Shown here in pieces: positions 1 through 64,000 of a stretch of DNA of 64,000 nt. Under the pieces are notes generated by a model. That model was not told the DNA's origin. It did not search any database and was given only the letters and a program-made list of their open reading frames with translations. Position numbers and translations under genes: made by a program. The stretch's first letter is position 1. The number at the start of each line of letters is the position of its first letter. This stretch comes from Vreelandella boliviensis LC1. Its GTDB lineage: Bacteria > Pseudomonadota > Gammaproteobacteria > Pseudomonadales > Halomonadaceae. Where the stretch lies: the NCBI RefSeq assembly GCF_000236035.1, contig NZ_JH393258.1, forward strand, positions 124,001-188,000. The letters run 5' to 3'.

Positions 1-291
1 CCCCAGCACATAAGGGTCAGCGAGAGGATTGCGCAGTAGCACCTGCATCAAGGCGCCCGCGACCGCCAACAAACCGCCGACGGCAAACGCCGAGAGGGCC
101 CTGGGCAAGCGCAGCTCCATCACCATGGTGCGCGCCAGAGCATCGCCTCCACCCTGCCCTATATGACCAAGTGCAACGTCCCAAATTTGCGCCGGAGAAA
201 TCTGCGCACTGCCAACCCCAAGGGCGATAATCAGCGACGCCAACGCCGCTAGTAATAGCAGGCTAAGCGGCAGACCCAGGCGTGAAAGCAT
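1..291 (-). CDS. btuC: Vitamin B12 ABC transporter permease BtuC (N-terminal part, cut by window edge)
   Basis: Inner-membrane permease of the FecCD family that would carry cobalamin from the periplasm. Only the first 97 codons are in the window; the gene runs off the left edge. The reading begins MLSRLGLPLSLLLLAALAS, a first membrane segment, and reaches the family signature region around ELRLPRALSAFAVGG followed by GALMQVLLRNPLADPYVLG, which is typical of BtuC, FhuB and FecD proteins. Its ATG overlaps the btuF stop codon (TAATG), so the two are translationally coupled. The assignment to B12 rather than iron rests on the neighbouring btuF, btuB and riboswitch. An ATPase gene (btuD) is expected beyond the edge. 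Confidence 0.88.
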   Translation of the reverse strand, partial: MLSRLGLPLSLLLLAALASLIIALGVGSAQISPAQIWDVALGHIGQGGGDALARTMVMELRLPRALSAFAVGGLLAVAGALMQVLLRNPLADPYVLG

Positions 292-1214
292 TAACTGCGC
301 CCACGCTTTTGGCGTGCAATATCCAGCTTCTCACAGAGTATCTGTGTGCCCTCCATCAGCCGCGGCGTAGGCCGTTGAATCAGCGAAGGCGGCACAAAAA
401 AGAGATTATCTTCGGCCACGGCCTTCAGATTGGGGTACTGCTCCCAGTGGGTCAGCCAGTGGCGGTTCTCTTCGCCCATGCCACCGGCAACAATCGCTTC
501 AGGATTCGCGGCTAACACGGCCTCATCATCGATACGCGGCACCCGCCGCGACAGCCCGCCAAACACATTTTGACCGCCGCAAATCTCGATCACCTGACCG
601 ATCAGGTGCTGGTCGTTAATGCTCATTAGCGGCTCATCCCACACTTGGTAGAACGTGGTTACCGGGTCGCGATCTCGGTAGCGCGACGTAAGCGTGGCCA
701 TGGTGTCGCGGAAATTATCGGCCACCGCCTGTCCGGCAACCTCTGTGCCTGCCAGTCGCGCCAAACGCTCAATGGCACTGGCAACGCCCGCTACATCGCG
801 GGGCTCGATATAGAACACAGGCATGCCCAAGGCTTCGAGGGTTTCAAGTTGTTCGGCTGGGTTACCCGTCACCCAACCAATGACTAGATCGGGTGCCAGC
901 CCCACCAGCGTTTCTAAATCAATCCGGGTGTGGCTACCCACCGACGCCACTTGTTGGGCTTCAGGCGGATAGTCGCTGTAAGAAACCACTGCCACCACCT
1001 GATCTCCCGCACCCGCCGCGTAGGTTAACTCGGTCGCGCCGGGGGAAAGTGTCGCAATCCTTCGGGCGCGATCGTGAAGACATACTTCGCGGTCACGGTC
1101 ATCCATTGCACAACGCGAGTGATCATGACCCAACGACGCTGCCGACAATAGCAGCAGCGCGAGGCCCAAGGCCCCACGCGCAACACCCCTTGCTCTATTG
1201 GCCAAAGTGAACAC
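291..1214 (-). CDS. btuF: Cobalamin-binding periplasmic protein BtuF
   Basis: Periplasmic substrate-binding protein (helical backbone, cluster with FecB/FhuD type) that captures B12 and delivers it to BtuC. The start MFTLANRARGVARGALG leads into a hydrophobic signal segment ending near residue 29, then a His-rich and Cys-containing stretch (GHDHSRCAMDDRDREVC) and the family core RRIATLSPGATELTYAAGAG. Later blocks LVIGWVTGNPAEQLETLEAL and YQVWDEPLMSINDQHLIGQV fit BtuF. Length 307 residues is usual. The start lies 20 bases inside the end of btuB, and the stop overlaps btuC, so the three form one unit below the cobalamin riboswitch. Confidence 0.9.
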   Translation of the reverse strand: MFTLANRARGVARGALGLALLLLSAASLGHDHSRCAMDDRDREVCLHDRARRIATLSPGATELTYAAGAGDQVVAVVSYSDYPPEAQQVASVGSHTRIDLETLVGLAPDLVIGWVTGNPAEQLETLEALGMPVFYIEPRDVAGVASAIERLARLAGTEVAGQAVADNFRDTMATLTSRYRDRDPVTTFYQVWDEPLMSINDQHLIGQVIEICGGQNVFGGLSRRVPRIDDEAVLAANPEAIVAGGMGEENRHWLTHWEQYPNLKAVAEDNLFFVPPSLIQRPTPRLMEGTQILCEKLDIARQKRGRS

Positions 1215-3015
1215 TCAAGAACCCTGCTCGACCAGCGTTAATATAGTCACGTGACGTCGAATACTCTTTATCAAAGGCATTTTCTAGCGTAACACGAGCG
1301 CTCCAGAGTGGCGCAAACCGCCATCCTGCGCGCAGGTTAACCAGTCCATAGCCCCCTAACCGCTGGGTATTGGCGACGTTATCGTAGCGGTAACCCTGCG
1401 CGACTAACGAGCCCCCAAACGACCAATCGCCAAGCTCGCGGTCTGCATCCAGGCGCACACTTTGACTGGCACGGCGAGCTAATCGATTACCGGTATCTCG
1501 ATCTTCCGGATCCAGATAGGTAAAGGCAGCCTGGAGTGTCCAATCGTTGACCTCGACCCCGCTGGCTAGCTCGGCACCCCGTATACGCGCACGGTTAACG
1601 TTTTGCGGTGCCCATAAACCACTCGACGTTGGTGCCCAGGCAATCAGATCATCGTAATCGTTTTGAAAGGCGGCCAAATCCCAGAACCACTGGCTATATT
1701 GGCCGCGAACACCCACTTCAACAGTTTCGGAGGTTTCCGGATTGAGATCGGGGTTGCCAGAATTCGGCCAATAGAGGTCATTGAAGCTCGGCGCTTTGAA
1801 CGCAGTACCCACACTGGCACGCAGTGTGTGATCGTTATCCAGCTCGTAGCCTAGCGCCAAGCTGCCGGTGACTTCATCGTCATAGGCTTCGTTGTCGTCG
1901 TAACGCAGGCTGGCTTGAATGGTGAACGGCGAAAAGTCGAGCAGTCCTTGGGTAAACACAGCGGTGTTATCGCGGCTGGTGACATCAAAATCGTTGGTGC
2001 TTGAAACGCGGTCTTCGCTGATTTCAGCGCCAGCGATCAATTCATGGGCGCCAAACTGAAGGTTGTTCTGCCAGCGGGCGGTTTGGGTGCGGGTATCAAT
2101 GATCGAGTCACCAAAGTTATCTAGCGTGTCCAGCTCGTCGCGGGCTTCGCTAAGGGTCAGGCGACTCTGCCAGGTATCGGTGACCGGCACCTCGCCGTAA
2201 ATGCCTGCCACCTGCTGGACAAAATCATTCTCTCCACCGTCATATTCGTTGTTACCGCGCGCGCGCAGTGCCAGCATGCCGACTTCAGCGCCACTCTCAA
2301 AGGTATGCGCAACGCGGGCCAGCGCCGACGTGTTGTCGTAGCCTTTGTCGTCACCGCCGCGACGAACGGGCTGGCCATCCGTATTGAAATGGCTAGCGGC
2401 AAAGCTGTAGCGTGTGCCCCCCTCACGGCCAGAAACGCCTGCGCTTAACCGCTGGGTATTAAAGGAACCACCGCCCACTGAGATTCTGGGGCGCGGGCCT
2501 TCTTCTTCTCCATCGGGGGTAAACAGCTGAATGACACCACCGACCGCATCCGCACCGTAAAGGCTACCGCGGGGGCCGCGCACGATTTCCGCGCGGTCAA
2601 ACATGCGTGGGTCTAGATACTGAAATGCGGCGCCACCCGCCGTGGCAGATCGCAGGCGAATACCGTCGATCATCAGCACGGAGGCATCGCTGGGCGTACC
2701 CCGCAGGTAAACGCTGCTATTTTTACCAAAGCTGCCGTTGCTGGTGATATCAACGCCCGGCTGGCCACGTAAAAGATCGGTCAGGCTGGTGGGGTCTTGG
2801 CGGCGAAAAGTGGCTTCATCCAGCACAGTAACGGAAGAGAGGCTTTCGTTGGCGGTCCGGGGCGCTAACGTCGCAGTCACAACGACAGGATCTAGCGCGG
2901 CTAATTCGGTCGTCGCTTCAGCGTATTGGGCCTGGGCAGAAAAGGAGATGGCTAGCGGTAACGCAGCCATACAAAACGCCGCCCGTTTGGCGGTCGTGTG
3001 GAAACGGTGATTCAT
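1195..3015 (-). CDS. btuB: TonB-dependent outer-membrane cobalamin receptor BtuB
   Basis: Outer-membrane receptor that imports B12 using TonB energy. The start is placed at MNHRFHTTAKRAAFCMAALP because an AAGGGAT ribosome site stands about seven bases before it; the open frame extends eleven codons further without a better site. A signal peptide ends near AQAQ, followed by a TonB box (DPVVVTA) around residue 42, a plug domain (LLRGQPGVDITSNGS, RGPRGSLYGADAVGGVIQL) and a 22-strand barrel ending in an aromatic-containing strand (FLSVHFGQ). About 606 residues, as for BtuB. It is the first gene after the cobalamin riboswitch, so it should be repressed by intracellular B12. Confidence 0.93.
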   Translation of the reverse strand: MNHRFHTTAKRAAFCMAALPLAISFSAQAQYAEATTELAALDPVVVTATLAPRTANESLSSVTVLDEATFRRQDPTSLTDLLRGQPGVDITSNGSFGKNSSVYLRGTPSDASVLMIDGIRLRSATAGGAAFQYLDPRMFDRAEIVRGPRGSLYGADAVGGVIQLFTPDGEEEGPRPRISVGGGSFNTQRLSAGVSGREGGTRYSFAASHFNTDGQPVRRGGDDKGYDNTSALARVAHTFESGAEVGMLALRARGNNEYDGGENDFVQQVAGIYGEVPVTDTWQSRLTLSEARDELDTLDNFGDSIIDTRTQTARWQNNLQFGAHELIAGAEISEDRVSSTNDFDVTSRDNTAVFTQGLLDFSPFTIQASLRYDDNEAYDDEVTGSLALGYELDNDHTLRASVGTAFKAPSFNDLYWPNSGNPDLNPETSETVEVGVRGQYSQWFWDLAAFQNDYDDLIAWAPTSSGLWAPQNVNRARIRGAELASGVEVNDWTLQAAFTYLDPEDRDTGNRLARRASQSVRLDADRELGDWSFGGSLVAQGYRYDNVANTQRLGGYGLVNLRAGWRFAPLWSARVTLENAFDKEYSTSRDYINAGRAGFLSVHFGQ

Positions 3016-3179
3016 GTGAGATCCCTTGCTCGTCGTGCTCACCCGCACAACGCAGTTTTTTTGACCGAGCGCAGGGAAAAATAAGGGAGTAACGATAGCG
3101 TTGCGCCACCGTTCACTGCCCTAAGAACGCCCTCCGCGGCTCGGCATGGTTTGGTTCAGTTAGAACCATTACTCTCGGG

Positions 3180-3385
3180 CCGGTCTCCGGGCTGACGAGC
3201 GAAAGGCAGCATCTAAAACAGCACCTTTCCGAACGACCACCTTCCCGTGCATAAGCACAGTGGCGTTTTAGCCGTTCTTATCTCGATCACCGTTGCGGGG
3301 GCAGCGTTGGAATCACGCAAGGCGTTCACCAACTTCCCGTTTCACTAGCGGCTTTATCCACCGCCAGCACCTTAGAGTGGGCGTA
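3180..3385 (-). ncRNA. Cobalamin riboswitch upstream of btuB
   Basis: On the minus strand the leader contains the conserved core CTGCCCCCGCAACGGT followed about 30 bases later by the B12 box GCCACTG, a short loop and CGGGAAGG (around 3240-3264). These two elements are diagnostic of the adenosylcobalamin riboswitch. It lies about 165 bases before the btuB ATG. The remaining leader to 3015 contains no gene. The start and end of the aptamer are estimates. Folding it with the cobalamin covariance model would settle the limits. Confidence 0.95.
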
Positions 3386-3458
3386 AACTAGCAACTTGCC
3401 AAAGGGAGGTCAATTGAATTGGGGTGGGAGGTAAGCCGCTCAAGAAAGCCGCCAGTGG

Positions 3459-3884
3459 CTATTTGAGCGCCATCACTAACCCATGGCGCACATACCACAC
3501 CTGCTTGGCTTGGGCGGTGGCATCTTGGGTGAACCAGCCATTGAGATCACGCAGGCGGCGCTGTTCGGGCTGCATGGGCACAATTCCGCGCCCCACTTCC
3601 GTGGCGATGATGATGAGTGGGCTGTTTAGCTTGTCGGCGTGCTGGCAGAGCTTAACCATATCGCTCTGCCACTGCTGGCGCAGGATATCGGTATCGTCAC
3701 GTTCCAGAACAGCGCGGAGCCACTCAAGCACGCCTGTTATAACCAACGGCGTGTTGGCCACCAACGCTTGCTGGCTATCGATGAAGGGCCTATCAGTATC
3801 TAGACGCCACCAGTTCGCCGCGAGAAAGCGAGCGGCTACGGCGTCGCGTTTACCAGCGCAGGCACCGCCGATGAAGAGCTGCAT
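3459..3884 (-). CDS. Second CobU/CobP-family protein, degenerate
   Basis: Resembles the adenosylcobinamide kinase/guanylyltransferase family but is short (141 residues against about 180). It starts MQLFIGGACAGKRDAVAARF, with a P-loop-like GGACAGK whose usual following Ser/Thr is Arg. It lacks the RHR guanylylation-site segment. The C-terminal family block is well kept: ATEVGRGIVPMQPEQRRLRD and QVWYVRHGL. The ATG at 3884 is preferred because AGAGGA lies six bases before it; an ATG two codons upstream also exists. It overlaps the end of cobC by about 50 bases and is the last gene of the cob series before the riboswitch. It may be a partner of, or a decayed duplicate of, the cobU at 5193-5762. 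Confidence 0.7.
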   Translation of the reverse strand: MQLFIGGACAGKRDAVAARFLAANWWRLDTDRPFIDSQQALVANTPLVITGVLEWLRAVLERDDTDILRQQWQSDMVKLCQHADKLNSPLIIIATEVGRGIVPMQPEQRRLRDLNGWFTQDATAQAKQVWYVRHGLVMALK

Positions 3885-4489
3885 TGCCATTCCTCTTTGC
3901 CTTGTGCGTTTTTCTGGTAAATAAGCTGCCATCGTCTTCCTTGAGCCTGCAGCACGGAGCCATCCCAGAAGTGAAGGGTTTCAAAACGGCGGCGCAGCTC
4001 ACGAATTACGCCGCCATGGGTAACAGCTAAAATTTTGCTGTGGCCACTGGCGGGAGCGTTTAGCGCCAGATCATGTAGCCAAGCATCCAAGCGCGCGCGC
4101 AGTTGGGCCGCCGATTCGCCGCCGGGAATTTGCAGTTCGCCTACACTATCAATCCAGGCGCGGTAGTGGGGTAAGTCCTTTAGCTCGTCGTAAACTTTGC
4201 CTTCGTACTCGCCGAAATCGAGCTCGCGCAGGCGCGGCTCCAGCGTAAGGGGCACGCCTGACTTGGCGGCTTGGGCCCACGCTAGGGTTTGTTGGCAGCG
4301 GTTTAAGTCGCTTGAGTAGATGGCATCAAAACGCTCCTCCGCCAACGCTTCACGCAGTGCTAGCAGCCCCTCTTCAGCCTCGGGAAATAGCAGCGGAATA
4401 TCCTGCTGACCTTGATAACGGCGCTCTATATTCCAAGCGGTGATACCGTGGCGAACTGCCACCAGCTCCACAGTAAGATCAGTAGCCAA
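3836..4489 (-). CDS. cobC: Histidine phosphatase, probable alpha-ribazole phosphatase CobC
   Basis: Removes phosphate from alpha-ribazole 5'-phosphate (or adenosylcobalamin 5'-phosphate) in nucleotide loop assembly. The histidine phosphatase signature is near the N terminus (ELVAVRHGITAWNIERRYQG), with the second conserved His in AVTHGGVIRELRRRF and the acid residue region ELDFGEYEGKVYDEL. The frame opens with TTG at 4489, with GGGGGAGAG just upstream; a GTG seven codons later is an alternative. The start overlaps the end of cobS by about 60 bases. 217 residues fits the family. The position between cobS and a cobU-like gene supports the cobalamin role over a generic phosphoglycerate mutase-like enzyme. 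Confidence 0.85.
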   Translation of the reverse strand: MATDLTVELVAVRHGITAWNIERRYQGQQDIPLLFPEAEEGLLALREALAEERFDAIYSSDLNRCQQTLAWAQAAKSGVPLTLEPRLRELDFGEYEGKVYDELKDLPHYRAWIDSVGELQIPGGESAAQLRARLDAWLHDLALNAPASGHSKILAVTHGGVIRELRRRFETLHFWDGSVLQAQGRRWQLIYQKNAQGKEEWQCSSSSAVPALVNATP

Positions 4490-5196
4490 AGCTCTCCCCC
4501 TTCGATGGTGGCGCCTACCATATCGCCGTTAATTCCGTTAAACAGTCGCAACATTAGCCAGCGCATTAGTACCACAAAAACAGTGACCGTTAGCATCAAC
4601 ACCACCACTGCGGGCGCGAGCAGTGCTATCAGCGCCAGCGGCACCAATGCAAGTGCCACATCTTGACCGCTAAGTGACTGCTGCCAGCTCCACGCCATGC
4701 CTTGCTGCTTGGCGCAGGGAGTCAGCACCAGTAACGCTACGCCCGCCCAGCGCCCAAGCGCGGGGACTACTAATAGCCACCAGAGCGGCGCCTGGTAGGT
4801 CAGCAGTGCCCAAACCAGCACAGCCTTCCAGGCGAGTAGAAACACCAGCGCCAGCATTCCGAAGCTGCCGATTTGCGGGTCTTTCATAATTTCCCAACGG
4901 CGCGCTAATGGCTGATTGCTGCCCAGTGCATCGGCGATATCCATTACGCCGTCCAAATGCAGCCCACCCGAGAGCGCCACCCACACGCTTAGTACCGCCA
5001 AAGCGGTGATCGGCGTGGGAACGTTGTGCATAGCAAACACTGTTAGCGCCAGCACGCTACCTATCATCAACCCCACTAACGGATAGGCGCGTACTGCCCA
5101 TCGGCGGGTATCGGGCGTCCAGGGAGCAGCGATTGGAATGGGGATGCGTGTAAGGAACTGCAGCGTCAGCAACACACCGAACAAGGCATTTTTCAA
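4426..5196 (-). CDS. cobS: Adenosylcobinamide-GDP ribazoletransferase (cobalamin synthase) CobS
   Basis: Integral membrane enzyme that joins adenosylcobinamide-GDP to alpha-ribazole (phosphate), the penultimate step of B12 assembly. It begins MKNALFGVLLTLQFLTRIPI, typical of CobS, with the conserved acidic motif SGGLHLDGVMDIADALGSN (residues about 75-94) and LARRWEIMKDPQIGSFGML. Several hydrophobic segments follow. 256 residues is normal. The ATG overlaps the cobU stop (ATGA), so it is coupled to cobU. Confidence 0.95.
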   Translation of the reverse strand: MKNALFGVLLTLQFLTRIPIPIAAPWTPDTRRWAVRAYPLVGLMIGSVLALTVFAMHNVPTPITALAVLSVWVALSGGLHLDGVMDIADALGSNQPLARRWEIMKDPQIGSFGMLALVFLLAWKAVLVWALLTYQAPLWWLLVVPALGRWAGVALLVLTPCAKQQGMAWSWQQSLSGQDVALALVPLALIALLAPAVVVLMLTVTVFVVLMRWLMLRLFNGINGDMVGATIEGGELWLLILLWSWWQFATVSPLGI

Positions 5197-5762
5197 ACGC
5201 TTACCTCCTTACCATGCTTCCACTGCTTATCTTTCCATGTCAGTACACTGCCTGCGACGATTTCGAGTACTGTGTCAGCCTCTGCCGCTACCCAGTGGTG
5301 GGCACGCTGTAGAAAAGCCAAATAGCGCCATGTTTCCGCATCAGTAGGCGGCAGTGCTTCGTTAATATCATTGGAAACAATCACCAAATGCACGCTGCGT
5401 GCTCGGGCATCATTAAGTGTATCTACCAGCAGCGCCAAACCCTCCTCGTCGCTTATCTCACTGGCATACAGGACTTGGCTGGTCCAGAGGGTTAGGCAAT
5501 CAAGCAGCACGGCGCTACCATCTGGCACCTTGGCAATCGCTTGATCAATTCGTAGCGGTGCCTCAATCGTTTTCCACTGCACGTTTTGCCACTGCTCTTG
5601 CCTGGTTTGACGGTGGCGAGCCACTCTTTCGTCCATTTCGTCGTCGTACACTTCTGCGGTGGCTAAGTAGTAACAGGGCGAATTGCCCGCTGCACTCACC
5701 ACTCGCTGCTCTGCTATCTGGCTTTTTCCCGAGCGCGCCCCGCCGCTAACGAAGACAATCAT
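5193..5762 (-). CDS. cobU: Bifunctional adenosylcobinamide kinase / guanylyltransferase CobU (CobP)
   Basis: Phosphorylates adenosylcobinamide and transfers GMP to make adenosylcobinamide-GDP. The P-loop GGARSGKS is at residues 7-14 and the guanylylated His segment is in DERVARHRQTRQEQW, with LLDCLTLW in the middle. In contrast to typical members, the C-terminal block that normally reads NEVG.GIVP is NDINEALPPTDAETWRYLAF here. That block is present in the short paralogue at 3459-3884. Start and stop overlap the neighbouring cobD and cobS genes by four bases each. Confidence 0.9.
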   Translation of the reverse strand: MIVFVSGGARSGKSQIAEQRVVSAAGNSPCYYLATAEVYDDEMDERVARHRQTRQEQWQNVQWKTIEAPLRIDQAIAKVPDGSAVLLDCLTLWTSQVLYASEISDEEGLALLVDTLNDARARSVHLVIVSNDINEALPPTDAETWRYLAFLQRAHHWVAAEADTVLEIVAGSVLTWKDKQWKHGKEVSV

Positions 5763-6877
5763 GCAGTTCCTTTTTCCAAAACATTTTTCAACACGCTTAT
5801 TAGCCGTCGATTAGCAGCGACATCGCGTAGCGCCACCCGCAGCCAGCCGCCGTGGAGCCCGGCAAAATTATGGGTATGACGAACCAAAACACCCTGGCGT
5901 AGCAGCTGCTCAAACAGCGCAGCACTGCTAATTTCATGCATGGCACCAGGCCGGATAAGAAAAAAACACGCGTGGCTGGGCACGACTTCTAACCCTAACT
6001 CAGTAAGCGCTTGAGCCATACGCGGACGCTCGCTGGCCAGCCACCGCTGGGTGCGCCGGGCAAAGGCATCATCCGCCAGCAACGGCGCCACCAGTTCAGC
6101 TGCGAGGTGATTGACGCTCCAGGGCGGCTGGTGGGCCTGTGCCGCTTGAACAGTCACAGCATCCGCCAGCAGGTAACCCAGCCGAAGCCCTGGCAGGGTA
6201 TAAAACTTGGTCATGGAGTGCAGCAGCATCAGATGCGGGTAGCGCGCCAACAGCGGTGCCAACGACGCCTCTGTTGGCGCCTCACCCATCGTCTCTCCCA
6301 CCATGTCGATAAAGGCTTCGTCGACCACAACGCGGCAACCAATTGCAGCGGTGTAATTCAACAAGGTCTCCATTGCAGGGATATCGATAAGCGTAGCGGT
6401 AGGATTATTGGGGCGGCATAGAAACAGCACATCAGTGTCGCTTAACGCTTCCAGCAGCGAGTCAACGTCCAGCGTAAAGTGCGGCGCGGGCAGCGCGATC
6501 TCGCTGATTGAAAGCCGATGGGCACAGCAAGCGCGGGCATACTCGCCAAAGCTTGGGGTAATAATCGCCGCGCGCTTACCCGCATGCAGCGCGGCGACGA
6601 GGAAAATAGCCTCAGCGCCGCCGTTAGTCAGCAGTACCTGTTCTGGCTGAAGCTGGTGATGGGAGGCGATGGCCTGACGAGCAGCGGGATAATCGGGCGC
6701 AGGGTAGCGTTCAAGACCTGTCAGCTGTTTTGCTAACCAATCGCTAACCCACGCTGGCGGCCCCAAGGGATTGAGGTTGGCGCTAAAGTCGTCCAGGCGT
6801 TGATCGGCGGGCAACCCAAAGTGGGCTAACAGCGCTTCGGCCTGGCCGCCGTGGATGGGCCATATAAATTTGCTCAT
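5759..6877 (-). CDS. cobD: Threonine-phosphate decarboxylase / aminotransferase-like enzyme CobD (CobC of Pseudomonas nomenclature)
   Basis: PLP enzyme of the class I/II aminotransferase fold that makes (R)-1-amino-2-propanol phosphate, the aminopropanol linker of B12. The N terminus IHGGQAEALLAHFG and DFSANLNPLGPP are typical of this family. The PLP lysine is in LHSMTKFYTLPGLRLGYLL (about residues 222-240), with LTNGGAEAIFLVA and FLCRPNNPTATL before it. 372 residues. It sits between cbiB, which uses the linker, and cobU, with an 8-base gap to cbiB and ATGA overlap with cobU. An unrelated histidinol-phosphate aminotransferase is unlikely in this context. Confidence 0.92.
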   Translation of the reverse strand: MSKFIWPIHGGQAEALLAHFGLPADQRLDDFSANLNPLGPPAWVSDWLAKQLTGLERYPAPDYPAARQAIASHHQLQPEQVLLTNGGAEAIFLVAALHAGKRAAIITPSFGEYARACCAHRLSISEIALPAPHFTLDVDSLLEALSDTDVLFLCRPNNPTATLIDIPAMETLLNYTAAIGCRVVVDEAFIDMVGETMGEAPTEASLAPLLARYPHLMLLHSMTKFYTLPGLRLGYLLADAVTVQAAQAHQPPWSVNHLAAELVAPLLADDAFARRTQRWLASERPRMAQALTELGLEVVPSHACFFLIRPGAMHEISSAALFEQLLRQGVLVRHTHNFAGLHGGWLRVALRDVAANRRLISVLKNVLEKGTA

Positions 6878-6885
6878 AATAGCCC

Positions 6886-7875
6886 CTAAAAAATGAATAG
6901 TAGCCCCGTCATCACGACCACTGACAGCAACATAAATAGCATCCAGGCACCGTGCATTAAGCTAACTGTAGCGCTGATATGGGCAACACGCAGCGGCTCA
7001 AGCGGCTTGCCCAAGGTCGCCTGGTGTGAAGCCACGCCTTGGTAAAAATTAGTCCCCCCGAGTTGCACACCCAGCAGCCGGGCTACCATGGCCTCTGACC
7101 AGCCGGCGTTGGGGCTGGGATGGTGGGGTGCATCTCTGCAGGTGCCGCGCAATGCGCCTTGCCAGCGCAGGGTCAAAACACCTGATGCACAGAGTAGCAG
7201 GCCAGCGAGCCATAGGCACAGCGCGGTCAAGCGTGCGGGCGCCCAGTTAACCACATCGTCCAACTTGGCGGAGGCATAACCGAAATCAGCATAGCGTTCG
7301 TTTTTGTAACCTACCATCGAATCCAGGGTATTAACCGCTTTATACGCCAGCGCTAGCGGCGCCCCGCCGATCAGGGCAAAAAATAGTGGGGCGGTAATGC
7401 CGTCAACGGTGTTTTCCGCCACGGTTTCCACCGTGCCGCGGGTGATATCCGCTTCATCCAAGTTTTGCGTATCGCGCCCTACTATCATTCCCAGCGCCTT
7501 GCGTGCGGCAGGCAAATCGCCTTTGGTCAGCGGCTCGACCACGGCCCGGGCCGCGTCGCCCAAGCCTTTAATCGCCAGTGTCGTCGAGAGCAGCCAAAGC
7601 TCGGCTATCAATGCTAGGCCAGGATGCAAGCGTTCCAGCAGCGCCAGCGCTAGCCAGCTAATCCCCCCTACGCCGCAGACGACAATAATCGTTAGCAGGA
7701 AACCGCTGACTCTGCGCTGCCGCGGTGTACCGCGATTCCACAGCCGCTCAAAAGCGCTGATTAAGCGCCCGATTAGTACCACCGGGTGAGGCCAGGAACG
7801 CGGATCACCAACAATTAAATCAATTGCGATCGCTAAGATGATCAGAACAATACCGCCAAAAGTGGCGCCTACCAT
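6886..7875 (-). CDS. cbiB: Adenosylcobinamide-phosphate synthase CbiB (CobD of Pseudomonas nomenclature)
   Basis: Membrane enzyme that attaches the aminopropanol (phosphate) linker to adenosylcobyric acid. Recognised by IAIDLIVGDPRSWPHPVVLIG near the N terminus, the block VGRDTQNLDEADITRG, ETVAENTVDGITAPLFFAL and YKAVNTLDSMVGYKNERY. Several hydrophobic segments, about 329 residues. The start is read as the ATG at 7875, which shares bases with the cobT stop (TGATG); a GTG one codon earlier is equally in frame. It is the second gene of the cobT-led unit. Confidence 0.94.
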   Translation of the reverse strand: MVGATFGGIVLIILAIAIDLIVGDPRSWPHPVVLIGRLISAFERLWNRGTPRQRRVSGFLLTIIVVCGVGGISWLALALLERLHPGLALIAELWLLSTTLAIKGLGDAARAVVEPLTKGDLPAARKALGMIVGRDTQNLDEADITRGTVETVAENTVDGITAPLFFALIGGAPLALAYKAVNTLDSMVGYKNERYADFGYASAKLDDVVNWAPARLTALCLWLAGLLLCASGVLTLRWQGALRGTCRDAPHHPSPNAGWSEAMVARLLGVQLGGTNFYQGVASHQATLGKPLEPLRVAHISATVSLMHGAWMLFMLLSVVVMTGLLFIF

Positions 7876-8924
7876 CACGGCGCTGCCTTATCGCTAACAC
7901 CAGCATCGGCAAAAGTAGCCATTTCCGCCACCATGGCTGTCGCCGCTTGCAGCAATGGATACGCAAGCGCCGCGCCGCTCCCTTCTCCTAACCGCATGGC
8001 CATATCGAGTAGTGGTTTGGCCTCCAGCACTTTTAACGCTACATCGTGGCCTGGCTCCTGGGAGCGATGACCAAAAATCAAATAGCCACGCACGGCGGGG
8101 CATATTCTACAGGCGATGAGCGCGGCGACGGAGGCAATAAAGCCATCCACAATCGCAGGCATCTGATTGGCCGCGGCTGCCAAATAGGCGCCGGTCATAG
8201 CGGCAATCTCCAGGCCGCCTAGCTTGGCCAGCACCTCTAGAGGGGCCTGGGGGTCAGCGTTACGCGCAGCGATAGCGCGTTCAATCACCGCTACTTTGTG
8301 CGTCTGCTGCTGTGGGTTAATCCCCGTTCCCGCACCCACCACGCTTGCCACCGACTCACCTGTTAGTACCGCCAATACCGCGCTGCTAGCAGTCGTATTG
8401 GCAATGCCCATTTCACCGACAATAATACACTTTGCACCCGATTTTTTTGCTCGTTCCACGCCAGCCACACCCACATTAATAGCCGCAATGGCTTCAGCCG
8501 ATTGCATCGCGTCTTCGTCCACCATATTGGCAGTGCCATGGCGCACCTTGGCAGAGGTCACACCAGGCAGTATTAAGGACGAAGCTACGCCTACGTCTAC
8601 GATCTCGACCTGCGCGCCTATCTGACGGGCAAAGACATTAATCGCCGCCCCTCCGTTGGCAAAGTTGGTCACCATTTGGGCGGTCACTGCTTGGGGAAAG
8701 GCGGACACCCCCTCTGCGGCAACGCCATGATCGGCGGCAAACACAATCACCGCAGGCGGCGTTACGCTGGGCTTGAGTTCACCGGTGATTGCGCTCAGCT
8801 GAATAGCTAAATCTTCTAAGGCTCCCAAACTACCTGGCGGCTTGGTCAGCGTATCCAAGTAGCGTCGCGTCGCTTCACCAGCCTTGAGGTCAACTGACTG
8901 AATGTGGTCAACAATAGCGTGCAT
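7875..8924 (-). CDS. cobT: Nicotinate-nucleotide-dimethylbenzimidazole phosphoribosyltransferase CobT
   Basis: Activates the lower ligand by making alpha-ribazole phosphate from dimethylbenzimidazole and nicotinate mononucleotide. The start region has LTKPPGSLGALEDLAIQL, then VFAADHGVAAEGVSAFPQAV, GGAAINVFARQ, GEMGIANTTASSAVLAVLTG and DPQAPLEVLAKLGGLEIAAM, all characteristic. 349 residues is standard. GGAG stands five bases before the ATG. First gene of the minus-strand cob unit, so the promoter should lie in 8925-9205; no second cobalamin riboswitch was seen there. Confidence 0.96.
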   Translation of the reverse strand: MHAIVDHIQSVDLKAGEATRRYLDTLTKPPGSLGALEDLAIQLSAITGELKPSVTPPAVIVFAADHGVAAEGVSAFPQAVTAQMVTNFANGGAAINVFARQIGAQVEIVDVGVASSLILPGVTSAKVRHGTANMVDEDAMQSAEAIAAINVGVAGVERAKKSGAKCIIVGEMGIANTTASSAVLAVLTGESVASVVGAGTGINPQQQTHKVAVIERAIAARNADPQAPLEVLAKLGGLEIAAMTGAYLAAAANQMPAIVDGFIASVAALIACRICPAVRGYLIFGHRSQEPGHDVALKVLEAKPLLDMAMRLGEGSGAALAYPLLQAATAMVAEMATFADAGVSDKAAP

Positions 8925-9092
8925 GCAAGCTCCGGCTCACTAGGGGTCATCAAACATTCAAAGGCAAAGCGCAAAATGGTAGCAAAAGCCTGGGTGCTAT
9001 ACTTGCTATTTCACTGGCGATGCTTCCACCCTGTCAGGAATCCATGAATACCATCGCGTGCTTTACGTGAGGTGGTCAGCCGCCTACATTCG

Positions 9093-9107
9093 GGTAATAA
9101 AACTACA
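9093..9107 (-). promoter_or_regulatory. Probable HexR operator 1 upstream of edd
   Basis: Read on the minus strand this is TGTAGTTTTATTACC, which fits the published HexR palindrome TGTARTWWWAYTACA at all but the last base. It lies about 100 bases before the edd ATG. The rest of 8925-9205 holds only the promoters of cobT and edd as far as I can see. Confidence 0.7.
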
Positions 9108-9154
9108 AATGTGGTTTTTATTGCCGTAAAGTCTCTTAAATCGACGCTAAAAAA

Positions 9155-9169
9155 TGTAAAATAACTACA
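9155..9169 (+). promoter_or_regulatory. Probable HexR operator 2 upstream of edd
   Basis: TGTAAAATAACTACA, an inverted repeat with TGTA and TACA ends and an A/T centre, 36 bases before the edd ATG. Read on the other strand (TGTAGTTATTTTACA) it differs from the HexR consensus at one position. The closeness to the start suits repression. Confidence 0.7.
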
Positions 9170-9205
9170 ATATTTATTCACCGTCTCTATCATGCAGAGG
9201 TCCCT

Positions 9206-11095
9206 ATGCCGAGCTCAACACCTGCCACTTTAAATTCTACCGTCGCTGAGGTTACCCAGCGCATTCGTGAGCGTTCTGCTGAGCGTCGCGCCCTCTACGA
9301 ACAACGCATGGCTGACCAGCATAAACGCGGTGTGCACCGTGCTGAGTTAAGCTGCGGCAATCTGGCCCACGGCTTTGCTGCCTGCAACCCGCAGGACAAA
9401 GATTCCCTCAAACTGATGAACAGCGCCAACCTGGGAATCATTTCGGCCTACAACGACATGTTGTCGGCTCACCAGCCGTTTGAAACCTTCCCGGCCACTA
9501 TTAAAGCCGCTGCCAGCGCGATGGGGTCAACGGCCCAGTTTGCCGGTGGTGTACCGGCAATGTGCGATGGCGTGACCCAGGGCCAGCCGGGGATGGAGCT
9601 ATCGCTGTTTTCACGGGATGTGATTGCCATGGCCGCCGCCGTAGGGCTTTCCCACAACATGTTTGACGCTGCGCTCTACCTGGGCGTGTGCGATAAGATT
9701 ATCCCTGGGCTGTTTATTAGCGCCGCACGCTTTGGCCACCTGCCAGCAATGTTTGTGCCAGCAGGCCCCATGCCCAGCGGCCTGCCGAATAAAGAGAAGG
9801 CGCGTATCCGCCAACTCTACGCAGAAGGTAAAGTGGGCCGTGCTGAGCTGCTGGAGGCGGAATCCGACTCCTACCACAGCCCCGGCACCTGCACCTTCTA
9901 CGGCACGGCCAACTCCAACCAGCTGATGATGGAAGTCATGGGCCTGCACCTGCCGGGCACCTCCTTCGTCAATCCTGGCACCGAGATGCGCGAAGCACTG
10001 ACCCGCTACGCCACCGAACAGGCGATTCGCAACACCGAGCCCGGCGGCAACTATCGCCCGTTCTACAAGCAGATCGACGAGCGCGCCATCGTCAATGCCG
10101 TCGTTGGGCTTCTCGCTTCTGGCGGTTCGACCAACCACACGCTCCACCTGATTGCCATGGCCGCCGCTGCGGGCATTACCCTAAATTGGGATGACTTCAC
10201 CGATCTTTCCGCGGTCACGCCCAGCCTGATGAAGGTGTACCCCAACGGTCAGGCGGATATCAACCACTTCCAAGCCGCTGGTGGCATGAGCTATTTATTC
10301 CGCGAGCTGCTGGGCGCTGGCCTGCTCCACGGCGATATTCCCACCGTGTTCGGCACCGACCTGACTGCCTACACCCAGGAGCCTTTCCTGGAAGACGGCA
10401 AAGTCGTCTGGCACGAAGGCCCTGAGAAGAGCCTCGACGAAGCTGTGCTAAGCCCCGTCGCCAATCCCTTTGCGCCGACGGGCGGCCTTACAGTAATGAA
10501 AGGCAACCTGGGCCGCGGTGTGATCAAAGTCTCCGCGGTGGCCGAGGAGCATCGCATCGTTGAAGCACCGGTGAAGATTTTCGAAGACCAGAACGAAATG
10601 AAAGCGGCGTTTGAGTCCGGCGATCTAGATCGCGATGTAATCGTGGTCGTCCGCTTCCAGGGCCCCAAAGCCAACGGTATGCCGGAACTCCACAAGCTGA
10701 CACCGTTCCTGGGCGTGCTACAGGACCGTGGCTATAAAGTGGCGCTGGTCACTGACGGCCGCATGTCGGGCGCATCGGGCAAGGTACCGGCTTCCATTCA
10801 CATGAGCCCGGAGGCCCTGGACGGCGGCCCACTGGCCAAACTCCGCGATGGCGATATCGTCCGCCTGGATGCCAACGCCGGTACGTTGGAAGCCAAAGTT
10901 GCCCCTGCTACCTGGGCTAATCGGGAATTGGCGATTGGCAACCTGGATCACTACCACGTTGGCCTGGGCCGTGAGCTGTTTTCAGGCTTTCGCCACTTGG
11001 CCATGCGCGGCGAGGAAGGCGCTGGCGTGTTTGGTGGTTTTGAAGCCGACGACCTCGCCCGCCAGCAGGGGCAAATCTCACAAGAGGATGCCTGA
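9206..11095 (+). CDS. edd: 6-phosphogluconate dehydratase Edd
   Basis: First committed enzyme of the Entner-Doudoroff route, converting 6-phosphogluconate to KDPG in the cytoplasm. It belongs to the IlvD/Edd iron-sulfur dehydratases. Motifs: [40 protein letters not shown] and [20 protein letters not shown], which supply the cluster cysteines, [16 protein letters not shown], and [19 protein letters not shown] near the C terminus. 629 residues is longer than IlvD and normal for Edd. An AGAGGT ribosome site precedes the ATG. The stop overlaps the glk start (TGATG). Two HexR-like sites lie upstream. Confidence 0.96.
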
Positions 11096-12060
11096 TGCGA
11101 CCGGCACTCATCGGCGATATTGGGGGCACCAACGCACGACTGGCGTTGGTGTCGCCCGGTGAAATAACCCCGCGCGATATTTTGAATCTACCCTGCGCCG
11201 ACTACCCCGGCATTGTCGAAGCGGTTCAAGACTACTTGAACTGCGTGGGCGCCACCGGTGACAACGCGCCTCAAGAGGCGTGTTTGGCGTTTGCCTGCCC
11301 CGTTCATAACGAGCGGGTCAAAATGACCAATAACCATTGGGACTTTTTAAAGAGCGACGTCCAACAGACGCTCAACCTGTCCCTTTTTAAAGTCATCAAC
11401 GACTTCACCGCCCAGGCATTGGGTGTACCCCATGTGGCTGAAAGTGATTTAGTGGAAATCCAGCCAGGCCAAACCCAAGCACACTCGACACGCTTGGTGA
11501 TCGGCCCTGGTACCGGGCTGGGCGTTGCCGGGGTATTTCCCGGGCAGCACGCCTGGATACCGCTCCCCACCGAAGGCGGCCACGTTACTTTTGCGCCCAC
11601 GGATAGCACCGAGCGGGCGCTGCTGGAGGTATTTCTGCAGCGTCACAAACGGGTGAGTGTAGAGCGCATCTTGTGCGGTCAGGGGTTACTGGAGCTTTAC
11701 CAAGCGCACTGTAGACTTGAGGGAATTGAGCCAAGCCTCACCAGCCCCGCAGAGGTGACCACAGCGGCCAATGAAGGCGATAGCCTTGCTACCGCTGCCC
11801 TGCTGCGCTTTCTAAAAATTCTTGGTGATGTGTGCGGCGACGCCACGTTAACCATGGGCGCTAGGGGCGGGGTCTATCTATGTGGCGGTATTCTTCCACG
11901 CCTGCTGGAGTGGCTGCCAAAAAGCGAATTGCGCGAGGCCTTTGTTGATAAAGGCCGCATGGGCGCCTACAACGCCGACATCCCCGTGTGGGTGGTGACC
12001 GCGCCTTGGACGGGGCTGCTAGGCGCTGCCGAAGCACTGCATAACGAAGAAGTTTTCTGA
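11095..12060 (+). CDS. glk: Glucokinase Glk
   Basis: Phosphorylates glucose with ATP to feed zwf and the Entner-Doudoroff route. The N terminus RPALIGDIGGTNARLALVS is the phosphate-binding motif of the Glk (non-ROK, E. coli-type) family; VINDFTAQALGVPHV carries the catalytic Asp, and VIGPGTGLGVAGVFPG and LPTEGGHVTFAP follow. 321 residues, as usual. Coupled to edd by a one-base overlap, the same edd-glk pairing seen in pseudomonads and related bacteria, so it should share HexR control. Confidence 0.95.
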   Translation: MRPALIGDIGGTNARLALVSPGEITPRDILNLPCADYPGIVEAVQDYLNCVGATGDNAPQEACLAFACPVHNERVKMTNNHWDFLKSDVQQTLNLSLFKVINDFTAQALGVPHVAESDLVEIQPGQTQAHSTRLVIGPGTGLGVAGVFPGQHAWIPLPTEGGHVTFAPTDSTERALLEVFLQRHKRVSVERILCGQGLLELYQAHCRLEGIEPSLTSPAEVTTAANEGDSLATAALLRFLKILGDVCGDATLTMGARGGVYLCGGILPRLLEWLPKSELREAFVDKGRMGAYNADIPVWVVTAPWTGLLGAAEALHNEEVF

Positions 12061-12094
12061 CAGCATTTCTAATAAAATCAACAGGGAACCAGCT

Positions 12095-12964
12095 ATGCCC
12101 GCCGCCACTTTTGATGTGCCGTTTGTACTCGGCATGATGCGCTTGCACGAAGCGCCTGCCATGCATGCCCCTGAACAGTTAGCCGATTGGATCGAAGCGC
12201 ACCTGGAACAGGGCCTAAACTGGTTTGACCATGCCGATATCTACGGTAGCAACCAAGGTGAAACGCTGTTTGGCGCCGCGCTAAAAGCCCGCCCTGCCCT
12301 GGCTCGGCGGGTTCATATTGTCACCAAAGCGAGCATCGCCAACGATAACCCCGCGCCCGGATCGGGTAAGGTAAAACACTACAACGTTAGCCCTGCTTAT
12401 TTAAATAGCGCCATCGACGCATCGCTTGGGCGTTTAAATGTCGAACGCCTCGATCATTTTTTGATTCATCGGCCCGACCTGTTGATGAACGCGGAAGCTA
12501 CCGGTCGTGTGTTGGACGATGCCATTGAAGCGGGCAAAATTGGTGCTGCGGGCATTTCCAACCATTTACCAAGCCAGTGGCGGCGCTTGCAAGGCGCCAT
12601 GCATCACCGCCTAAGTGCCAACCAGATCGAGCTCTCAATCGCCCATACAACGCCTCTGTTCGACGGTAGCTTTGATGATCTTTGCGCCGACGGTCACGCC
12701 CCCATGGCGTGGTCGCCACTTGCGGGCGGGCAGCTGATGCAGGGCGCCGTTGGCGACTGTTTGGATAAGTGGGCAACCAAGCTTGAGTGCGCTCCAAGCG
12801 CTTTAGCGCTGGCATGGCTGCGCAGCCTACCCAACTCGCCGGTACCGGTGATTGGCAGCGTTAAACATGACCGCATCAGCGATATGCTGAATGGCCCCGC
12901 AACGCTACCCCCGGAAGCGTGGTATGAACTGCTTGAAGCCGCGCGCGGCCACTGCGTGGCATAA
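12095..12964 (+). CDS. Aldo/keto reductase (YdhF-like)
   Basis: NADPH-dependent oxidoreductase of the aldo/keto reductase family, substrate unknown. The catalytic tetrad can be read: Asp and Tyr in NWFDHADIYGSNQGE (about residues 43-57), Lys in HIVTKASI, His in DHFLIHRPDLLM. The cofactor end is AWSPLAGGQ and PVIGSVKHDRISDM. 289 residues is typical. It lies 34 bases after glk on the same strand with a ribosome site CAGGGAA, so it may be co-transcribed with edd-glk. Nothing in the sequence fixes the substrate; a sugar or a small carbonyl is possible. Confidence 0.85.
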   Translation: MPAATFDVPFVLGMMRLHEAPAMHAPEQLADWIEAHLEQGLNWFDHADIYGSNQGETLFGAALKARPALARRVHIVTKASIANDNPAPGSGKVKHYNVSPAYLNSAIDASLGRLNVERLDHFLIHRPDLLMNAEATGRVLDDAIEAGKIGAAGISNHLPSQWRRLQGAMHHRLSANQIELSIAHTTPLFDGSFDDLCADGHAPMAWSPLAGGQLMQGAVGDCLDKWATKLECAPSALALAWLRSLPNSPVPVIGSVKHDRISDMLNGPATLPPEAWYELLEAARGHCVA

Positions 12965-12990
12965 AACTGTTCGGTGCAGCATTGTCTTTA

Positions 12991-13033
12991 AAAAACTGCC
13001 TGTAAAAAACTGCCTAGTTAAAAACTGCCTAGT
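12991..13033 (+). repeat. Three short tandem repeats before the fructokinase gene
   Basis: Three near-copies of a 13-16 base unit built on AAAAACTGCCTAGT stand end to end between the aldo/keto reductase gene and the fructokinase gene. The copies differ by one base in the A run and in the last bases. They could be a slippage product or binding sites; no function is shown. Confidence 0.8.
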
Positions 13034-13083
13034 AAATAACTTGATCGTTATAAAACAAATACATTAATTTTAAGGAGCCACAA

Positions 13084-14046
13084 ATGACACCCGTTATCGC
13101 CTTTGGGGAAGCGCTGGTTGATATGCTCTCCAGTCGCTTGGGGGCAGCCACTGATGCCCAGGAAACCTTTACCCCCTACGCCGGTGGCGCCCCTGCGAAC
13201 GTGGCGGTCGCCTGCGCCCGCTTGGGTGTACCTAGCCAGTTTCTGGGTATGGTGGGTGACGATACCTTTGGGCATTTTCTGCTGCGTGAACTTAAACATC
13301 ATGGCGTAGACACCAGCGGCGTTATGCTCACAAAGCAGTCGCGCACGGCGCTGGCGTTTGTTTCCCGGGATGACGTTGGCGAACGCACCTTTGATTTTTA
13401 TCGCCCACCCGCCGCTGATCTGCTTTATCGCCTAGAGCATTTACCCCAGGGTATTTTTGAGACCCCTGCCATTCTGCACCTGTGCAGTAACAGCCTGACT
13501 GACCCCGAGATCGCCGACGTTACCCTGGCGATGGCCACCATGGCCAAGCGCGCCGGTTGCCTTGTCAGCGTAGACGCCAATTTACGCCATAACCTGTGGC
13601 CCGGCGGTGAAGCGGATGCCAGCTTAGTCACACAGCTGCTAGACGGCGCAGAGCTGCTCAAGCTCTCCCAGGAAGAGCTCGACTACTTACGTGCCGATCA
13701 TCCTGCAGAATCGTGGCTTTCAGAACGGCTCGCGGCAGGGGTAAAAGTTATTTTGATTACCGACGGCCCCAATGATGTCTTACTCAAAGGCGTCGGTATC
13801 GACCAGCGAATTGCGCCACCCAAAGTGGAAGCGGTAGATACCACCGCCGGGGGCGACGCCTTTATTGGCGGGCTGTTATCAGAGCTCTCGGCTCACGGCA
13901 TCAATGAAAACTGGCATAACGATACAGATTTTCTTCATCGTGCGGTGGATACCGCCTGCCGTTGCGGCGCCCATGCGGTCACTCGGCCAGGCGCTTACGC
14001 CTCACTCCCCACCCACGCGGATATCGAAGCGCTTCGCGCAGGCTGA
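13084..14046 (+). CDS. PfkB-family sugar kinase, probable fructokinase
   Basis: Ribokinase-type kinase that most likely converts fructose to fructose 6-phosphate. The start MTPVIAFGEALVDMLSS and APYAGGAPANVAVACARLGV-like block (YAGGAPANVAVACARLG) are the substrate-binding signature; VDTTAGGDAFIGGLLSEL near residue 250 is the catalytic anion-hole motif with the Asp base. 320 residues. TAAGGAG lies seven bases before the ATG. It has its own upstream region and ends before a strong terminator. Cytoplasmic fructose could come from mannitol or sorbitol oxidation or from sucrose, which would fit the neighbouring transporter, but a 2-keto-3-deoxygluconate kinase cannot be excluded by eye. Confidence 0.82.
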   Translation: MTPVIAFGEALVDMLSSRLGAATDAQETFTPYAGGAPANVAVACARLGVPSQFLGMVGDDTFGHFLLRELKHHGVDTSGVMLTKQSRTALAFVSRDDVGERTFDFYRPPAADLLYRLEHLPQGIFETPAILHLCSNSLTDPEIADVTLAMATMAKRAGCLVSVDANLRHNLWPGGEADASLVTQLLDGAELLKLSQEELDYLRADHPAESWLSERLAAGVKVILITDGPNDVLLKGVGIDQRIAPPKVEAVDTTAGGDAFIGGLLSELSAHGINENWHNDTDFLHRAVDTACRCGAHAVTRPGAYASLPTHADIEALRAG

Positions 14047-14069
14047 TATATAAAGCCTTCAATTAAAAT

Positions 14070-14097
14070 GCCACCCTTTTTTTAGGTGGCGTTTTAT
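14070..14097. terminator. Bidirectional intrinsic terminator between fructokinase and xylB
   Basis: Stem GCCACC / GGTGGC with an A/T-rich loop, followed by GTTTTATTT on the plus strand and ATTTTAATT on the minus strand. It stands between two convergent genes and can serve both. Confidence 0.85.
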
Positions 14098-14114
14098 TTG
14101 CGGCTGATTAATTA

Positions 14115-15599
14115 TCAAACATCAAATTCAGGTTCTAGGGCACGGTATAGACGCTTATAACGTGCAAAGTTATTGGCATGCCGGTGTTTTTTCGGGCTTG
14201 GTTCAAAGACTCTTTCGATCTTGGGCGGCTGACAGACCGCCTCGGGATTTTCTTGAGTGACCGCCAAACGCGCTAAACGCGCAGCCCCAAAAGCAGGGCC
14301 CGACTCACTCTCTTCGCATCGCATAATAGGCCGCTCTAAAATATCAGCCAGTAGTTGCAGCCAATAATCACTTCGGCTCCCCCCTCCAATCACGGTTAAT
14401 CGCGTGATCGGCGTACCGGCCTGCTCGATGACATTCCGCGCTTCGCGTAACGAAAACCCCACGCCTTCCAACACGGCCTGAATCACTTCGCCTACACTGC
14501 TGGATGGGTGTAAACCAAACAGAACGCCGCGGGCATCGGGGTTGTTATGGGGTGTTCGTTCGCCGTTTAAATAAGGCAGAAACAGCAATGACGACGCGGC
14601 ACTTTTTTGATTTTCAGCAGCAGCCAGGGCTTCGTCAATCGATACACCCATCAGTTTAGCCGCCCAGGCGAGTACGCTTGCCCCATTGAGCATTGCTGCC
14701 ATTTGAAACCAACGGCCTGGTAGCGCATGGGCAAAGGCGTGCAATGCATGCTCCGGGGCTGGGCGGTAACCTGATGTGGCGATAAACAGCTGACTCGATG
14801 TCCCTAGGGTAAAGAAAGCATCACCTTCGTTAATGGCTCCTAAACCTAGCGCCCCCGCTGCTACATCTCCCGCACCGGCAGCAATCGGAACCTGGTTTTC
14901 AATATCCCACTCAATGCCCCATCGAGCTGCGATATCCGGTTTGAGCGTGGCCAAAGCGGTACTGCCCTCCGCCAATTGCGGCAACTGGTGCTCAGCGACC
15001 CCACACACTGCCAGTATCTCTGGGCTCCACGCTCGCCTAGCTTGATCAAGCAGCTGGGTGCCCGACGCATCACACATATCGGTGATGCGCTCACCACTCA
15101 TCCGCCAACGGACGTAATCCTTTGGCAAAAGGAAGTGGTGGGCATTGGCTAGCGTTTCCGGCTCGTGGTCTTTTAACCACAACAGTTTGGCTGCCCAAAA
15201 GGCAGGCATGGGTTCAATACTGGTAATCGTAGCAACGTTATTTTTCAAGTGCTGTTTAAGCTGCTGACACTGCTGGCTCGCCCGGCTGTCGTTCCACAAA
15301 ATGGCCGGACGAATGACGCCGCCGAGCCGGTTCTGAACCACCAACCCATGCATTTGGCCGGATAACCCTATCCCCGCCACTTTTGCCATGGCAGCGCCAG
15401 CCTGCTGCCTTAATTGCGCGACCACCTTTTCAACAGCTTGCCACCACAGTTCAGGATCCTGCTCTGCCCAGCCAGCATTGGGGTGAGTAACGCTGTAAGC
15501 CGAGCTTGCGGTCGCCAGACAGAACTGGTGAGCATCGACCAAAACGCCTTTTACCGCCGAGGTGCCAATATCCAGGCCTAAATACGTCTGCATACTCAT
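14115..15599 (-). CDS. xylB: Xylulokinase XylB
   Basis: FGGY-family kinase that phosphorylates D-xylulose. It begins MSMQTYLGLDIGTSAVKGVL (phosphate 1 motif), then AGWAEQDPELWW and GIGLSGQMHGLVV (typical of xylulokinases), ILWNDSRASQQCQQL, and the C-terminal FGGY signature region TRLTVIGGGSRSDYWLQLLA and GPAFGAARLA. About 494 residues. The ATG at 15599 has GGAAGG five bases ahead; the frame opens further upstream without a better site. It follows the ABC ATPase gene by 20 bases and should be co-transcribed with it. A pentitol or xylose dehydrogenase/isomerase that would supply xylulose is not in the window. Confidence 0.9.
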   Translation of the reverse strand: MSMQTYLGLDIGTSAVKGVLVDAHQFCLATASSAYSVTHPNAGWAEQDPELWWQAVEKVVAQLRQQAGAAMAKVAGIGLSGQMHGLVVQNRLGGVIRPAILWNDSRASQQCQQLKQHLKNNVATITSIEPMPAFWAAKLLWLKDHEPETLANAHHFLLPKDYVRWRMSGERITDMCDASGTQLLDQARRAWSPEILAVCGVAEHQLPQLAEGSTALATLKPDIAARWGIEWDIENQVPIAAGAGDVAAGALGLGAINEGDAFFTLGTSSQLFIATSGYRPAPEHALHAFAHALPGRWFQMAAMLNGASVLAWAAKLMGVSIDEALAAAENQKSAASSLLFLPYLNGERTPHNNPDARGVLFGLHPSSSVGEVIQAVLEGVGFSLREARNVIEQAGTPITRLTVIGGGSRSDYWLQLLADILERPIMRCEESESGPAFGAARLARLAVTQENPEAVCQPPKIERVFEPSPKKHRHANNFARYKRLYRALEPEFDV

Positions 15600-15619
15600 G
15601 GGTGCCTTCCGTCTTGTGG

Positions 15620-16702
15620 TTAGGCTGCCTGGGAGGACGCGTGCCAAGCAATGCGTTCACCGCTAACCGCATCAAACAGATGGTTTTTATTCACATCAAT
15701 GGCCAGCTGGATGGTGTCGCCGGGCTTAATCTGATGGCGTTCACGGAACACAATGGTGATATGTTGATCGCCTAACTTAGCGACCACATGAATCTCAGCG
15801 CCGGTGGGTTCCACCGTGATGACCTCTACCGGAACGCCTTGATCTGCCAGCGTCATATCCTCCGGGCGAATACCGTAGACCGCGTCGACTGCCGAGTTGG
15901 AGATATCAATATCTCCCAACGGCAATTGGCCACCGCCACGCACCTGGAAATGCCCATCGTCGCCCACTCGGCCATGAATCAAGTTCATACCCGGTGAGCC
16001 AATAAAACTGGCCACAAACAAATTAGCGGGGTGGTCGTACAGCTCCAGCGGCGTGCCCATTTGTTGAACGTAGCCTTGATGCAGTACCACAATACGGTCA
16101 GCCATGGTCATAGCTTCAATTTGGTCATGGGTAACATACACGGTAGTGGTTTTAAGCCGCTGATGTAGCTCTTTAATTTCCGTACGCATGGAAACACGCA
16201 GCTTAGCATCCAGGTTTGAGAGCGGTTCATCAAACAGGAACACCTGCGGGTCACGCACAATCGCTCGGCCCATCGCCACCCGCTGACGCTGGCCACCAGA
16301 AAGCTCACGCGGAAAACGTTTTAACAGCGGCTCTAAATTGAGAATCTCAGCGGCGGCATTCACCTTCTGGTTAATCTCGCTTTTGGGCGCTTTAGATAGC
16401 TTCAGTGAGAAACCCATATTGTCAGCGACCGTCATGTGCGGATAGAGCGCGTAGCTCTGAAATACCATGGCGATATCGCGCGCTTTGGGTGACATATCGT
16501 TCACCACTTTGCCGCCAATCTTCACATTACCGTCGCTGATCGACTCAAGCCCGGCAATCATTCGCAGCAACGTGGACTTACCGCAGCCGGAAGGCCCCAC
16601 CAGAATGACAAATTCACCGTCGTTAATTTCGATATCCACACCGTGGATCACTCGCTCTTCCCCGAAGCGTTTTTGCACATTTTCCAGCGTAATGTTAGCC
16701 AT
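15620..16702 (-). CDS. ABC transporter ATPase, UgpC/MsmK/SmoK (CUT1) family
   Basis: Energises a carbohydrate ABC importer. Walker A VGPSGCGKSTLLRMIAGL (residues about 33-50), Q-loop VFQSYALYPHMTV, signature LSGGQRQRVAMGRAI, Walker B QVFLFDEPLSNLDAKLR, H-loop YVTHDQIEAMTMADRI, then a C-terminal TOBE/MalK-like regulatory region (YGIRPEDMTL). 360 residues. It is divergent from the binding protein gene at 17163 and lies upstream of xylB on the minus strand, so the transporter is split over two transcripts. Confidence 0.92.
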   Translation of the reverse strand: MANITLENVQKRFGEERVIHGVDIEINDGEFVILVGPSGCGKSTLLRMIAGLESISDGNVKIGGKVVNDMSPKARDIAMVFQSYALYPHMTVADNMGFSLKLSKAPKSEINQKVNAAAEILNLEPLLKRFPRELSGGQRQRVAMGRAIVRDPQVFLFDEPLSNLDAKLRVSMRTEIKELHQRLKTTTVYVTHDQIEAMTMADRIVVLHQGYVQQMGTPLELYDHPANLFVASFIGSPGMNLIHGRVGDDGHFQVRGGGQLPLGDIDISNSAVDAVYGIRPEDMTLADQGVPVEVITVEPTGAEIHVVAKLGDQHITIVFRERHQIKPGDTIQLAIDVNKNHLFDAVSGERIAWHASSQAA

Positions 16703-17162
16703 CGTTGTATATCCTTCTTTGGTCTAATAAGAGCAGTAAAGTGGCTAAAAGTATCGGCATCCAATGTTTAGCGTTAGACATTAGTCCAAATAATCATCTA
16801 TTTAAACTTAAATATTCAACGTTTAAAAGGATCATTACGACCTCAACCCTTAGCCCTACAAAAAACATAAACACATGTTTTTATTGGTTTTTAAATTCAC
16901 CTCTAGCTATTATGTTGCCGATCAAAAAACACTAGCGTTACTTATTCTCGGCTCACCCTGTAGTTATTAATTACGCTAGGTGACACGATTCTGCAAATCC
17001 TTTATGTTGAACGTCGATCAGATTGGAATTTGATCCAATAAAGTGCCTGGAACAAATTCCTTACTAATAATCACAATGGGTTCTAGCGATTCACCCTTGT
17101 AGCGGCGATGCTTACTTTCGACAGAAAGGGCATAACAATAAAGAGCCTTAGGAGATAGACAC
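16703..17162. promoter_or_regulatory. Divergent promoter region of the ABC ATPase and binding-protein genes
   Basis: 460 bases without a gene, A/T-rich in the first half. An imperfect 20-base palindrome (16 of 20 positions symmetric) spans 16763-16782. Two related inverted repeats follow at 17022-17062, listed separately. AGCCTTAGGAG before 17163 is the ribosome site of the binding protein. No open frame with good support was seen. Confidence 0.6.
17022..17062. promoter_or_regulatory. Pair of related operator-like inverted repeats
   Basis: ATTGGAATTTGATCCAAT at 17022-17039 is a perfect 6+6 inverted repeat with a 6-base spacer. Read on the minus strand it is TTGGATCAAATTCCAA, which matches CTGGAACAAATTCCTT at 17047-17062 in 13 of 16 positions. 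Two copies of the same symmetrical word 25 bases apart suggest a regulator of the sugar transporter; its gene is not identified. Confidence 0.5.
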
Positions 17163-18524
17163 ATGACAACAACACGCATGCTCACCGCCACCGGATTAGG
17201 CCTAGCCATAGCCACGGCCAGCGCTACGGCAATGGCGGAAGACGTTACCATCCGCTGGGCGCTTCACCCGGGTGAAGAAGCCGATGCCGTAGTGAACTAC
17301 TTTGCCCCCGAATATGAGCGCCAAACCGGCGTTAAAGTGATTGGTGAGATACTGCCACCCGACCAGTTACGCGACCGCATGTCGATCGAAGCCATTGGCG
17401 GCACCGGGCGTTGGGACATGGGCTATCACAGTCCTGGCTGGTTTGGCAGTTTCAAAGACCATGTGGTCGATTTAACGCCCTACATCGAAAAATATGATTT
17501 TGATATTGATGCTTATCCAGCGCGAATTCGCGAATCTCACATGGAGAGCAGTGCCCGCCCTGGTGAAATTATCGCCCTGCCCACCACGCCCGCGGCGCCT
17601 ATGTTAATCGTCCGCGAAGATTTCTTCTCACACCCGGATGAGCAAGCCGCCTTCGAGGAAGAGTACGGGCGCAAGCTTGAAGTCCCGCGCACCTGGCAGG
17701 AGCTTTACGAGGTGGGTGAGTTTTTCACGCGTGAAGCGGGTGAAACCGTTGCCGGTGAAACCCTCGAAGAGGATCTATACGGCTGGACCGACGCTTTAGG
17801 TGCGGGCAGCGGCGTGGCACGTAGCTTTATCGTCATGCTCTACTCAACGGGCCTTGAAGGCTGGGACGAAAACTATCAACCCGACCTTGATCACCCCATC
17901 TTAGTCGAGGCCGCCAACCTGTTTGTCGATCTTGCCAATGACGTGGCGCCCCGCGCTGCCCGTAACTGGGATTTTCTTGAAGGGCTAAGCTACTTCCGCG
18001 ATGGCCGTTTAGCCATGGCCACCATGTGGCCCCAGGGGCTTTCCACGGTTGAAGACCCTCAAGGTGAAGCCGCAGGTAACGTGGGCTATCAACCGCTACC
18101 CGCCTTCGAAGGCAACCTGCAGGATTACCCCCAAGGCGTGCCCTTCTTAGGTGGCGGCGGGGTCTTCGTTATGGATACTGAAAATTCAGAAGAAGCGTTT
18201 AAATTTCTGAAATGGATGCTGCAGGATAACGAAATCGAGTGGGGTAAACGCACTAAGCAATTTTCACGCGTAGCCCACTTCAACAGCGAAGAGTTACGTG
18301 GCCTGGAATCCCACTATGCTGACTTCTTGCCCGCCTACGAGCAGACCCTTGAGCACGTATTTGTTCGTCAGGGCATTCCTGAATACGGGACCGTTATGTG
18401 GCAGGGCACCGTTGACTTCGCCACCGAAGTGATGAGCGGCGACCTAACCCCAGAGCAAGCGCAGGATCGCTGGGTAGATAACATGACCCGTACCTTCCAG
18501 CGCGCAGGCTACCTCGAACGCTAG
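17163..18524 (+). CDS. Carbohydrate ABC transporter substrate-binding protein (CUT1, probable polyol/sugar)
   Basis: Periplasmic receptor of a sugar importer. A signal peptide (LTATGLGLAIATASATAMAE) ends near residue 25. The mature part has the extracellular solute-binding protein type 1 fold pattern: APEYERQTGVKVIGEILPPD, GTGRWDMGYHSPGWFG, VVDLTPYIEKYDFD, LEVPRTWQELYEVGEFF and GRLAMATMWPQG. 453 residues. The same operon encodes two permeases; the ATPase and xylulokinase are divergent. The xylulokinase and fructokinase nearby favour a polyol or pentose, but the ligand cannot be read from sequence. Confidence 0.88.
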   Translation: MTTTRMLTATGLGLAIATASATAMAEDVTIRWALHPGEEADAVVNYFAPEYERQTGVKVIGEILPPDQLRDRMSIEAIGGTGRWDMGYHSPGWFGSFKDHVVDLTPYIEKYDFDIDAYPARIRESHMESSARPGEIIALPTTPAAPMLIVREDFFSHPDEQAAFEEEYGRKLEVPRTWQELYEVGEFFTREAGETVAGETLEEDLYGWTDALGAGSGVARSFIVMLYSTGLEGWDENYQPDLDHPILVEAANLFVDLANDVAPRAARNWDFLEGLSYFRDGRLAMATMWPQGLSTVEDPQGEAAGNVGYQPLPAFEGNLQDYPQGVPFLGGGGVFVMDTENSEEAFKFLKWMLQDNEIEWGKRTKQFSRVAHFNSEELRGLESHYADFLPAYEQTLEHVFVRQGIPEYGTVMWQGTVDFATEVMSGDLTPEQAQDRWVDNMTRTFQRAGYLER

Positions 18525-18552
18525 GCTACCTCGTACCCTAACCTCTTTGGCG

Positions 18553-18587
18553 GTGGCGGCTTGGCCTACCCCCGGCTAAGCCGCCAC
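18553..18587 (+). terminator. Strong hairpin between binding-protein and permease genes
   Basis: A 14-pair stem with GTGGCGGCTT on one side and AAGCCGCCAC on the other around a short C-rich loop. It is followed by TGCTTTTG, a weak T tract. Such hairpins after a binding-protein gene usually give partial termination or protect the upstream mRNA, making more receptor than permease. Confidence 0.65.
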
Positions 18588-18622
18588 TGCTTTTGAATTG
18601 ATGCTTTAACGAGGTTTGCGCT

Positions 18623-19516
18623 ATGCAAAACAATCTCCTTAATCGCTACACCCGGGGCTGGTATTTTGTATTGCCCGGCTTAATCGTCATGTTACTGATT
18701 GTGGCGTTTCCCCTTGGCATTGCCGCACGCTTCAGTCTACACGACGTATTTCTTTATGATTTCAGCAACCAATGGTTCGTTGGGCTAGACAACTACGCAC
18801 GTGCCTGGACAGACCCCCTATTTATTAACTCCGTTAAGGTGACGCTGCTCTTTACCCTTGCCAATACCCTCGGTTGCTTAATCGTCGGTTTACTGGTTGC
18901 CTTTTTATTAAGCGGCAAGCGCATTCGCTTTAAAGCCGGTTGGATGGCGTTATTTCTGCTGCCCTTTGTAATGACCCCGGTAATTGTCGGGATCACCTGG
19001 CGGCTATTTATGTGGGAACCGGACTTTGGGGTGATTAACCAGCTGTTAGGCTTTTTCGGTTTAACAGGCCCCTATTGGCTAACCGATAGCTCAACTGCGC
19101 TGTTTGCTACTGCGCTCACCAACGCCTGGCACTTAACCCCCATGGCGATATTGGTGCTCTACGCAGCGCTTACCACGATTCCCGACGATATGTATGAAGC
19201 CGCCAAGGTCGACGGTGCTGGTGCATTCCAAACGCTTTGGCATGTGGTACTGCCAATGATTCGCGCTCATATTCTGTTTGTCTCCATTATCATCATGACC
19301 AGTGCATTCCGCGAATTTGACATGGTGTACACCATGACCGGCGGTGGCCCTGGGCGTTCGACAACAGTGATGAGTGTTTTGGCTTATAACCGCGGCATCG
19401 CCAACCAGGATATGGGCATGGCCAACACCATCGCCTTTACCATGTTTATGATTATGGCGGTCGTGGCCTGGCTGTATATTAAAGTCTACAAGGTAAATAA
19501 GGAGGCCAGCGCATGA
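18623..19516 (+). CDS. Sugar ABC transporter permease, MalF-type
   Basis: First membrane subunit of the importer. It starts MQNNLLNRYTRGWYFVLPGL with a membrane segment, has about six hydrophobic segments, and carries the EAA loop MYEAAKVDGAGAFQTLWHVV followed by LPMI (about residues 190-213), which docks on the ATPase. 297 residues, the usual length for CUT1 family first permeases. GAGGTTTGCGCT precedes the ATG. Its end overlaps the next permease by four bases (ATGA). Confidence 0.92.
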   Translation: MQNNLLNRYTRGWYFVLPGLIVMLLIVAFPLGIAARFSLHDVFLYDFSNQWFVGLDNYARAWTDPLFINSVKVTLLFTLANTLGCLIVGLLVAFLLSGKRIRFKAGWMALFLLPFVMTPVIVGITWRLFMWEPDFGVINQLLGFFGLTGPYWLTDSSTALFATALTNAWHLTPMAILVLYAALTTIPDDMYEAAKVDGAGAFQTLWHVVLPMIRAHILFVSIIIMTSAFREFDMVYTMTGGGPGRSTTVMSVLAYNRGIANQDMGMANTIAFTMFMIMAVVAWLYIKVYKVNKEASA

Positions 19517-20355
19517 ATGATCGTAACAAAGCCAACGCAAAACTCGCTGGTCAGTATTTCGGCTTAACCCTCTGGCTGATTATTTCACTGCTGCCACCGG
19601 TTATTCTGCTCGCGGCGGCCTTTAACGAAACCGCCATGTTCCGCTCTCCGCTAGCGCTACTAACGTTAAGAGACTTTACCCTTAACAACTTTAGTGTTGC
19701 CTTTAATGCTGGCGATTTTTGGTTCTATTTCCGTAACAGCGTGATAATCGCCGTAGCATCGGTGATTATTTCCGTCGCAGTGTGCGTGCCCATGGCATAC
19801 GGACTTAACAAACTACGCCCTAAAATACGCGGCGCGCTGTCGTTTGCGATACTGGCCATGCGCTTCCTTCCTCACGTGGTGCTGGCGCTGCCGCTGTTCC
19901 TGATTTTTGTTGATCTGGGGTTATCCGGCTCGCGCACGGGGCTGCTGTTTGCCCATTTGGCGATTCATATACCGTTCGCGGTTTGGATGATGGTGGGCTT
20001 TTTCGAGAACGTGCCCAAAGAGATGGAAGAAGCCGCCATCGTTGATGGCTGCGGCCCCTGGAAGCTTTTCTGGAGCATTTCACTGCCTGTCGTTCGACCA
20101 GGCCTAAACGCACTGGCAATTCTGATTTTCATTATGTCCTGGAACGAGTACCTGTTCGCACTGTTCCTGGCAGGCAGCGACGCCCAGCCACTCACGGTGG
20201 GGATTACTCGCTTTATGGGCGGCGTTGAAGCCGGTGCTCAGTATGGCGTTATTGCCGCCTACGCCAGCTTGATCGTACTGCCGGTGATTATCTTTGCACT
20301 GCTCGCCAACCGCTACATCGTGACAGGTATGACCGCCGGTGCGGTGAAGGGGTAA
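19513..20355 (+). CDS. Sugar ABC transporter permease, MalG-type
   Basis: Second membrane subunit. Six hydrophobic segments; EAA loop MEEAAIVDGCGPWKLFWSIS followed by LPVVRPG (about residues 173-196) and the MalG-like C terminus ending RYIVTGMTAGAVKG, a signature of this subgroup. 280 residues. Coupled to the preceding permease by an ATGA overlap. A strong terminator follows, separating it from the galactonate genes. Confidence 0.92.
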   Translation: MNDRNKANAKLAGQYFGLTLWLIISLLPPVILLAAAFNETAMFRSPLALLTLRDFTLNNFSVAFNAGDFWFYFRNSVIIAVASVIISVAVCVPMAYGLNKLRPKIRGALSFAILAMRFLPHVVLALPLFLIFVDLGLSGSRTGLLFAHLAIHIPFAVWMMVGFFENVPKEMEEAAIVDGCGPWKLFWSISLPVVRPGLNALAILIFIMSWNEYLFALFLAGSDAQPLTVGITRFMGGVEAGAQYGVIAAYASLIVLPVIIFALLANRYIVTGMTAGAVKG

Positions 20356-20400
20356 CGTTTTAAGCACGGCTTACTAGCAACGATTTACTAACCACGATTT

Positions 20401-20436
20401 GCCCACATCTGTTGCCAACAGACGTGGGCTTTTTTT
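20401..20436 (+). terminator. Intrinsic terminator after the ABC permease operon
   Basis: GCCCAC-GTCTGTTG type stem (GCCCACATCTGTTG pairing with CAACAGACGTGGGC) followed by seven T. Clear Rho-independent terminator on the plus strand. Confidence 0.92.
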
Positions 20437-20489
20437 GCTTGGATTAAAACTCATCAACCGCCCAAAGGGGCTCATAGCGTGACTTGTTT

Positions 20490-20504
20490 AAATGTCAGAC
20501 ATTT
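20490..20504. promoter_or_regulatory. GntR-type operator upstream of the galactonate operon
   Basis: AAATGTCAGACATTT is a perfect 7+7 palindrome around one base, 41 bases before the regulator ATG. A near-copy stands before the symporter gene at 26751-26765. Likely the site of the GntR protein encoded just downstream. Confidence 0.7.
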
Positions 20505-20545
20505 ACTAGACTAGCTGTCATCGAACACATAATAAGAGATAACCG

Positions 20546-21265
20546 ATGACGCTGGACGCTCTGCCGCCCCATCAGGGTGGCGCTGAACAATTAGCGCGCC
20601 TACTCGCCCAGGCACTACTGGCAGGCCATTGGCAACCCGGTGATGTTTTTCCCCGCGAATTGGATATCGGCGCTCATTTTGACGTCAGCCGTAATCAGGT
20701 ACGCAATGCACTGACCAGCCTCACCGCGACGGGACTCTTAGAGCGCACCGCAGGGCGCGGCACGCTGGTGCGCGAGATCGGCGACTGGCACCTGCTAGAC
20801 CCGCTGATGAGCGAATGGATGACCGGCCTCGTCAATCTTGACCCGCAACTGGTCAGGGCTATTTACGCGTTCCGCTACTCTGCCGAACCCGTGGTGGCAG
20901 GCCTGGCGGCACAGGAGGCCCAGGCTGAAGACATTGAACGCCTTGAGAGCGCCTTTACGGGCATGGAAAAAACGGCCATTTGCGCTGAAGCCCGTGCCGA
21001 GCATGCCGAGTACGACGTTGCCTTTCACGACGCCACTTACCGAGCTAGCCATAATTTAGTCTGGCGCCAAATGGGGCACTTATTGCGCCCTTCAATCATG
21101 GCGCTGATACACCGTTCGCAGCACCGCACCGATACGCTAGATGACAGTCTCGCACGCCATCGTCAGGTGCTTGACGCCATACGCAACCGCGATGCCAGCG
21201 GCGCAGAGCGTGCCGCGCGAGAAGTTCTGCGCCGCACCGCCATCGACCTTGGCATCGTCAATTAA
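20546..21265 (+). CDS. GntR-family (FadR subfamily) regulator, probable DgoR
   Basis: Transcription factor with an N-terminal winged helix (ARLLAQALLAGHWQPGDVFP, VSRNQVRNALTSLTATGLLE, RTAGRGTLVREI) and a C-terminal FCD ligand-binding domain with spaced Asp/His residues (EYDVAFHDATYRASHN, LARHRQVLDAIRNRD). 239 residues. It heads the galactonate operon, 15 bases before dgoD, like DgoR in other bacteria, and a perfect palindrome stands in its own promoter, so negative autoregulation relieved by galactonate is the likely scheme. The ligand is inferred from context. Confidence 0.88.
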   Translation: MTLDALPPHQGGAEQLARLLAQALLAGHWQPGDVFPRELDIGAHFDVSRNQVRNALTSLTATGLLERTAGRGTLVREIGDWHLLDPLMSEWMTGLVNLDPQLVRAIYAFRYSAEPVVAGLAAQEAQAEDIERLESAFTGMEKTAICAEARAEHAEYDVAFHDATYRASHNLVWRQMGHLLRPSIMALIHRSQHRTDTLDDSLARHRQVLDAIRNRDASGAERAAREVLRRTAIDLGIVN

Positions 21266-21280
21266 TAAGGACCTGATCGA

Positions 21281-22429
21281 ATGAAAATCACCAAACTCAA
21301 GACCTGGCAAGTTCCCCCACGCTGGCTGTTTCTCAAGATCGAAACCGACGAAGGCTGCTACGGTTGGGGAGAGCCAGTTATTGAAGGCCGCGCGGCTACC
21401 GTTGAGGCCGCCGTGCATGAGCTCTCCGACTACCTGATTGGCCAGGATCCACACCGCATCGAGCACCTATGGAACATGATGTACCGCGCCGGATTTTATC
21501 GCGGTGGGCCGATTTTGATGAGCGCGATCGCAGGGATTGACCAGGCGCTGTGGGATCTTAAAGGTCGCGACCTGGGTGTGCCCGTTCACCAACTGCTTGG
21601 CGGCGCCGTACGCGATAAAATGCGCATGTACGCCTGGACGGGCGGCGACCGCCCCAGCGATGTTGGCGCTGGAGCCAAAGCACTGGTCGAAAAAGGCTTT
21701 ACGGCCTTCAAAATGAACGGCACCCCCGAGATGCAAATCGTCGATTCTCACCGCAAGGTCGATGAAGCCGTCGCTCGCGTGGCCGAAGCCCGCGATGCGG
21801 TGGGGCCGGATGTCGGCATTGGCATCGACTTTCATGGCCGCGTGCACCGCCCCATGGCCAAAGCGCTGCTGCGCGAGCTAGAGCCCTTCCACCCCATGTT
21901 TGTGGAAGAGCCGGTTGCCCCCGAACATCTGCCCTGCTTGAAAGATATTGCCGGCGGGCTTGGCTACCCGCTAGCCACCGGCGAGCGGCTGCATACCCGC
22001 TTTCAGTTCCGCGATTTACTGGCCGATGGCATGATCGACATTATTCAGCCGGATATTTCCCACTGCGGCGGCATCAGCGAAGGCCTCAAAATTGCCGCGC
22101 TGGCCTCCGCTTACGACGTCGCCTTAGCGCCCCACTGCCCGCTCGGCCCGTTAACCCTGGCCGCATCTTTACAGCTGGATGCGGTCAGCCACAACGCCTT
22201 TATTCAAGAGCAGAGCATGGGCATTCATTACAACCAGGGCAACGACGTCCTCGACTATCTGGTCGATAAATCCGCCCTGGCGATTGAAGACGGCTTCTGC
22301 GCTATTCCCCAAGGCCCTGGGCTTGGCGTTGAAATTAACGAAGCGTTTGTTGAGGAGCGCGCCAAAGTGGGCCACCGCTGGCGAAACCCGGTATGGACCC
22401 ACGAAGACGGCTCTATTGCGGAGTGGTAA
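21281..22429 (+). CDS. dgoD: D-galactonate dehydratase DgoD
   Basis: Enolase-superfamily (mandelate racemase-like) enzyme converting D-galactonate to 2-keto-3-deoxygalactonate. Recognisable blocks: [79 protein letters not shown] (metal ligand Asp and the catalytic His), [11 protein letters not shown] (metal ligand Glu), [12 protein letters not shown] and [15 protein letters not shown]. 382 residues is exact for DgoD. AATAAGGACC ribosome site precedes. Followed three bases later by dgoK. Confidence 0.95.
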
Positions 22430-22432
22430 GCC

Positions 22433-23428
22433 ATGGGATCAACCGTGATGAGTGAAACGCCTGAAATTACAGATCAATTAATCTGGATTGCCGTGGACTG
22501 GGGTTCCAGCAACCTGCGCGCCTGGGGGCTGGATCAACACGACCACGTGATTGCCCGGGCCACTAGCGACAAGGGTATGCTGTCGCTCAAAGCCGATGAG
22601 TATGAAGCCGAACTGCTGCGGCTGGTGGGCGACTGGCTGCCCACCACCGGCCAGACTGATGTCCTGGTGTGCGGTATGGCGGGGGCGCGCCAGGGCTGGC
22701 TGGAAGCCGCCTATTTGCCGGTGCCTACTCGGCTTGACCAACTTAGCCAAGGCGCAGTACCACCAACGCTTACAGGCGACCAGCTACGTGTTTATCTACT
22801 GCCCGGTTTAAGCCAAACCCACAGTACGGCGACTCACTTTGATGTGATGCGTGGCGAGGAGACCCAATTAGCAGGCCTGGTCGCTGACTCACCTGACTTT
22901 ACAGGGCTTGCCTGCCTGCCGGGCACCCACGCCAAATGGGCCACTCTTGAAGCGGGCGCGGTGAGTGGGTTTTCGACCTACTTAACCGGCGAGCTCTACC
23001 AGCTATTGGCCACCAAATCAGTTTTGCGCCATTCCGTCGGCAGCGATGAGCTTCAAGACCCCGCTTGCCGTGAGGCGTTTATTGCGGCCGTTAGCGAGAT
23101 CTACGCGGCGCCCGAAACCTTTAGTAGTCGCTTGTTCGGCCTGCGCGCGCAGGATTTACTCGATGGTCGACTACCTACAGGCGATACGCGGGGAACGGTG
23201 CTCGCCGCACGGCTTTCAGGGCTCGCCATTGGCCTTGAGCTATCCGGCGCCTGCCGTGGGCGCCCCATTGAACAGTCAATCACCCTGATTGGCAACCAAG
23301 CCCTATGCCAGCGCTATACGCTGGCACTCAATACGATCGGCTATCAGACGCAGCATGTGGATGGTGACGCCGCGGTACTCGCTGGCCTTCAGCTTGCCCA
23401 TCAAGCGCTTAAGGCGGCTAACTGTTAA
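22433..23428 (+). CDS. dgoK: 2-dehydro-3-deoxygalactonokinase DgoK
   Basis: Phosphorylates 2-keto-3-deoxygalactonate. The N terminus IAVDWGSSNLRAWGLDQHD is the family phosphate-binding motif; VLVCGMAGARQGWLEAAYLP and CLPGTHAKWATLEAGAVSG FSTYLTGELY follow, all typical of DgoK. 331 residues from the first ATG; a second in-frame ATG five codons later (22448) is also possible and nearer to a GGGATC ribosome-like sequence. The gene lies between dgoD and dgoA, with its stop touching a possible dgoA start. Confidence 0.93.
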   Translation: MGSTVMSETPEITDQLIWIAVDWGSSNLRAWGLDQHDHVIARATSDKGMLSLKADEYEAELLRLVGDWLPTTGQTDVLVCGMAGARQGWLEAAYLPVPTRLDQLSQGAVPPTLTGDQLRVYLLPGLSQTHSTATHFDVMRGEETQLAGLVADSPDFTGLACLPGTHAKWATLEAGAVSGFSTYLTGELYQLLATKSVLRHSVGSDELQDPACREAFIAAVSEIYAAPETFSSRLFGLRAQDLLDGRLPTGDTRGTVLAARLSGLAIGLELSGACRGRPIEQSITLIGNQALCQRYTLALNTIGYQTQHVDGDAAVLAGLQLAHQALKAANC

Positions 23429-23442
23429 TGGAGAGAGTGACT

Positions 23443-24048
23443 ATGACGTTGCCCTTAATCGGTATTTTGCGCGGTGTGGCGCCCGACGAAGTGGTTGATA
23501 TTGCTAAAGCGGTGCTGGACGCAGGCATTACCCAGATTGAAGTACCGCTTAATTCACCCAACCCGCTGGAAAGCATTCGCCGCTTGGTGGAAGCCTTTGG
23601 CGAGCGCGCGGTCATTGGTGCAGGTACGGTGCTCACTCCGGCTCAGGTGCGTGAAGTTCACGCTGCTGGTGGGCGCTTAATCGTTTCTCCCAACTGTCGG
23701 CCTGCGGTCATTGAAGAGACGCATAGACTCGGTATGGCGAGCTGGCCGGGGATTGTGACACCCTCTGAAGCCTTCGATGCACTCGATGCAGGTGCCACCG
23801 GACTTAAACTCTTCCCCGCGGTGCAGGTAGGATTAGCGGGCATGCAGGCAGTGCGCTCAGTACTGCCCACAGGCGCCCTTTTGTATGCTGTTGGCGGCGT
23901 TGGGGTCGATAACTTCGCCGCTTGGCGCGCAGCGGGTGTCGATGGTGCAGGGCTGGGCAGCGCGTTATACAAACCCGGCCAAAGCGCTTCCCAGGTAGGT
24001 CAACAGGCCCAAGCCCTTGTCGATGCTTGGTTAGCAGGAGAACAATAA
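23443..24048 (+). CDS. dgoA: 2-dehydro-3-deoxy-6-phosphogalactonate aldolase DgoA
   Basis: Class I KDPG/KDPGal aldolase that yields pyruvate and glyceraldehyde 3-phosphate. Motifs: LIGILRGVAPDEVVDIAKAV with the catalytic Glu region ITQIEVPLNSPNP, VIGAGTVLTPAQVREVHAAG, LIVSPNC, and the Schiff-base Lys in ATGLKLFPAVQVG. The ATG at 23443 is chosen because GGAGAG stands six bases ahead; an earlier ATG at 23428 overlaps the dgoK stop. About 201 residues, normal for DgoA. It is a different paralogue from eda at 26956. Confidence 0.92.
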   Translation: MTLPLIGILRGVAPDEVVDIAKAVLDAGITQIEVPLNSPNPLESIRRLVEAFGERAVIGAGTVLTPAQVREVHAAGGRLIVSPNCRPAVIEETHRLGMASWPGIVTPSEAFDALDAGATGLKLFPAVQVGLAGMQAVRSVLPTGALLYAVGGVGVDNFAAWRAAGVDGAGLGSALYKPGQSASQVGQQAQALVDAWLAGEQ

Positions 24049-24063
24049 GGAGAACAAACAAAA

Positions 24064-24960
24064 ATGAACACAGGTAGGCATGTTTCAACGTGGCAGGCAG
24101 AGTTAGCGGTTGATTGCCGCTGCACCCTGGGTGAAGGCCCACAGTGGGACGCTAAAAATCAGCGCCTTTATTGGTGCGACATTCTTGAAAAACAGCTGCA
24201 CTGGCTCTCCCCCGCCAGCGGTGAGAGCGGCCACTATCAGCTTGATCATAAGGTGTCACTAGCAGCACCCCTTGATGAGGGTGGCCTACTGCTAGTCGGC
24301 GAAGACCGCTTAAGCCGCTTCGACCCAAGCATCGGCAATATCGAAAAGCTGTGCGATTTCGAGGCCGACAACCCCATCACCCGCAGCAATGACGCCCGCA
24401 TTGACCGCCACGGCAGCCTGTGGCTCTCCAGCATGGGTAAAAGTGCGGAAAGAAACGCGGGAAGCCTCTACCGCCTGCACCGCGGCGAGCTGTCCCGGCT
24501 GCGTACAGGGCTGACGATTCCCAATGCTATCTGCTTTGCTGAAAACGGTGAGTTTGCCTGGTTTACCGATACGGTGACCGGGGTGGTAATGCGCTGGGCG
24601 CTGGATAGCGACGGCTGGCCGCAGGGCGAGCCGCAGCCCTGGGCAGATTTTTTCGAGCATCAAGGCAATCCAGACGGTGCCGTGGTAGATAGTGAAGGCT
24701 GTCTCTGGCTAGCGCTGTGGGGGGCTGGGCAAGTGGTGCGTTTGGATCACGACGGCAACATAATAGGCCGCGTTGAGCTGCCTGTCAGCCAACCCTCCTG
24801 CCCGGCGTTTGCAGGCCCTGATCTAAAAACGCTCTATATCACCACAGCGCAAGAGGGATTTAGCGCGGAGCAGCTAGCCCAAGAACCTACCGCAGGCTCA
24901 CTATATAGGGTCGAAACCGGTATCAAAGGATTGGCTGAACTGCCGCTGCGCCTAGAATAG
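24064..24960 (+). CDS. SMP-30/gluconolactonase family protein, probable galactonolactonase
   Basis: Six-bladed propeller lactonase, expected to open D-galactono-lactone to galactonate. The metal-binding family blocks are visible: CTLGEGPQWDAKNQRLYWCD (Glu ligand), SNDARIDRHGSLWLSSMGK (Asn ligand), TIPNAICFAENGEFAWFTD and NPDGAVVDSEGCLWLALWG (Asp). 298 residues. Last gene of the galactonate operon, 15 bases after dgoA, with AAGGAG upstream. The substrate is inferred from dgoD, dgoK and dgoA; an arabinono- or glucono-lactonase would have the same motifs. Confidence 0.87.
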   Translation: MNTGRHVSTWQAELAVDCRCTLGEGPQWDAKNQRLYWCDILEKQLHWLSPASGESGHYQLDHKVSLAAPLDEGGLLLVGEDRLSRFDPSIGNIEKLCDFEADNPITRSNDARIDRHGSLWLSSMGKSAERNAGSLYRLHRGELSRLRTGLTIPNAICFAENGEFAWFTDTVTGVVMRWALDSDGWPQGEPQPWADFFEHQGNPDGAVVDSEGCLWLALWGAGQVVRLDHDGNIIGRVELPVSQPSCPAFAGPDLKTLYITTAQEGFSAEQLAQEPTAGSLYRVETGIKGLAELPLRLE

Positions 24961-24990
24961 GCTGTTGCCATTGCCCCAAGCTAACCCTCT

Positions 24991-25069
24991 GTCATTGCAA
25001 GCAAAGCAATCTCGGGGGATCTGCTACCGAAAGTTGAGATTGCCGCGTCGCTGCGCTCCTCGCAACGAC
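24991..25069. repeat. REP-like palindromic element between convergent genes
   Basis: The element starts GTCATTGCAAGCAAAGCAAT and ends with the inverse complement of GTCGTTGCGAGGAGCGCAGC; GCAATCTC and GAGATTGC form an inner inverted pair. The outer ends pair as GTCRTTGC. It looks like the dispersed palindromic element common in intergenic regions of many bacteria. It stands between the lactonase gene and the convergent symporter gene and could act as terminator or mRNA end. Confidence 0.65.
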
Positions 25070-25095
25070 GCGGCCTCTTTCCCAATAATCCCAAC

Positions 25096-26691
25096 TTAAC
25101 CGGCGAAGCTGATATACATAACGATAACTAACACGACCAAGACGATACCGGCGGGTACTGCGCCCTTCCAGGGTGTTAGATCCACATCGCCGCTATGCTG
25201 CTGAATCCAATCAGTTTCCCTTGGGCGCAGCTTGCCAATAATCAGCATCACAACGACCAGCAATACAAACACCATCGCCACGAAGTGGAACTCGTGCATG
25301 ATCTGCGGCAGCAGTGTAAACGGTGGCACAAAGTAACCGGCGGCAATCAACAAGCAGCCGCCCACCAGGGCAATCTTGGCCGCCATCGGTGGAACACGCT
25401 TGGTTAATAGCCCTACCAGCACTACTGCTAGAATCGGAATAAAGTAAATCGCGTTCATCTTCTGCAGGTAGCCAAACAGACTATCCTGGCCTGCCAACAA
25501 CGGCGCGATAATCATGGTAATAATGGCCATGATCCAGCCGAAGACCTTACCCGATTTAACCACCTGCTCTTCAGTCGCCTGCTTATTCAGCACGCCTTTA
25601 TAGATGCCCAGGCTGAAAATCGTGGTGGTACTGTTCAGAGCGGAGTTAAACGACGACAGAATCGCACCCACCATAACGGCAGCGAAAAACCCGGTTAGAT
25701 ACGGCGGCAATACGTTAAATACCAAATGGCCGTAGGCTTCATCGGCACGCACGCCTTGATCGGCATAAAGATGGTAGGCAATGATCCCCGGCAGTACGAG
25801 ATACAACGGGCCAAGCAGTTTAAACAGACCGGTCAGCAGCACACCCTTCTGACCTTCAGCCAAGTTTTTGGCCGCAAAGGTACGCTGAATAATCTGCTGG
25901 TTGGTGGTCCAGTAGAACAAGTTAATCAGGAAAACGCCGGTAAACAGAGTAAAGAACGGCACCTGCTGATCAGCGCCGCCAATCGAATTAAGCTTATCCG
26001 GGTCGCTCTCTTTGAGGATGCTCCAGCCTTCCATAATACCCGTGCCGTCGCTCACAGCCTGAAGGCCGAAATAGACAATCACGAAACCGCCAATCAATAG
26101 CCCAACGCCATTAAGCGTATCTGAAACCGCAACCGTGCGTAGCCCTCCAAACAGTGCATACACCGCGCCAATAATACCGACGATCCACACCGTTAACCAA
26201 AGCAGCGTCGCCGAAGACTCGATACCGGTCAGCCCCTGAAGATCGAGCATCCCCTGCAGACCGATGGCGCCGGAATAGAGAATAATCGGCAGCAGAACCA
26301 CTGCATAAGCAATTAGGAAAATGATATTGGTGATTAGCTGGGTGGTCTTATCGAAACGAATTTCGAGTAGCTGCGGGAGCGTGGCAATGCCACTTTTCAA
26401 AAACCGCGGCAGGAAGAAGAGCGCCAACGCCACCAATGCGATAACCGCCACCACTTCCCAGGCCATCACGCTTAAACCATCGGAAAACGCCGCCCCATTG
26501 AGCCCCACCATTTGCTCGGTGGAGAGGTTGGTCATTAACAGAGAACCGGCGATCAGCGGGAAAGTTAGCGTACGCCCTGCCAGAAAGTAGCCGCTGGTAC
26601 TTGAGTGGTCATCTCGGCGAGTAATTTGCCAAGTGATAAAGGCGACAAGCCCTGTAAAAAACAGGAAGGACGCCAGGGTCAAAGCGTGCAT
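25096..26691 (-). CDS. Sodium/solute symporter (SSS family), probable galactose or related sugar
   Basis: Multi-pass membrane cotransporter close to the bacterial SGLT type. It begins [20 protein letters not shown], then [20 protein letters not shown] and [20 protein letters not shown], which is the unwound first core helix region, followed by [40 protein letters not shown] and [20 protein letters not shown]. 531 residues and about 14 hydrophobic segments. It converges with the galactonate operon and shares its palindromic operator, so galactose, galactonate or a related sugar is the likely substrate. This is inference; the family also carries glucose and myo-inositol. Confidence 0.87.
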
Positions 26692-26750
26692 TTTGACTCA
26701 CCTCATGATCATTGTAAGTGACACGCACGTTACTGTATGCGCGTATAGCG

Positions 26751-26765
26751 AAATGTCAGACAAAT
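26751..26765. promoter_or_regulatory. Second GntR-type operator, upstream of the symporter
   Basis: AAATGTCAGACAAAT matches the palindrome before the galactonate regulator (20490-20504) in 13 of 15 positions, including the complete left half and core. It lies 59 bases before the symporter start on the minus strand. Confidence 0.6.
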
Positions 26766-26859
26766 CTTCCTGCCATTTTAGTTGAGCTGAATATAGCCTG
26801 TTATACGTCTTTGGTCGTACGCAGGCGGCTACGATACGCGAATGACAAAATTTCGCTAT

Positions 26860-26897
26860 AAAAAAACCCTAGCAATGGTTAAAAACCATAACTAGGG
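26860..26897 (-). terminator. Intrinsic terminator after eda
   Basis: On the minus strand CCCTAG...CTAGGG forms the base of a stem with TGGTT/AACCA inside, followed by seven T. It ends the zwf-pgl-eda transcript about 60 bases after the eda stop. Confidence 0.9.
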
Positions 26898-26955
26898 CCA
26901 GCATTTACGCAACCTGCGATAGGTGGCTTATGGATGCCTATTGAGTGGTGCCTGC

Positions 26956-27618
26956 TTAGTGATGAAAGCGCTCCGCTGATTGACGGGCCAATTCGCGAAT
27001 GCCGTCCCAATCTTCGGCTTCCACCATCGCTTTCGGCGTCAACCAGGAGCCACCTACACACATCACGTTCGGCAGGGACAGATAAGAGTCTGCATTGTCC
27101 ACGGTAATGCCGCCGGTAGGACAGAAGCGTGCTTCAGGGATCGGCGCGCCAAACGCTTTGATGGCTTTGGCACCACCGCTGGATTCCGCCGGGAAGAACT
27201 TAAACCGACGATAGCCGTACTGCCAGCCAGTCATCAGCTCAGAAATGGTCGACACGCCTGGCAGCATCGGCACTGGGCTTTCCACACCATAGCGATAAAG
27301 GGCCTCCGTTGCGCCCGGGGTGACAACGAAATCAGCGCCTACCTGCTCGGCTTGGCGATATTGTGCAGGTGTTAACACGGTACCCACCCCAATGCTGGCA
27401 CCCGGCAGCGCTTCTTTCATGCGCTTGATGGCGTCCAGGGCGCAATCGGTGCGCAGGGTAATTTCCAGCACGGTTAAGCCGCCTTCCACCAGCGCGCGCC
27501 CTAACGGTACTGCATCTTCCAAGCGCTCAATGGTGATGACCGGAATCACTTCGGCTTTCAAGCAGATACTATCCAGCTCTGCAGTACGGGTAGAAGGTAA
27601 CTGTTTATCGATAGTCAT
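26956..27618 (-). CDS. eda: KDPG aldolase Eda
   Basis: Splits 2-keto-3-deoxy-6-phosphogluconate into pyruvate and glyceraldehyde 3-phosphate, the last Entner-Doudoroff step. The catalytic Glu lies in VIPVITIERLEDAVPLGRAL, the middle block is GASIGVGTVLTPAQYRQAE, and the Schiff-base Lys is in YRRFKFFPAESSGGAKAIK. The C-terminal block is RFCPTGGITVDNADSYLSLP. The ATG at 27618 is preferred because GGAG stands eight bases before it; the frame extends six codons further. About 220 residues. Third gene of zwf-pgl-eda. Confidence 0.95.
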   Translation of the reverse strand: MTIDKQLPSTRTAELDSICLKAEVIPVITIERLEDAVPLGRALVEGGLTVLEITLRTDCALDAIKRMKEALPGASIGVGTVLTPAQYRQAEQVGADFVVTPGATEALYRYGVESPVPMLPGVSTISELMTGWQYGYRRFKFFPAESSGGAKAIKAFGAPIPEARFCPTGGITVDNADSYLSLPNVMCVGGSWLTPKAMVEAEDWDGIRELARQSAERFHH

Positions 27619-27663
27619 TAGTGAGTCTCCAAGCAACTTATTATTGGCTAAGCCAGCAAACGA

Positions 27664-28329
27664 TCAAGGCGCCCAGTAAATGGCCAATGGGCAGGTTAAA
27701 AAGGCACGAATAGGCAGTTGACGTACATCGTCGCCGTTTAATGCCTTGGCCAATACGGCGCGTTTATCATCGCCGGTAATATGTAGAATATGCCGCCGCG
27801 CCTGATGCAGGCGGTCGGCCGAAAAGGTAATCCGTGGCTGCGGCTGACTAGGCGTTCTTACCGCCACTAACAATTCGTCCGTGGCGAGCGCCAGGGTCAG
27901 TTCAGGACTATCGGGAAACAGTGACGCAGTATGGCCGTCACCGCCCATACCCAAAATCACCACGCTGGCGGGCCACGCTAACGATTCCACTTGCTTGGCC
28001 ACTTCATCTACTCCTTCCTCGGGGGTAGATGAAGTGCAAGTTAACGGTATAAAGTTAGCATTGGCCGCCTTTCTCTGTAGCAGATGCTCACGCACCAACT
28101 TGGCGTTGCTATCACTGCTCTGCTCGTCTACCCATCGCTCGTCGGCAAGCGTTACATCTACCCGCTCCCAGGGCAGCGGTTTGGCCGCCAGCGCCTTAAA
28201 GAAAGGCACCGGGGTGGAACCACCTGAAACCACCAGTAGGACGCGCTCTTGGTGGTTTAAGTCGTCGTGCAGCGCCTGAAAAACGGCTTCGGCAAGCTGC
28301 TCGGCCAACTGTTGGCGTGCTTGGCTCAT
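27664..28329 (-). CDS. pgl: 6-phosphogluconolactonase Pgl (DevB type)
   Basis: Hydrolyses 6-phosphogluconolactone produced by Zwf. Typical blocks are RVLLVVSGGSTPVPFFKALA near residue 32, WERVDVTLADERWVDEQSSD SNAKLVREHLL around residues 54-82, and VVILGMGGDGHTASLFPDSP around 125-144. 221 residues. It starts two bases after the zwf stop, so it is in the same transcript, and eda follows after about 45 bases. Confidence 0.95.
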   Translation of the reverse strand: MSQARQQLAEQLAEAVFQALHDDLNHQERVLLVVSGGSTPVPFFKALAAKPLPWERVDVTLADERWVDEQSSDSNAKLVREHLLQRKAANANFIPLTCTSSTPEEGVDEVAKQVESLAWPASVVILGMGGDGHTASLFPDSPELTLALATDELLVAVRTPSQPQPRITFSADRLHQARRHILHITGDDKRAVLAKALNGDDVRQLPIRAFLTCPLAIYWAP

Positions 28330-28330
28330 A

Positions 28331-29836
28331 TTAATAATCCTCGTACCAGCTGCGGCCGTCTTGAGTAATCATGGCGATGGAGGCGACGGGGCCCCAAGAG
28401 CCTGCCGGATAGCGGCGCGGCGGTGTGTCGCGTTTTTTCCATCCATCAATTAGCTGGTCGCACCAACGCCAGGCGTGTTCGATCTCATCACGGCGGACAA
28501 ACAGATACTGCTGACCTTTCATGACTTCAAGCAGCAGTCGCTCGTAGGCATCGGGTATCCGCGATTTTGGAAATGCATTGTTGAAGTCCAAATGCAGCGG
28601 GCCGGGGCGCAGGCGCATGCCTTTATCCAAGCCGCTATCTTTGGTCAACACCTGCAGAGCGATCCCTTCTTCCGGCTGCAGACGAATAATCAGCTTATTC
28701 GAAGCGATGCCGCGCTGATCCGGATCGAAGATATAATGAGGCTGCTGACGAAAGTGAATGACGATCTGCGAGAGCTTCTCCGGCATGCGTTTACCGGTGC
28801 GCAAGTAGAAAGGCACGCCTGCCCAGCGCCAGTTAGCCACTTCGGTTTTCATGGCCACAAAGGTTTCTGTCTGACTCTGAGTGTTGGCGCCCTCTTCTTC
28901 TAAATACCCCGGCACCGGCTGGCCATCGCTAGTACCGGCGATATATTGACCACGCACCACGTCGCGCCCAAGTGCTTCACCCACAAACGGCTTGAGTGCT
29001 TTCAGCACCTTCACCTTCTCATCGCGAATAGCATCGGCGTCCAGATTAGAAGGCGGATCCATAGCGATTAAGCACAGCAACTGCAGCAAGTGGTTTTGCA
29101 CCATATCGCGTAGCTGGCCCGCCTCATCGAAATAGCCCCAGCGCCCTTCGATACCTACCTTTTCGGCAACGGTAATCTCCACATGGGAGATGTTGTTCTG
29201 GTTCCACTGGGTGCCAAACAGTGGGTTGGCAAAACGTAGTGCAATCAGGTTCTGTACGGTCTCTTTGCCCAAATAGTGGTCGATACGGTAAATCCGCGAT
29301 TCGGGGAATACTCCACCGATGGCGTCGTTAATTTCAATGGATGAGTGCAAGTCGTAGCCGATGGGTTTTTCAACCACCACGCGGGTCTCATCGTCCAGAC
29401 TTTTACTGGCCTGCAGGTGACGGCAGATATCGCCATAAATAGGCGCACCGACGGAAAGATAGACCACCATGGGGCGCGGTGAACCTTTCCGCCACTGACG
29501 AATAGCGTCGTACCCTTCAACGCTGGAAAAATCGAGTTTTAAGTAATCCAAGCGGGCAAGAAAACGTTCGAGGCTCTGCTTATCCTGTTCGTTACTTTTT
29601 AGCCGTTTTTGCAGCGCGTCGTTAACCATTTTGCGAAATGACGCTGCGTCGTGCTCATGGCGAGCCAGCCCCATAATGCGGGTGCTTTCAGGCATCAAAC
29701 CTTCGCGATCAAGATGGTATAAGGCAGGAAATAACTTGCGCATGGCAAGATCACCCAGCGCCCCAAACAGCGCTAAATCAATAGCGTGATTCGGATCACC
29801 CAGCGGTGCACCTTGGGAAGCAGTGGACTGGCTCAT
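28331..29836 (-). CDS. zwf: Glucose-6-phosphate 1-dehydrogenase Zwf
   Basis: Oxidises glucose 6-phosphate with NAD(P)+, the entry to the Entner-Doudoroff and pentose phosphate routes. The N-terminal dinucleotide motif is [20 protein letters not shown]; the active-site signature [19 protein letters not shown] includes the conserved Asp-His-Lys; [12 protein letters not shown] and [20 protein letters not shown] follow. The first Gly motif reads [10 protein letters not shown], where many homologues have GASGDLAKRK. 501 residues. First gene of zwf-pgl-eda, with two HexR-like palindromes upstream. Confidence 0.96.
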
Positions 29837-29866
29837 CTTCGCTCCTATTTATAATTAGGCATCTAA

Positions 29867-29881
29867 TGTAGTTAGATTACC
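29867..29881 (+). promoter_or_regulatory. Probable HexR operator upstream of zwf (proximal)
   Basis: TGTAGTTAGATTACC fits TGTARTWWWAYTACA except for one centre base (G) and the last base. It lies about 30 bases before the zwf start on the minus strand. Confidence 0.65.
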
Positions 29882-29921
29882 TAAAATCTACCGTAAAGGG
29901 GGCATTATACGCAATTATTCG

Positions 29922-29936
29922 TGTAATTTTACTACA
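29922..29936 (+). promoter_or_regulatory. Probable HexR operator upstream of zwf (distal)
   Basis: TGTAATTTTACTACA matches the HexR consensus TGTARTWWWAYTACA at every position. It lies about 85 bases before zwf. This is the best copy in the window. Confidence 0.8.
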
Positions 29937-30232
<296 letters not shown>

Positions 30233-30257
30233 AAAAAGCCCGCGACGTATCGCGGGC
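30233..30257 (-). terminator. Intrinsic terminator after the porin gene
   Basis: GCCCGCGATACGTCGCGGGC followed by five T on the minus strand, about 45 bases after the porin stop. Confidence 0.93.
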
Positions 30258-30303
30258 AAAGTGCATTGGAGAAGAAACAGTTAAATCAAGCTACTCACAC
30301 CGG

Positions 30304-31836
<1,533 letters not shown>

Positions 31837-31856
31837 CTATTTATAAGCGCTTTTAT

Positions 31857-31870
31857 CTAAATCGATTAAG
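31857..31870. promoter_or_regulatory. LacI-type operator O1, porin side
   Basis: CTAAATCGATTAAG, one base different from the perfect palindrome CTTAATCGATTAAG, 54 bases before the porin start. The central CG is typical of LacI-family sites. Confidence 0.65.
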
Positions 31871-32004
31871 ATCGAATCGAAAACACTTTCCCTTTCACAG
31901 CTTCCCTACCCAGGCAGTACTGCCTTACTAAGTCACTTACCTTGAGCTCGCTGGCTTGAAGCCGCGCACCTGAGGGCAAGGTGCTTAAGGAAAGAGAGCC
32001 AGAA

Positions 32005-32018
32005 CTTAATCGATTAAG
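32005..32018. promoter_or_regulatory. LacI-type operator O2, middle
   Basis: Perfect 14-base palindrome CTTAATCGATTAAG in the middle of the divergent region. Confidence 0.7.
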
Positions 32019-32159
32019 TTACTTATTGCCAACGCCTGGATGCTAATTAACGACTAATGTCTAAGGAACGATTTTATTTAGTGAAAACTGAATAATACCC
32101 GTTAGACAAAAGTCGCTATTGAATTTTTCCAGCCCAAGCGGCTAACTAAGCGGCACAAT

Positions 32160-32173
32160 CTTAATCGATTAAG
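32160..32173. promoter_or_regulatory. LacI-type operator O3, ABC operon side
   Basis: Second perfect copy of CTTAATCGATTAAG, 88 bases before the binding-protein ATG. Likely target of the LacI-family protein at 38365. Confidence 0.7.
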
Positions 32174-32261
32174 AAGACGTTTAAAGTATCGATTGGTTAG
32201 CTATTAAACGCTGATTTTGCTGCAGCATCATCCACAACAATAAACATCGAGGTACGCCGTT

Positions 32262-33533
<1,272 letters not shown>

Positions 33534-33547
33534 CCCGGGAGCCTTCC

Positions 33548-34531
33548 ATGCAAACCTCCATCAAGCACGATGACGCGCCCGGCGAGGCGCGTTCACTCAC
33601 CACCAAGCCGCGCCGGGGTACCAAGGTACGCCGCCAGCGGGTAAAAGCCGCCTGGCTTTTTTTAGCCCCAATGCTGATTGCGTTAACCCTGGTGGCTGGT
33701 TGGCCGCTGGTGCGCACCTTTTTTCTCAGCTTTACCGATGCGTCGCTATCGGATATGGGTGCCGCCAACCTGATTGGCTTTGAGAATTACCTCGTCTATG
33801 ACGATGGCCGCTGGTATGGAGTACTGGCCGACTCGGTGTGGTGGCAGTCAGTATGGAATACCGTCTACTTCTCGGTGGTGTCGGTATCGCTGGAAGTGGT
33901 TTTCGGGGTCATTGTCGCGCTAATTTTGAACGCCGAATTTAAGGGCCGCGTCATCGTGCGCGCTGCGGTGCTGATTCCGTGGGCAATTCCCACCATTGTC
34001 TCTGCGCAAATGTGGGCGTGGATGCTCAACGACCAGTTCGGCATTATCAACCACCTACTGATGAACGTGGGCATTATCGATGCCCCCATCGCTTGGACGG
34101 CCAACGCCACCTACTCCATGTGGGCGGTGATTATGGTCGATGTGTGGAAAACCATCCCCTTTGTGGCATTGCTGGTGCTTGCTGCCTTGCAAATGCTGCC
34201 CAAGGATTGCTACGAGGCCGCCGAAGTAGACGGCATCCATCCGATACGGGTGTTCTTCAGGGTCACCCTGCCGTTGATTACCCCGGCGCTTATGGTGGCG
34301 GTGATCTTCCGCCTGCTGGATGCGCTACGCGTCTTCGACGTTATTTACGTCCTGACCTCTAATTCCACCAGCACTATGTCGATGTCGGTCTATGCCCGCC
34401 AGCAGTTGGTCGAATTCCAGGATGTCGGTTACGGCAGCGCTGCCTCCACCCTGCTGTTCTTAATTATTGCTCTGGCCACCGTGGCTTATCTCTACGTTGG
34501 GCGTAAACAAATCCAATTGGGAGGTGACTGA
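33548..34531 (+). CDS. Alpha-glucoside ABC transporter permease, MalF-type
   Basis: First membrane subunit. A charged cytoplasmic N terminus of about 35 residues (KPRRGTKVRRQRVKAAWLF) precedes six hydrophobic segments. The EAA loop is CYEAAEVDGIHPIRVFFRVT followed by LPLITP (about residues 220-245). 327 residues. The start follows the binding protein by 14 bases with a GGGAG ribosome site. Its TGA overlaps the next ATG by one base (TGATG). Confidence 0.92.
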   Translation: MQTSIKHDDAPGEARSLTTKPRRGTKVRRQRVKAAWLFLAPMLIALTLVAGWPLVRTFFLSFTDASLSDMGAANLIGFENYLVYDDGRWYGVLADSVWWQSVWNTVYFSVVSVSLEVVFGVIVALILNAEFKGRVIVRAAVLIPWAIPTIVSAQMWAWMLNDQFGIINHLLMNVGIIDAPIAWTANATYSMWAVIMVDVWKTIPFVALLVLAALQMLPKDCYEAAEVDGIHPIRVFFRVTLPLITPALMVAVIFRLLDALRVFDVIYVLTSNSTSTMSMSVYARQQLVEFQDVGYGSAASTLLFLIIALATVAYLYVGRKQIQLGGD

Positions 34532-35373
34532 TGACAACTCGTCAACTGGGTAAAATTGCCAAGCGTATCGGTTTTTGGGCGTTAATTATCCTGATCATGC
34601 TATACGCCGTGTTCCCCTTCTACTACGCGGTAGTCACCTCGTTAAAGCCCTCTAGCGATCTGTTTCGGGTTGAGCTGTGGCCGTCTTCGTGGAACCTCGA
34701 TAACTACGTCCATATCTTTAGCCAAACCAGCTTTCTACGCGCTATTTTTAACTCAATCGTAGTGGCATTTAGCGTGGTTTTTATCGCCCTGCTGTTTGGT
34801 CTTACCGCCTCTTACGCCCTTGGCCGAGTCCGCTTTCGCGGGCGCTCTACGGTACTGCTAGTGATCCTGGGTGTATCCATGTTTCCCCAGGTGGCGGTGC
34901 TCTCCGGGCTGTTTGAAGTAATTCGCTCGTTAAACCTCTATAACAATCCCGCAGGGCTAATTTTAAGCTACACCATTTTCACCCTGCCCTTCACGGTATG
35001 GGTGCTGACCACCTTTATGAAGCAACTTCCCATGGAGCTGGAAGAGGCCGCCATTATGGATGGTGCCACTCCTTGGGTGACGCTCACCAAGGTATTTCTG
35101 CCGCTTATGTGGCCCGCCATGGCGACCACCGGTCTGCTGGCATTTATCGCCGCTTGGAATGAGTTTCTGTTTGCTCTCACCTTCACTCTCACGGACACCC
35201 AGCGCACGGTGCCCGTCGCCATTGCGTTGCTGTCAGGCGGCAGCGCCTACGAACTGCCCTGGGGGCCGATTATGGCCGCGTCTGTGGTGGTCACGGTGCC
35301 GCTGGTCGTATTAGTGATTATCTTCCAGCGCCGCATTGTGTCAGGCCTTACCGCAGGTGCCGTTAAAGGCTAA
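34531..35373 (+). CDS. Alpha-glucoside ABC transporter permease, MalG-type
   Basis: Second membrane subunit with six hydrophobic segments, a periplasmic stretch PSSDLFRVELWPSSWNLDNY, the EAA loop LEEAAIMDGATPWVTLTKVF followed by LPLMWP (about residues 170-195), and the C terminus RRIVSGLTAGAVKG, nearly the same ending as the MalG-type permease at 19513. 280 residues. Coupled to the preceding permease. The alpha-glucosidase gene begins 9 bases later. Confidence 0.92.
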   Translation: MTTRQLGKIAKRIGFWALIILIMLYAVFPFYYAVVTSLKPSSDLFRVELWPSSWNLDNYVHIFSQTSFLRAIFNSIVVAFSVVFIALLFGLTASYALGRVRFRGRSTVLLVILGVSMFPQVAVLSGLFEVIRSLNLYNNPAGLILSYTIFTLPFTVWVLTTFMKQLPMELEEAAIMDGATPWVTLTKVFLPLMWPAMATTGLLAFIAAWNEFLFALTFTLTDTQRTVPVAIALLSGGSAYELPWGPIMAASVVVTVPLVVLVIIFQRRIVSGLTAGAVKG

Positions 35374-35382
35374 GGATTTTTT

Positions 35383-37029
<1,647 letters not shown>

Positions 37030-37091
37030 CCATACAAAACAACAGGCCGGCCCAACGCGAGTAAAGCAGTGAGGTCGGCAAGGAGTCACCC

Positions 37092-38198
37092 ATGGCCAGT
37101 GTAACGCTTAGCAAGATCAACAAAGTGTTTGGCAGCGATCACATTATTAACGATGTGGATTTACATATAGGCGACGGCGAATTTGTGGTGTTCGTTGGCC
37201 CTTCCGGCTGCGGCAAGTCGACCCTTTTGCGCCTGATCGCTGGTTTGGAATCGATTAGCGATGGCGACCTGCGCATGGACGACACCGTGGTCAATGACTT
37301 GCCACCGCGGGAACGCGGGGTGGGCATGGTGTTTCAATCCTATGCGCTTTACCCGCACATGACCGTTTACGACAACATGGCGTTTGGCCTGAAACTGGCT
37401 AAAACCGCTAAAGAGACGGTGCACGAGCGGGTCATGAGCACAGCCAAGATTTTGCAGCTTGAAGAACTTCTGCACCGTAAGCCCAAAGCGCTTTCCGGCG
37501 GCCAGCGCCAGCGGGTGGCCATGGGCCGAGCCATGGCGCGTGAACCGCGCATACTGCTGTTTGATGAGCCGCTCTCCAACCTGGACGCCTCGCTGCGGGT
37601 GCAAATGCGCAACGAGATCGCCCGGCTGCATCACCGTCTCGGTTCCACTATGATTTACGTGACCCACGACCAGGTGGAAGCCATGACCCTGGCCGACAAA
37701 ATCGTGGTGCTTAACGGCGGCTACGTCGAGCAGGTCGGTAGCCCCCACGAGCTTTATCAGCGCCCAGCGACGAAATTTGTTGCCGGGTTTATGGGCTCAC
37801 CGACCATGAACTTTATGCCCGCAGAGTTGCTCGCTGGCGATGCCAACGGTTGCCGCGTGCGGGCCACAGGCATCGGTGAACTCGCCCTACCCCAGGATGC
37901 CCAACAACGGCAAAGCGGTGAAGCGCTGACGCTTGGCATTCGCCCCGAGCATCTATGCTTAGCGGCGCCCACTGATGGCAACTGCTTTGATATCGTCAAC
38001 GTCGAGTACTTAGGCAATGAGGTTTACGTCTACCTTGAGCCCAAACAGGGCGATACGCTACTGATCCATCGCAGCGAAGCGCCCAGCCAATGGAAGGAAG
38101 GTCAGCAGGTGTCATTGGCAGCGGAGTGGGAAAAAGTCCACTTGTTTGATGACAGCGGTACGGCGCTGAAATTAGCGGAACAGCAGGCAGCCGCTTAA
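37092..38198 (+). CDS. ABC transporter ATPase for the alpha-glucoside importer (UgpC/MalK family)
   Basis: Walker A VGPSGCGKSTLLRLIAGL, Q-loop VFQSYALYPHMTVYDNM, signature ALSGGQRQRVAMGRAMARE, Walker B ILLFDEPLSNLDASLR and H-loop YVTHDQVEAMTLADKI, followed by a MalK-type C-terminal domain (LGIRPEHLCLA). 368 residues. AAGGAG stands before the ATG, 62 bases after the glucosidase. It is a separate copy from the ATPase at 15620, so the two transporters each have their own motor. The last structural gene before a terminator-like hairpin. Confidence 0.92.
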   Translation: MASVTLSKINKVFGSDHIINDVDLHIGDGEFVVFVGPSGCGKSTLLRLIAGLESISDGDLRMDDTVVNDLPPRERGVGMVFQSYALYPHMTVYDNMAFGLKLAKTAKETVHERVMSTAKILQLEELLHRKPKALSGGQRQRVAMGRAMAREPRILLFDEPLSNLDASLRVQMRNEIARLHHRLGSTMIYVTHDQVEAMTLADKIVVLNGGYVEQVGSPHELYQRPATKFVAGFMGSPTMNFMPAELLAGDANGCRVRATGIGELALPQDAQQRQSGEALTLGIRPEHLCLAAPTDGNCFDIVNVEYLGNEVYVYLEPKQGDTLLIHRSEAPSQWKEGQQVSLAAEWEKVHLFDDSGTALKLAEQQAAA

Positions 38199-38229
38199 TT
38201 CACGAGACAACCAAGATACCCGCATTAAC

Positions 38230-38299
38230 GACCCGCTGTGTGTGCCTAACCTCCCCTTCGCTTATCATGGGGAGTGGCAGCACCCAGCGGGTCGATTTT
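38230..38299 (+). terminator. Long terminator-like hairpin after the alpha-glucoside operon
   Basis: GACCCGCT at 38230 pairs with AGCGGGTC at 38286-38293, enclosing an inner CTCCCC/GGGGAG stem; ATTTTAT follows. Probable Rho-independent terminator, with a longer arm spacing than usual. Confidence 0.65.
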
Positions 38300-38364
38300 A
38301 TCTAACGCGCCTTTTAAATAGCGAAGTCTTCAATTATTAAAAAATAGCCTGCTAAGGACACATT

Positions 38365-39414
38365 GTGACTGATCAGCGCCGAATGACACTCAAGGATCTT
38401 GCCCAGGAACTCAACGTCTCCACGGCGACGATTTCCAATGCTTTTAATCGTCCGGATCAACTCTCCCCCGCCCTGCGCGAACGAATACTCAAGCAGGCCA
38501 AACAGCTGGGGTACAGCGGCCCTGACGCCAAAGCACGCAGCCTGCGCACTGGCCGCTCGCGGATTATTGCGGTGATTCTTGCCGAAAGCCTTACCTACAG
38601 TTTGAACGATGCCGTGGCCAGCGAGTTTCTTTCTGGGGTCGCCGAAGTCCTCGATGCCCATGGGCACACACTGCTACTACTGCCGGGGCGTGGCCACGCC
38701 TCCCAACCGCCGGGCTCGGCCAATATCGCCGATGGCTTTATCGTCTATGGGCTAATGCCCAACAATAAACTGCTCGATGAACTGCCTGCCCAGCGTAATT
38801 TGGTGTCCGTTGATTTTGATATAGAAGGCTGCCCAACGGTACATATCGACGATACCGCCGCCAGCTATAAAATCGCCCAGCATGCGCTGAGCCATCTGCC
38901 CAAACGCCCGGCGATTATCAACCTGCGCTTGACCAAAGAGGCCTGCAACGGCCGCGTGACGCCTGAACACACCCTGCTACCCCCTACCAGTACGATCAGC
39001 CGCGCACGACTGGAGGGATTTCACGCCGCGCTTCAAGAGCGCGCGATGGATACGGAGCAGGTGCCGCTATGGAATATCGAGGAGAATACCTTTGAGGTGT
39101 GTTCGCCGGTAATTGCCGAGATTCTCGACCAGCCCATCGAACAGCGGCCAGACCTGCTGCTGTGCATGTCTGACCGCATTGCGCTGACGGCGCTAACCCT
39201 CGCCGAACAGCGCGGTATTCGAGTACCGGAAGAGCTACGCATTACGGGCTTTGATGGTATTGCCGAAGGGCAGTACCGCGCACCGCGTTTAACCACGGTA
39301 CGCCAGGATAGCGGGGATAAGGGGCGGATCGCAGCACAGATGATTCTAGGTCGCGTGCCCCTCGCCCAACAGCTGCTGCAAACGGAGCTGCTGCTGGGCG
39401 ATACCTGCCCTTAG
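38365..39414 (+). CDS. LacI-family regulator of alpha-glucoside use (AglR-like)
   Basis: N-terminal LacI HTH: MTLKDLAQELNVSTATISNA FNRPDQL, then a hinge (DAKARSLRTGRSRIIAVIL) and a periplasmic-binding-like sensor domain ending ELRITGFDGIAEGQYRAPRL TTVRQD. 349 residues. It starts with GTG at 38365, with AAGGACAC upstream. It lies directly after the transporter operon on the same strand and is the natural reader of the CTTAATCGATTAAG sites at 31857-32173. It does not have such a site in its own upstream region, so autoregulation is not indicated. The inducer is not known. Confidence 0.88.
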   Translation: MTDQRRMTLKDLAQELNVSTATISNAFNRPDQLSPALRERILKQAKQLGYSGPDAKARSLRTGRSRIIAVILAESLTYSLNDAVASEFLSGVAEVLDAHGHTLLLLPGRGHASQPPGSANIADGFIVYGLMPNNKLLDELPAQRNLVSVDFDIEGCPTVHIDDTAASYKIAQHALSHLPKRPAIINLRLTKEACNGRVTPEHTLLPPTSTISRARLEGFHAALQERAMDTEQVPLWNIEENTFEVCSPVIAEILDQPIEQRPDLLLCMSDRIALTALTLAEQRGIRVPEELRITGFDGIAEGQYRAPRLTTVRQDSGDKGRIAAQMILGRVPLAQQLLQTELLLGDTCP

Positions 39415-39421
39415 GAAGGCG

Positions 39422-40426
39422 TTATTTAGCCGTCGCCTGCATCGCCAGCGCGGTATCCAGCATACGGTTGGAGAAGCCCCACTCGTTGTCGTACCAGGCC
39501 ATGATTTTGACCAGACGGCCATTCACGCGGGTGTGGTTGGCATCAAAGGTCGACGAATTGGCATCGTGATTGAAGTCGATAGAGACCAATGGTTCGGCAT
39601 TCACTGCCAATACCGGCGAGTTGGCGGCAGCCTTCTCGACAATGGCATTGATCTCTTCTTTAGTGGTATCGCGTCCGGCAGTAAACGTGAGATCCACCAG
39701 CGAGACGTTGATCACCGGCACACGAACCGCCAAACCATCGAACTTGCCCGCCAGCTCCGGCAATACGATACCTACCGCCGCGGCAGCGCCGGTTTTAGTC
39801 GGGATCATCGAGTGGGTGGCACTGCGCGCCCGGTAGGGGTCAGTGTGGTAAACATCCGACAGGTTTTGATCATTGGTGTAAGCGTGCACGGTGGTCATCA
39901 ACCCGTTTTCGATACCCACAACATCGTTTATGGCTTTCGCTACTGGCGCCAAGCAGTTGGTGGTGCAAGACGCGTTAGAGACAACGGTATCTTCAGCGGT
40001 CAGCACACCTTCATTGACACCATAAACGATCATCGCATCGGCATCCGGGCTGGGAGCAGAAATCAGCACGCGCTTGGCACCCGCTTCAATATGCTTGGCC
40101 GCCGCCGCACGCTTGGTGAACAACCCAGTGCACTCCATTACCAGATCAATATTCATTGCTGACCACGGCAGTTGCGCTGGATCCCGCTCTGAAGAGATGG
40201 CAATACGATCGCCATCCACCGTGATACTCTCGGCATCATGTTCTACTTTAAAAGGAAAGTGGCCATGCACGGTGTCGTGACGCAGCAGGTGGGAATTTAG
40301 CGAGGGATCGCCTAGATCGTTAATGGCAACCACCTGAACGCGGTCACGGTAGCTGTTTTCGTAGAGGGCGCGCAGCACATTGCGGCCAATACGGCCAAAT
40401 CCGTTAATCGCAACTCTTATTGTCAT
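39422..40426 (-). CDS. gap: Glyceraldehyde-3-phosphate dehydrogenase, type I
   Basis: Converts glyceraldehyde 3-phosphate to 1,3-bisphosphoglycerate with NAD. The Rossmann start [20 protein letters not shown] and AINDLGDP, catalytic Cys154 in [19 protein letters not shown], the His region [10 protein letters not shown], and the C-terminal [18 protein letters not shown] are clear. The HAYTNDQ segment and SAP after residue 120 favour GAPDH over erythrose-4-phosphate dehydrogenase. 334 residues. Its end is only seven bases from the lacI gene end on the other strand. It is divergent from pyk with HexR-like sites between. Confidence 0.93.
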
Positions 40427-40466
40427 GATAGCTCCTCAATTGACCAGTAATAATGAGAGGTACTTT

Positions 40467-40483
40467 TAGTAAAAAAATTACTA
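40467..40483. promoter_or_regulatory. HexR-like palindrome near gap
   Basis: TAGTAAAAAAATTACTA, a symmetrical 6+5+6 word, about 40 bases before the gap start. It resembles the HexR site with the outer TG/CA missing and one base more in the centre than two. Confidence 0.5.
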
Positions 40484-40558
40484 AAAATACGTATTTAAGC
40501 GTCATGAGGCCGATAAATAGCGTTTTAACCGCCCCAAAAGGCTAGTAGAAATCCAATA

Positions 40559-40573
40559 TGTAGTAAAATTACT
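40559..40573 (+). promoter_or_regulatory. Probable HexR operator near pyk
   Basis: TGTAGTAAAATTACT matches TGTARTWWWAYTACA in 14 of 15 positions, about 66 bases before the pyk start. Confidence 0.75.
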
Positions 40574-40639
40574 ATATAAACGCTATCGTAGTCCAATACT
40601 AAATTGCCAACAATACCCTTGTATAAGGAGAGCGCTCTC

Positions 40640-42160
40640 GTGACCAATGCTACCTCGAACACAGCAGCTCAGGCGTCTACTGCCCCTCTTTCGAACACCC
40701 CGACCAACTTACACACCCCACTACGGCGCACCAAGATCGTTGCCACCCTCGGCCCCGCCAGCGATCGCCCCGGCGTGCTGGAAGCGATGCTCAAAGCCGG
40801 TGTGGATGTGGTGCGGCTTAACTTCTCCCACGGTTCGGCGGACGATCACCGCCGTCGCTTAAGTGAAGTACGCGTGATCGCCGAACGGCTTGGCCGCAGC
40901 GTTGCTGCGCTGGGCGACCTGCAGGGACCGAAAATTCGTATTGCGCGTTTTGTTGAAGGCGCCGTCAAACTTGATGTCGGCCAGCCATTTGTCTTAGACA
41001 TGGCGCTGGACGCCAACAGCGGCACTGCAGAACGCGTCGGCTGCGACTACACAACCCTGCCCAATGATGTCGTTGAGGGTGATCGTCTACTGCTTGACGA
41101 TGGCCGTTTGGTACTCGATGTAACACGAGTAGTTGGACAAGAAGTGCATACCCGCGTTCACGTGGGAGGCAAGCTCTCCAACAATAAAGGCATTAACAAA
41201 CAGGGAGGCGGCCTATCTGCGCCCGCCCTCACTGAGAAAGACAAGGCCGATCTGAAAACAGCTATCGAGATTGGCGTTGACTATTTGGCGGTCTCCTTCC
41301 CGCGCAACGCCGCGGATATGCAGGAAGCCCGCGAACTACTTGGCGAAGCCGGTAAAGAGATTGGCCTAGTGGCTAAACTTGAACGCGCCGAAGCGGTTGC
41401 CGATGACGCCACCCTTGATGGCATCATTGAAGCCTCAGAGGCCGTCATGGTGGCCAGGGGCGACCTGGGCGTTGAGATTGGCGACGCCGCGTTAATTGGC
41501 ACCCAGAAGCGCATCATCAAGCATGCGAGGACGCTGAACCGTGCGGTGATTACCGCGACTCAGATGATGGAGTCGATGATTGAGTCGCCGCTGCCCACCC
41601 GCGCCGAAGTCTTCGACGTGGCCAACGCAGTTCTTGACGCCACCGACGCGGTGATGCTCTCTGCAGAAACCGCCGCGGGTGATTACCCGGTGGAAACCAT
41701 TGAGGCGATGGATCGTGTCTGCCTGGGCGCCGAGCGTGAACGCCTTGCCCAGGAGTCAGGCCACCGTATCCATGAAGGCTTTGAGCGTATCGACGAAACC
41801 ATTGCGCTGTCGGCAATGTATGCGGCGAACCACTTATCCGGCGTTAGCGCCATCGCCTGTATGACAGCAACCGGCTATACGCCTTTAATTGCGTCGCGGA
41901 TTCGCTCCGGCCTGCCGATTGTAGGCTTAGCCCATAACCCTATCGCCCAGCGGCGCATGGCGCTCTATCGAGGCGTTGTCTCAATACCTTTCGACACCAC
42001 CGACATGGACCCCACCAACCTCAATCAAGAGGCCTTGAAACGCTTGCAGGCGCAGGGATTTATACACCCTGGCGAGCATGTCATTCTCACTCGCGGCGAC
42101 CATATGAATGCCCATGGGGGGACCAATACGATGAAAATCCTTGCCCTGGATAGCGAGTAA
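40640..42160 (+). CDS. pyk: Pyruvate kinase
   Basis: Makes pyruvate and ATP from phosphoenolpyruvate. After a poorly conserved N-terminal extension of about 27 residues come RRTKIVATLGPASDRPG, VVRLNFSHGSADDH, GDLQGPKIRIARF, the active-site region EASEAVMVARGDLGVEIGDA, TATQMMESMIESPLPTRAEV and VMLSAETAAGDYPVETIEAM. About 506 residues. The start is placed at the GTG at 40640 because AAGGAG lies nine bases before; a TTG further upstream is in frame but has no ribosome site. An inverted repeat GAGAGCGCTCTC overlaps the ribosome site. Confidence 0.95.
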   Translation: MTNATSNTAAQASTAPLSNTPTNLHTPLRRTKIVATLGPASDRPGVLEAMLKAGVDVVRLNFSHGSADDHRRRLSEVRVIAERLGRSVAALGDLQGPKIRIARFVEGAVKLDVGQPFVLDMALDANSGTAERVGCDYTTLPNDVVEGDRLLLDDGRLVLDVTRVVGQEVHTRVHVGGKLSNNKGINKQGGGLSAPALTEKDKADLKTAIEIGVDYLAVSFPRNAADMQEARELLGEAGKEIGLVAKLERAEAVADDATLDGIIEASEAVMVARGDLGVEIGDAALIGTQKRIIKHARTLNRAVITATQMMESMIESPLPTRAEVFDVANAVLDATDAVMLSAETAAGDYPVETIEAMDRVCLGAERERLAQESGHRIHEGFERIDETIALSAMYAANHLSGVSAIACMTATGYTPLIASRIRSGLPIVGLAHNPIAQRRMALYRGVVSIPFDTTDMDPTNLNQEALKRLQAQGFIHPGEHVILTRGDHMNAHGGTNTMKILALDSE

Positions 42161-42207
42161 CGGATTAATCTCGGTAGCGATGTTTAAAAGAAATCGACGG
42201 TTAAAAC

Positions 42208-42239
42208 AAAAAAGCCCTACGGCCACACGATCGTAAGGC
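42208..42239 (-). terminator. Minus-strand intrinsic terminator between pyk and mgsA
   Basis: On the minus strand GCCTTACG pairs with CGTAGGGC and is followed by six T. Both flanking genes, pyk and mgsA, are on the plus strand, so the element would stop transcription coming antisense through mgsA. Confidence 0.65.
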
Positions 42240-42265
42240 AAGAGAACCATGAGGGAAGTGACGAA

Positions 42266-42742
42266 ATGAGTGACGCACAACCGCCTCGCCAGGCCATCCG
42301 CACCCTGCAAGCGCGCAAGCGCATTGCACTGATTGCCCACGATGGCAAGAAGAGTGAAATGCTTGAGTGGGCAACCCGCTGGCAGGATACGCTGAGCCAG
42401 CACGAGTTGATTGGCACGGGCACAACCTCTAAGCGGCTTAAAACCGCTTTAGGATTAGAAGTCGAGGGTCTAATGAGCGGCCCCTTGGGTGGAGACCAGC
42501 AGATTGGCGCACGGATTGCCGAGCAGCGGCTTGATGTGTTGATCTTCTTTTGGGATCCCTTCTCGCCCCAGCCCCACGACCCGGATGTCAAAGCGCTGCT
42601 GCGTTTAGCGGCGCTATGGAATGTACCGGTCGCCTGCAATGCGGCGAGTGCCGACTTTCTGCTCTCCTCGCCCTACTTGAGCGAGCGCTACGACATGTCG
42701 ATACCGGATGCAGCAGCTTGGGCTCAAGCCAGAGCGGTCTAG
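42266..42742 (+). CDS. mgsA: Methylglyoxal synthase MgsA
   Basis: Converts dihydroxyacetone phosphate to methylglyoxal and phosphate, a bypass under phosphate limitation. The active-site blocks are ALIAHDGKKSEMLEWA, GTGTTSKRLKTALGLEVEGL, MSGPLGGDQQIGARIAEQ with catalytic Asp77, and FFWDPFSPQPHDPDVKALLR with His105. 158 residues, with a slight N-terminal extension. The start codon is ATG at 42266 with GAGGGAAGTGACGAA upstream. It is about 105 bases after pyk and convergent with cra. Location with glycolytic genes fits its role. Confidence 0.95.
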   Translation: MSDAQPPRQAIRTLQARKRIALIAHDGKKSEMLEWATRWQDTLSQHELIGTGTTSKRLKTALGLEVEGLMSGPLGGDQQIGARIAEQRLDVLIFFWDPFSPQPHDPDVKALLRLAALWNVPVACNAASADFLLSSPYLSERYDMSIPDAAAWAQARAV

Positions 42743-42779
42743 GGCATGACCACCTGGGTTTAAATACCGGGCTTGGTGT

Positions 42780-43757
42780 TTACCGGGTGTGGAGGTGGCG
42801 CGCCACTACTTGCTGCCCGCACTCATAGCGACCGCTCATGGCAGTGAGTGCGCAGTTTAACGTTAACTCGGCGATACGGTCGTAATCCTGTAGCGCCGAG
42901 TTCACTGGCTGCGGCAGGGAAACCAGCAGCCGGGGGGCGCCGAAGGTAGCCAAACGCATATTGTTCGGTAAACCGCCACGCTCCAAGAACACATCGAACA
43001 CCCCCTCCATCAGTGTGTAAGAGCCAGTCACCAGTGCGTCGGCACCGTGCTGTTTATCCAGCAGTTGCGCTGCCAAACGTGCCCCTTCGCTGCGCTCATA
43101 GTGCGACCCGGTTAAATAGATAGGTTCAATCGAAGTACCTGTGAGAGCCGCCTGAAAACCCGCCCGGCGTTCGCAGCTCACCGACAGATCCGGCATCGCT
43201 TCCAACCAGGCAACGCGCTTGGTTGTCTCACCGATTACCGAGCGGGTCAACGTCTTCGCCGCCTCCTGATCGTTACTCACGACACTGGCAAAGCGCGCCG
43301 GATTGAGGCCGCGATCCATTCCCACCACGCACCAGCCCTCGTCTACCAAGCCGGCATAAAAAGTGTCATCGCTGGGCAGGCAACTGGCAGTGATCAATAC
43401 CTCACAGCGCTGGGCACGCAGCGCCAACGCTAATGTTCGCTCACTCTCTGCGCAGTCATCGGAGCTTACGATCAATAACTGATAACCCTGCTCCCTGGCA
43501 CCACGCTCCAGGCGTTTGGCTAGGCGGGCATAACTGATGTTCTCCAGGTCCGGCACGATAAGCCCCAGCAAGCGGCTTGCGCCCCGGCGTAGCGCTGCCG
43601 CCTGGGGGTCAATGTGATAGCGGTGTAGGCGCACCACTCCCATCACCTTATCAATTGTCGCCGCGCTAATGCGCCGCTGCTCGGCCTGGCCATTAATCAC
43701 GTAACTAGCGGTCGTGCGCGAGACCCCAGCTAGCCGGGCAATATCGGCAAGTGTCAT
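42780..43757 (-). CDS. cra: Catabolite repressor/activator Cra (FruR), LacI family
   Basis: Regulator that senses fructose 1-phosphate. The N-terminal HTH is MTLADIARLAGVSRTTASYV INGQAEQRRIS, matching the Cra pattern (ASYVING), then the hinge DPQAAALRRGASRLLGLIVP and a sugar-binding domain. The ATG at 43757 is chosen because the HTH begins directly and GAGGGG stands upstream; the frame runs 24 codons further without homology. About 325 residues. Divergent from fruB, with a perfect Cra-like operator between, the same arrangement as in pseudomonads. Confidence 0.9.
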   Translation of the reverse strand: MTLADIARLAGVSRTTASYVINGQAEQRRISAATIDKVMGVVRLHRYHIDPQAAALRRGASRLLGLIVPDLENISYARLAKRLERGAREQGYQLLIVSSDDCAESERTLALALRAQRCEVLITASCLPSDDTFYAGLVDEGWCVVGMDRGLNPARFASVVSNDQEAAKTLTRSVIGETTKRVAWLEAMPDLSVSCERRAGFQAALTGTSIEPIYLTGSHYERSEGARLAAQLLDKQHGADALVTGSYTLMEGVFDVFLERGGLPNNMRLATFGAPRLLVSLPQPVNSALQDYDRIAELTLNCALTAMSGRYECGQQVVARHLHTR

Positions 43758-43846
43758 GCGGTTTCCCCTCGGTGTGATCGGGCAGTTTATCAGCAAGTTA
43801 ACGTCTACCAGACCAAAGTCTAAAAGCACAAACCTTGTGTCATTCA

Positions 43847-43861
43847 GTGAATCGATTCAGC
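43847..43861. promoter_or_regulatory. Cra operator in the cra-fruB region
   Basis: TGAATCGATTCA is a perfect palindrome and matches the Cra site consensus (TGAAWCGWTTCA), extended to GTGAATCGATTCAGC. It lies about 80 bases before each gene start. A second half-site TGAAACG is at 43881. Confidence 0.85.
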
Positions 43862-43936
43862 ATAGCCAACTATACACAGATGAAACGAAACGCTCACTTC
43901 GATGCGCTACGACTATGGTTCTACACGGAGACACCT

Positions 43937-46807
43937 ATGTTGACACTCGGCCCCAATGACATCTTGCTAGGCCGCAACGCTGACAGCTGGCAAACCGCGC
44001 TGGACAGTGCCGCTGAAGCGCTGGTTGACGCCGGATTGGTTGAGGCCGAGTACCGCGACGGCCTACACGCCCGCGAGGCGCAATCATCAACCTTTCTAGG
44101 CAACGCCATTGCGATACCCCACGGTACGCCGGAAAGCCGCCAGTATGTAAAGCAAACGGGCGTCCGCGTACTGCAGTTTCCCAATGGGGTCGAGTGGCAC
44201 GATGGCCAGAAGGTCCACGTACTGGTAACCATTGCCGCCCAAAACGATGAACACCTGGATATCCTGCGCCAGCTAACCCACGTACTGGATCGCGAAGGCG
44301 TTTCAGAGCAGTTGGCCAATGCCACCTCCGCGGCAGATGTCGCCCGTCTGCTTTCAAAACCAGCATTAGAGCCGCGCCTGGACGCCGACACCCTGTGCGT
44401 CAACTTTCCCGCCCGCGACCCACAAGAACTCGCCTTGGCGGCGGCTGCCCGTTTACGCCAAAGTGGCTGTGTCGATAACGCCTTTATTACCGCCGTCGCC
44501 GCAGCGCAGCCGACCTGGTTAGGCCAAGGCATTTGGCTGGCCAGTAGCGCCCAGGGGGTTAACCAGCCCGCGCTGGGGGTCGCCACGCCTGCTGAGCAAA
44601 GCCTTGAAAGCGCGGGCCATCCGGTGCATGCGTTGTTCTGCCTGGCCGCCCACGGAGATGCCCACCGCCCGCTGCTAGAACAGCTAATGGCGGTGTTAGA
44701 CAACGGCGAAAGCCAACGCTTGGTGGGAAAAACCAGCGCGCAGCTGCTGGCCACCCTAGCAGGCGAGACCGCCAACACCCAGACCCGCCGGGTGCGGGTG
44801 CTTAACCCCCACGGCCTCCACGCCCGTCCCGCCAAACAGCTTGTACAGGTAGCGCGCGCCCAGGCCATGCCGATTCAGGCACGTTTAGAAGAAGGCAGCG
44901 CCACCCCGGTTTCCGCCGCCAGCCTGACCAAAGTGATTGGCCTAGGCGCACGCCGTGGCCAATGGCTGGTGCTTTCAGCCGAGGGTGAGCAGGCAAGCGC
45001 AGCACTTGAGGCCGTTGCCGAGGCTGTTGAATCGGGTCTGGGAGAAAAAGTCACACCCTTTGACGGTGGCTTTGATAGTGCGCCGGAAGCGAGCAACGCT
45101 CAACCTGCCGTCGAGCCCCTCGCTGCCGATAAGCCCCATGCGGGTGTGGCTGCTTCGCCGGGTTTGGCCATTGCGCCAGTGTTTGTTATTCGCCCGATGC
45201 AGTTCGACTACCCCGAGCACGCCAGCGACGCTGAAAACGAAATCAGTCGTTTAAATAGCGCGCTGAAAGAGGGCGCCGCCCAGCTGCACAAGCTCGTGCA
45301 TAACGCCCCCGGCGGCGAAGTCGCCGACATTCTCTCCATGCACGAAGAGATGCTCGACGACCCCGAACTCCATCACGCGGCCGTAGATGCCATTCGTGAA
45401 GGACGCTCGGCGGAAGCGGGCTGGTGGGAAGCGATTGAAACCGCGGCCCACGCCCAGGAGATGCTCGCCGACCGTCTGCTGGCCGAACGCGCCGCCGATT
45501 TACGCGACGTAGGTCGTCGGGTGCTAGGCGTGCTTTGCGACGTAACACTTCCGGAACCGCCGGATCACCCCTACATCCTGGTCATGGACGATATCGGCCC
45601 TTCCGATGTGGCCCGTCTGGATACTTCCCGGGTGCGCGGACTGCTCACCGTTCGCGGCGGCGCCACGGCGCACAGTGCTATTCTGGCTCGCGCACTGGGT
45701 ATCCCTGCGGTCGTCGGCGCCGGGCAAGCGGTGATGGCGCTTAACAACGCCAGTATGATGATTTTGGATGGCGAACGTGGCCGGGTGACTTCCCAGCCTT
45801 CCGAAGAGCGCCTGCAGCGCGCCGAGCAGCAGCTGCTCGACCTCCAACAGCGCGAAGCCGATGCCTGGGAAACCCGCTTTGAGGTCGCCCAAACCCGCGA
45901 CGGGCACCGTGTCGAAGTCGCTGCTAATCTGGGCAACACCGCCCACGCCGCCGATGCGGTGGAGCGCGGCGCCGAGGCCGTTGGCCTGCTGCGTACCGAA
46001 TTCCTATTTATGGCCCACGCCAGCGCCCCGGATTTAGCCACTCAGGTTAGCGAATACCGCCAGGCGATTGACGCCCTCGATGGCCGCCCGCTGGTCGCCC
46101 GCACGCTTGATGTCGGCGGCGACAAACCGCTGCCCTACTGGCCGGTGCCTCAGGAAGACAACCCCTTCCTGGGCCTGCGCGGTATTCGTCTGGCGCTGAC
46201 CCAGCCCGAAGTGCTCGAAACCCAGCTGCGCGCGCTGTTGATGGCCGGCAAAGACAGCCCTCTGCGTATTATGCTGCCGATGGTCAAAGACATTGCCGAG
46301 TTCCGCGCAGTCAAAGTCATCTATGACCGCCTACTCCAGGAGATTCCGACTTCCCAGCGCGCCACCGATGTGCAGCTGGGGGTGATGATTGAAATACCCT
46401 CCAGCGCACTGCTAGCGCCCAGCCTTGCCGCTGAAGTGGATTTCTTCTCGGTAGGTACCAACGACTTAACCCAGTACACCCTAGCCATCGACCGCGGCCA
46501 CCCGGAGCTTTCCGCCCAGGCCGATGGTTTGCACCCCGCAGTGCTGCGTTTGATTCAAATGACCGTGGCGGCTGCCCACAGCCAAGGTAAATGGGTCGGC
46601 GTGTGCGGCGAGTTGGCCTCAGACGCCGTGGCCATTCCGGTGCTGGTGGGCCTTGGCGTGGACGAACTTTCCGTCAGCGCGCGGCAGATCCCGCTGGTTA
46701 AAGCGCGCCTGCGCGAATTTGATTTTGCAGATGCCCAGGCCAGCGCTCAGTTGGCGCTTTCCCAGGCGACCAGCGATGAAGTGCGCGATGCGCTGGAGGC
46801 GCGCTAA
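43937..46807 (+). CDS. fruB: Fructose PTS multiphosphoryl transfer protein FruB (IIA-HPr-EI)
   Basis: Carries phosphate from PEP to the fructose permease in one polypeptide of about 956 residues. Domains in order: IIA (1-145, phospho-His62 in AIAIPHGTPESRQ), a IIA-like region without a recognisable phospho-His (about 150-275), HPr (283-370, His295 in NPHGLHARPAK), a linker, then enzyme I (about 400-956) with His579 in VRGGATAHSAILARALGIPA, the PEP-binding region EAVGLLRTEFLFMAH, and the Cys motif GVCGELASD. The start at 43937 has GGAG seven bases before; the open frame runs 34 codons further upstream through the Cra operator. The stop overlaps fruK (TAATG). Confidence 0.94.
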   Translation: MLTLGPNDILLGRNADSWQTALDSAAEALVDAGLVEAEYRDGLHAREAQSSTFLGNAIAIPHGTPESRQYVKQTGVRVLQFPNGVEWHDGQKVHVLVTIAAQNDEHLDILRQLTHVLDREGVSEQLANATSAADVARLLSKPALEPRLDADTLCVNFPARDPQELALAAAARLRQSGCVDNAFITAVAAAQPTWLGQGIWLASSAQGVNQPALGVATPAEQSLESAGHPVHALFCLAAHGDAHRPLLEQLMAVLDNGESQRLVGKTSAQLLATLAGETANTQTRRVRVLNPHGLHARPAKQLVQVARAQAMPIQARLEEGSATPVSAASLTKVIGLGARRGQWLVLSAEGEQASAALEAVAEAVESGLGEKVTPFDGGFDSAPEASNAQPAVEPLAADKPHAGVAASPGLAIAPVFVIRPMQFDYPEHASDAENEISRLNSALKEGAAQLHKLVHNAPGGEVADILSMHEEMLDDPELHHAAVDAIREGRSAEAGWWEAIETAAHAQEMLADRLLAERAADLRDVGRRVLGVLCDVTLPEPPDHPYILVMDDIGPSDVARLDTSRVRGLLTVRGGATAHSAILARALGIPAVVGAGQAVMALNNASMMILDGERGRVTSQPSEERLQRAEQQLLDLQQREADAWETRFEVAQTRDGHRVEVAANLGNTAHAADAVERGAEAVGLLRTEFLFMAHASAPDLATQVSEYRQAIDALDGRPLVARTLDVGGDKPLPYWPVPQEDNPFLGLRGIRLALTQPEVLETQLRALLMAGKDSPLRIMLPMVKDIAEFRAVKVIYDRLLQEIPTSQRATDVQLGVMIEIPSSALLAPSLAAEVDFFSVGTNDLTQYTLAIDRGHPELSAQADGLHPAVLRLIQMTVAAAHSQGKWVGVCGELASDAVAIPVLVGLGVDELSVSARQIPLVKARLREFDFADAQASAQLALSQATSDEVRDALEAR

Positions 46808-47778
46808 TGGCCCGTGTGCTGTGTATTACCCTGAATCCCGCGCTGGATTTGGCGTTTAATCTCGACACTCTAGTGCTAGGCAGTGTCAACCGCCCCACCA
46901 GCGCGCAATTAGACGCCGCAGGCAAAGGCGTCAACGTTGCCCGCGTACTGGCTGGGCTGGGTCACGACGTTACCGTCAGCGGTTTTTTAGGTGCCGATAA
47001 TGATGCGCCCTTCCAATTGGCCTTTGCCAAATACGCCTTAACCGATGCCTTTGTTCGGGTGCCGGGCGAAACCCGCATTAATGCCAAAATTGCTGAACAG
47101 AGCGGCCGCGTTACCGACATTAACGGCCCCGGCATGCCGATCGACGCAGAGCATTTGCAGGCGCTGACTCATAAGTTGGATGCCGAGCTGACCAGTGCAA
47201 CCCCCCCACAAGCCATCGTTTTAGCGGGTAGCCTACCTCCTGGGCTCTCTCTGGACGATTTCAGCCAACTGCTAAGCCACTTAAACACCAGCGTCGTGCC
47301 GCTATGGGTGGATACCAGCGGCCCAGCGCTCAATACCGCGATAGCGACGCACCCTGCAGGCGTTAAGCCCAATGAAAATGAACTGGCCGAATGGGCGGGC
47401 GAAGATATGACGTCTTCCGATACGCGCTTAAATGCTGCCAAGCGCTTGCATCAAAGCGGCATCGCCAATGCACTAATTTCTGCGGGCGCGGAGGGAGTGC
47501 TGTGGGTGAGCGCCCAAGGTGCCTGGCACGCCACACCGCCCAAGGTCACCGCCACCAATACCGTTTGCGCCGGGGATACCTTTGTCGCTGGCATGCTGCA
47601 TGGCCTGCTTAGCGGCCACGCCCCCGAGCACACCCTTCGCTTCGCCACGGCGTTGTCTGCCGAGGCCGTTCGCCACGTCGGCGTGGGCGATCCCCATGCA
47701 GCCGATTTCGATTCACTCCAACAACACACCCGGATACGGCGTCTTGATGACACCATCACCGAGGGAGCCACGCTATGA
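46807..47778 (+). CDS. fruK: 1-phosphofructokinase FruK
   Basis: Phosphorylates fructose 1-phosphate to fructose 1,6-bisphosphate. It belongs to the PfkB family: ITLNPALDLAFNLDTLVLGS at the N terminus, AAGKGVNVARVLAGLGHDV, the block IVLAGSLPPGLSLDDF, VKPNENELAEWAG, and the catalytic TNTVCAGDTFVAGMLHGLLS. 323 residues. It lies between fruB and fruA with overlaps at both ends, and should be induced together with them through Cra. The product is the effector source that Cra depends on. Confidence 0.95.
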   Translation: MARVLCITLNPALDLAFNLDTLVLGSVNRPTSAQLDAAGKGVNVARVLAGLGHDVTVSGFLGADNDAPFQLAFAKYALTDAFVRVPGETRINAKIAEQSGRVTDINGPGMPIDAEHLQALTHKLDAELTSATPPQAIVLAGSLPPGLSLDDFSQLLSHLNTSVVPLWVDTSGPALNTAIATHPAGVKPNENELAEWAGEDMTSSDTRLNAAKRLHQSGIANALISAGAEGVLWVSAQGAWHATPPKVTATNTVCAGDTFVAGMLHGLLSGHAPEHTLRFATALSAEAVRHVGVGDPHAADFDSLQQHTRIRRLDDTITEGATL

Positions 47779-49508
47779 ATATTATTCTGATTACCGCCTG
47801 CCCCAGCGGCATGGCGACCACCTTCCTCGCGGCTAAGCGCCTGGAACAAGCCGCCCAGCGCCAAGGCTGGACGGTGCATGTGGAGATGCACGGCGAAGTC
47901 GCCCCGCTCCAGGCCGCAACCGCCGAGCAGATTGCCAACGCCGACTTAATCGTAGTCGCCGCCGATCATGTGCCAGCCCCAGAGCGCTTTGAAGGCAAGC
48001 GCCTATTCCAAGCGCCGATTGCCAGCGCCCTCCCTGACCCCAGTGGCTTTCTCGCCCAGGCCAAGCGTGAAGCGCCTATTTATAGCGCCCCAGCTGCTAC
48101 GGCAACAGCCGCAACGCCAAGTGAAACGGGTGGCAAGAAAATCGTTGCCGTTACCGCCTGCCCCACCGGCGTAGCCCACACCTTTATGGCCGCCGAAGCG
48201 CTCGCGGAGGCAGGCAAAGCCATGGGCCACGCCATTCGTGTGGAAACCCAAGGCTCGGTAGGCGCCCAAAATCAGCTGACGGAAGAAGAGATCGCCAATG
48301 CCGATGTGGTCGTACTGGCTTGCGATATCGACGTTGATCCGGCCCGGTTCGCAGGCAAACGCATCTACCGCACCTCGACCGGCAACGCGCTGAAAAAGCC
48401 GCGCCCCACCCTTGAAGCCGCGCTCAGCGAGGCGGCTATAGAAAGCGGCAACAGCAGCGCGGGCAGCGCCAATAAGAGCGTCAAGGAGAAAGGCGTTTAT
48501 AAGCACCTGCTCACCGGCGTGTCCTTTATGCTGCCGATGGTGGTGGCAGGCGGTCTGCTGATTGCGCTCTCCTTTGTGTTTGGCATTGAAGCCTTTGAGC
48601 AGGAAGGCACCCTGGCCGCTGCACTGATGCAGATCGGTGGTGGCACCGCCTTTGCGCTGATGATTCCGGTGCTGGCAGGCTATATTGCCTACTCCATTGC
48701 CGACCGGCCCGGCATCGCGCCGGGTATGATTGGCGGCATGCTGGCGGCCAATATCGGCTCCGGCTTTATCGGCGGCATTTTGGCAGGTTTCCTGGCGGGC
48801 TATGTGGCGCTAGCGGTGACGCGTTACGTCAAGCTGCCTTCCAGCGTTGAATCCCTGAAGCCGATTCTTATCATTCCGCTGGTGGCCAGCTTGGTCACCG
48901 GCCTGACCATGATCTACGTGATTGGCGAACCGGTCGCGGCACTACTTAATGCTCTGACCAGCTTCTTGGAATCGATGGGCTCTACCAATGCGGTGCTGCT
49001 GGGCATTCTGCTAGGCGCGATGATGTGCTTTGACCTGGGTGGCCCGGTTAACAAAGCCGCTTACACCTTTGGCGTGGGCCTGCTCGCCTCTGAAACCTAC
49101 GGCCCCATGGCGGCGATTATGGCCGCGGGTATGGTGCCTGCCATAGGTATGGGCATTGCCAGCTTTGTAGCACGCAACAAGTTCTCTGCACCGGAGCGCG
49201 AAGCAGGCAAAGCCTCCTTTGTGCTCGGCATGTGCTTTATCAGTGAAGGCGCGATCCCCTTTGCGGCCAAAGACCCGCTCCGCGTGATCCCTGCCTGCAT
49301 GGTGGGCGGCGCTCTCACCGGCGCCCTCTCAATGCTGGTCGGCGCGCAGCTAATGGCGCCTCACGGCGGCATCTTTGTGCTACTAATCCCCAACGCCATT
49401 ACCCCAGCGCTGCTCTACCTCGGCGCCATTGTAGCGGGCTCGTTGGTGACAGGTTTAGGCTATGCGTTTATCAAACGCGGCGCGGCCCAAGTCGCTGTTG
49501 CCACTTAA
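47775..49508 (+). CDS. fruA: Fructose PTS permease FruA (EIIB'-IIB-IIC)
   Basis: Membrane permease that imports fructose as fructose 1-phosphate. Two IIB domains are visible: the first around MNIILITACPSGMATTFLAA, the second around residues 118-215 with VAVTACPTGVAHTFMAAEAL; both keep the phospho-Cys position. The IIC part begins near YKHLLTGVSFMLPMVVAGGL, with GGPVNKAAYTFGVGL, ISEGAIPFAAKDPLRVIPAC and PHGGIFVLLIPN. 577 residues, as in E. coli-type FruA. The ATG overlaps the fruK stop. A terminator follows. Confidence 0.95.
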   Translation: MNIILITACPSGMATTFLAAKRLEQAAQRQGWTVHVEMHGEVAPLQAATAEQIANADLIVVAADHVPAPERFEGKRLFQAPIASALPDPSGFLAQAKREAPIYSAPAATATAATPSETGGKKIVAVTACPTGVAHTFMAAEALAEAGKAMGHAIRVETQGSVGAQNQLTEEEIANADVVVLACDIDVDPARFAGKRIYRTSTGNALKKPRPTLEAALSEAAIESGNSSAGSANKSVKEKGVYKHLLTGVSFMLPMVVAGGLLIALSFVFGIEAFEQEGTLAAALMQIGGGTAFALMIPVLAGYIAYSIADRPGIAPGMIGGMLAANIGSGFIGGILAGFLAGYVALAVTRYVKLPSSVESLKPILIIPLVASLVTGLTMIYVIGEPVAALLNALTSFLESMGSTNAVLLGILLGAMMCFDLGGPVNKAAYTFGVGLLASETYGPMAAIMAAGMVPAIGMGIASFVARNKFSAPEREAGKASFVLGMCFISEGAIPFAAKDPLRVIPACMVGGALTGALSMLVGAQLMAPHGGIFVLLIPNAITPALLYLGAIVAGSLVTGLGYAFIKRGAAQVAVAT

Positions 49509-49529
49509 ACGGCTTTTAGCCAAAAGTGA

Positions 49530-49555
49530 GGGCAGGCGAACATGCCTGCCCTTTT
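49530..49555 (+). terminator. Intrinsic terminator after fruA
   Basis: GGGCAGGC / GCCTGCCC stem with a six-base loop, then TTTT. Confidence 0.88.
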
Positions 49556-49624
49556 AAGCACGTCGCTTTACGCATTTAATCTCTTTCCACACCCTCTATA
49601 CCCTCTACTCTTTGTCATTTTTTA

Positions 49625-49639
49625 TGTAGTATTTTTACA
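49625..49639 (+). promoter_or_regulatory. Probable HexR operator upstream of pgi
   Basis: TGTAGTATTTTTACA keeps the TGTA and TACA ends and differs from the HexR consensus at one inner position. It lies 56 bases before the preferred pgi start. Confidence 0.65.
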
Positions 49640-49695
49640 TAACGCCACTTTTCGCATTTGGTTACCACATTCACTTATAACAAATGGATCGCCCT

Positions 49696-51363
49696 ATGTT
49701 TCAACTTACCCGCAGCGTTACCTGGCAGGCGCTTGACCGCCTGCGCGACAAAACCGCCAACGACCGCATTGGTGACTACTTCACTAATGACCCGCAGCGC
49801 TTTGAGAAAATGAGCTTACGGGTGGGCGGTCTATTTCTTGACTACTCCAAGCACCATGTCTCCGATGAAGTGCTCGACAAGTTAATTGAACTGGCTGACC
49901 ACTCCGCGCTGGTACAGCGCCGAGCTCAGATGTTCTCCGGCGACATTATTAACGTCACCGAAAACCGCCCGGTTCTACATACAGCACTACGCAATTTAGG
50001 CGATGAACCGGTGCATGTAGACGGCAAAGATGTGATGCCGGAGATCAACCGCACCCGCGAACAAATCAAGCAGTTTTCCGAGGCGGTTCGCAGCGGTGAG
50101 TGGAAAGGCTATAACGGGCAGCGTATTAAAGACGTGGTCAATATTGGCATTGGCGGCTCGGACCTTGGCCCCAATATGGCGGTGCGCGCATTGCTTAAGT
50201 ACCGCCACCCGGAGCTGCACTTCCACTTTGTCTCCAACGTGGACGGCACCCATATTCAGAAGGTGCTTTCGCGCCTTGACCCAGCTACCACGCTGTTTAT
50301 TGTTTCCACCAAGACCTTCTCTACCCAGGAGACTCTGCTCAACGCCAAAACCGCGCGGCGCTGGTTCCTGGAGAACGCAGGCGAAGATGCCGACGTGGGC
50401 GCACACTTTATTGCCGCCTCCACTAACCGCAAAGCGGCCATGGAGTTCGGCATTCGCGAAGAGAATGTGTTTGAGTTCTGGGCCTGGGTGGGCGGACGCT
50501 ACTCCATGTGGTCGTCTATCGGCCTACCGATTGCGCTTTCGATCGGTTTTGAAGGCTTTATCGAGCTACTGGAAGGCGCTCACGAGATGGATCGCCACTT
50601 TATCGAAGCGCCCTTCTCGCAAAACATGCCTGTACTGATGGCACTGATTGGCATTTGGTACATCAACTTTGTGGGTGCCGAAACCCAAGCCATCGTGCCT
50701 TATGATCAGGCGCTTAACCAGTTGCCCTCTTTCCTGCAACAGCTGGATATGGAGTCTAACGGCAAGTCGGTGGATATTTTTGGCCACCCGGTGAACTACA
50801 AAACCGGCCCGATTGTATGGGGTCAAACCGGCTCCAACGGTCAGCACGCCTTCTTCCAGCTACTGCACCAGGGCACCCGCTACGTGCCCATCGACTTTAT
50901 CGCCTCGCTCAAACCCGAGCCAGGCATGGAAGACCACCACTTCGCCCTGCTGACCAATATGCTTGCCCAGGCCAACGCCTTTATGGAAGGCAGCCAGGGG
51001 GATAGCAAAGAGCTCAGCCAACACGACCCCTACAGCTGCCCCGGCAACCGCCCCTCCAGCACGTTACTGCTGGACGAGCTAACACCGAAAAACCTCGGCG
51101 CATTGATCGCGCTCTACGAGCACAAGGTGTTTGTCCAAGGCGTCATCTGGAATATCAACTCCTTTGACCAGTGGGGCGTACAGCTGGGTAAGCGCATCGC
51201 CGGTGAAATCAGTGAGCGCATCGACACTAACGCCGCTGACTTTGACACCTCCACTCAAGGCCTGCTGGAATTGGTGCGTGCGCACTTCCCCAATGTTGGT
51301 AACAGTGAAAAGGAGAGCGCACCAGATAGTGCCGGGAAGAAGCCCGCGAGGAAAAAGCGCTAG
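49696..51363 (+). CDS. pgi: Glucose-6-phosphate isomerase Pgi
   Basis: Interconverts glucose 6-phosphate and fructose 6-phosphate, linking fructose entry to zwf. The family blocks are VVNIGIGGSDLGPNMAVRAL, TLFIVSTKTFSTQETLLNAK, VFEFWAWVGGRYSMWSSIGL PIALSIG, VWGQTGSNGQHAFFQLLHQG and the C-terminal FVQGVIWNINSFDQWGVQLG K. About 555 residues plus a basic tail (SAGKKPARKKR). The ATG at 49696 has GGA about nine bases ahead; the ATG at 49684 is also in frame, and neither has a strong ribosome site. Single gene between terminators. Confidence 0.94.
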   Translation: MFQLTRSVTWQALDRLRDKTANDRIGDYFTNDPQRFEKMSLRVGGLFLDYSKHHVSDEVLDKLIELADHSALVQRRAQMFSGDIINVTENRPVLHTALRNLGDEPVHVDGKDVMPEINRTREQIKQFSEAVRSGEWKGYNGQRIKDVVNIGIGGSDLGPNMAVRALLKYRHPELHFHFVSNVDGTHIQKVLSRLDPATTLFIVSTKTFSTQETLLNAKTARRWFLENAGEDADVGAHFIAASTNRKAAMEFGIREENVFEFWAWVGGRYSMWSSIGLPIALSIGFEGFIELLEGAHEMDRHFIEAPFSQNMPVLMALIGIWYINFVGAETQAIVPYDQALNQLPSFLQQLDMESNGKSVDIFGHPVNYKTGPIVWGQTGSNGQHAFFQLLHQGTRYVPIDFIASLKPEPGMEDHHFALLTNMLAQANAFMEGSQGDSKELSQHDPYSCPGNRPSSTLLLDELTPKNLGALIALYEHKVFVQGVIWNINSFDQWGVQLGKRIAGEISERIDTNAADFDTSTQGLLELVRAHFPNVGNSEKESAPDSAGKKPARKKR

Positions 51364-51393
51364 GCTAGTTTGGTAAACAGGTAGAAAAACGAA

Positions 51394-51424
51394 CGCCTTG
51401 GTTTGAGCAAGCCAAGGCGTTTTT
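51394..51424 (+). terminator. Intrinsic terminator after pgi
   Basis: CGCCTTGG / CCAAGGCG stem around a ten-base loop followed by TTTTTATTT. Confidence 0.92.
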
Positions 51425-51443
51425 ATTTATGCGCACAATTCCA

Positions 51444-52157
51444 CTAACCAATTGGCAAGTCGAGCTTAAAATTTTTAATGACTTTCGGGTCTAGACAGCT
51501 GCGTAGAAACGTATTCATCGGCGCCATATCGTTCGATGAGTAAAAATCCATCATCAGGGTGTTGAACTCCTGCTGGCGCTTGGCAGGCACATTAATAATC
51601 GGGAGTCCGCAGGCCAGCAAAATGCCGTTCATCATAAAGCGGCCGGTACGCTTATTAACGTCCCAAAAGAATTTTGCCCTAACCATCTGTAGAAAAGCAG
51701 TGATGGCTTGGTCGTAACTATCCTCTTCGCTCTCTACCTGCCGCTGAACCTCTTGCCATCTAGTATCAAGCTCATCAGGCGCGGGCGGCTCATAGTCGGA
51801 ACCTGCGATCGTTACATAACCAGAACGAAACTTACCCCACTCCAAGGCCTCTTCCTTGCCTGCGATGGCATGGATGTCTAGGGCGGTTTGCCTATCAAAA
51901 CGAAATCCGCCTTTATCTACTAGAGCGAATATATGATCCCAAGCTTTTGCCTGGTGGATCGCCATATTCTGATCGCTGACTTTATGGCCGCCGACGGTTA
52001 TACCATCCAGGATCGTCTGAACCTCCGGTAGCGTCATGGCGACCCCTTCGAGGTTCACCGCGTCGTAAACCAAAGCAGGCACATCTCGCACCGCCAGTTG
52101 CCTAGCCAAGCGGATATTAGGTTTCATATTCCACTGTTTATCCTGTGCTGTTGCCAT
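51444..52157 (-). CDS. Fic-domain protein with a degenerate active-site motif
   Basis: Looks like a class II Fic protein. An N-terminal helix has VNLEGVAMTLPEVQTIL, comparable to the inhibitory-helix region (S/T)xxxE(G/N), but with Ala at the Ser position. FRSGYVTIAGSDYEPP matches the usual Fic flap region. The Fic motif, usually HPFxDGNGRTGR, is KFFWDVNKRTGR here: the catalytic His is Lys and two Gly are replaced, while the Asn-x-Arg-Thr-Gly-Arg nucleotide part remains. AMPylation by the classical mechanism is therefore doubtful. About 237 residues; the start at 52157 is uncertain because no clear ribosome site exists and the open frame extends to 52238. It stands alone, 90 bases after tetR on the same strand. 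Confidence 0.75.
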   Translation of the reverse strand: MATAQDKQWNMKPNIRLARQLAVRDVPALVYDAVNLEGVAMTLPEVQTILDGITVGGHKVSDQNMAIHQAKAWDHIFALVDKGGFRFDRQTALDIHAIAGKEEALEWGKFRSGYVTIAGSDYEPPAPDELDTRWQEVQRQVESEEDSYDQAITAFLQMVRAKFFWDVNKRTGRFMMNGILLACGLPIINVPAKRQQEFNTLMMDFYSSNDMAPMNTFLRSCLDPKVIKNFKLDLPIG

Positions 52158-52247
52158 GGGCCCGCGTCTTGTGTTCTGCAAATGGGATAAATATATCGCT
52201 ACAGAATGACTAGATATTGTGAGGAAGCAAACTATCACTAACCTGGA

Positions 52248-52826
52248 CTAATGCTTCACTCTTGCGTTCAGCAACTCCGCAGCAATTGCTTTGGCTTTTA
52301 CAGCGGCCTTTAGATCCCCCATAACATGGGCCTGTACGGTCGCTCCTTCTTTTAAGGTTGCTATAGCTTCCGACAGTGTGGCCACCGTTTTTTCGTCCGA
52401 GAGTAACTTTGAGACATGTCGGGTTATCAGGCCAAGCATTGCTCTTTTGTGGCTAGCACACTGTTGGTGAATGGGATGGTTTAAATCGCCGAACTCAGCA
52501 CTTACATTGATAAAATAACAACCATGGAAAGCATGTATCAGCTTTTCCCTCTCATTGAACCAATCATCAAGCGCATCGAACAGAGCATAAAGCGCGCTCA
52601 GCTCATCGGGTGCACTTTGGGTTCGCCCTTCGATCCAAGCGAAAAACTGTCGATCACGATAGTCCACCGTCGCAGCCACCAAGGCTTCTTTGCTGGAAAA
52701 GTGGTTGTAGAGCGTTTTCTTTGCCACTCCGGCTTCAGCGATGACGCGATTGATGCCAATGGCATGCACCCCATAACGATAAAACAGCTCAAAGGCGACC
52801 GAGACTAACTGCTCTCTCCTCTCCAC
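52248..52826 (-). CDS. TetR/AcrR-family regulator
   Basis: N-terminal HTH: VSVAFELFYRYGVHAIGINR VIAEAGVAKKTLYNHFSSKE ALVAATVDYRD, typical of TetR proteins, followed by an all-helical ligand-binding domain. 192 residues. Divergent from the HPP-family gene with a striking inverted repeat between, so it is the likely regulator of that gene and of itself. The ligand is not known. AGGAGAG stands before the ATG (GAGAGGAGAGAGCAG region). Confidence 0.9.
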   Translation of the reverse strand: MERREQLVSVAFELFYRYGVHAIGINRVIAEAGVAKKTLYNHFSSKEALVAATVDYRDRQFFAWIEGRTQSAPDELSALYALFDALDDWFNEREKLIHAFHGCYFINVSAEFGDLNHPIHQQCASHKRAMLGLITRHVSKLLSDEKTVATLSEAIATLKEGATVQAHVMGDLKAAVKAKAIAAELLNARVKH

Positions 52827-52868
52827 GCTGAAACCTCACGTTGATGTTATGAATACATATTGACGGAT

Positions 52869-52914
52869 GGAGACCGATCTGTCTACCATGACCAAGGTAG
52901 ACAGATCGGTCTCC
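52869..52914. promoter_or_regulatory. Perfect 19-bp inverted repeat, TetR operator pair
   Basis: GGAGACCGATCTGTCTACC and its exact complement flank an eight-base spacer. Each arm contains AGACCGATCTGTCT, itself a near-palindrome of TetR-operator size (AGAC / GTCT). It lies 42 bases before tetR and 32 before the HPP gene. Confidence 0.75.
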
Positions 52915-52946
52915 ACTTAACTAACGTTTAGTATGAGGTTGCTTCA

Positions 52947-53429
52947 TTGAAGATTGAACAGATTTTCCCTACTCGACAAAAGACAGCGCTGCTAGCCGGC
53001 ATCGGTGCGACCGGGTGCATAACGGCGCTTAGCTTTCTTAGCTCACACAGCAATGCTTTATGGTTAATGGCGCCATTCGGTGCCACCATGGTGATACTGT
53101 TTGGATTACCCGCCAGCCCATTAGCACAGCCACGAAATATTGTGGCGGGTCACTTAATAACAGCAGCTTTAGGCCTTATGGTGGCGCATTTTTTGGGTGT
53201 GCATGAATGGACGCTAGGCTTGGCCGTCGGGTTATCGATAGTGACGATGATGCTGTCCAATACCATCCATCCGCCTGCTGGTGCTAATCCCTTACTGATT
53301 ATGCTAGCAGGTGAGAACTGGCACTTTTTAGTAACACCAGTGGTGTCTGGGGCCATACTGATGGTGGGTTTTGGCTACGTGTATCATCGATTTATTTCAG
53401 GGCAACCTTACCCCCAGCGATGGTTATAG
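52947..53429 (+). CDS. HPP-family membrane protein
   Basis: Four hydrophobic segments in 160 residues with the family HPP motif: MMLSNTIHPPAGANPLLIML around residues 105-124, and APFGATMVILFGLPASPLAQ PRN near 42-65. The family is named for this motif and some members have been linked to nitrite transport in plastids; the bacterial role is unclear. The start is a TTG at 52947 with GAGG eight bases before; no ATG is near. Divergent from tetR. No related partner gene follows; the next gene is on the other strand. Confidence 0.85.
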   Translation: MKIEQIFPTRQKTALLAGIGATGCITALSFLSSHSNALWLMAPFGATMVILFGLPASPLAQPRNIVAGHLITAALGLMVAHFLGVHEWTLGLAVGLSIVTMMLSNTIHPPAGANPLLIMLAGENWHFLVTPVVSGAILMVGFGYVYHRFISGQPYPQRWL

Positions 53430-53606
53430 TCGGATGGATTTAAATGCATTGGATGTCTATTGCCATTCAATCCATAGAAGAAGATTAACGGCCACCTCTG
53501 TACAAAGCGCATGCCTGACGTATAAGGCATAGTTAGGCTACCCTCAGTGATCAGGTCTGCCAAATAGCCAGTGCAGACTCACCATCGATTGGGATAAACC
53601 TACTGA

Positions 53607-54077
53607 TCACTTAATGTCCCAATACATAATATGTTGAGGCCCCGCAGCGCCGCCCAGGTATTGCTCACCTGTTTCATGGAAGCCCGCCTTTTGATAACAG
53701 GTGCGTGCCGCGGGGTTTTTGGCGTTCACCGTCAGGTAGATTCGAGGGTAATTCGCATAGTACTCTTTTAGATAGAGAAACAACGCTTTTACCGCCAACG
53801 TACCGAACCCTCTGCCCTGCTGTTTGGCATCAATAAGAAACGTGCGTAAGCCTATGCTGCCTTCCGTACAAAAATCATAACTATCAGCGTAGGCTATATC
53901 GATTTTGAAGCACCCGACCACCTGGTTATTGTGTTTAACCACATGCAGATGCGTAGCCTTATTTCTATCTGCGAGAAACTCCTTAGCGGTACCCACAAAT
54001 TTCACCTGATCATCGCGCACCGCGATATTGCTTACCTCGGCAATATCCGCTGCATTAAGTTTTTCTAGCTTGATCAT
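53607..54077 (-). CDS. GNAT-family acetyltransferase
   Basis: Single GNAT domain of 156 residues. The acetyl-CoA-binding region is FLIDAKQQGRGFGTLAVKAL (Q-x-x-G-x-G motif at about 105-110), and the C-terminal part LTVNAKNPAARTCYQKAGFH ETGE is typical. Substrate unknown. A single gene; the 180 bases on each side hold no other gene. The start codon ATG at 54077 has only a weak ribosome site, GTGAG. Confidence 0.88.
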   Translation of the reverse strand: MIKLEKLNAADIAEVSNIAVRDDQVKFVGTAKEFLADRNKATHLHVVKHNNQVVGCFKIDIAYADSYDFCTEGSIGLRTFLIDAKQQGRGFGTLAVKALFLYLKEYYANYPRIYLTVNAKNPAARTCYQKAGFHETGEQYLGGAAGPQHIMYWDIK

Positions 54078-54163
54078 CTAATACTCACAATTATGCAGGG
54101 CAGTTCACGCGCTTGTATTCAGGATAATTCAGGGTTGCTGGTTTGTGGAGAGCGCTGAAGAAT

Positions 54164-54685
54164 CTATAGCTGTGTTTCAGAACGTCCGTTGATATTTTCT
54201 TTGGCTAATTCGATGACTGCATGCCCCAATTGAACCAAGGTGGCGAAATTGGGTGTGGTTTGTGGCTTTAAAGAACGATAAGCACTGGTACGGCTTTTGA
54301 TACCTGCTTTGGCGATGACCTGGCTATGCCCAAACTGCTCCACGTAGGAACGAATAGCAGCCTGTAAAATGTCGGGGCGCCCTTCCTGCATAGAGTCCCA
54401 AGAAGCTTGCTTAATAACATCTTCCATTTCCTGCACGTTGAAGCTAGTAGCTACTGTTTTCTGCACGCCTTTTGTCACTGCACGCAGGGTGCTCGCAGAA
54501 AGATCGTTGCCACTCCAGTTGAGCGACCCATCCGCGGTTAGTGAGAACTTTTGGAAGTCTTTAATCTCTGAAAAGGGTGCCTTGCTAAAATAGCCTGTTA
54601 GATCAGCAACACCATGAAAACCATCGCTATAAACCAGCTCAAGCTTGTATGGCCCAATCAAATCCACATCAATGATTTTTAACAT
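54164..54685 (-). CDS. DUF2442 domain fused to a C-terminal XRE-like HTH
   Basis: The first 80 residues match the DUF2442 pattern: MLKIIDVDLIGPYKLELVYS DGFHGVADLTGYFSKAPFSE followed by FQKFSLTADGSLNWSGNDLS. The C-terminal part, HSQVIAKAGIKSRTSAYRSL KPQTTPNFATLVQLGHAVIE LA, looks like an XRE/HigA-type helix-turn-helix. 173 residues. The start overlaps the end of a frameshifted DUF4160 gene, and such DUF4160-DUF2442 pairs are often found together. The pair has been considered toxin-antitoxin-like, but I cannot show it. The HTH suggests autoregulation. Confidence 0.75.
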   Translation of the reverse strand: MLKIIDVDLIGPYKLELVYSDGFHGVADLTGYFSKAPFSEIKDFQKFSLTADGSLNWSGNDLSASTLRAVTKGVQKTVATSFNVQEMEDVIKQASWDSMQEGRPDILQAAIRSYVEQFGHSQVIAKAGIKSRTSAYRSLKPQTTPNFATLVQLGHAVIELAKENINGRSETQL

Positions 54686-54934
54686 ATGTCACCTAACTTG
54701 CCTGGGTTTTCACCATTTACCGCTTTCTGCCACATATGCATTAGCTGCTCACGATGCTCAGCAATGTGGTTTTCAGCCCGCTTACGTTGCTCCTTCTAAG
54801 CACTCACCTGACTCAATAGCGATTATCAATTCATAGCCACCATATTTCACGTGCAGGTGGGGAAGCTTGTGCTGCTTGTTATCAAAAAAATACATACAAA
54901 ATGAAAGCCCTAGCAGAGCATCAATCTCTGGCAT
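54679..54934 (-). pseudogene. DUF4160 gene with a frameshift
   Basis: From the ATG at 54934 (GAGG five bases ahead) the reading is MPEIDALLGLSFCMYFFDNK QHKLPHLHVKYGGYELIIAI ESGECLEGAT then a stop at 54782. This is the N-terminal two-thirds of DUF4160. The rest of the family, KQRKRAENHIAEHREQLMHM WQKAVNGENPGKL, continues in another frame and ends with a stop inside the start of the DUF2442 gene (54679). The join is near TTAGAAGGAGCAACG; a small out-of-frame deletion is likely. The overlap with the next ATG shows the pair was once translationally coupled. Confidence 0.7.
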
Positions 54935-55001
54935 GAGCACCTCATAAATTACACCCTGAAGGTAGAATAGCGCTGTATCTTATAAGAGACAAAAACAATC
55001 A

Positions 55002-55547
55002 TCATATTTCCATCTCATCCGGAATCAGCGCCAGCAGATCGGTGACGCCAATATCCACACCAGCTTGGGAGAATAAGGTAGATATCTGCCCACGATGGTG
55101 AGTTTGGTGATTGAAGAAGTGAAAAATCAGGCTCGAAAAGCACCGTTTTGAGGCCACTCCTTTTGTGTTGTGATAACTCAACGTGGTGCTCAAATCGTCG
55201 TCCGTTAGCGCGCCCACCCAGTTAATAATCACGGTATCGAGCCATCGGCGATGCGCTTTTAAGCCTTCCAAGTCATCAAACATCACTTGATCAAGTCGCT
55301 GTGGCATTGGGAGGTCAATCATTACCGCCAGCGTTCTTGCTGTGGAAGAGGGATGCATTGCAAACCGCTTGAGCCAAATGGTGTCGGCAACCACAAGATG
55401 ATTAAGCGTGCCGAAAATCGAGCTGAAGAATGCGCCACGCTCTTCGCTAAGTTCAGCCGTCGTCAGCTTGCTGGCAACATCGTATACCTTGGTGTTCATC
55501 CACTGGTTATAGGATGCCATTAGCTCAAAATGTGGTTGCAGCTCCAT
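55002..55547 (-). CDS. DinB-family protein
   Basis: Four-helix bundle protein of the DinB/YfiT-like superfamily (not DNA polymerase IV). Start MELQPHFELMASYNQWMNTK, the metal-binding His positions in GTLNHLVVADTIWLKRFA and FHFFNHQTHHRGQISTLFSQ, 181 residues. The Asn-Gln-Trp-Met and the HQTHHRGQ motif are characteristic. Function unknown, possibly a thiol-dependent metal enzyme. It stands alone on the minus strand; GAGG is about 11 bases before the ATG. Confidence 0.9.
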   Translation of the reverse strand: MELQPHFELMASYNQWMNTKVYDVASKLTTAELSEERGAFFSSIFGTLNHLVVADTIWLKRFAMHPSSTARTLAVMIDLPMPQRLDQVMFDDLEGLKAHRRWLDTVIINWVGALTDDDLSTTLSYHNTKGVASKRCFSSLIFHFFNHQTHHRGQISTLFSQAGVDIGVTDLLALIPDEMEI

Positions 55548-55708
55548 AGGTCATATCGCCTCTTTCAATATGGTCGCCAACGTGGCCGTGAGCGAAACGT
55601 CAACAGTCCCTAGTTAAGAGTATGGAATAACGGAGCGCCTGTTCATCCCCCGAATTTAGCATTTAAGCCCCTCCCCCTCTCCTTGCGTCTTTTTATAAAC
55701 GCCATATA

Positions 55709-55724
55709 CTGTATATATAACCAT
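55709..55724 (+). promoter_or_regulatory. Probable LexA (SOS) box upstream of the radical SAM gene
   Basis: CTGTATATATAACCAT in the context ATACTGTATATATAACC: the left half and core fit the LexA consensus (TACTGTATATATATACAGTA), the right half has two mismatches. 40 bases before the start. The P. aeruginosa homologue PA0069 is a known LexA-regulated gene. Confidence 0.6.
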
Positions 55725-55763
55725 ATACCTATGCATCAATAGCGTACACAGGTGAGGTGGCCA

Positions 55764-56849
55764 ATGACGACTCCCGACCAAGCGTCTTATGTGTCAGCAG
55801 TGCATAAAGGGCGCGGCGCGACGTACGACCCACACAATCGTTTTTCGCCTACCCATAGCGTGGCAGAAGACGACGGCTGGTGGCGGGAGGAAACGTCAAC
55901 GACCATCGCCACCGAAGTGCGCGAAGAGGTGAGCAAAAGCGCGCTTTCCTGGAACAAATCGCCGGATTTACCCTTTGATCGATCACTAAACCCTTATCGT
56001 GGTTGTGAGCACGGCTGCGTTTACTGCTACGCCCGCCCCTCCCACGCCTACTGGGACTTATCGCCAGGGCTGGATTTTGAAACCAAATTGATTGCCCGCA
56101 GCGGATTAATGGAGCGGCTAACTGAAGAGCTTTGTCATCCCAACTATGTGTGCCGTCCGATCAATCTTTCCGGCAACACCGACTGCTACCAGCCTATAGA
56201 GGCAACCCATAAAACCACCCGGCGCTTGCTGGAGCTGCTACTGGAATGCCGCCATCCGGTAACGCTGGTGACTAAAAGCACCTTGGTGCTGCGTGATTTA
56301 GAACTACTGGCAGAGATGGCCGAACACCGCCTAGTGCGGGTGTTTGTCAGTTTGACCAGCCTGGATGCCAATTTGAAACGCACCTTAGAGCCGCGTGCTG
56401 CATCGCCTCAAGCACGCTTGCGGGCGATTCGAGAACTAAATACAGCAGGCATTCCCGTAGGTACGCTGATTTCGCCGGTTATTCCGGGGCTGACGGATCA
56501 TGAAATCGAAAACCTTTTGGAAGCCGCCAGCCGCTCTGGGGCACGCACCGCCGCCTGGATGTTGCTGCGCTTACCCTACGAAGTGGCACCACTTTTTGAA
56601 GCATGGCTAGAAGCCCACTACCCGGAACGCGCCGCTAAAGTGATGAGCCTAATGCGCCAGTGCCGGGGCGGTAAGGCGTACGATGCCAAGTTTGGTAAGC
56701 GCTTTCGCGGGGAAGGGGTATTTGCGGATTTAATCGCCCAGCGCTTTGCCCGTGCCAGCCGCCAGTGGAAGTTGCAGGATCGCACCGAGCAGGGCTTGAA
56801 CACCCGAGATTTTCGCCCGCCACGAGCGCAACAGGATTTATTCATTTAA
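55764..56849 (+). CDS. PA0069-family radical SAM protein
   Basis: Radical SAM enzyme of the SplB-related type. The cluster motif is in LNPYRGCEHGCVYCYARPSH (CxxxCxxC, about residue 80-95), after a conserved N-terminal piece GRGATYDPHNRFSPTHSVAE and SALSWNKSPDLPFDRSLNPY. The TIM barrel continues with LSGNTDCYQPIEATHKTTRR and LVTKSTLVLRDLELLAEM. About 361 residues. The ATG at 55764 has GAGGTGG before it; a GTG four codons upstream is in frame. A LexA-like box stands upstream. The reaction is not known; DNA repair or a damage-response role is inferred from SOS control. Confidence 0.92.
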   Translation: MTTPDQASYVSAVHKGRGATYDPHNRFSPTHSVAEDDGWWREETSTTIATEVREEVSKSALSWNKSPDLPFDRSLNPYRGCEHGCVYCYARPSHAYWDLSPGLDFETKLIARSGLMERLTEELCHPNYVCRPINLSGNTDCYQPIEATHKTTRRLLELLLECRHPVTLVTKSTLVLRDLELLAEMAEHRLVRVFVSLTSLDANLKRTLEPRAASPQARLRAIRELNTAGIPVGTLISPVIPGLTDHEIENLLEAASRSGARTAAWMLLRLPYEVAPLFEAWLEAHYPERAAKVMSLMRQCRGGKAYDAKFGKRFRGEGVFADLIAQRFARASRQWKLQDRTEQGLNTRDFRPPRAQQDLFI

Positions 56850-56890
56850 GCTAAGTGACACATGCATCCATTAGCTGCAAAGGAAGCCGA

Positions 56891-57190
56891 ATGCCCGCGC
56901 TTAGCAAAACCAAATCGAGTTTTTACCGCCGCTTATACGTCGCCCATTTGATCGAACAAGGTATCACCAGCGTGCCTGCGTTAATCGAGGCCACCGGCAT
57001 GCCCCGGCGCACCGCCCAGGATACGATCGCCTCCCTGGCCGAGCTGGATATCGAGTGTGTCTTTAGCAAAGATGACGGCGAGCGCCACAACATTGGCCGC
57101 TACCAGATACGTGACTGGGGCGCGATAGATCCAAGCTGGGTAGCGACAAATGCAGAACGGCTTAAACAAGCGCTAGGCTATTCACTTTAA
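56891..57190 (+). CDS. Small winged helix-turn-helix protein
   Basis: 99 residues starting MPALSKTKSSFYRRLYVAHL, with the HTH-like region IEQGITSVPALIEATGMPRR TAQDTIASLAELDIECVF and a wing-like C-terminal part GRYQIRDWGAIDPSW. It resembles a conserved small gammaproteobacterial HTH protein, but no regulatory target is known to me. AGGAAG is six bases before the ATG, which I chose over an upstream ATG at 56855. It lies 41 bases after the radical SAM gene on the same strand, so it may be in the same SOS unit. Confidence 0.8.
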   Translation: MPALSKTKSSFYRRLYVAHLIEQGITSVPALIEATGMPRRTAQDTIASLAELDIECVFSKDDGERHNIGRYQIRDWGAIDPSWVATNAERLKQALGYSL

Positions 57191-57201
57191 TGCGACTTAC
57201 C

Positions 57202-59388
57202 TTATCCCTCTTCATCCGGCTCAGCCCACGCCAGTCTCGCAGCATTAATGGTCACTGTTAACGAGCTAGCCGCCATGGCAAGCACTGCGACCAACGGCGG
57301 TATGGCCATCAGCACCACTAGCCCGAGTGCCAAGGTGTTATAGAGCGCCGAAAAAAACAGGTTTTGCACCATGATGCGTCGGGTGCGTTTGGCAATGCCG
57401 AGCAGTTTTACTACCCCACCTATCCCAGGTGTCATTAGCTGTGCGGAAGCCCCTTCTCGGGCAGCTTCGCTGGCATTCAACGGAGCAATGCCAACATCTG
57501 CCGCGGCCAGGCTTAAGGTATCGTTTAAGCCATCCCCCACGTAGAGCGTTGGCGATGGCAGCGCCTGCAGTAACCGCGCCTTGGCTTCCGGCGAGCGCTG
57601 GGCATAACAAGCTTCACGGGCAAGTCCAACCCGCTCGCCTAACCAACTCACCGCGCCCTGCCGGTCACCGCTGATCATTGCCACCACATACCCTGAAGCT
57701 AGCAGGCGCTTCACGCTGGGTTCAGCGTCGTCCACCGGTTGATCGGAGAGATAGAGCGTCGCTAGCCAGCCCGCCTCATCGGCTACCATCACTTGAGAAG
57801 CAAAAGCCAGCGCTGCGTCTTCCGCTTGATCAGGCAGCACGATGCGCTGGCGAGCCATCCAGCTAGCGCTGCCCACCGACAGCCATTCGCCGCTACTTAA
57901 CTTCACCCGGCGCCCTTCCCCAGGCACTTCATTGACCTCTTCGCACGGTTCCGATTGTTGATCGCCGAGGCTACTTGCCCAGCGTGCTAGCGCTTGTGCC
58001 AAGGGATGTTCGCTACCCGCAACGGCGGCTCTAAGCTTGCGTTGTAGGGCTTGCCGATCAGCACCCTCCCGCGCCTGCCAGTGAAGCACTGCGTGGCTAC
58101 CGGTGGTCAGAGTGCCAGTTTTATCCATTGCGACCGAGCGAATACGCGCCAGAGTTTCAAGCACTGCTGGGTCGCGTAGTGCTACTCCTTGCTGCATGGC
58201 CTGGCCGCTACCGGCAAGGCTTGCCAGCGGCACGGCGAGCCCGACAGCGCAGGGGCATGCCACAACTAACACCGAAAGCGCGCGCACTAAGGCATCCTCC
58301 CAACCCAACCCGAATAACAACGCAGCGGGCAGTGTCAGTAGCGCGAGCACCATCGCTAGCGGGCTTAGCCAGGCGGCAAAGCGGTCAGCGAGCTTCTGCA
58401 ATTCGCCTTTTTTGGCCTGATAGCGGCGCATCTCATCACACAGTCGATCCAGTCGCCGCTTGCCTACCCCAGCGCTGACCTGCATGACGATAGGTGTGGT
58501 ACCCAGATAGCGGCAGCCCGCGTATATCGCCTGCCCTGCTTGAAAATGTCGCGGTAAGCTTTCCCCAGTCAGTGAGGCGGTGTCGATCCAACCGGATTCG
58601 TCAAGGGTGCCGTCAAGTGCCACCAACTCACCGGGCGCTAACTCAACGCGCATTTCGGCGGCCACTTCAGCGACAGGTAGTGAGACCCAACGCTCGTTTT
58701 GCCAAACTTTTATGTTTCTATCTGGTAGCGTCAGGGCATCCAATGCTTTTAACCCCCGATGGCGACACAGCGTCTCTACCAACCGCCCAACGAGTAAAAG
58801 CACAATCAACATCACCGCCGTATCGAAGTAGACCTCTGCAGAGCCGCGCCATAGCAGCCATACCGAGACCATCACCGCGCCAATAACACCCAGGCTAACC
58901 AGCACATCCATACCCGGGCGCTTGGCCATCAGCGTGCGCCACCCAGCCCGGTAAAACGGCATGCCTGCGAACAGCACTACAGGCAGTGAAAATGCCCCCG
59001 ACACCCACGCCACCACCAATTCAACCCGCTCCGAAGGCAATGCACCCGCATATATCAATAGTGAAGCCAGCATCGTCCACATGCCAAACAGCGAGCCGAC
59101 CATCAGTCTAAGCGTTAAGTAGCGGCTCTCTGATTCTAAACGCCCATGGGCGTCCCCCACCGGTTCAAGCTCTGTCAGCCGATAGCCCAGGCGCTTAACC
59201 TTTGCGGCAAGTGTTGAGAGCTGGGTAGCGGCAGGCGTGCCGCTAATGCAAAGCGTTGCGCTTGGATAATGCACGCTAACCTCACGCACGCCTTCAAGAC
59301 GCTTAAGCGAGCCCTCCACGGCTAGGGCACAGCTGGTGCACCACATACCATGTAGGGTATAGAGCCTTTCCGTGTTGGTCTCCGTCAT
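57202..59388 (-). CDS. Heavy-metal (copper) P-type ATPase, CcoI/CopA-like
   Basis: Copper-translocating P1B ATPase. N-terminal metal-binding domain with CxxC in LHGMWCTSCALAVEGSLKRL, then membrane segments, the actuator motif ASLTGESLPRHF, the ion-binding VVACPCAVGLAVPLASLAG, phosphorylation site SVAMDKTGTLTTG, and hinge LYVGDGLNDTLSLAAADVGI. About 728 residues. The ATG at 59388 is preferred; the frame also opens with TTG at 59403, inside the neighbouring gene. It follows the oxidase genes with no gap of note, so it probably supplies copper for oxidase assembly, as CcoI/FixI does for cbb3. Confidence 0.9.
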   Translation of the reverse strand: MTETNTERLYTLHGMWCTSCALAVEGSLKRLEGVREVSVHYPSATLCISGTPAATQLSTLAAKVKRLGYRLTELEPVGDAHGRLESESRYLTLRLMVGSLFGMWTMLASLLIYAGALPSERVELVVAWVSGAFSLPVVLFAGMPFYRAGWRTLMAKRPGMDVLVSLGVIGAVMVSVWLLWRGSAEVYFDTAVMLIVLLLVGRLVETLCRHRGLKALDALTLPDRNIKVWQNERWVSLPVAEVAAEMRVELAPGELVALDGTLDESGWIDTASLTGESLPRHFQAGQAIYAGCRYLGTTPIVMQVSAGVGKRRLDRLCDEMRRYQAKKGELQKLADRFAAWLSPLAMVLALLTLPAALLFGLGWEDALVRALSVLVVACPCAVGLAVPLASLAGSGQAMQQGVALRDPAVLETLARIRSVAMDKTGTLTTGSHAVLHWQAREGADRQALQRKLRAAVAGSEHPLAQALARWASSLGDQQSEPCEEVNEVPGEGRRVKLSSGEWLSVGSASWMARQRIVLPDQAEDAALAFASQVMVADEAGWLATLYLSDQPVDDAEPSVKRLLASGYVVAMISGDRQGAVSWLGERVGLAREACYAQRSPEAKARLLQALPSPTLYVGDGLNDTLSLAAADVGIAPLNASEAAREGASAQLMTPGIGGVVKLLGIAKRTRRIMVQNLFFSALYNTLALGLVVLMAIPPLVAVLAMAASSLTVTINAARLAWAEPDEEG

Positions 59389-59393
59389 GCCAC

Positions 59394-59750
59394 TCACAGA
59401 CAAGGCGGAATGCCGATAATCGGCATTGCCGCGAACACAACGCCCAAGGTAGAGAAAAGATACAGCCCAGCGGAAACCGAAGCATTAAAGCGCAGCCGCC
59501 CGACCTGGCGCTTGGCCATCCGGCAGCAGCCCACCGTTAATGCCGCCAGTAACGCAATCGCCGCGATACTGACGGCAAGCAGCATAGCGCTCACCAGGGT
59601 GAATACGCCCTGCTCGGGAGCAGGTGGCGCGACCGAGCAGGCGACCGCATGCCCGCCATAAACCGCCACAAACCAGATACACCACAGTGTCAAGCCAATC
59701 ACAAAATGCAATGGATGAGTAAGGTGTAGGCGTTGCATTAAAGTAGCCAT
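59394..59750 (-). CDS. Small membrane protein in the oxidase cluster
   Basis: 118 residues with about three hydrophobic segments: PLHFVIGLTLWCIWFVAVYG near the start, FTLVSAMLLAVSIAAIALLA A, and ASVSAGLYLFSTLGVVFAAM PIIGIPPCL at the end. It contains several Cys (ACSVAPPAPEQG, GCCRMAKR). I do not recognise the family. It lies four bases after the oxidase subunit I/III gene and five before the copper ATPase gene, so an assembly or metal-handling role in the oxidase is possible. Confidence 0.8.
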   Translation of the reverse strand: MATLMQRLHLTHPLHFVIGLTLWCIWFVAVYGGHAVACSVAPPAPEQGVFTLVSAMLLAVSIAAIALLAALTVGCCRMAKRQVGRLRFNASVSAGLYLFSTLGVVFAAMPIIGIPPCL

Positions 59751-59754
59751 CAGC

Positions 59755-62295
59755 TTAGCTCCCTATCACACGAGGCAGCACGGCAAGCGCGCCCACGAGT
59801 ATCCAGAAGGTCACCAGGTTATAGCGCCACCATTGGGCAACCACTGCAGGCTCGAAAGGCGCATGGGCTCCCACATAGCCATAGCCCACCCGCAGGCCCT
59901 GGAGCAGAACAAGCACGGCGCCTAAACCGCCGTGTAGCAGCGCATAGGCTAAGCCGACCATAATAATCGCATCATGGGCGGTCTCGGTCACTGCCAGGTC
60001 TGCACTCAGCAGCACCCAAAGCGTTATCGCTACCTGCACAAATCCAAGGGCACTGATGCTATACATGCCCACTGCTAGCCCAGCATCCTTACCCTGGCGC
60101 AAACCGCGAACAAGTTTTTCGAGAATTGCCGCGCCAGCGGCTAGCACCACCCCGGCAAGAATCAGCCCCACCAAGGAGAGCGGTGAAGTCTCGGGCATCC
60201 GCCACTCGGGGGACACCGTCCATAGATAGAACCAGCCAAACAGGTAAGAGAGGAAGAACGAGCCGTTGGCGATTAGCGTGATCGACATGGCCCATAAGCC
60301 AGGGCCATCCATGGTGCGCGAGTGCAGCGGTGGGTCGCCGGGGGCTACTTCGGCATCCGGGGCGGCTTTCGGATGCGAGCCGTTCTCCCACGACCAGCGC
60401 AACAGAAATAGCCCTGCAATAATCACCGCAATGCCCGCCAACGGATAAAGACGCGTTAGCAGGCTAATACAGACGACCGCCAGCGCCATGGCAGCAAACA
60501 GTGGCCACCATGAGTTACCCGGAAGGTGAATGATCTCGCGCACTTTGCCGGTTATCGGGTCAGTGCCCCACATTTCCCGGCGGCCGTGAGTCGCCACTGC
60601 CAGGCTATGCTGACCTTCTGCCATGGTGCGGGGCAGGTCGGGATTATCCCAGAGCGGATGACGCGTCTCGACGTTGGGCAGGCTAACAAAGTTATAGGCG
60701 CTGGGCGGCATGTTGTTAGCCCACTCAAGGGTGTCCGCATTCCAGGGGTTATGCTTGGCAGGTTTGCCGAAACGGAAGTGCAGTGCAAAATCGAGCAGCA
60801 CCATGGCAATCCCCGCGGACATGATAAAGCTACTCATGGATGACAGCAGGTTGAAAATATCCCAGCCCATGCCCGTCTCATAGGAGTAAACCCGCCGCGG
60901 CATACCCAGCAGCCCCGTCCAGTGCATGATCAGGAAGGTGCCGTTAAAGCCCAGGAAGGTCAGCCAAAAGCCCCATTTACCCAGGGTTTCAGACGGCATC
61001 CGCCCTGAAAACAGCGGCAGCCAGTAGTAGAGCCCGGCAATTAGCGGGAAGAACATTCCGCCCACCAGCACATAGTGCATATGCGCTACGACAAAGTGGG
61101 TGTCGTGCACCTGCCAGTTAAACGGCACCAGCGCCAGCATTACCCCGGTTAGGCCGCCACACACAAAGATAATCAGGAACCCCATGATCCACAGCATCGG
61201 CAGCTTCATCTTGGGCTTACCCAACCATAGCGTGGCCAGCCAAACAAACACCTGTATCGCTGTGGGCACCGCCACCAACATACTGGCGGCGGAGAAGAAC
61301 GCCTGGGCCAGTTGCGGGATGCCCACGGTAAACATGTGGTGAACCCAGAGACCGAAACTGATAAAGCCTGTCACGGCAATGGCAAATACCACCCAGCCAT
61401 AGCCAACAATCGGACGGCCAGCGAACACCGGTATCAGCGTGGAGACTATGCCCGCTGCGGGCAGAAAGATGATGTACACCTCGGGATGGCCAAACAACCA
61501 GAACAGGTGCTGCCAAAGAATCGGGTCACCGCCACCCGCCACTTCAAAAAACGGCATCCCCACCGCGCGCTCAAGCTCCAGCAAAATACTGCCCAGAATC
61601 AGTGGCGGGAAGCCGACCACAATCATCAGCGCCATGGCGAGGATATACCAGGCAAACAGCGGCATTTTGTGCAGCGCCATGCCTTGGGTGCGGGTACGCA
61701 GAATCGAGACCACCAGCTCGACCCCGGCAGACAGCGCGGAGATCTCAACAAAGGTAATCCCTAGCAGCCAAAAATCGGAGCCCAACCCCGGTGAATACTC
61801 GCTGCTGCTAAGCGGGGTATACATAAACCAGCCGCTGTCCGGCGCCATCTCTAACACCAAACTAAACGACAGGATGATGCCGCCAAACAGATAGCACCAG
61901 TACCCCAGCGACGTAAGCCGGGGGCAGACTAGATCCCGGGCACCGATCATTTTGGGGATCATATAAATCGCCAACCCTTCAAGCATGGGGATGGCGAACA
62001 GGAACATCATCACCGTGCCGTGCATGGTGGTGACTTGGTTATAGATATCCGGCGACATAAAGTCTTGATCAGGGAGCGCCAGCTGGGTGCGCACCAGCAT
62101 GGCCAGCAGGCCGCCGATCAAGAAGAACACCATTCCGGTGACCATAAAACGCAGGCCGAGCGTGGTGTGGTTAACAATGGTGAGGGCTTGCAAGCCACGT
62201 GGGTTGCCCCAGATCTCGTGCAAGTCGCTGTGCAGTTGATGGGGGCCTTTGATGTTATCGCCCTCGGGGGTCGCTTCACGGCTGATAGTGGTCAT
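59755..62295 (-). CDS. Cytochrome c oxidase subunit I fused to subunit III (caa3/aa3 type)
   Basis: Catalytic subunit of a heme-copper oxidase. The first about 560 residues are subunit I: TTMHGTVMMFLFAIPMLEGL (heme ligand His), the LFGHPEVYIIFLPAAGIV motif with the CuB His and cross-linked Tyr, and HDTHFVVAHMHYVLVG with CuB and heme ligands. After a linker come hydrophobic segments of subunit III: FFLSYLFGWFYLWTVSPEWR, AAILEKLVRGLRQG and LHGGLGAVLVLLQGLRVGYG. About 846 residues. The ATG at 62295 overlaps the coxB stop (ATGA), which is why it is preferred over an upstream ATG at 62316. Confidence 0.93.
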   Translation of the reverse strand: MTTISREATPEGDNIKGPHQLHSDLHEIWGNPRGLQALTIVNHTTLGLRFMVTGMVFFLIGGLLAMLVRTQLALPDQDFMSPDIYNQVTTMHGTVMMFLFAIPMLEGLAIYMIPKMIGARDLVCPRLTSLGYWCYLFGGIILSFSLVLEMAPDSGWFMYTPLSSSEYSPGLGSDFWLLGITFVEISALSAGVELVVSILRTRTQGMALHKMPLFAWYILAMALMIVVGFPPLILGSILLELERAVGMPFFEVAGGGDPILWQHLFWLFGHPEVYIIFLPAAGIVSTLIPVFAGRPIVGYGWVVFAIAVTGFISFGLWVHHMFTVGIPQLAQAFFSAASMLVAVPTAIQVFVWLATLWLGKPKMKLPMLWIMGFLIIFVCGGLTGVMLALVPFNWQVHDTHFVVAHMHYVLVGGMFFPLIAGLYYWLPLFSGRMPSETLGKWGFWLTFLGFNGTFLIMHWTGLLGMPRRVYSYETGMGWDIFNLLSSMSSFIMSAGIAMVLLDFALHFRFGKPAKHNPWNADTLEWANNMPPSAYNFVSLPNVETRHPLWDNPDLPRTMAEGQHSLAVATHGRREMWGTDPITGKVREIIHLPGNSWWPLFAAMALAVVCISLLTRLYPLAGIAVIIAGLFLLRWSWENGSHPKAAPDAEVAPGDPPLHSRTMDGPGLWAMSITLIANGSFFLSYLFGWFYLWTVSPEWRMPETSPLSLVGLILAGVVLAAGAAILEKLVRGLRQGKDAGLAVGMYSISALGFVQVAITLWVLLSADLAVTETAHDAIIMVGLAYALLHGGLGAVLVLLQGLRVGYGYVGAHAPFEPAVVAQWWRYNLVTFWILVGALAVLPRVIGS

Positions 62296-63335
62296 GGGGT
62301 GAGCGTCTCCAGCCAAGCACCCAGGCTCTCCAAGGTGGCCGTCTCAATATCATCGTGGGGCGGCATTTTGTTGCCCGGCTTTAAGTCTTGATGGTGCTGT
62401 AGCCAGCGGGTTACCGCCCCCTCCTCCATAGCCATAATGCCCGCCCCAAGGCTGGTGCGGCTGCCAAGATCAGAAAGATCCGGCCCCTCCCTACCCGAGG
62501 AGAGTCCCGCTACCCGGTGGCAGCTCGCGCAATGGGTCATAAAGGCCTCCCTGGCCGAGTCATGCTGTTGGTCGTTTACCGCTAGCGCTGCCAGTTGCTC
62601 CGTTTGACGGGCGGCCAGCCAAGTTTCGTAATCGTCGCGTTCGACGGCTTCTACATAGAGCTGCATTTGGGCATGCTGGGCACCGCAGAACTCGGCGCAC
62701 TGGGCGCCGAATACCGCCGGTTCATCCGCTTCCAAGCGGATCTTATTCACCCGCCCGGGAACCATATCGATCTTTCCCCCCAGGCGCGGCACCCAGAAGG
62801 CGTGAATGACATCAGCACCGGTGACGTGAAAATCGACCGGCTCTCCCGCCGGCATAATGAGCTGATTAGCGGTCACCACCTCGCCCCCTTCAGCCCCTGG
62901 GTAGCGAACTTCCCACCACCACTGATGGCCGATAACTTCGATGACTTCCGGTGGATCTGCTAACGGCAGCGGCAATAAACGCTGCCCAGTGGGCACCCCG
63001 AAAGCCAATAGCGCGGTAATGCTCGCCACCGGCAGCACAATGCCGCCACCAATAATCCAGCGGCGCGCAATTTTGCGCTCATCAGCAGGCGTTCGCGTTA
63101 CTTCTTTACGCTTGAAGGTATACAGCCAGAAAGCGGTGACCAGCACTAGAACCACAGTGCCAAAACCCAGCATCACCCACCAGATCATCACCACGTCTCG
63201 CGCGGCCTGGCCAGCTGGGTCTAGAATAGACTTATCCCCTGCGCAACCGGTTAGCAACAGCCCAGCCAGTAGCGCTAGAGTTATGCCAAGTGAGTTGACC
63301 CGCTGTAGGGTTAAGCGTTGAATAGTGTGCCTCAT
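62292..63335 (-). CDS. coxB: Cytochrome c oxidase subunit II with C-terminal cytochrome c domain
   Basis: Electron-entry subunit of a caa3-type oxidase. MRHTIQRLTLQRVNSLGITL leads into a lipoprotein-like signal (LLAGLLLTGCAG). Two membrane segments follow (VVMIWWVMLGFGTVVLVLVT, GIVLPVASITALLAFGVP). The copper A site is in FGAQCAEFCGAQHAQMQLYV, and the heme c motif is MTHCASCHRVAGLSSG. About 347 residues. The frame continues 173 codons upstream, but that part is only the complement of the DUF2231 gene and is rejected. AAGGG is just before the ATG, closer than usual. First gene of the oxidase unit. Confidence 0.93.
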   Translation of the reverse strand: MRHTIQRLTLQRVNSLGITLALLAGLLLTGCAGDKSILDPAGQAARDVVMIWWVMLGFGTVVLVLVTAFWLYTFKRKEVTRTPADERKIARRWIIGGGIVLPVASITALLAFGVPTGQRLLPLPLADPPEVIEVIGHQWWWEVRYPGAEGGEVVTANQLIMPAGEPVDFHVTGADVIHAFWVPRLGGKIDMVPGRVNKIRLEADEPAVFGAQCAEFCGAQHAQMQLYVEAVERDDYETWLAARQTEQLAALAVNDQQHDSAREAFMTHCASCHRVAGLSSGREGPDLSDLGSRTSLGAGIMAMEEGAVTRWLQHHQDLKPGNKMPPHDDIETATLESLGAWLETLTP

Positions 63336-63371
63336 CCCTTGAATTGCTGTTTCGGCCCACAGGAAGTGACC

Positions 63372-63833
63372 ATGGCAAAACCTCGTCAGCGCTCGATTAA
63401 AAGCCGCGCCTCTCTCGCCGGCCACCCGCTTCATCCCGTGATGATTCACTTCCCTGTTGCAGCCCTGATGGCGCTGGTGGCAAGCGATATCGGTTACCTG
63501 CTGAGTGGCGATCCCTTCTGGTTGCGCGCTGGCCTGTGGCTGGCAGGCGTCGGCGCGTTTGGCGGCTGGATTGCCAGTACGGCGGGCATTATCGATCTGG
63601 TCACCGTGCCGCGCATTCGCCGCCTGATTACCGGCTGGAGCCACGCCATCGTCGCGGTGGTGATGCTCTCGTTGGCGTCGCTGAACTGGCTGCTGCGCTT
63701 CAATGACCCGAGTGCGATTCTGCCCTGGGGGCTGGCCGTCTCGCTGGTCACCGCCGCGTTGATCGCCCTGGCGGGCTGGCTGGGTGGTCAACTGGTGTAT
63801 GAACACGCGGTGGGGGTCGAGGTTGAGGATTAA
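63372..63833 (+). CDS. DUF2231 membrane protein
   Basis: Predicted four-segment inner-membrane protein with the DUF2231 signature SLAGHPLHPVMIHFPVAALM near the start and GWSHAIVAVVMLSLASLNWL in the third segment. 153 residues from the ATG at 63372, which has AGGAAG six bases before it; the frame opens at 63318 without a ribosome site. Divergent from coxB. Function unknown; members often sit near oxidase or heme-related genes. Confidence 0.88.
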   Translation: MAKPRQRSIKSRASLAGHPLHPVMIHFPVAALMALVASDIGYLLSGDPFWLRAGLWLAGVGAFGGWIASTAGIIDLVTVPRIRRLITGWSHAIVAVVMLSLASLNWLLRFNDPSAILPWGLAVSLVTAALIALAGWLGGQLVYEHAVGVEVED

Positions 63834-63858
63834 CGCTAATACGTTAGATGTCATGGTG

Positions 63859-64000
63859 TTAGCTCCAGTCCAGCGGTTTTGCTAACACAAACCCCAATAC
63901 GCTTAGAATGCCTGCCAGGGCTAAACAGAGCGCCGTCCAGTTTGCGGGCTTAACCCAGCGATAGTGGCCCATCTCAAGGCGCAGTATTAACCAGCCAAAA
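63859..64000 (-). CDS. C-terminal end of an unidentified membrane protein (cut by window edge)
   Basis: A minus-strand frame from the right edge reads GWLILRLEMGHYRWVKPANW TALCLALAGILSVLGFVLAK PLDWS and stops at 63859. One hydrophobic segment near the end. The upstream part is outside the window, so no family can be named. It converges with the DUF2231 gene and lies beyond the oxidase operon. Confidence 0.55.
   Translation of the reverse strand, partial: FGWLILRLEMGHYRWVKPANWTALCLALAGILSVLGFVLAKPLDWS

What the first reader, a model, noticed from the sequence alone, without database searches (positions are those of the whole stretch)
3459..5762. Two CobU-family proteins with complementary motif losses
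The gene at 5193 has the P-loop and the RHR guanylylation segment but lacks the usual C-terminal NEVG-GIVP block; the short gene at 3459 has that C-terminal block but a damaged P-loop and no RHR segment. Both are in one cob unit. They may work as partners, or the small one is a decayed copy kept for another role.
Basis: seen in the sequence. Interest (0 to 1): 0.5.

Follow-up and report, generated by a model that had tools for sequence, protein, structure and literature searches.

The report
B12 enzyme split between two genes
In many salt-loving bacteria the single vitamin B12 enzyme CobU seems to have been replaced by two related proteins that are inherited together, each keeping the half of the conserved residues that the other has lost, so they very probably work only as a pair.

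Summary
The gene at 5193-5762 (L) and the small gene at 3459-3884 (S; likely start 3884, 141 aa) are both CobU-family proteins. Seven canonical N-terminal residues (R9, S13, H46, R50, D80, C81, N134, Salmonella numbering) are all present in 113 of 113 L and 0 of 112 S. Seven C-terminal ones (E135, G137, G139, R148, D152, G155, Q159) are all present in 101 of 112 S and 0 of 113 L. Of 275 genomes of the family, 169 have L-type CobU and 168 of these also have S; in the exception L's contig ends inside cobS. The 31 genomes with ordinary CobU have no S. S is under purifying selection (median dN/dS 0.22) and models as a CobU fold without the guanylylation helix. Best reading: L and S form an obligate heteromeric CobU; L carries the nucleotide/His face, and S supplies across a subunit interface the face L lost. 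Physical contact, trans completion and activity are inferred, not shown. I found no description in the papers searched.

The parts
5193..5762 (-). L: long CobU-family protein, 189 aa; keeps P-loop, guanylylation His and Walker-B residues; C-terminal block rewritten
   Evidence: AF2 model pLDDT 91.8; Foldseek best hits are CobU structures
5721..5744 (-). P-loop of L, GGARSGKS (residues 7-14)
   Evidence: sequence
5613..5615 (-). His50 of L, aligned with His46 of Salmonella CobU
5295..5378 (-). Rewritten C-terminal block of L (VSNDINEALPPTDAETWRYLAFLQRAHH), where ordinary CobU has NE-G-G-VP-R-D-G-Q
3459..3884 (-). S: short CobU-family protein, 141 aa from ATG 3884; lacks the guanylylation helix, P-loop degenerate, C-terminal block intact
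   Evidence: AF2 model pLDDT 93.3; CobU fold Z about 17
3846..3869 (-). Degenerate P-loop of S, GGACAGKR (residues 6-13)
3522..3599 (-). Intact C-terminal block of S (EVGRGIVPMQPEQRRLRDLNGWFTQD)
4426..5196 (-). cobS, between L and S
   Evidence: PF02654; TIGR00317 over cut-off
3836..4489 (-). cobC-type phosphatase, immediately upstream of S and overlapping it by 49 bases
   Evidence: PF00300; best model TIGR03162, below its cut-off
5759..6877 (-). cobD-type threonine-phosphate decarboxylase
   Evidence: TIGR01140 over cut-off
6886..7878 (-). cbiB
   Evidence: TIGR00380 over cut-off
7875..8924 (-). cobT
   Evidence: TIGR03160 over cut-off
3161..3389 (-). Cobalamin riboswitch between S and btuB
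   Evidence: RF00174, 103 bits

Best explanation
[quoted passage not shown] In ordinary CobU each subunit would carry two active-site faces: face A (P-loop, guanylylated His, Walker B) and face B (the E135-Q159 block), and face B would dock onto face A of the neighbouring subunit. After duplication L kept face A and lost B, and S kept B and lost A, so a working site forms only where face A of L meets face B of S. Shown here: the reciprocal motif retention, the joint inheritance, the replacement of ordinary CobU, selection on both genes, and the CobU fold of both models. Inferred: duplication as the origin, physical contact, completion of the site in trans, and catalytic activity.
For: (1) Reciprocal retention. 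Positions 9, 13, 46, 50, 80, 81, 134 read RSHRDCN in 91 of 91 ordinary CobUs, 113 of 113 L and 0 of 112 S. Positions 135, 137, 139, 148, 152, 155, 159 read EGGRDGQ in 88 of 91 ordinary CobUs, 101 of 112 S and 0 of 113 L (both sets chosen after seeing the column table). Over all 61 conserved columns: up to 134, 26 are kept by L alone and 2 by S alone; from 135 on, 4 by L alone and 8 by S alone (Fisher p 0.0002). If both sets acted within one subunit, neither protein could work. (2) Co-inheritance: L in 169 of 275 family genomes, S in 168, every S genome an L genome, S in none of the 31 with ordinary CobU; the one gap is a contig end. (3) Replacement: in a sample of 201, CobS is in 143 genomes; all 143 have the pair (113) or ordinary CobU (30). 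(4) Median dN/dS over 105 close pairs: S 0.22, L 0.19, cobS 0.17. (5) S models as a CobU fold lacking the His-bearing helix (pLDDT 93.3; Z 16.5-17.7 to CobU against 12.2 or less to RecA). (6) Of the 112 fetched pair regions, 111 hold both genes, as does the window; in the last (G163) an inserted island separates L from cobS, yet S is still present about 9.6 kb downstream of L. (7) Replacement residues are themselves fixed (D135 113/113, N137 112/113 in L; G81 108/112, V16 111/112 in S), which argues against decay.
Against: No complex was predicted or measured; the tools model one chain. I could not verify that E135-Q159 of ordinary CobU touches a neighbouring subunit: the structure papers are not held and no coordinates were available. 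Residue covariation is inconclusive: predicted cross-face pairs are enriched among the top 1% over all 112 pairs (13 of 1637 label rotations as high) and outside genus g1 (6 of 1434), but not within g1 (686 of 1286), and not by mean score in any of the three sets. Partial distance correlation of L with S (0.31, 107 genomes) is the highest that either gene has, but cobS-cobD is higher (0.33), so it is not special. The genomes share ancestry, so 168 joint occurrences are not independent. The 60 ordinary CobUs from outside the family are the best-scoring loci of two searches and so lean towards typical members.
Confidence: 0.68

Rival explanations
1. L alone is the catalytic, self-assembling CobU with a lineage-specific C-terminal block; S is a needed non-catalytic subunit that regulates it or anchors it to the membrane-bound CobS/CobC assembly, without completing the active site.
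For: S lies directly after cobC or cobS in 112 of 112 loci where it was placed and overlaps cobC in the window. A CobS-anchored complex of the late enzymes, with CobU as a likely member, has been proposed (passages of PMC8749415). L keeps all seven N-terminal residues in 113 of 113.
Against: It does not explain why S keeps the very seven residues that L lost and that are near-invariant in ordinary CobU (101 of 112 against 0 of 113). A scaffold role needs none of them in particular.
Confidence: 0.18
2. S is a decayed copy retained for an unrelated job, for example a corrinoid or nucleotide sensor.
For: S has lost P-loop Ser13, the Walker-B Cys and the whole His46 segment in 112 of 112.
Against: Co-occurrence with L and never with ordinary CobU; purifying selection; conserved place in the cob unit. 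The seven listed genomes of pair genera without CobU (G162, G186, G190, G019, G038, G039, G051) also lack CobS, so the genes go with the pathway.
Confidence: 0.08
3. Division of the two reactions: L does one (kinase or guanylyl transfer) and S does the other independently.
For: CobU has two activities and there are two genes.
Against: S lacks the guanylylated His, the P-loop Ser and the Walker-B Cys in 112 of 112 and the Walker-B Asp in all but about 6%, so it is unlikely to catalyse either step alone. The pair occurs with (60 of 113) and without (53 of 113) the de novo marker CbiC, so it is not tied to a route that needs only one reaction.
Confidence: 0.04

Closest known systems
CobU / CobP, bifunctional adenosylcobinamide kinase / guanylyltransferase (PF02283; structures 1CBU, 1C9K, 7TM8, 8YEP, 9VIO)
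   Same: Same fold by model comparison, same pathway position, same late cob gene neighbourhood; L keeps the N-terminal residue set and S the C-terminal one.
   Different: Two genes instead of one; each protein lacks one of the two near-invariant residue sets; S lacks the guanylylation helix and a normal P-loop.
Akkermansia muciniphila CobU (9VIO), best sequence match of L among solved chains
   Same: Shares the letters DAET with L within the C-terminal block.
   Different: It keeps E-G-G-R-D-G-Q in the printed alignment, so it is ordinary in the respect that matters.
Catalytic/non-catalytic paralogue pairs of RecA-fold rings, such as F1-ATPase beta/alpha (analogy, recalled)
   Same: Would work alike: one paralogue carries the catalytic nucleotide site, the other completes it from the neighbouring position.
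   Different: Different family and reaction; here even the P-loop of the non-catalytic partner is degenerate, and assembly size is unknown.
CobY, non-homologous archaeal guanylyltransferase
   Same: Another departure from bacterial CobU (passages of PMC4626045).
   Different: Unrelated protein without kinase activity; L and S are both CobU homologues.

Membership tests
CobU (PF02283), applied to L | Match above the curated Pfam cut-off over the whole domain | tested here: met
   135 bits against cut-off 27, profile 1-166 of 168
CobU equivalog model PRK05800.1 (NCBIfam NF004469), applied to L and S | Score above the curated equivalog cut-off (161 bits) | tested here: not met
   L 118.6 bits, S 57.1 bits
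CobU (PF02283), applied to L | P-loop, guanylylated His46 and Walker-B Asp-Cys | tested here: met
   RSHRDCN in 113 of 113 L proteins
CobU (PF02283), applied to L | C-terminal residues E135, G137, G139, R148, D152, G155, Q159 | tested here: not met
   complete in 0 of 113 L proteins, against 88 of 91 ordinary CobUs
CobU (PF02283), applied to S | Match above the curated Pfam cut-off | tested here: met
   Window S 58.6 bits against 27; PF02283 matched by 81 of 81 scanned S members at E up to 0.01
CobU (PF02283), applied to S | Functional P-loop and guanylylated His | tested here: not met
   Ser13 in 0 of 112; His46 segment absent in 112 of 112
CobU (PF02283), applied to S | C-terminal residue set EGGRDGQ | tested here: met
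   101 of 112 exact; 8 more differ only by D at 135
CobU, applied to L plus S together | Kinase and guanylyltransferase activity | not testable with these tools
   needs purified proteins or complementation
CobU, applied to L plus S together | Oligomer with shared active sites | not testable with these tools
   no two-chain modelling offered; the indirect covariation test was inconclusive

The most novel reading that the evidence does not exclude
The pair is a reciprocally specialised ring enzyme. L and S alternate, giving two kinds of interface: a catalytic one (face A of L with face B of S) and a structural one (the fixed degenerate P-loop face of S with the fixed rewritten block of L). A three-membered ring cannot alternate, so the assembly should have left the trimer recalled for ordinary CobU for a dimer or an even-numbered ring, much as F1-ATPase has catalytic and non-catalytic sites.
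Probability: 0.3. Interest if true: 0.78.

Novelty: new variant of a known kind. Interest (0 to 1): 0.62.

Why it matters
If true, it is a clean natural case of a self-assembling enzyme turned into an obligate two-protein enzyme by reciprocal loss of active-site faces, seen in 168 species, with 31 related species that kept the ordinary form as controls. It says which CobU residues must act together and makes the role of the E135-Q159 block testable by simple complementation. It also has a practical side: neither protein of the window reaches the curated NCBIfam cut-off for CobU, so automatic B12-pathway predictions may misread these genomes.

Tried and rejected
Rejected: frameshift or sequencing artefact (two separate genes, repeated in 168 genomes). 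Rejected: chance resemblance of S to CobU (81 of 81 S members hit PF02283; fold match). Rejected: S restricted to the window's genus (10 genera). Wider distribution not seen: in 274 class and 293 order genomes (both sets include a few family members) no L/S-like pair was found outside the family. Eight genomes outside the family had two PF02283 matches and were looked at again: three carry two full-length ordinary copies (G388, G414, G422), four carry short N-terminal fragments or a split match (G751, G244, G213, G394), and one a second match below the cut-off (G452); none has an S-like C-terminal piece. A scan of the 84,980-species collection with an S alignment confirmed 128 loci; the 80 kept are all titled Halomonas, Vreelandella, Billgrantia, Onishia, Aidingimonas or Halovibrio; the other 48 were not shown. 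The searched genomes themselves are unnamed; I call their family Halomonadaceae from those titles.

Led nowhere or inconclusive: placing S in a tree. S forms one clade on a very long branch, so its duplication partner is unresolved. L joins ordinary CobUs of family genus g5 with SH-aLRT 91 in a quick tree of 94 rows, also on a long branch. Distance and residue covariation. Looking up the original CobU structure, His46 and CobP papers (not held). Paper searches: sought CobU structure and mechanism, Halomonas B12 genes, paired or truncated cobU, general analogues. Only listings were seen, plus passages of four papers. Nothing on a split or paired CobU appeared; two searches returned 2 and 1 papers, unrelated by title; one search returned none. 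The library lacks most subscription journals.

Counting notes: motif counts use the 113 L and 112 S proteins from the first 201-genome sample, window included. L160 (G163) had no S inside its fetched region and is missing from the 112, though S lies elsewhere on its contig. The 56 further L genomes among the 275 (55 with S) were judged by profile hits only. Structure models used 81 S and 75 L rows chosen at under 88% identity, not all. dN/dS pairs were limited to dS 0.05-1.5 in all three genes and are not independent. G146's third PF02283 hit is below the cut-off. G781 has two L-type hits and one S. Counts were rechecked by typing the handle lists into a script.

Full report
What is there. The cob unit lies on the minus strand: cobT (8924-7875), cbiB (7878-6886), a cobD-type decarboxylase (6877-5759), L (5762-5193), cobS (5196-4426), a cobC-type phosphatase (4489-3836) and S (3884-3459), then a cobalamin riboswitch (3389-3161) and btuB (btuB and btuF are named from their sequence and place, not from a profile call). 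L matches the Pfam CobU model over its length; S matches only positions 73-167. They are the only two CobU-family hits in the window's genome. The likely start of S is ATG 3884: at that position 108 of 112 S genes have ATG and 4 GTG. That gives 141 aa rather than the 157 read first.

The motif pattern. I aligned 113 L, 112 S, 31 ordinary CobUs of the family and 60 other gammaproteobacterial CobUs (the best-scoring loci), with the Salmonella chain of 1C9K as ruler. Sixty-one columns are at least 85% one residue in the 91 ordinary CobUs. L keeps 39 at 80% or more, S keeps 19, both keep 9, and 12 are kept by neither. Up to N134 the tally is 26 L only, 2 S only, 6 both, 9 neither; from E135 on it is 8 S only, 4 L only, 3 both, 3 neither (Fisher p 0.0002 on the single-keeper columns). 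As whole signatures, chosen after seeing that table, RSHRDCN (9, 13, 46, 50, 80, 81, 134) is in 91 of 91 ordinary, 113 of 113 L and 0 of 112 S; EGGRDGQ (135, 137, 139, 148, 152, 155, 159) is in 88 of 91 ordinary, 0 of 113 L and 101 of 112 S. The S P-loop is itself conserved in altered form: Ala10 in 102, Lys12 in 104 and Arg13 in 99 of 112, with Lys12 changed to Arg in 8. So neither copy looks as if it were drifting; the lost faces have been rewritten and largely fixed.

Distribution. The family search covered all 275 held genomes of the window's family. Two hundred have CobU: 31 with one high-scoring ordinary copy (168-205 bits) and 169 with the lower-scoring L type (151 bits or less). An S profile at E up to 1e-30 finds S in 168 genomes, in 10 of 24 genera. 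Compared by handle, these are exactly the L genomes less G783, and none is an ordinary-CobU genome. In G783, L sits on a 12,352-base contig whose first bases lie inside a cobS-like frame (recognised by eye), so the S position is not assembled. In the 201-genome sample CobS occurs in 143; all have the pair (113) or ordinary CobU (30), and G076 has ordinary CobU without a CobS match. The de novo marker CbiC is in 82 of 201: 60 of 113 pair genomes, 21 of 31 ordinary ones and one without CobU. So the pair is found with and without the de novo marker. Outside the family, 274 class and 293 order genomes (each set with a few family members) show no other such pair, and the eight with two matches have no S-like piece. 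A scan of 84,980 named species with an S alignment confirmed 128 loci; the 80 shown are all Halomonadaceae by title.

Gene order. Of 8 ordinary-CobU loci fetched with flanks, 5 read cobT-cobS-cobU-(cobC)-cbiB-(cobD). Of 113 pair loci, 80 read cobT-cbiB-cobD-L-cobS-cobC-S-btuB and the others are close variants or cut off earlier. L and S share strand in all 112 loci where both were seen, 724 to 1484 bases apart by open frame. In G163 an island with type I restriction-modification-like frames (by eye) sits between L and cobS; S is still present, about 9.6 kb downstream of L.

Selection and history. Over 105 close genome pairs, median dN/dS is 0.19 for L, 0.22 for S and 0.17 for cobS. In a quick tree of 94 rows L and S are each one clade; L groups with ordinary CobU of family genus g5 (SH-aLRT 91), and S sits on a branch of length 3.2 whose place is unsure. 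A duplication within the family is therefore likely for L and only assumed for S.

Structure. AF2 models are confident: S pLDDT 93.3, L 91.8. Foldseek ranks CobU structures first for both. VIA-align gives S Z 16.5-17.7 to CobU against 12.2 or less for RecA. In the model S lacks the strand and helix that carry the His in L. Several solved CobU entries hold three or six chains (7TM8, 8YEP and 9VIT three, 8YES six), in keeping with the trimer I recall for Salmonella CobU; others hold fewer.

Mechanism. Two residue sets that are both near-invariant in ordinary CobU should both be needed. Here no single protein has both, together the two proteins have all of them, and they are inherited as a unit in place of ordinary CobU. 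The simplest account is that the two sets meet across a subunit interface, with L giving the nucleotide and His face and S the other face. This rests on inference; cis or trans placement of the E135-Q159 block was not checked on coordinates. Two indirect tests are weak: distance covariation singles out L-S only slightly (partial r 0.31, against 0.33 for cobS-cobD), and residue covariation favours the predicted faces in the whole set and outside genus g1, but not within g1 and not by mean score.

What is known. CobU is described as one bifunctional enzyme in bacteria, with CobY as the archaeal substitute (passages of PMC7242693 and PMC4626045). A CobS-anchored complex of late enzymes has been proposed (passages of PMC8749415), which keeps a scaffold role for S possible. 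Nine paper searches, of which only listings were seen apart from passages of four papers, gave no report of a split or paired CobU. I file it as a new variant of a known kind.

Noticed in passing
L026:289-2136 (minus), genome G024: In one ordinary-CobU genome of the family, CobU and CobT lie in one 616-aa open frame (CobU 46-212, phosphoribosyltransferase 276-612), apparently a natural fusion of two late B12 enzymes.
   Followed up: partly
L160, about 3894-7501 (G163): An island with type I restriction-modification-like frames (hsdM- and hsdS-like, identified by eye) lies in the cob unit between L and cobS, yet cobS and S are retained downstream.
   Followed up: partly
window 3161-3389: The only cobalamin riboswitch found in the first 12 kb at the gathering threshold precedes btuB, downstream of the cob unit; none was found upstream of cobT, so the unit's own regulation is unclear.
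   Followed up: no
genus g1 genomes G162, G186, G190: These genomes of a pair-bearing genus show no match for CobU, CobS or S, suggesting loss of nucleotide-loop assembly as a block.
   Followed up: partly
L174, L114, L150 and similar: In some members S or L lies inside a much longer stop-to-stop frame; I take these for composition effects, not fusions, but did not test it.
   Followed up: no
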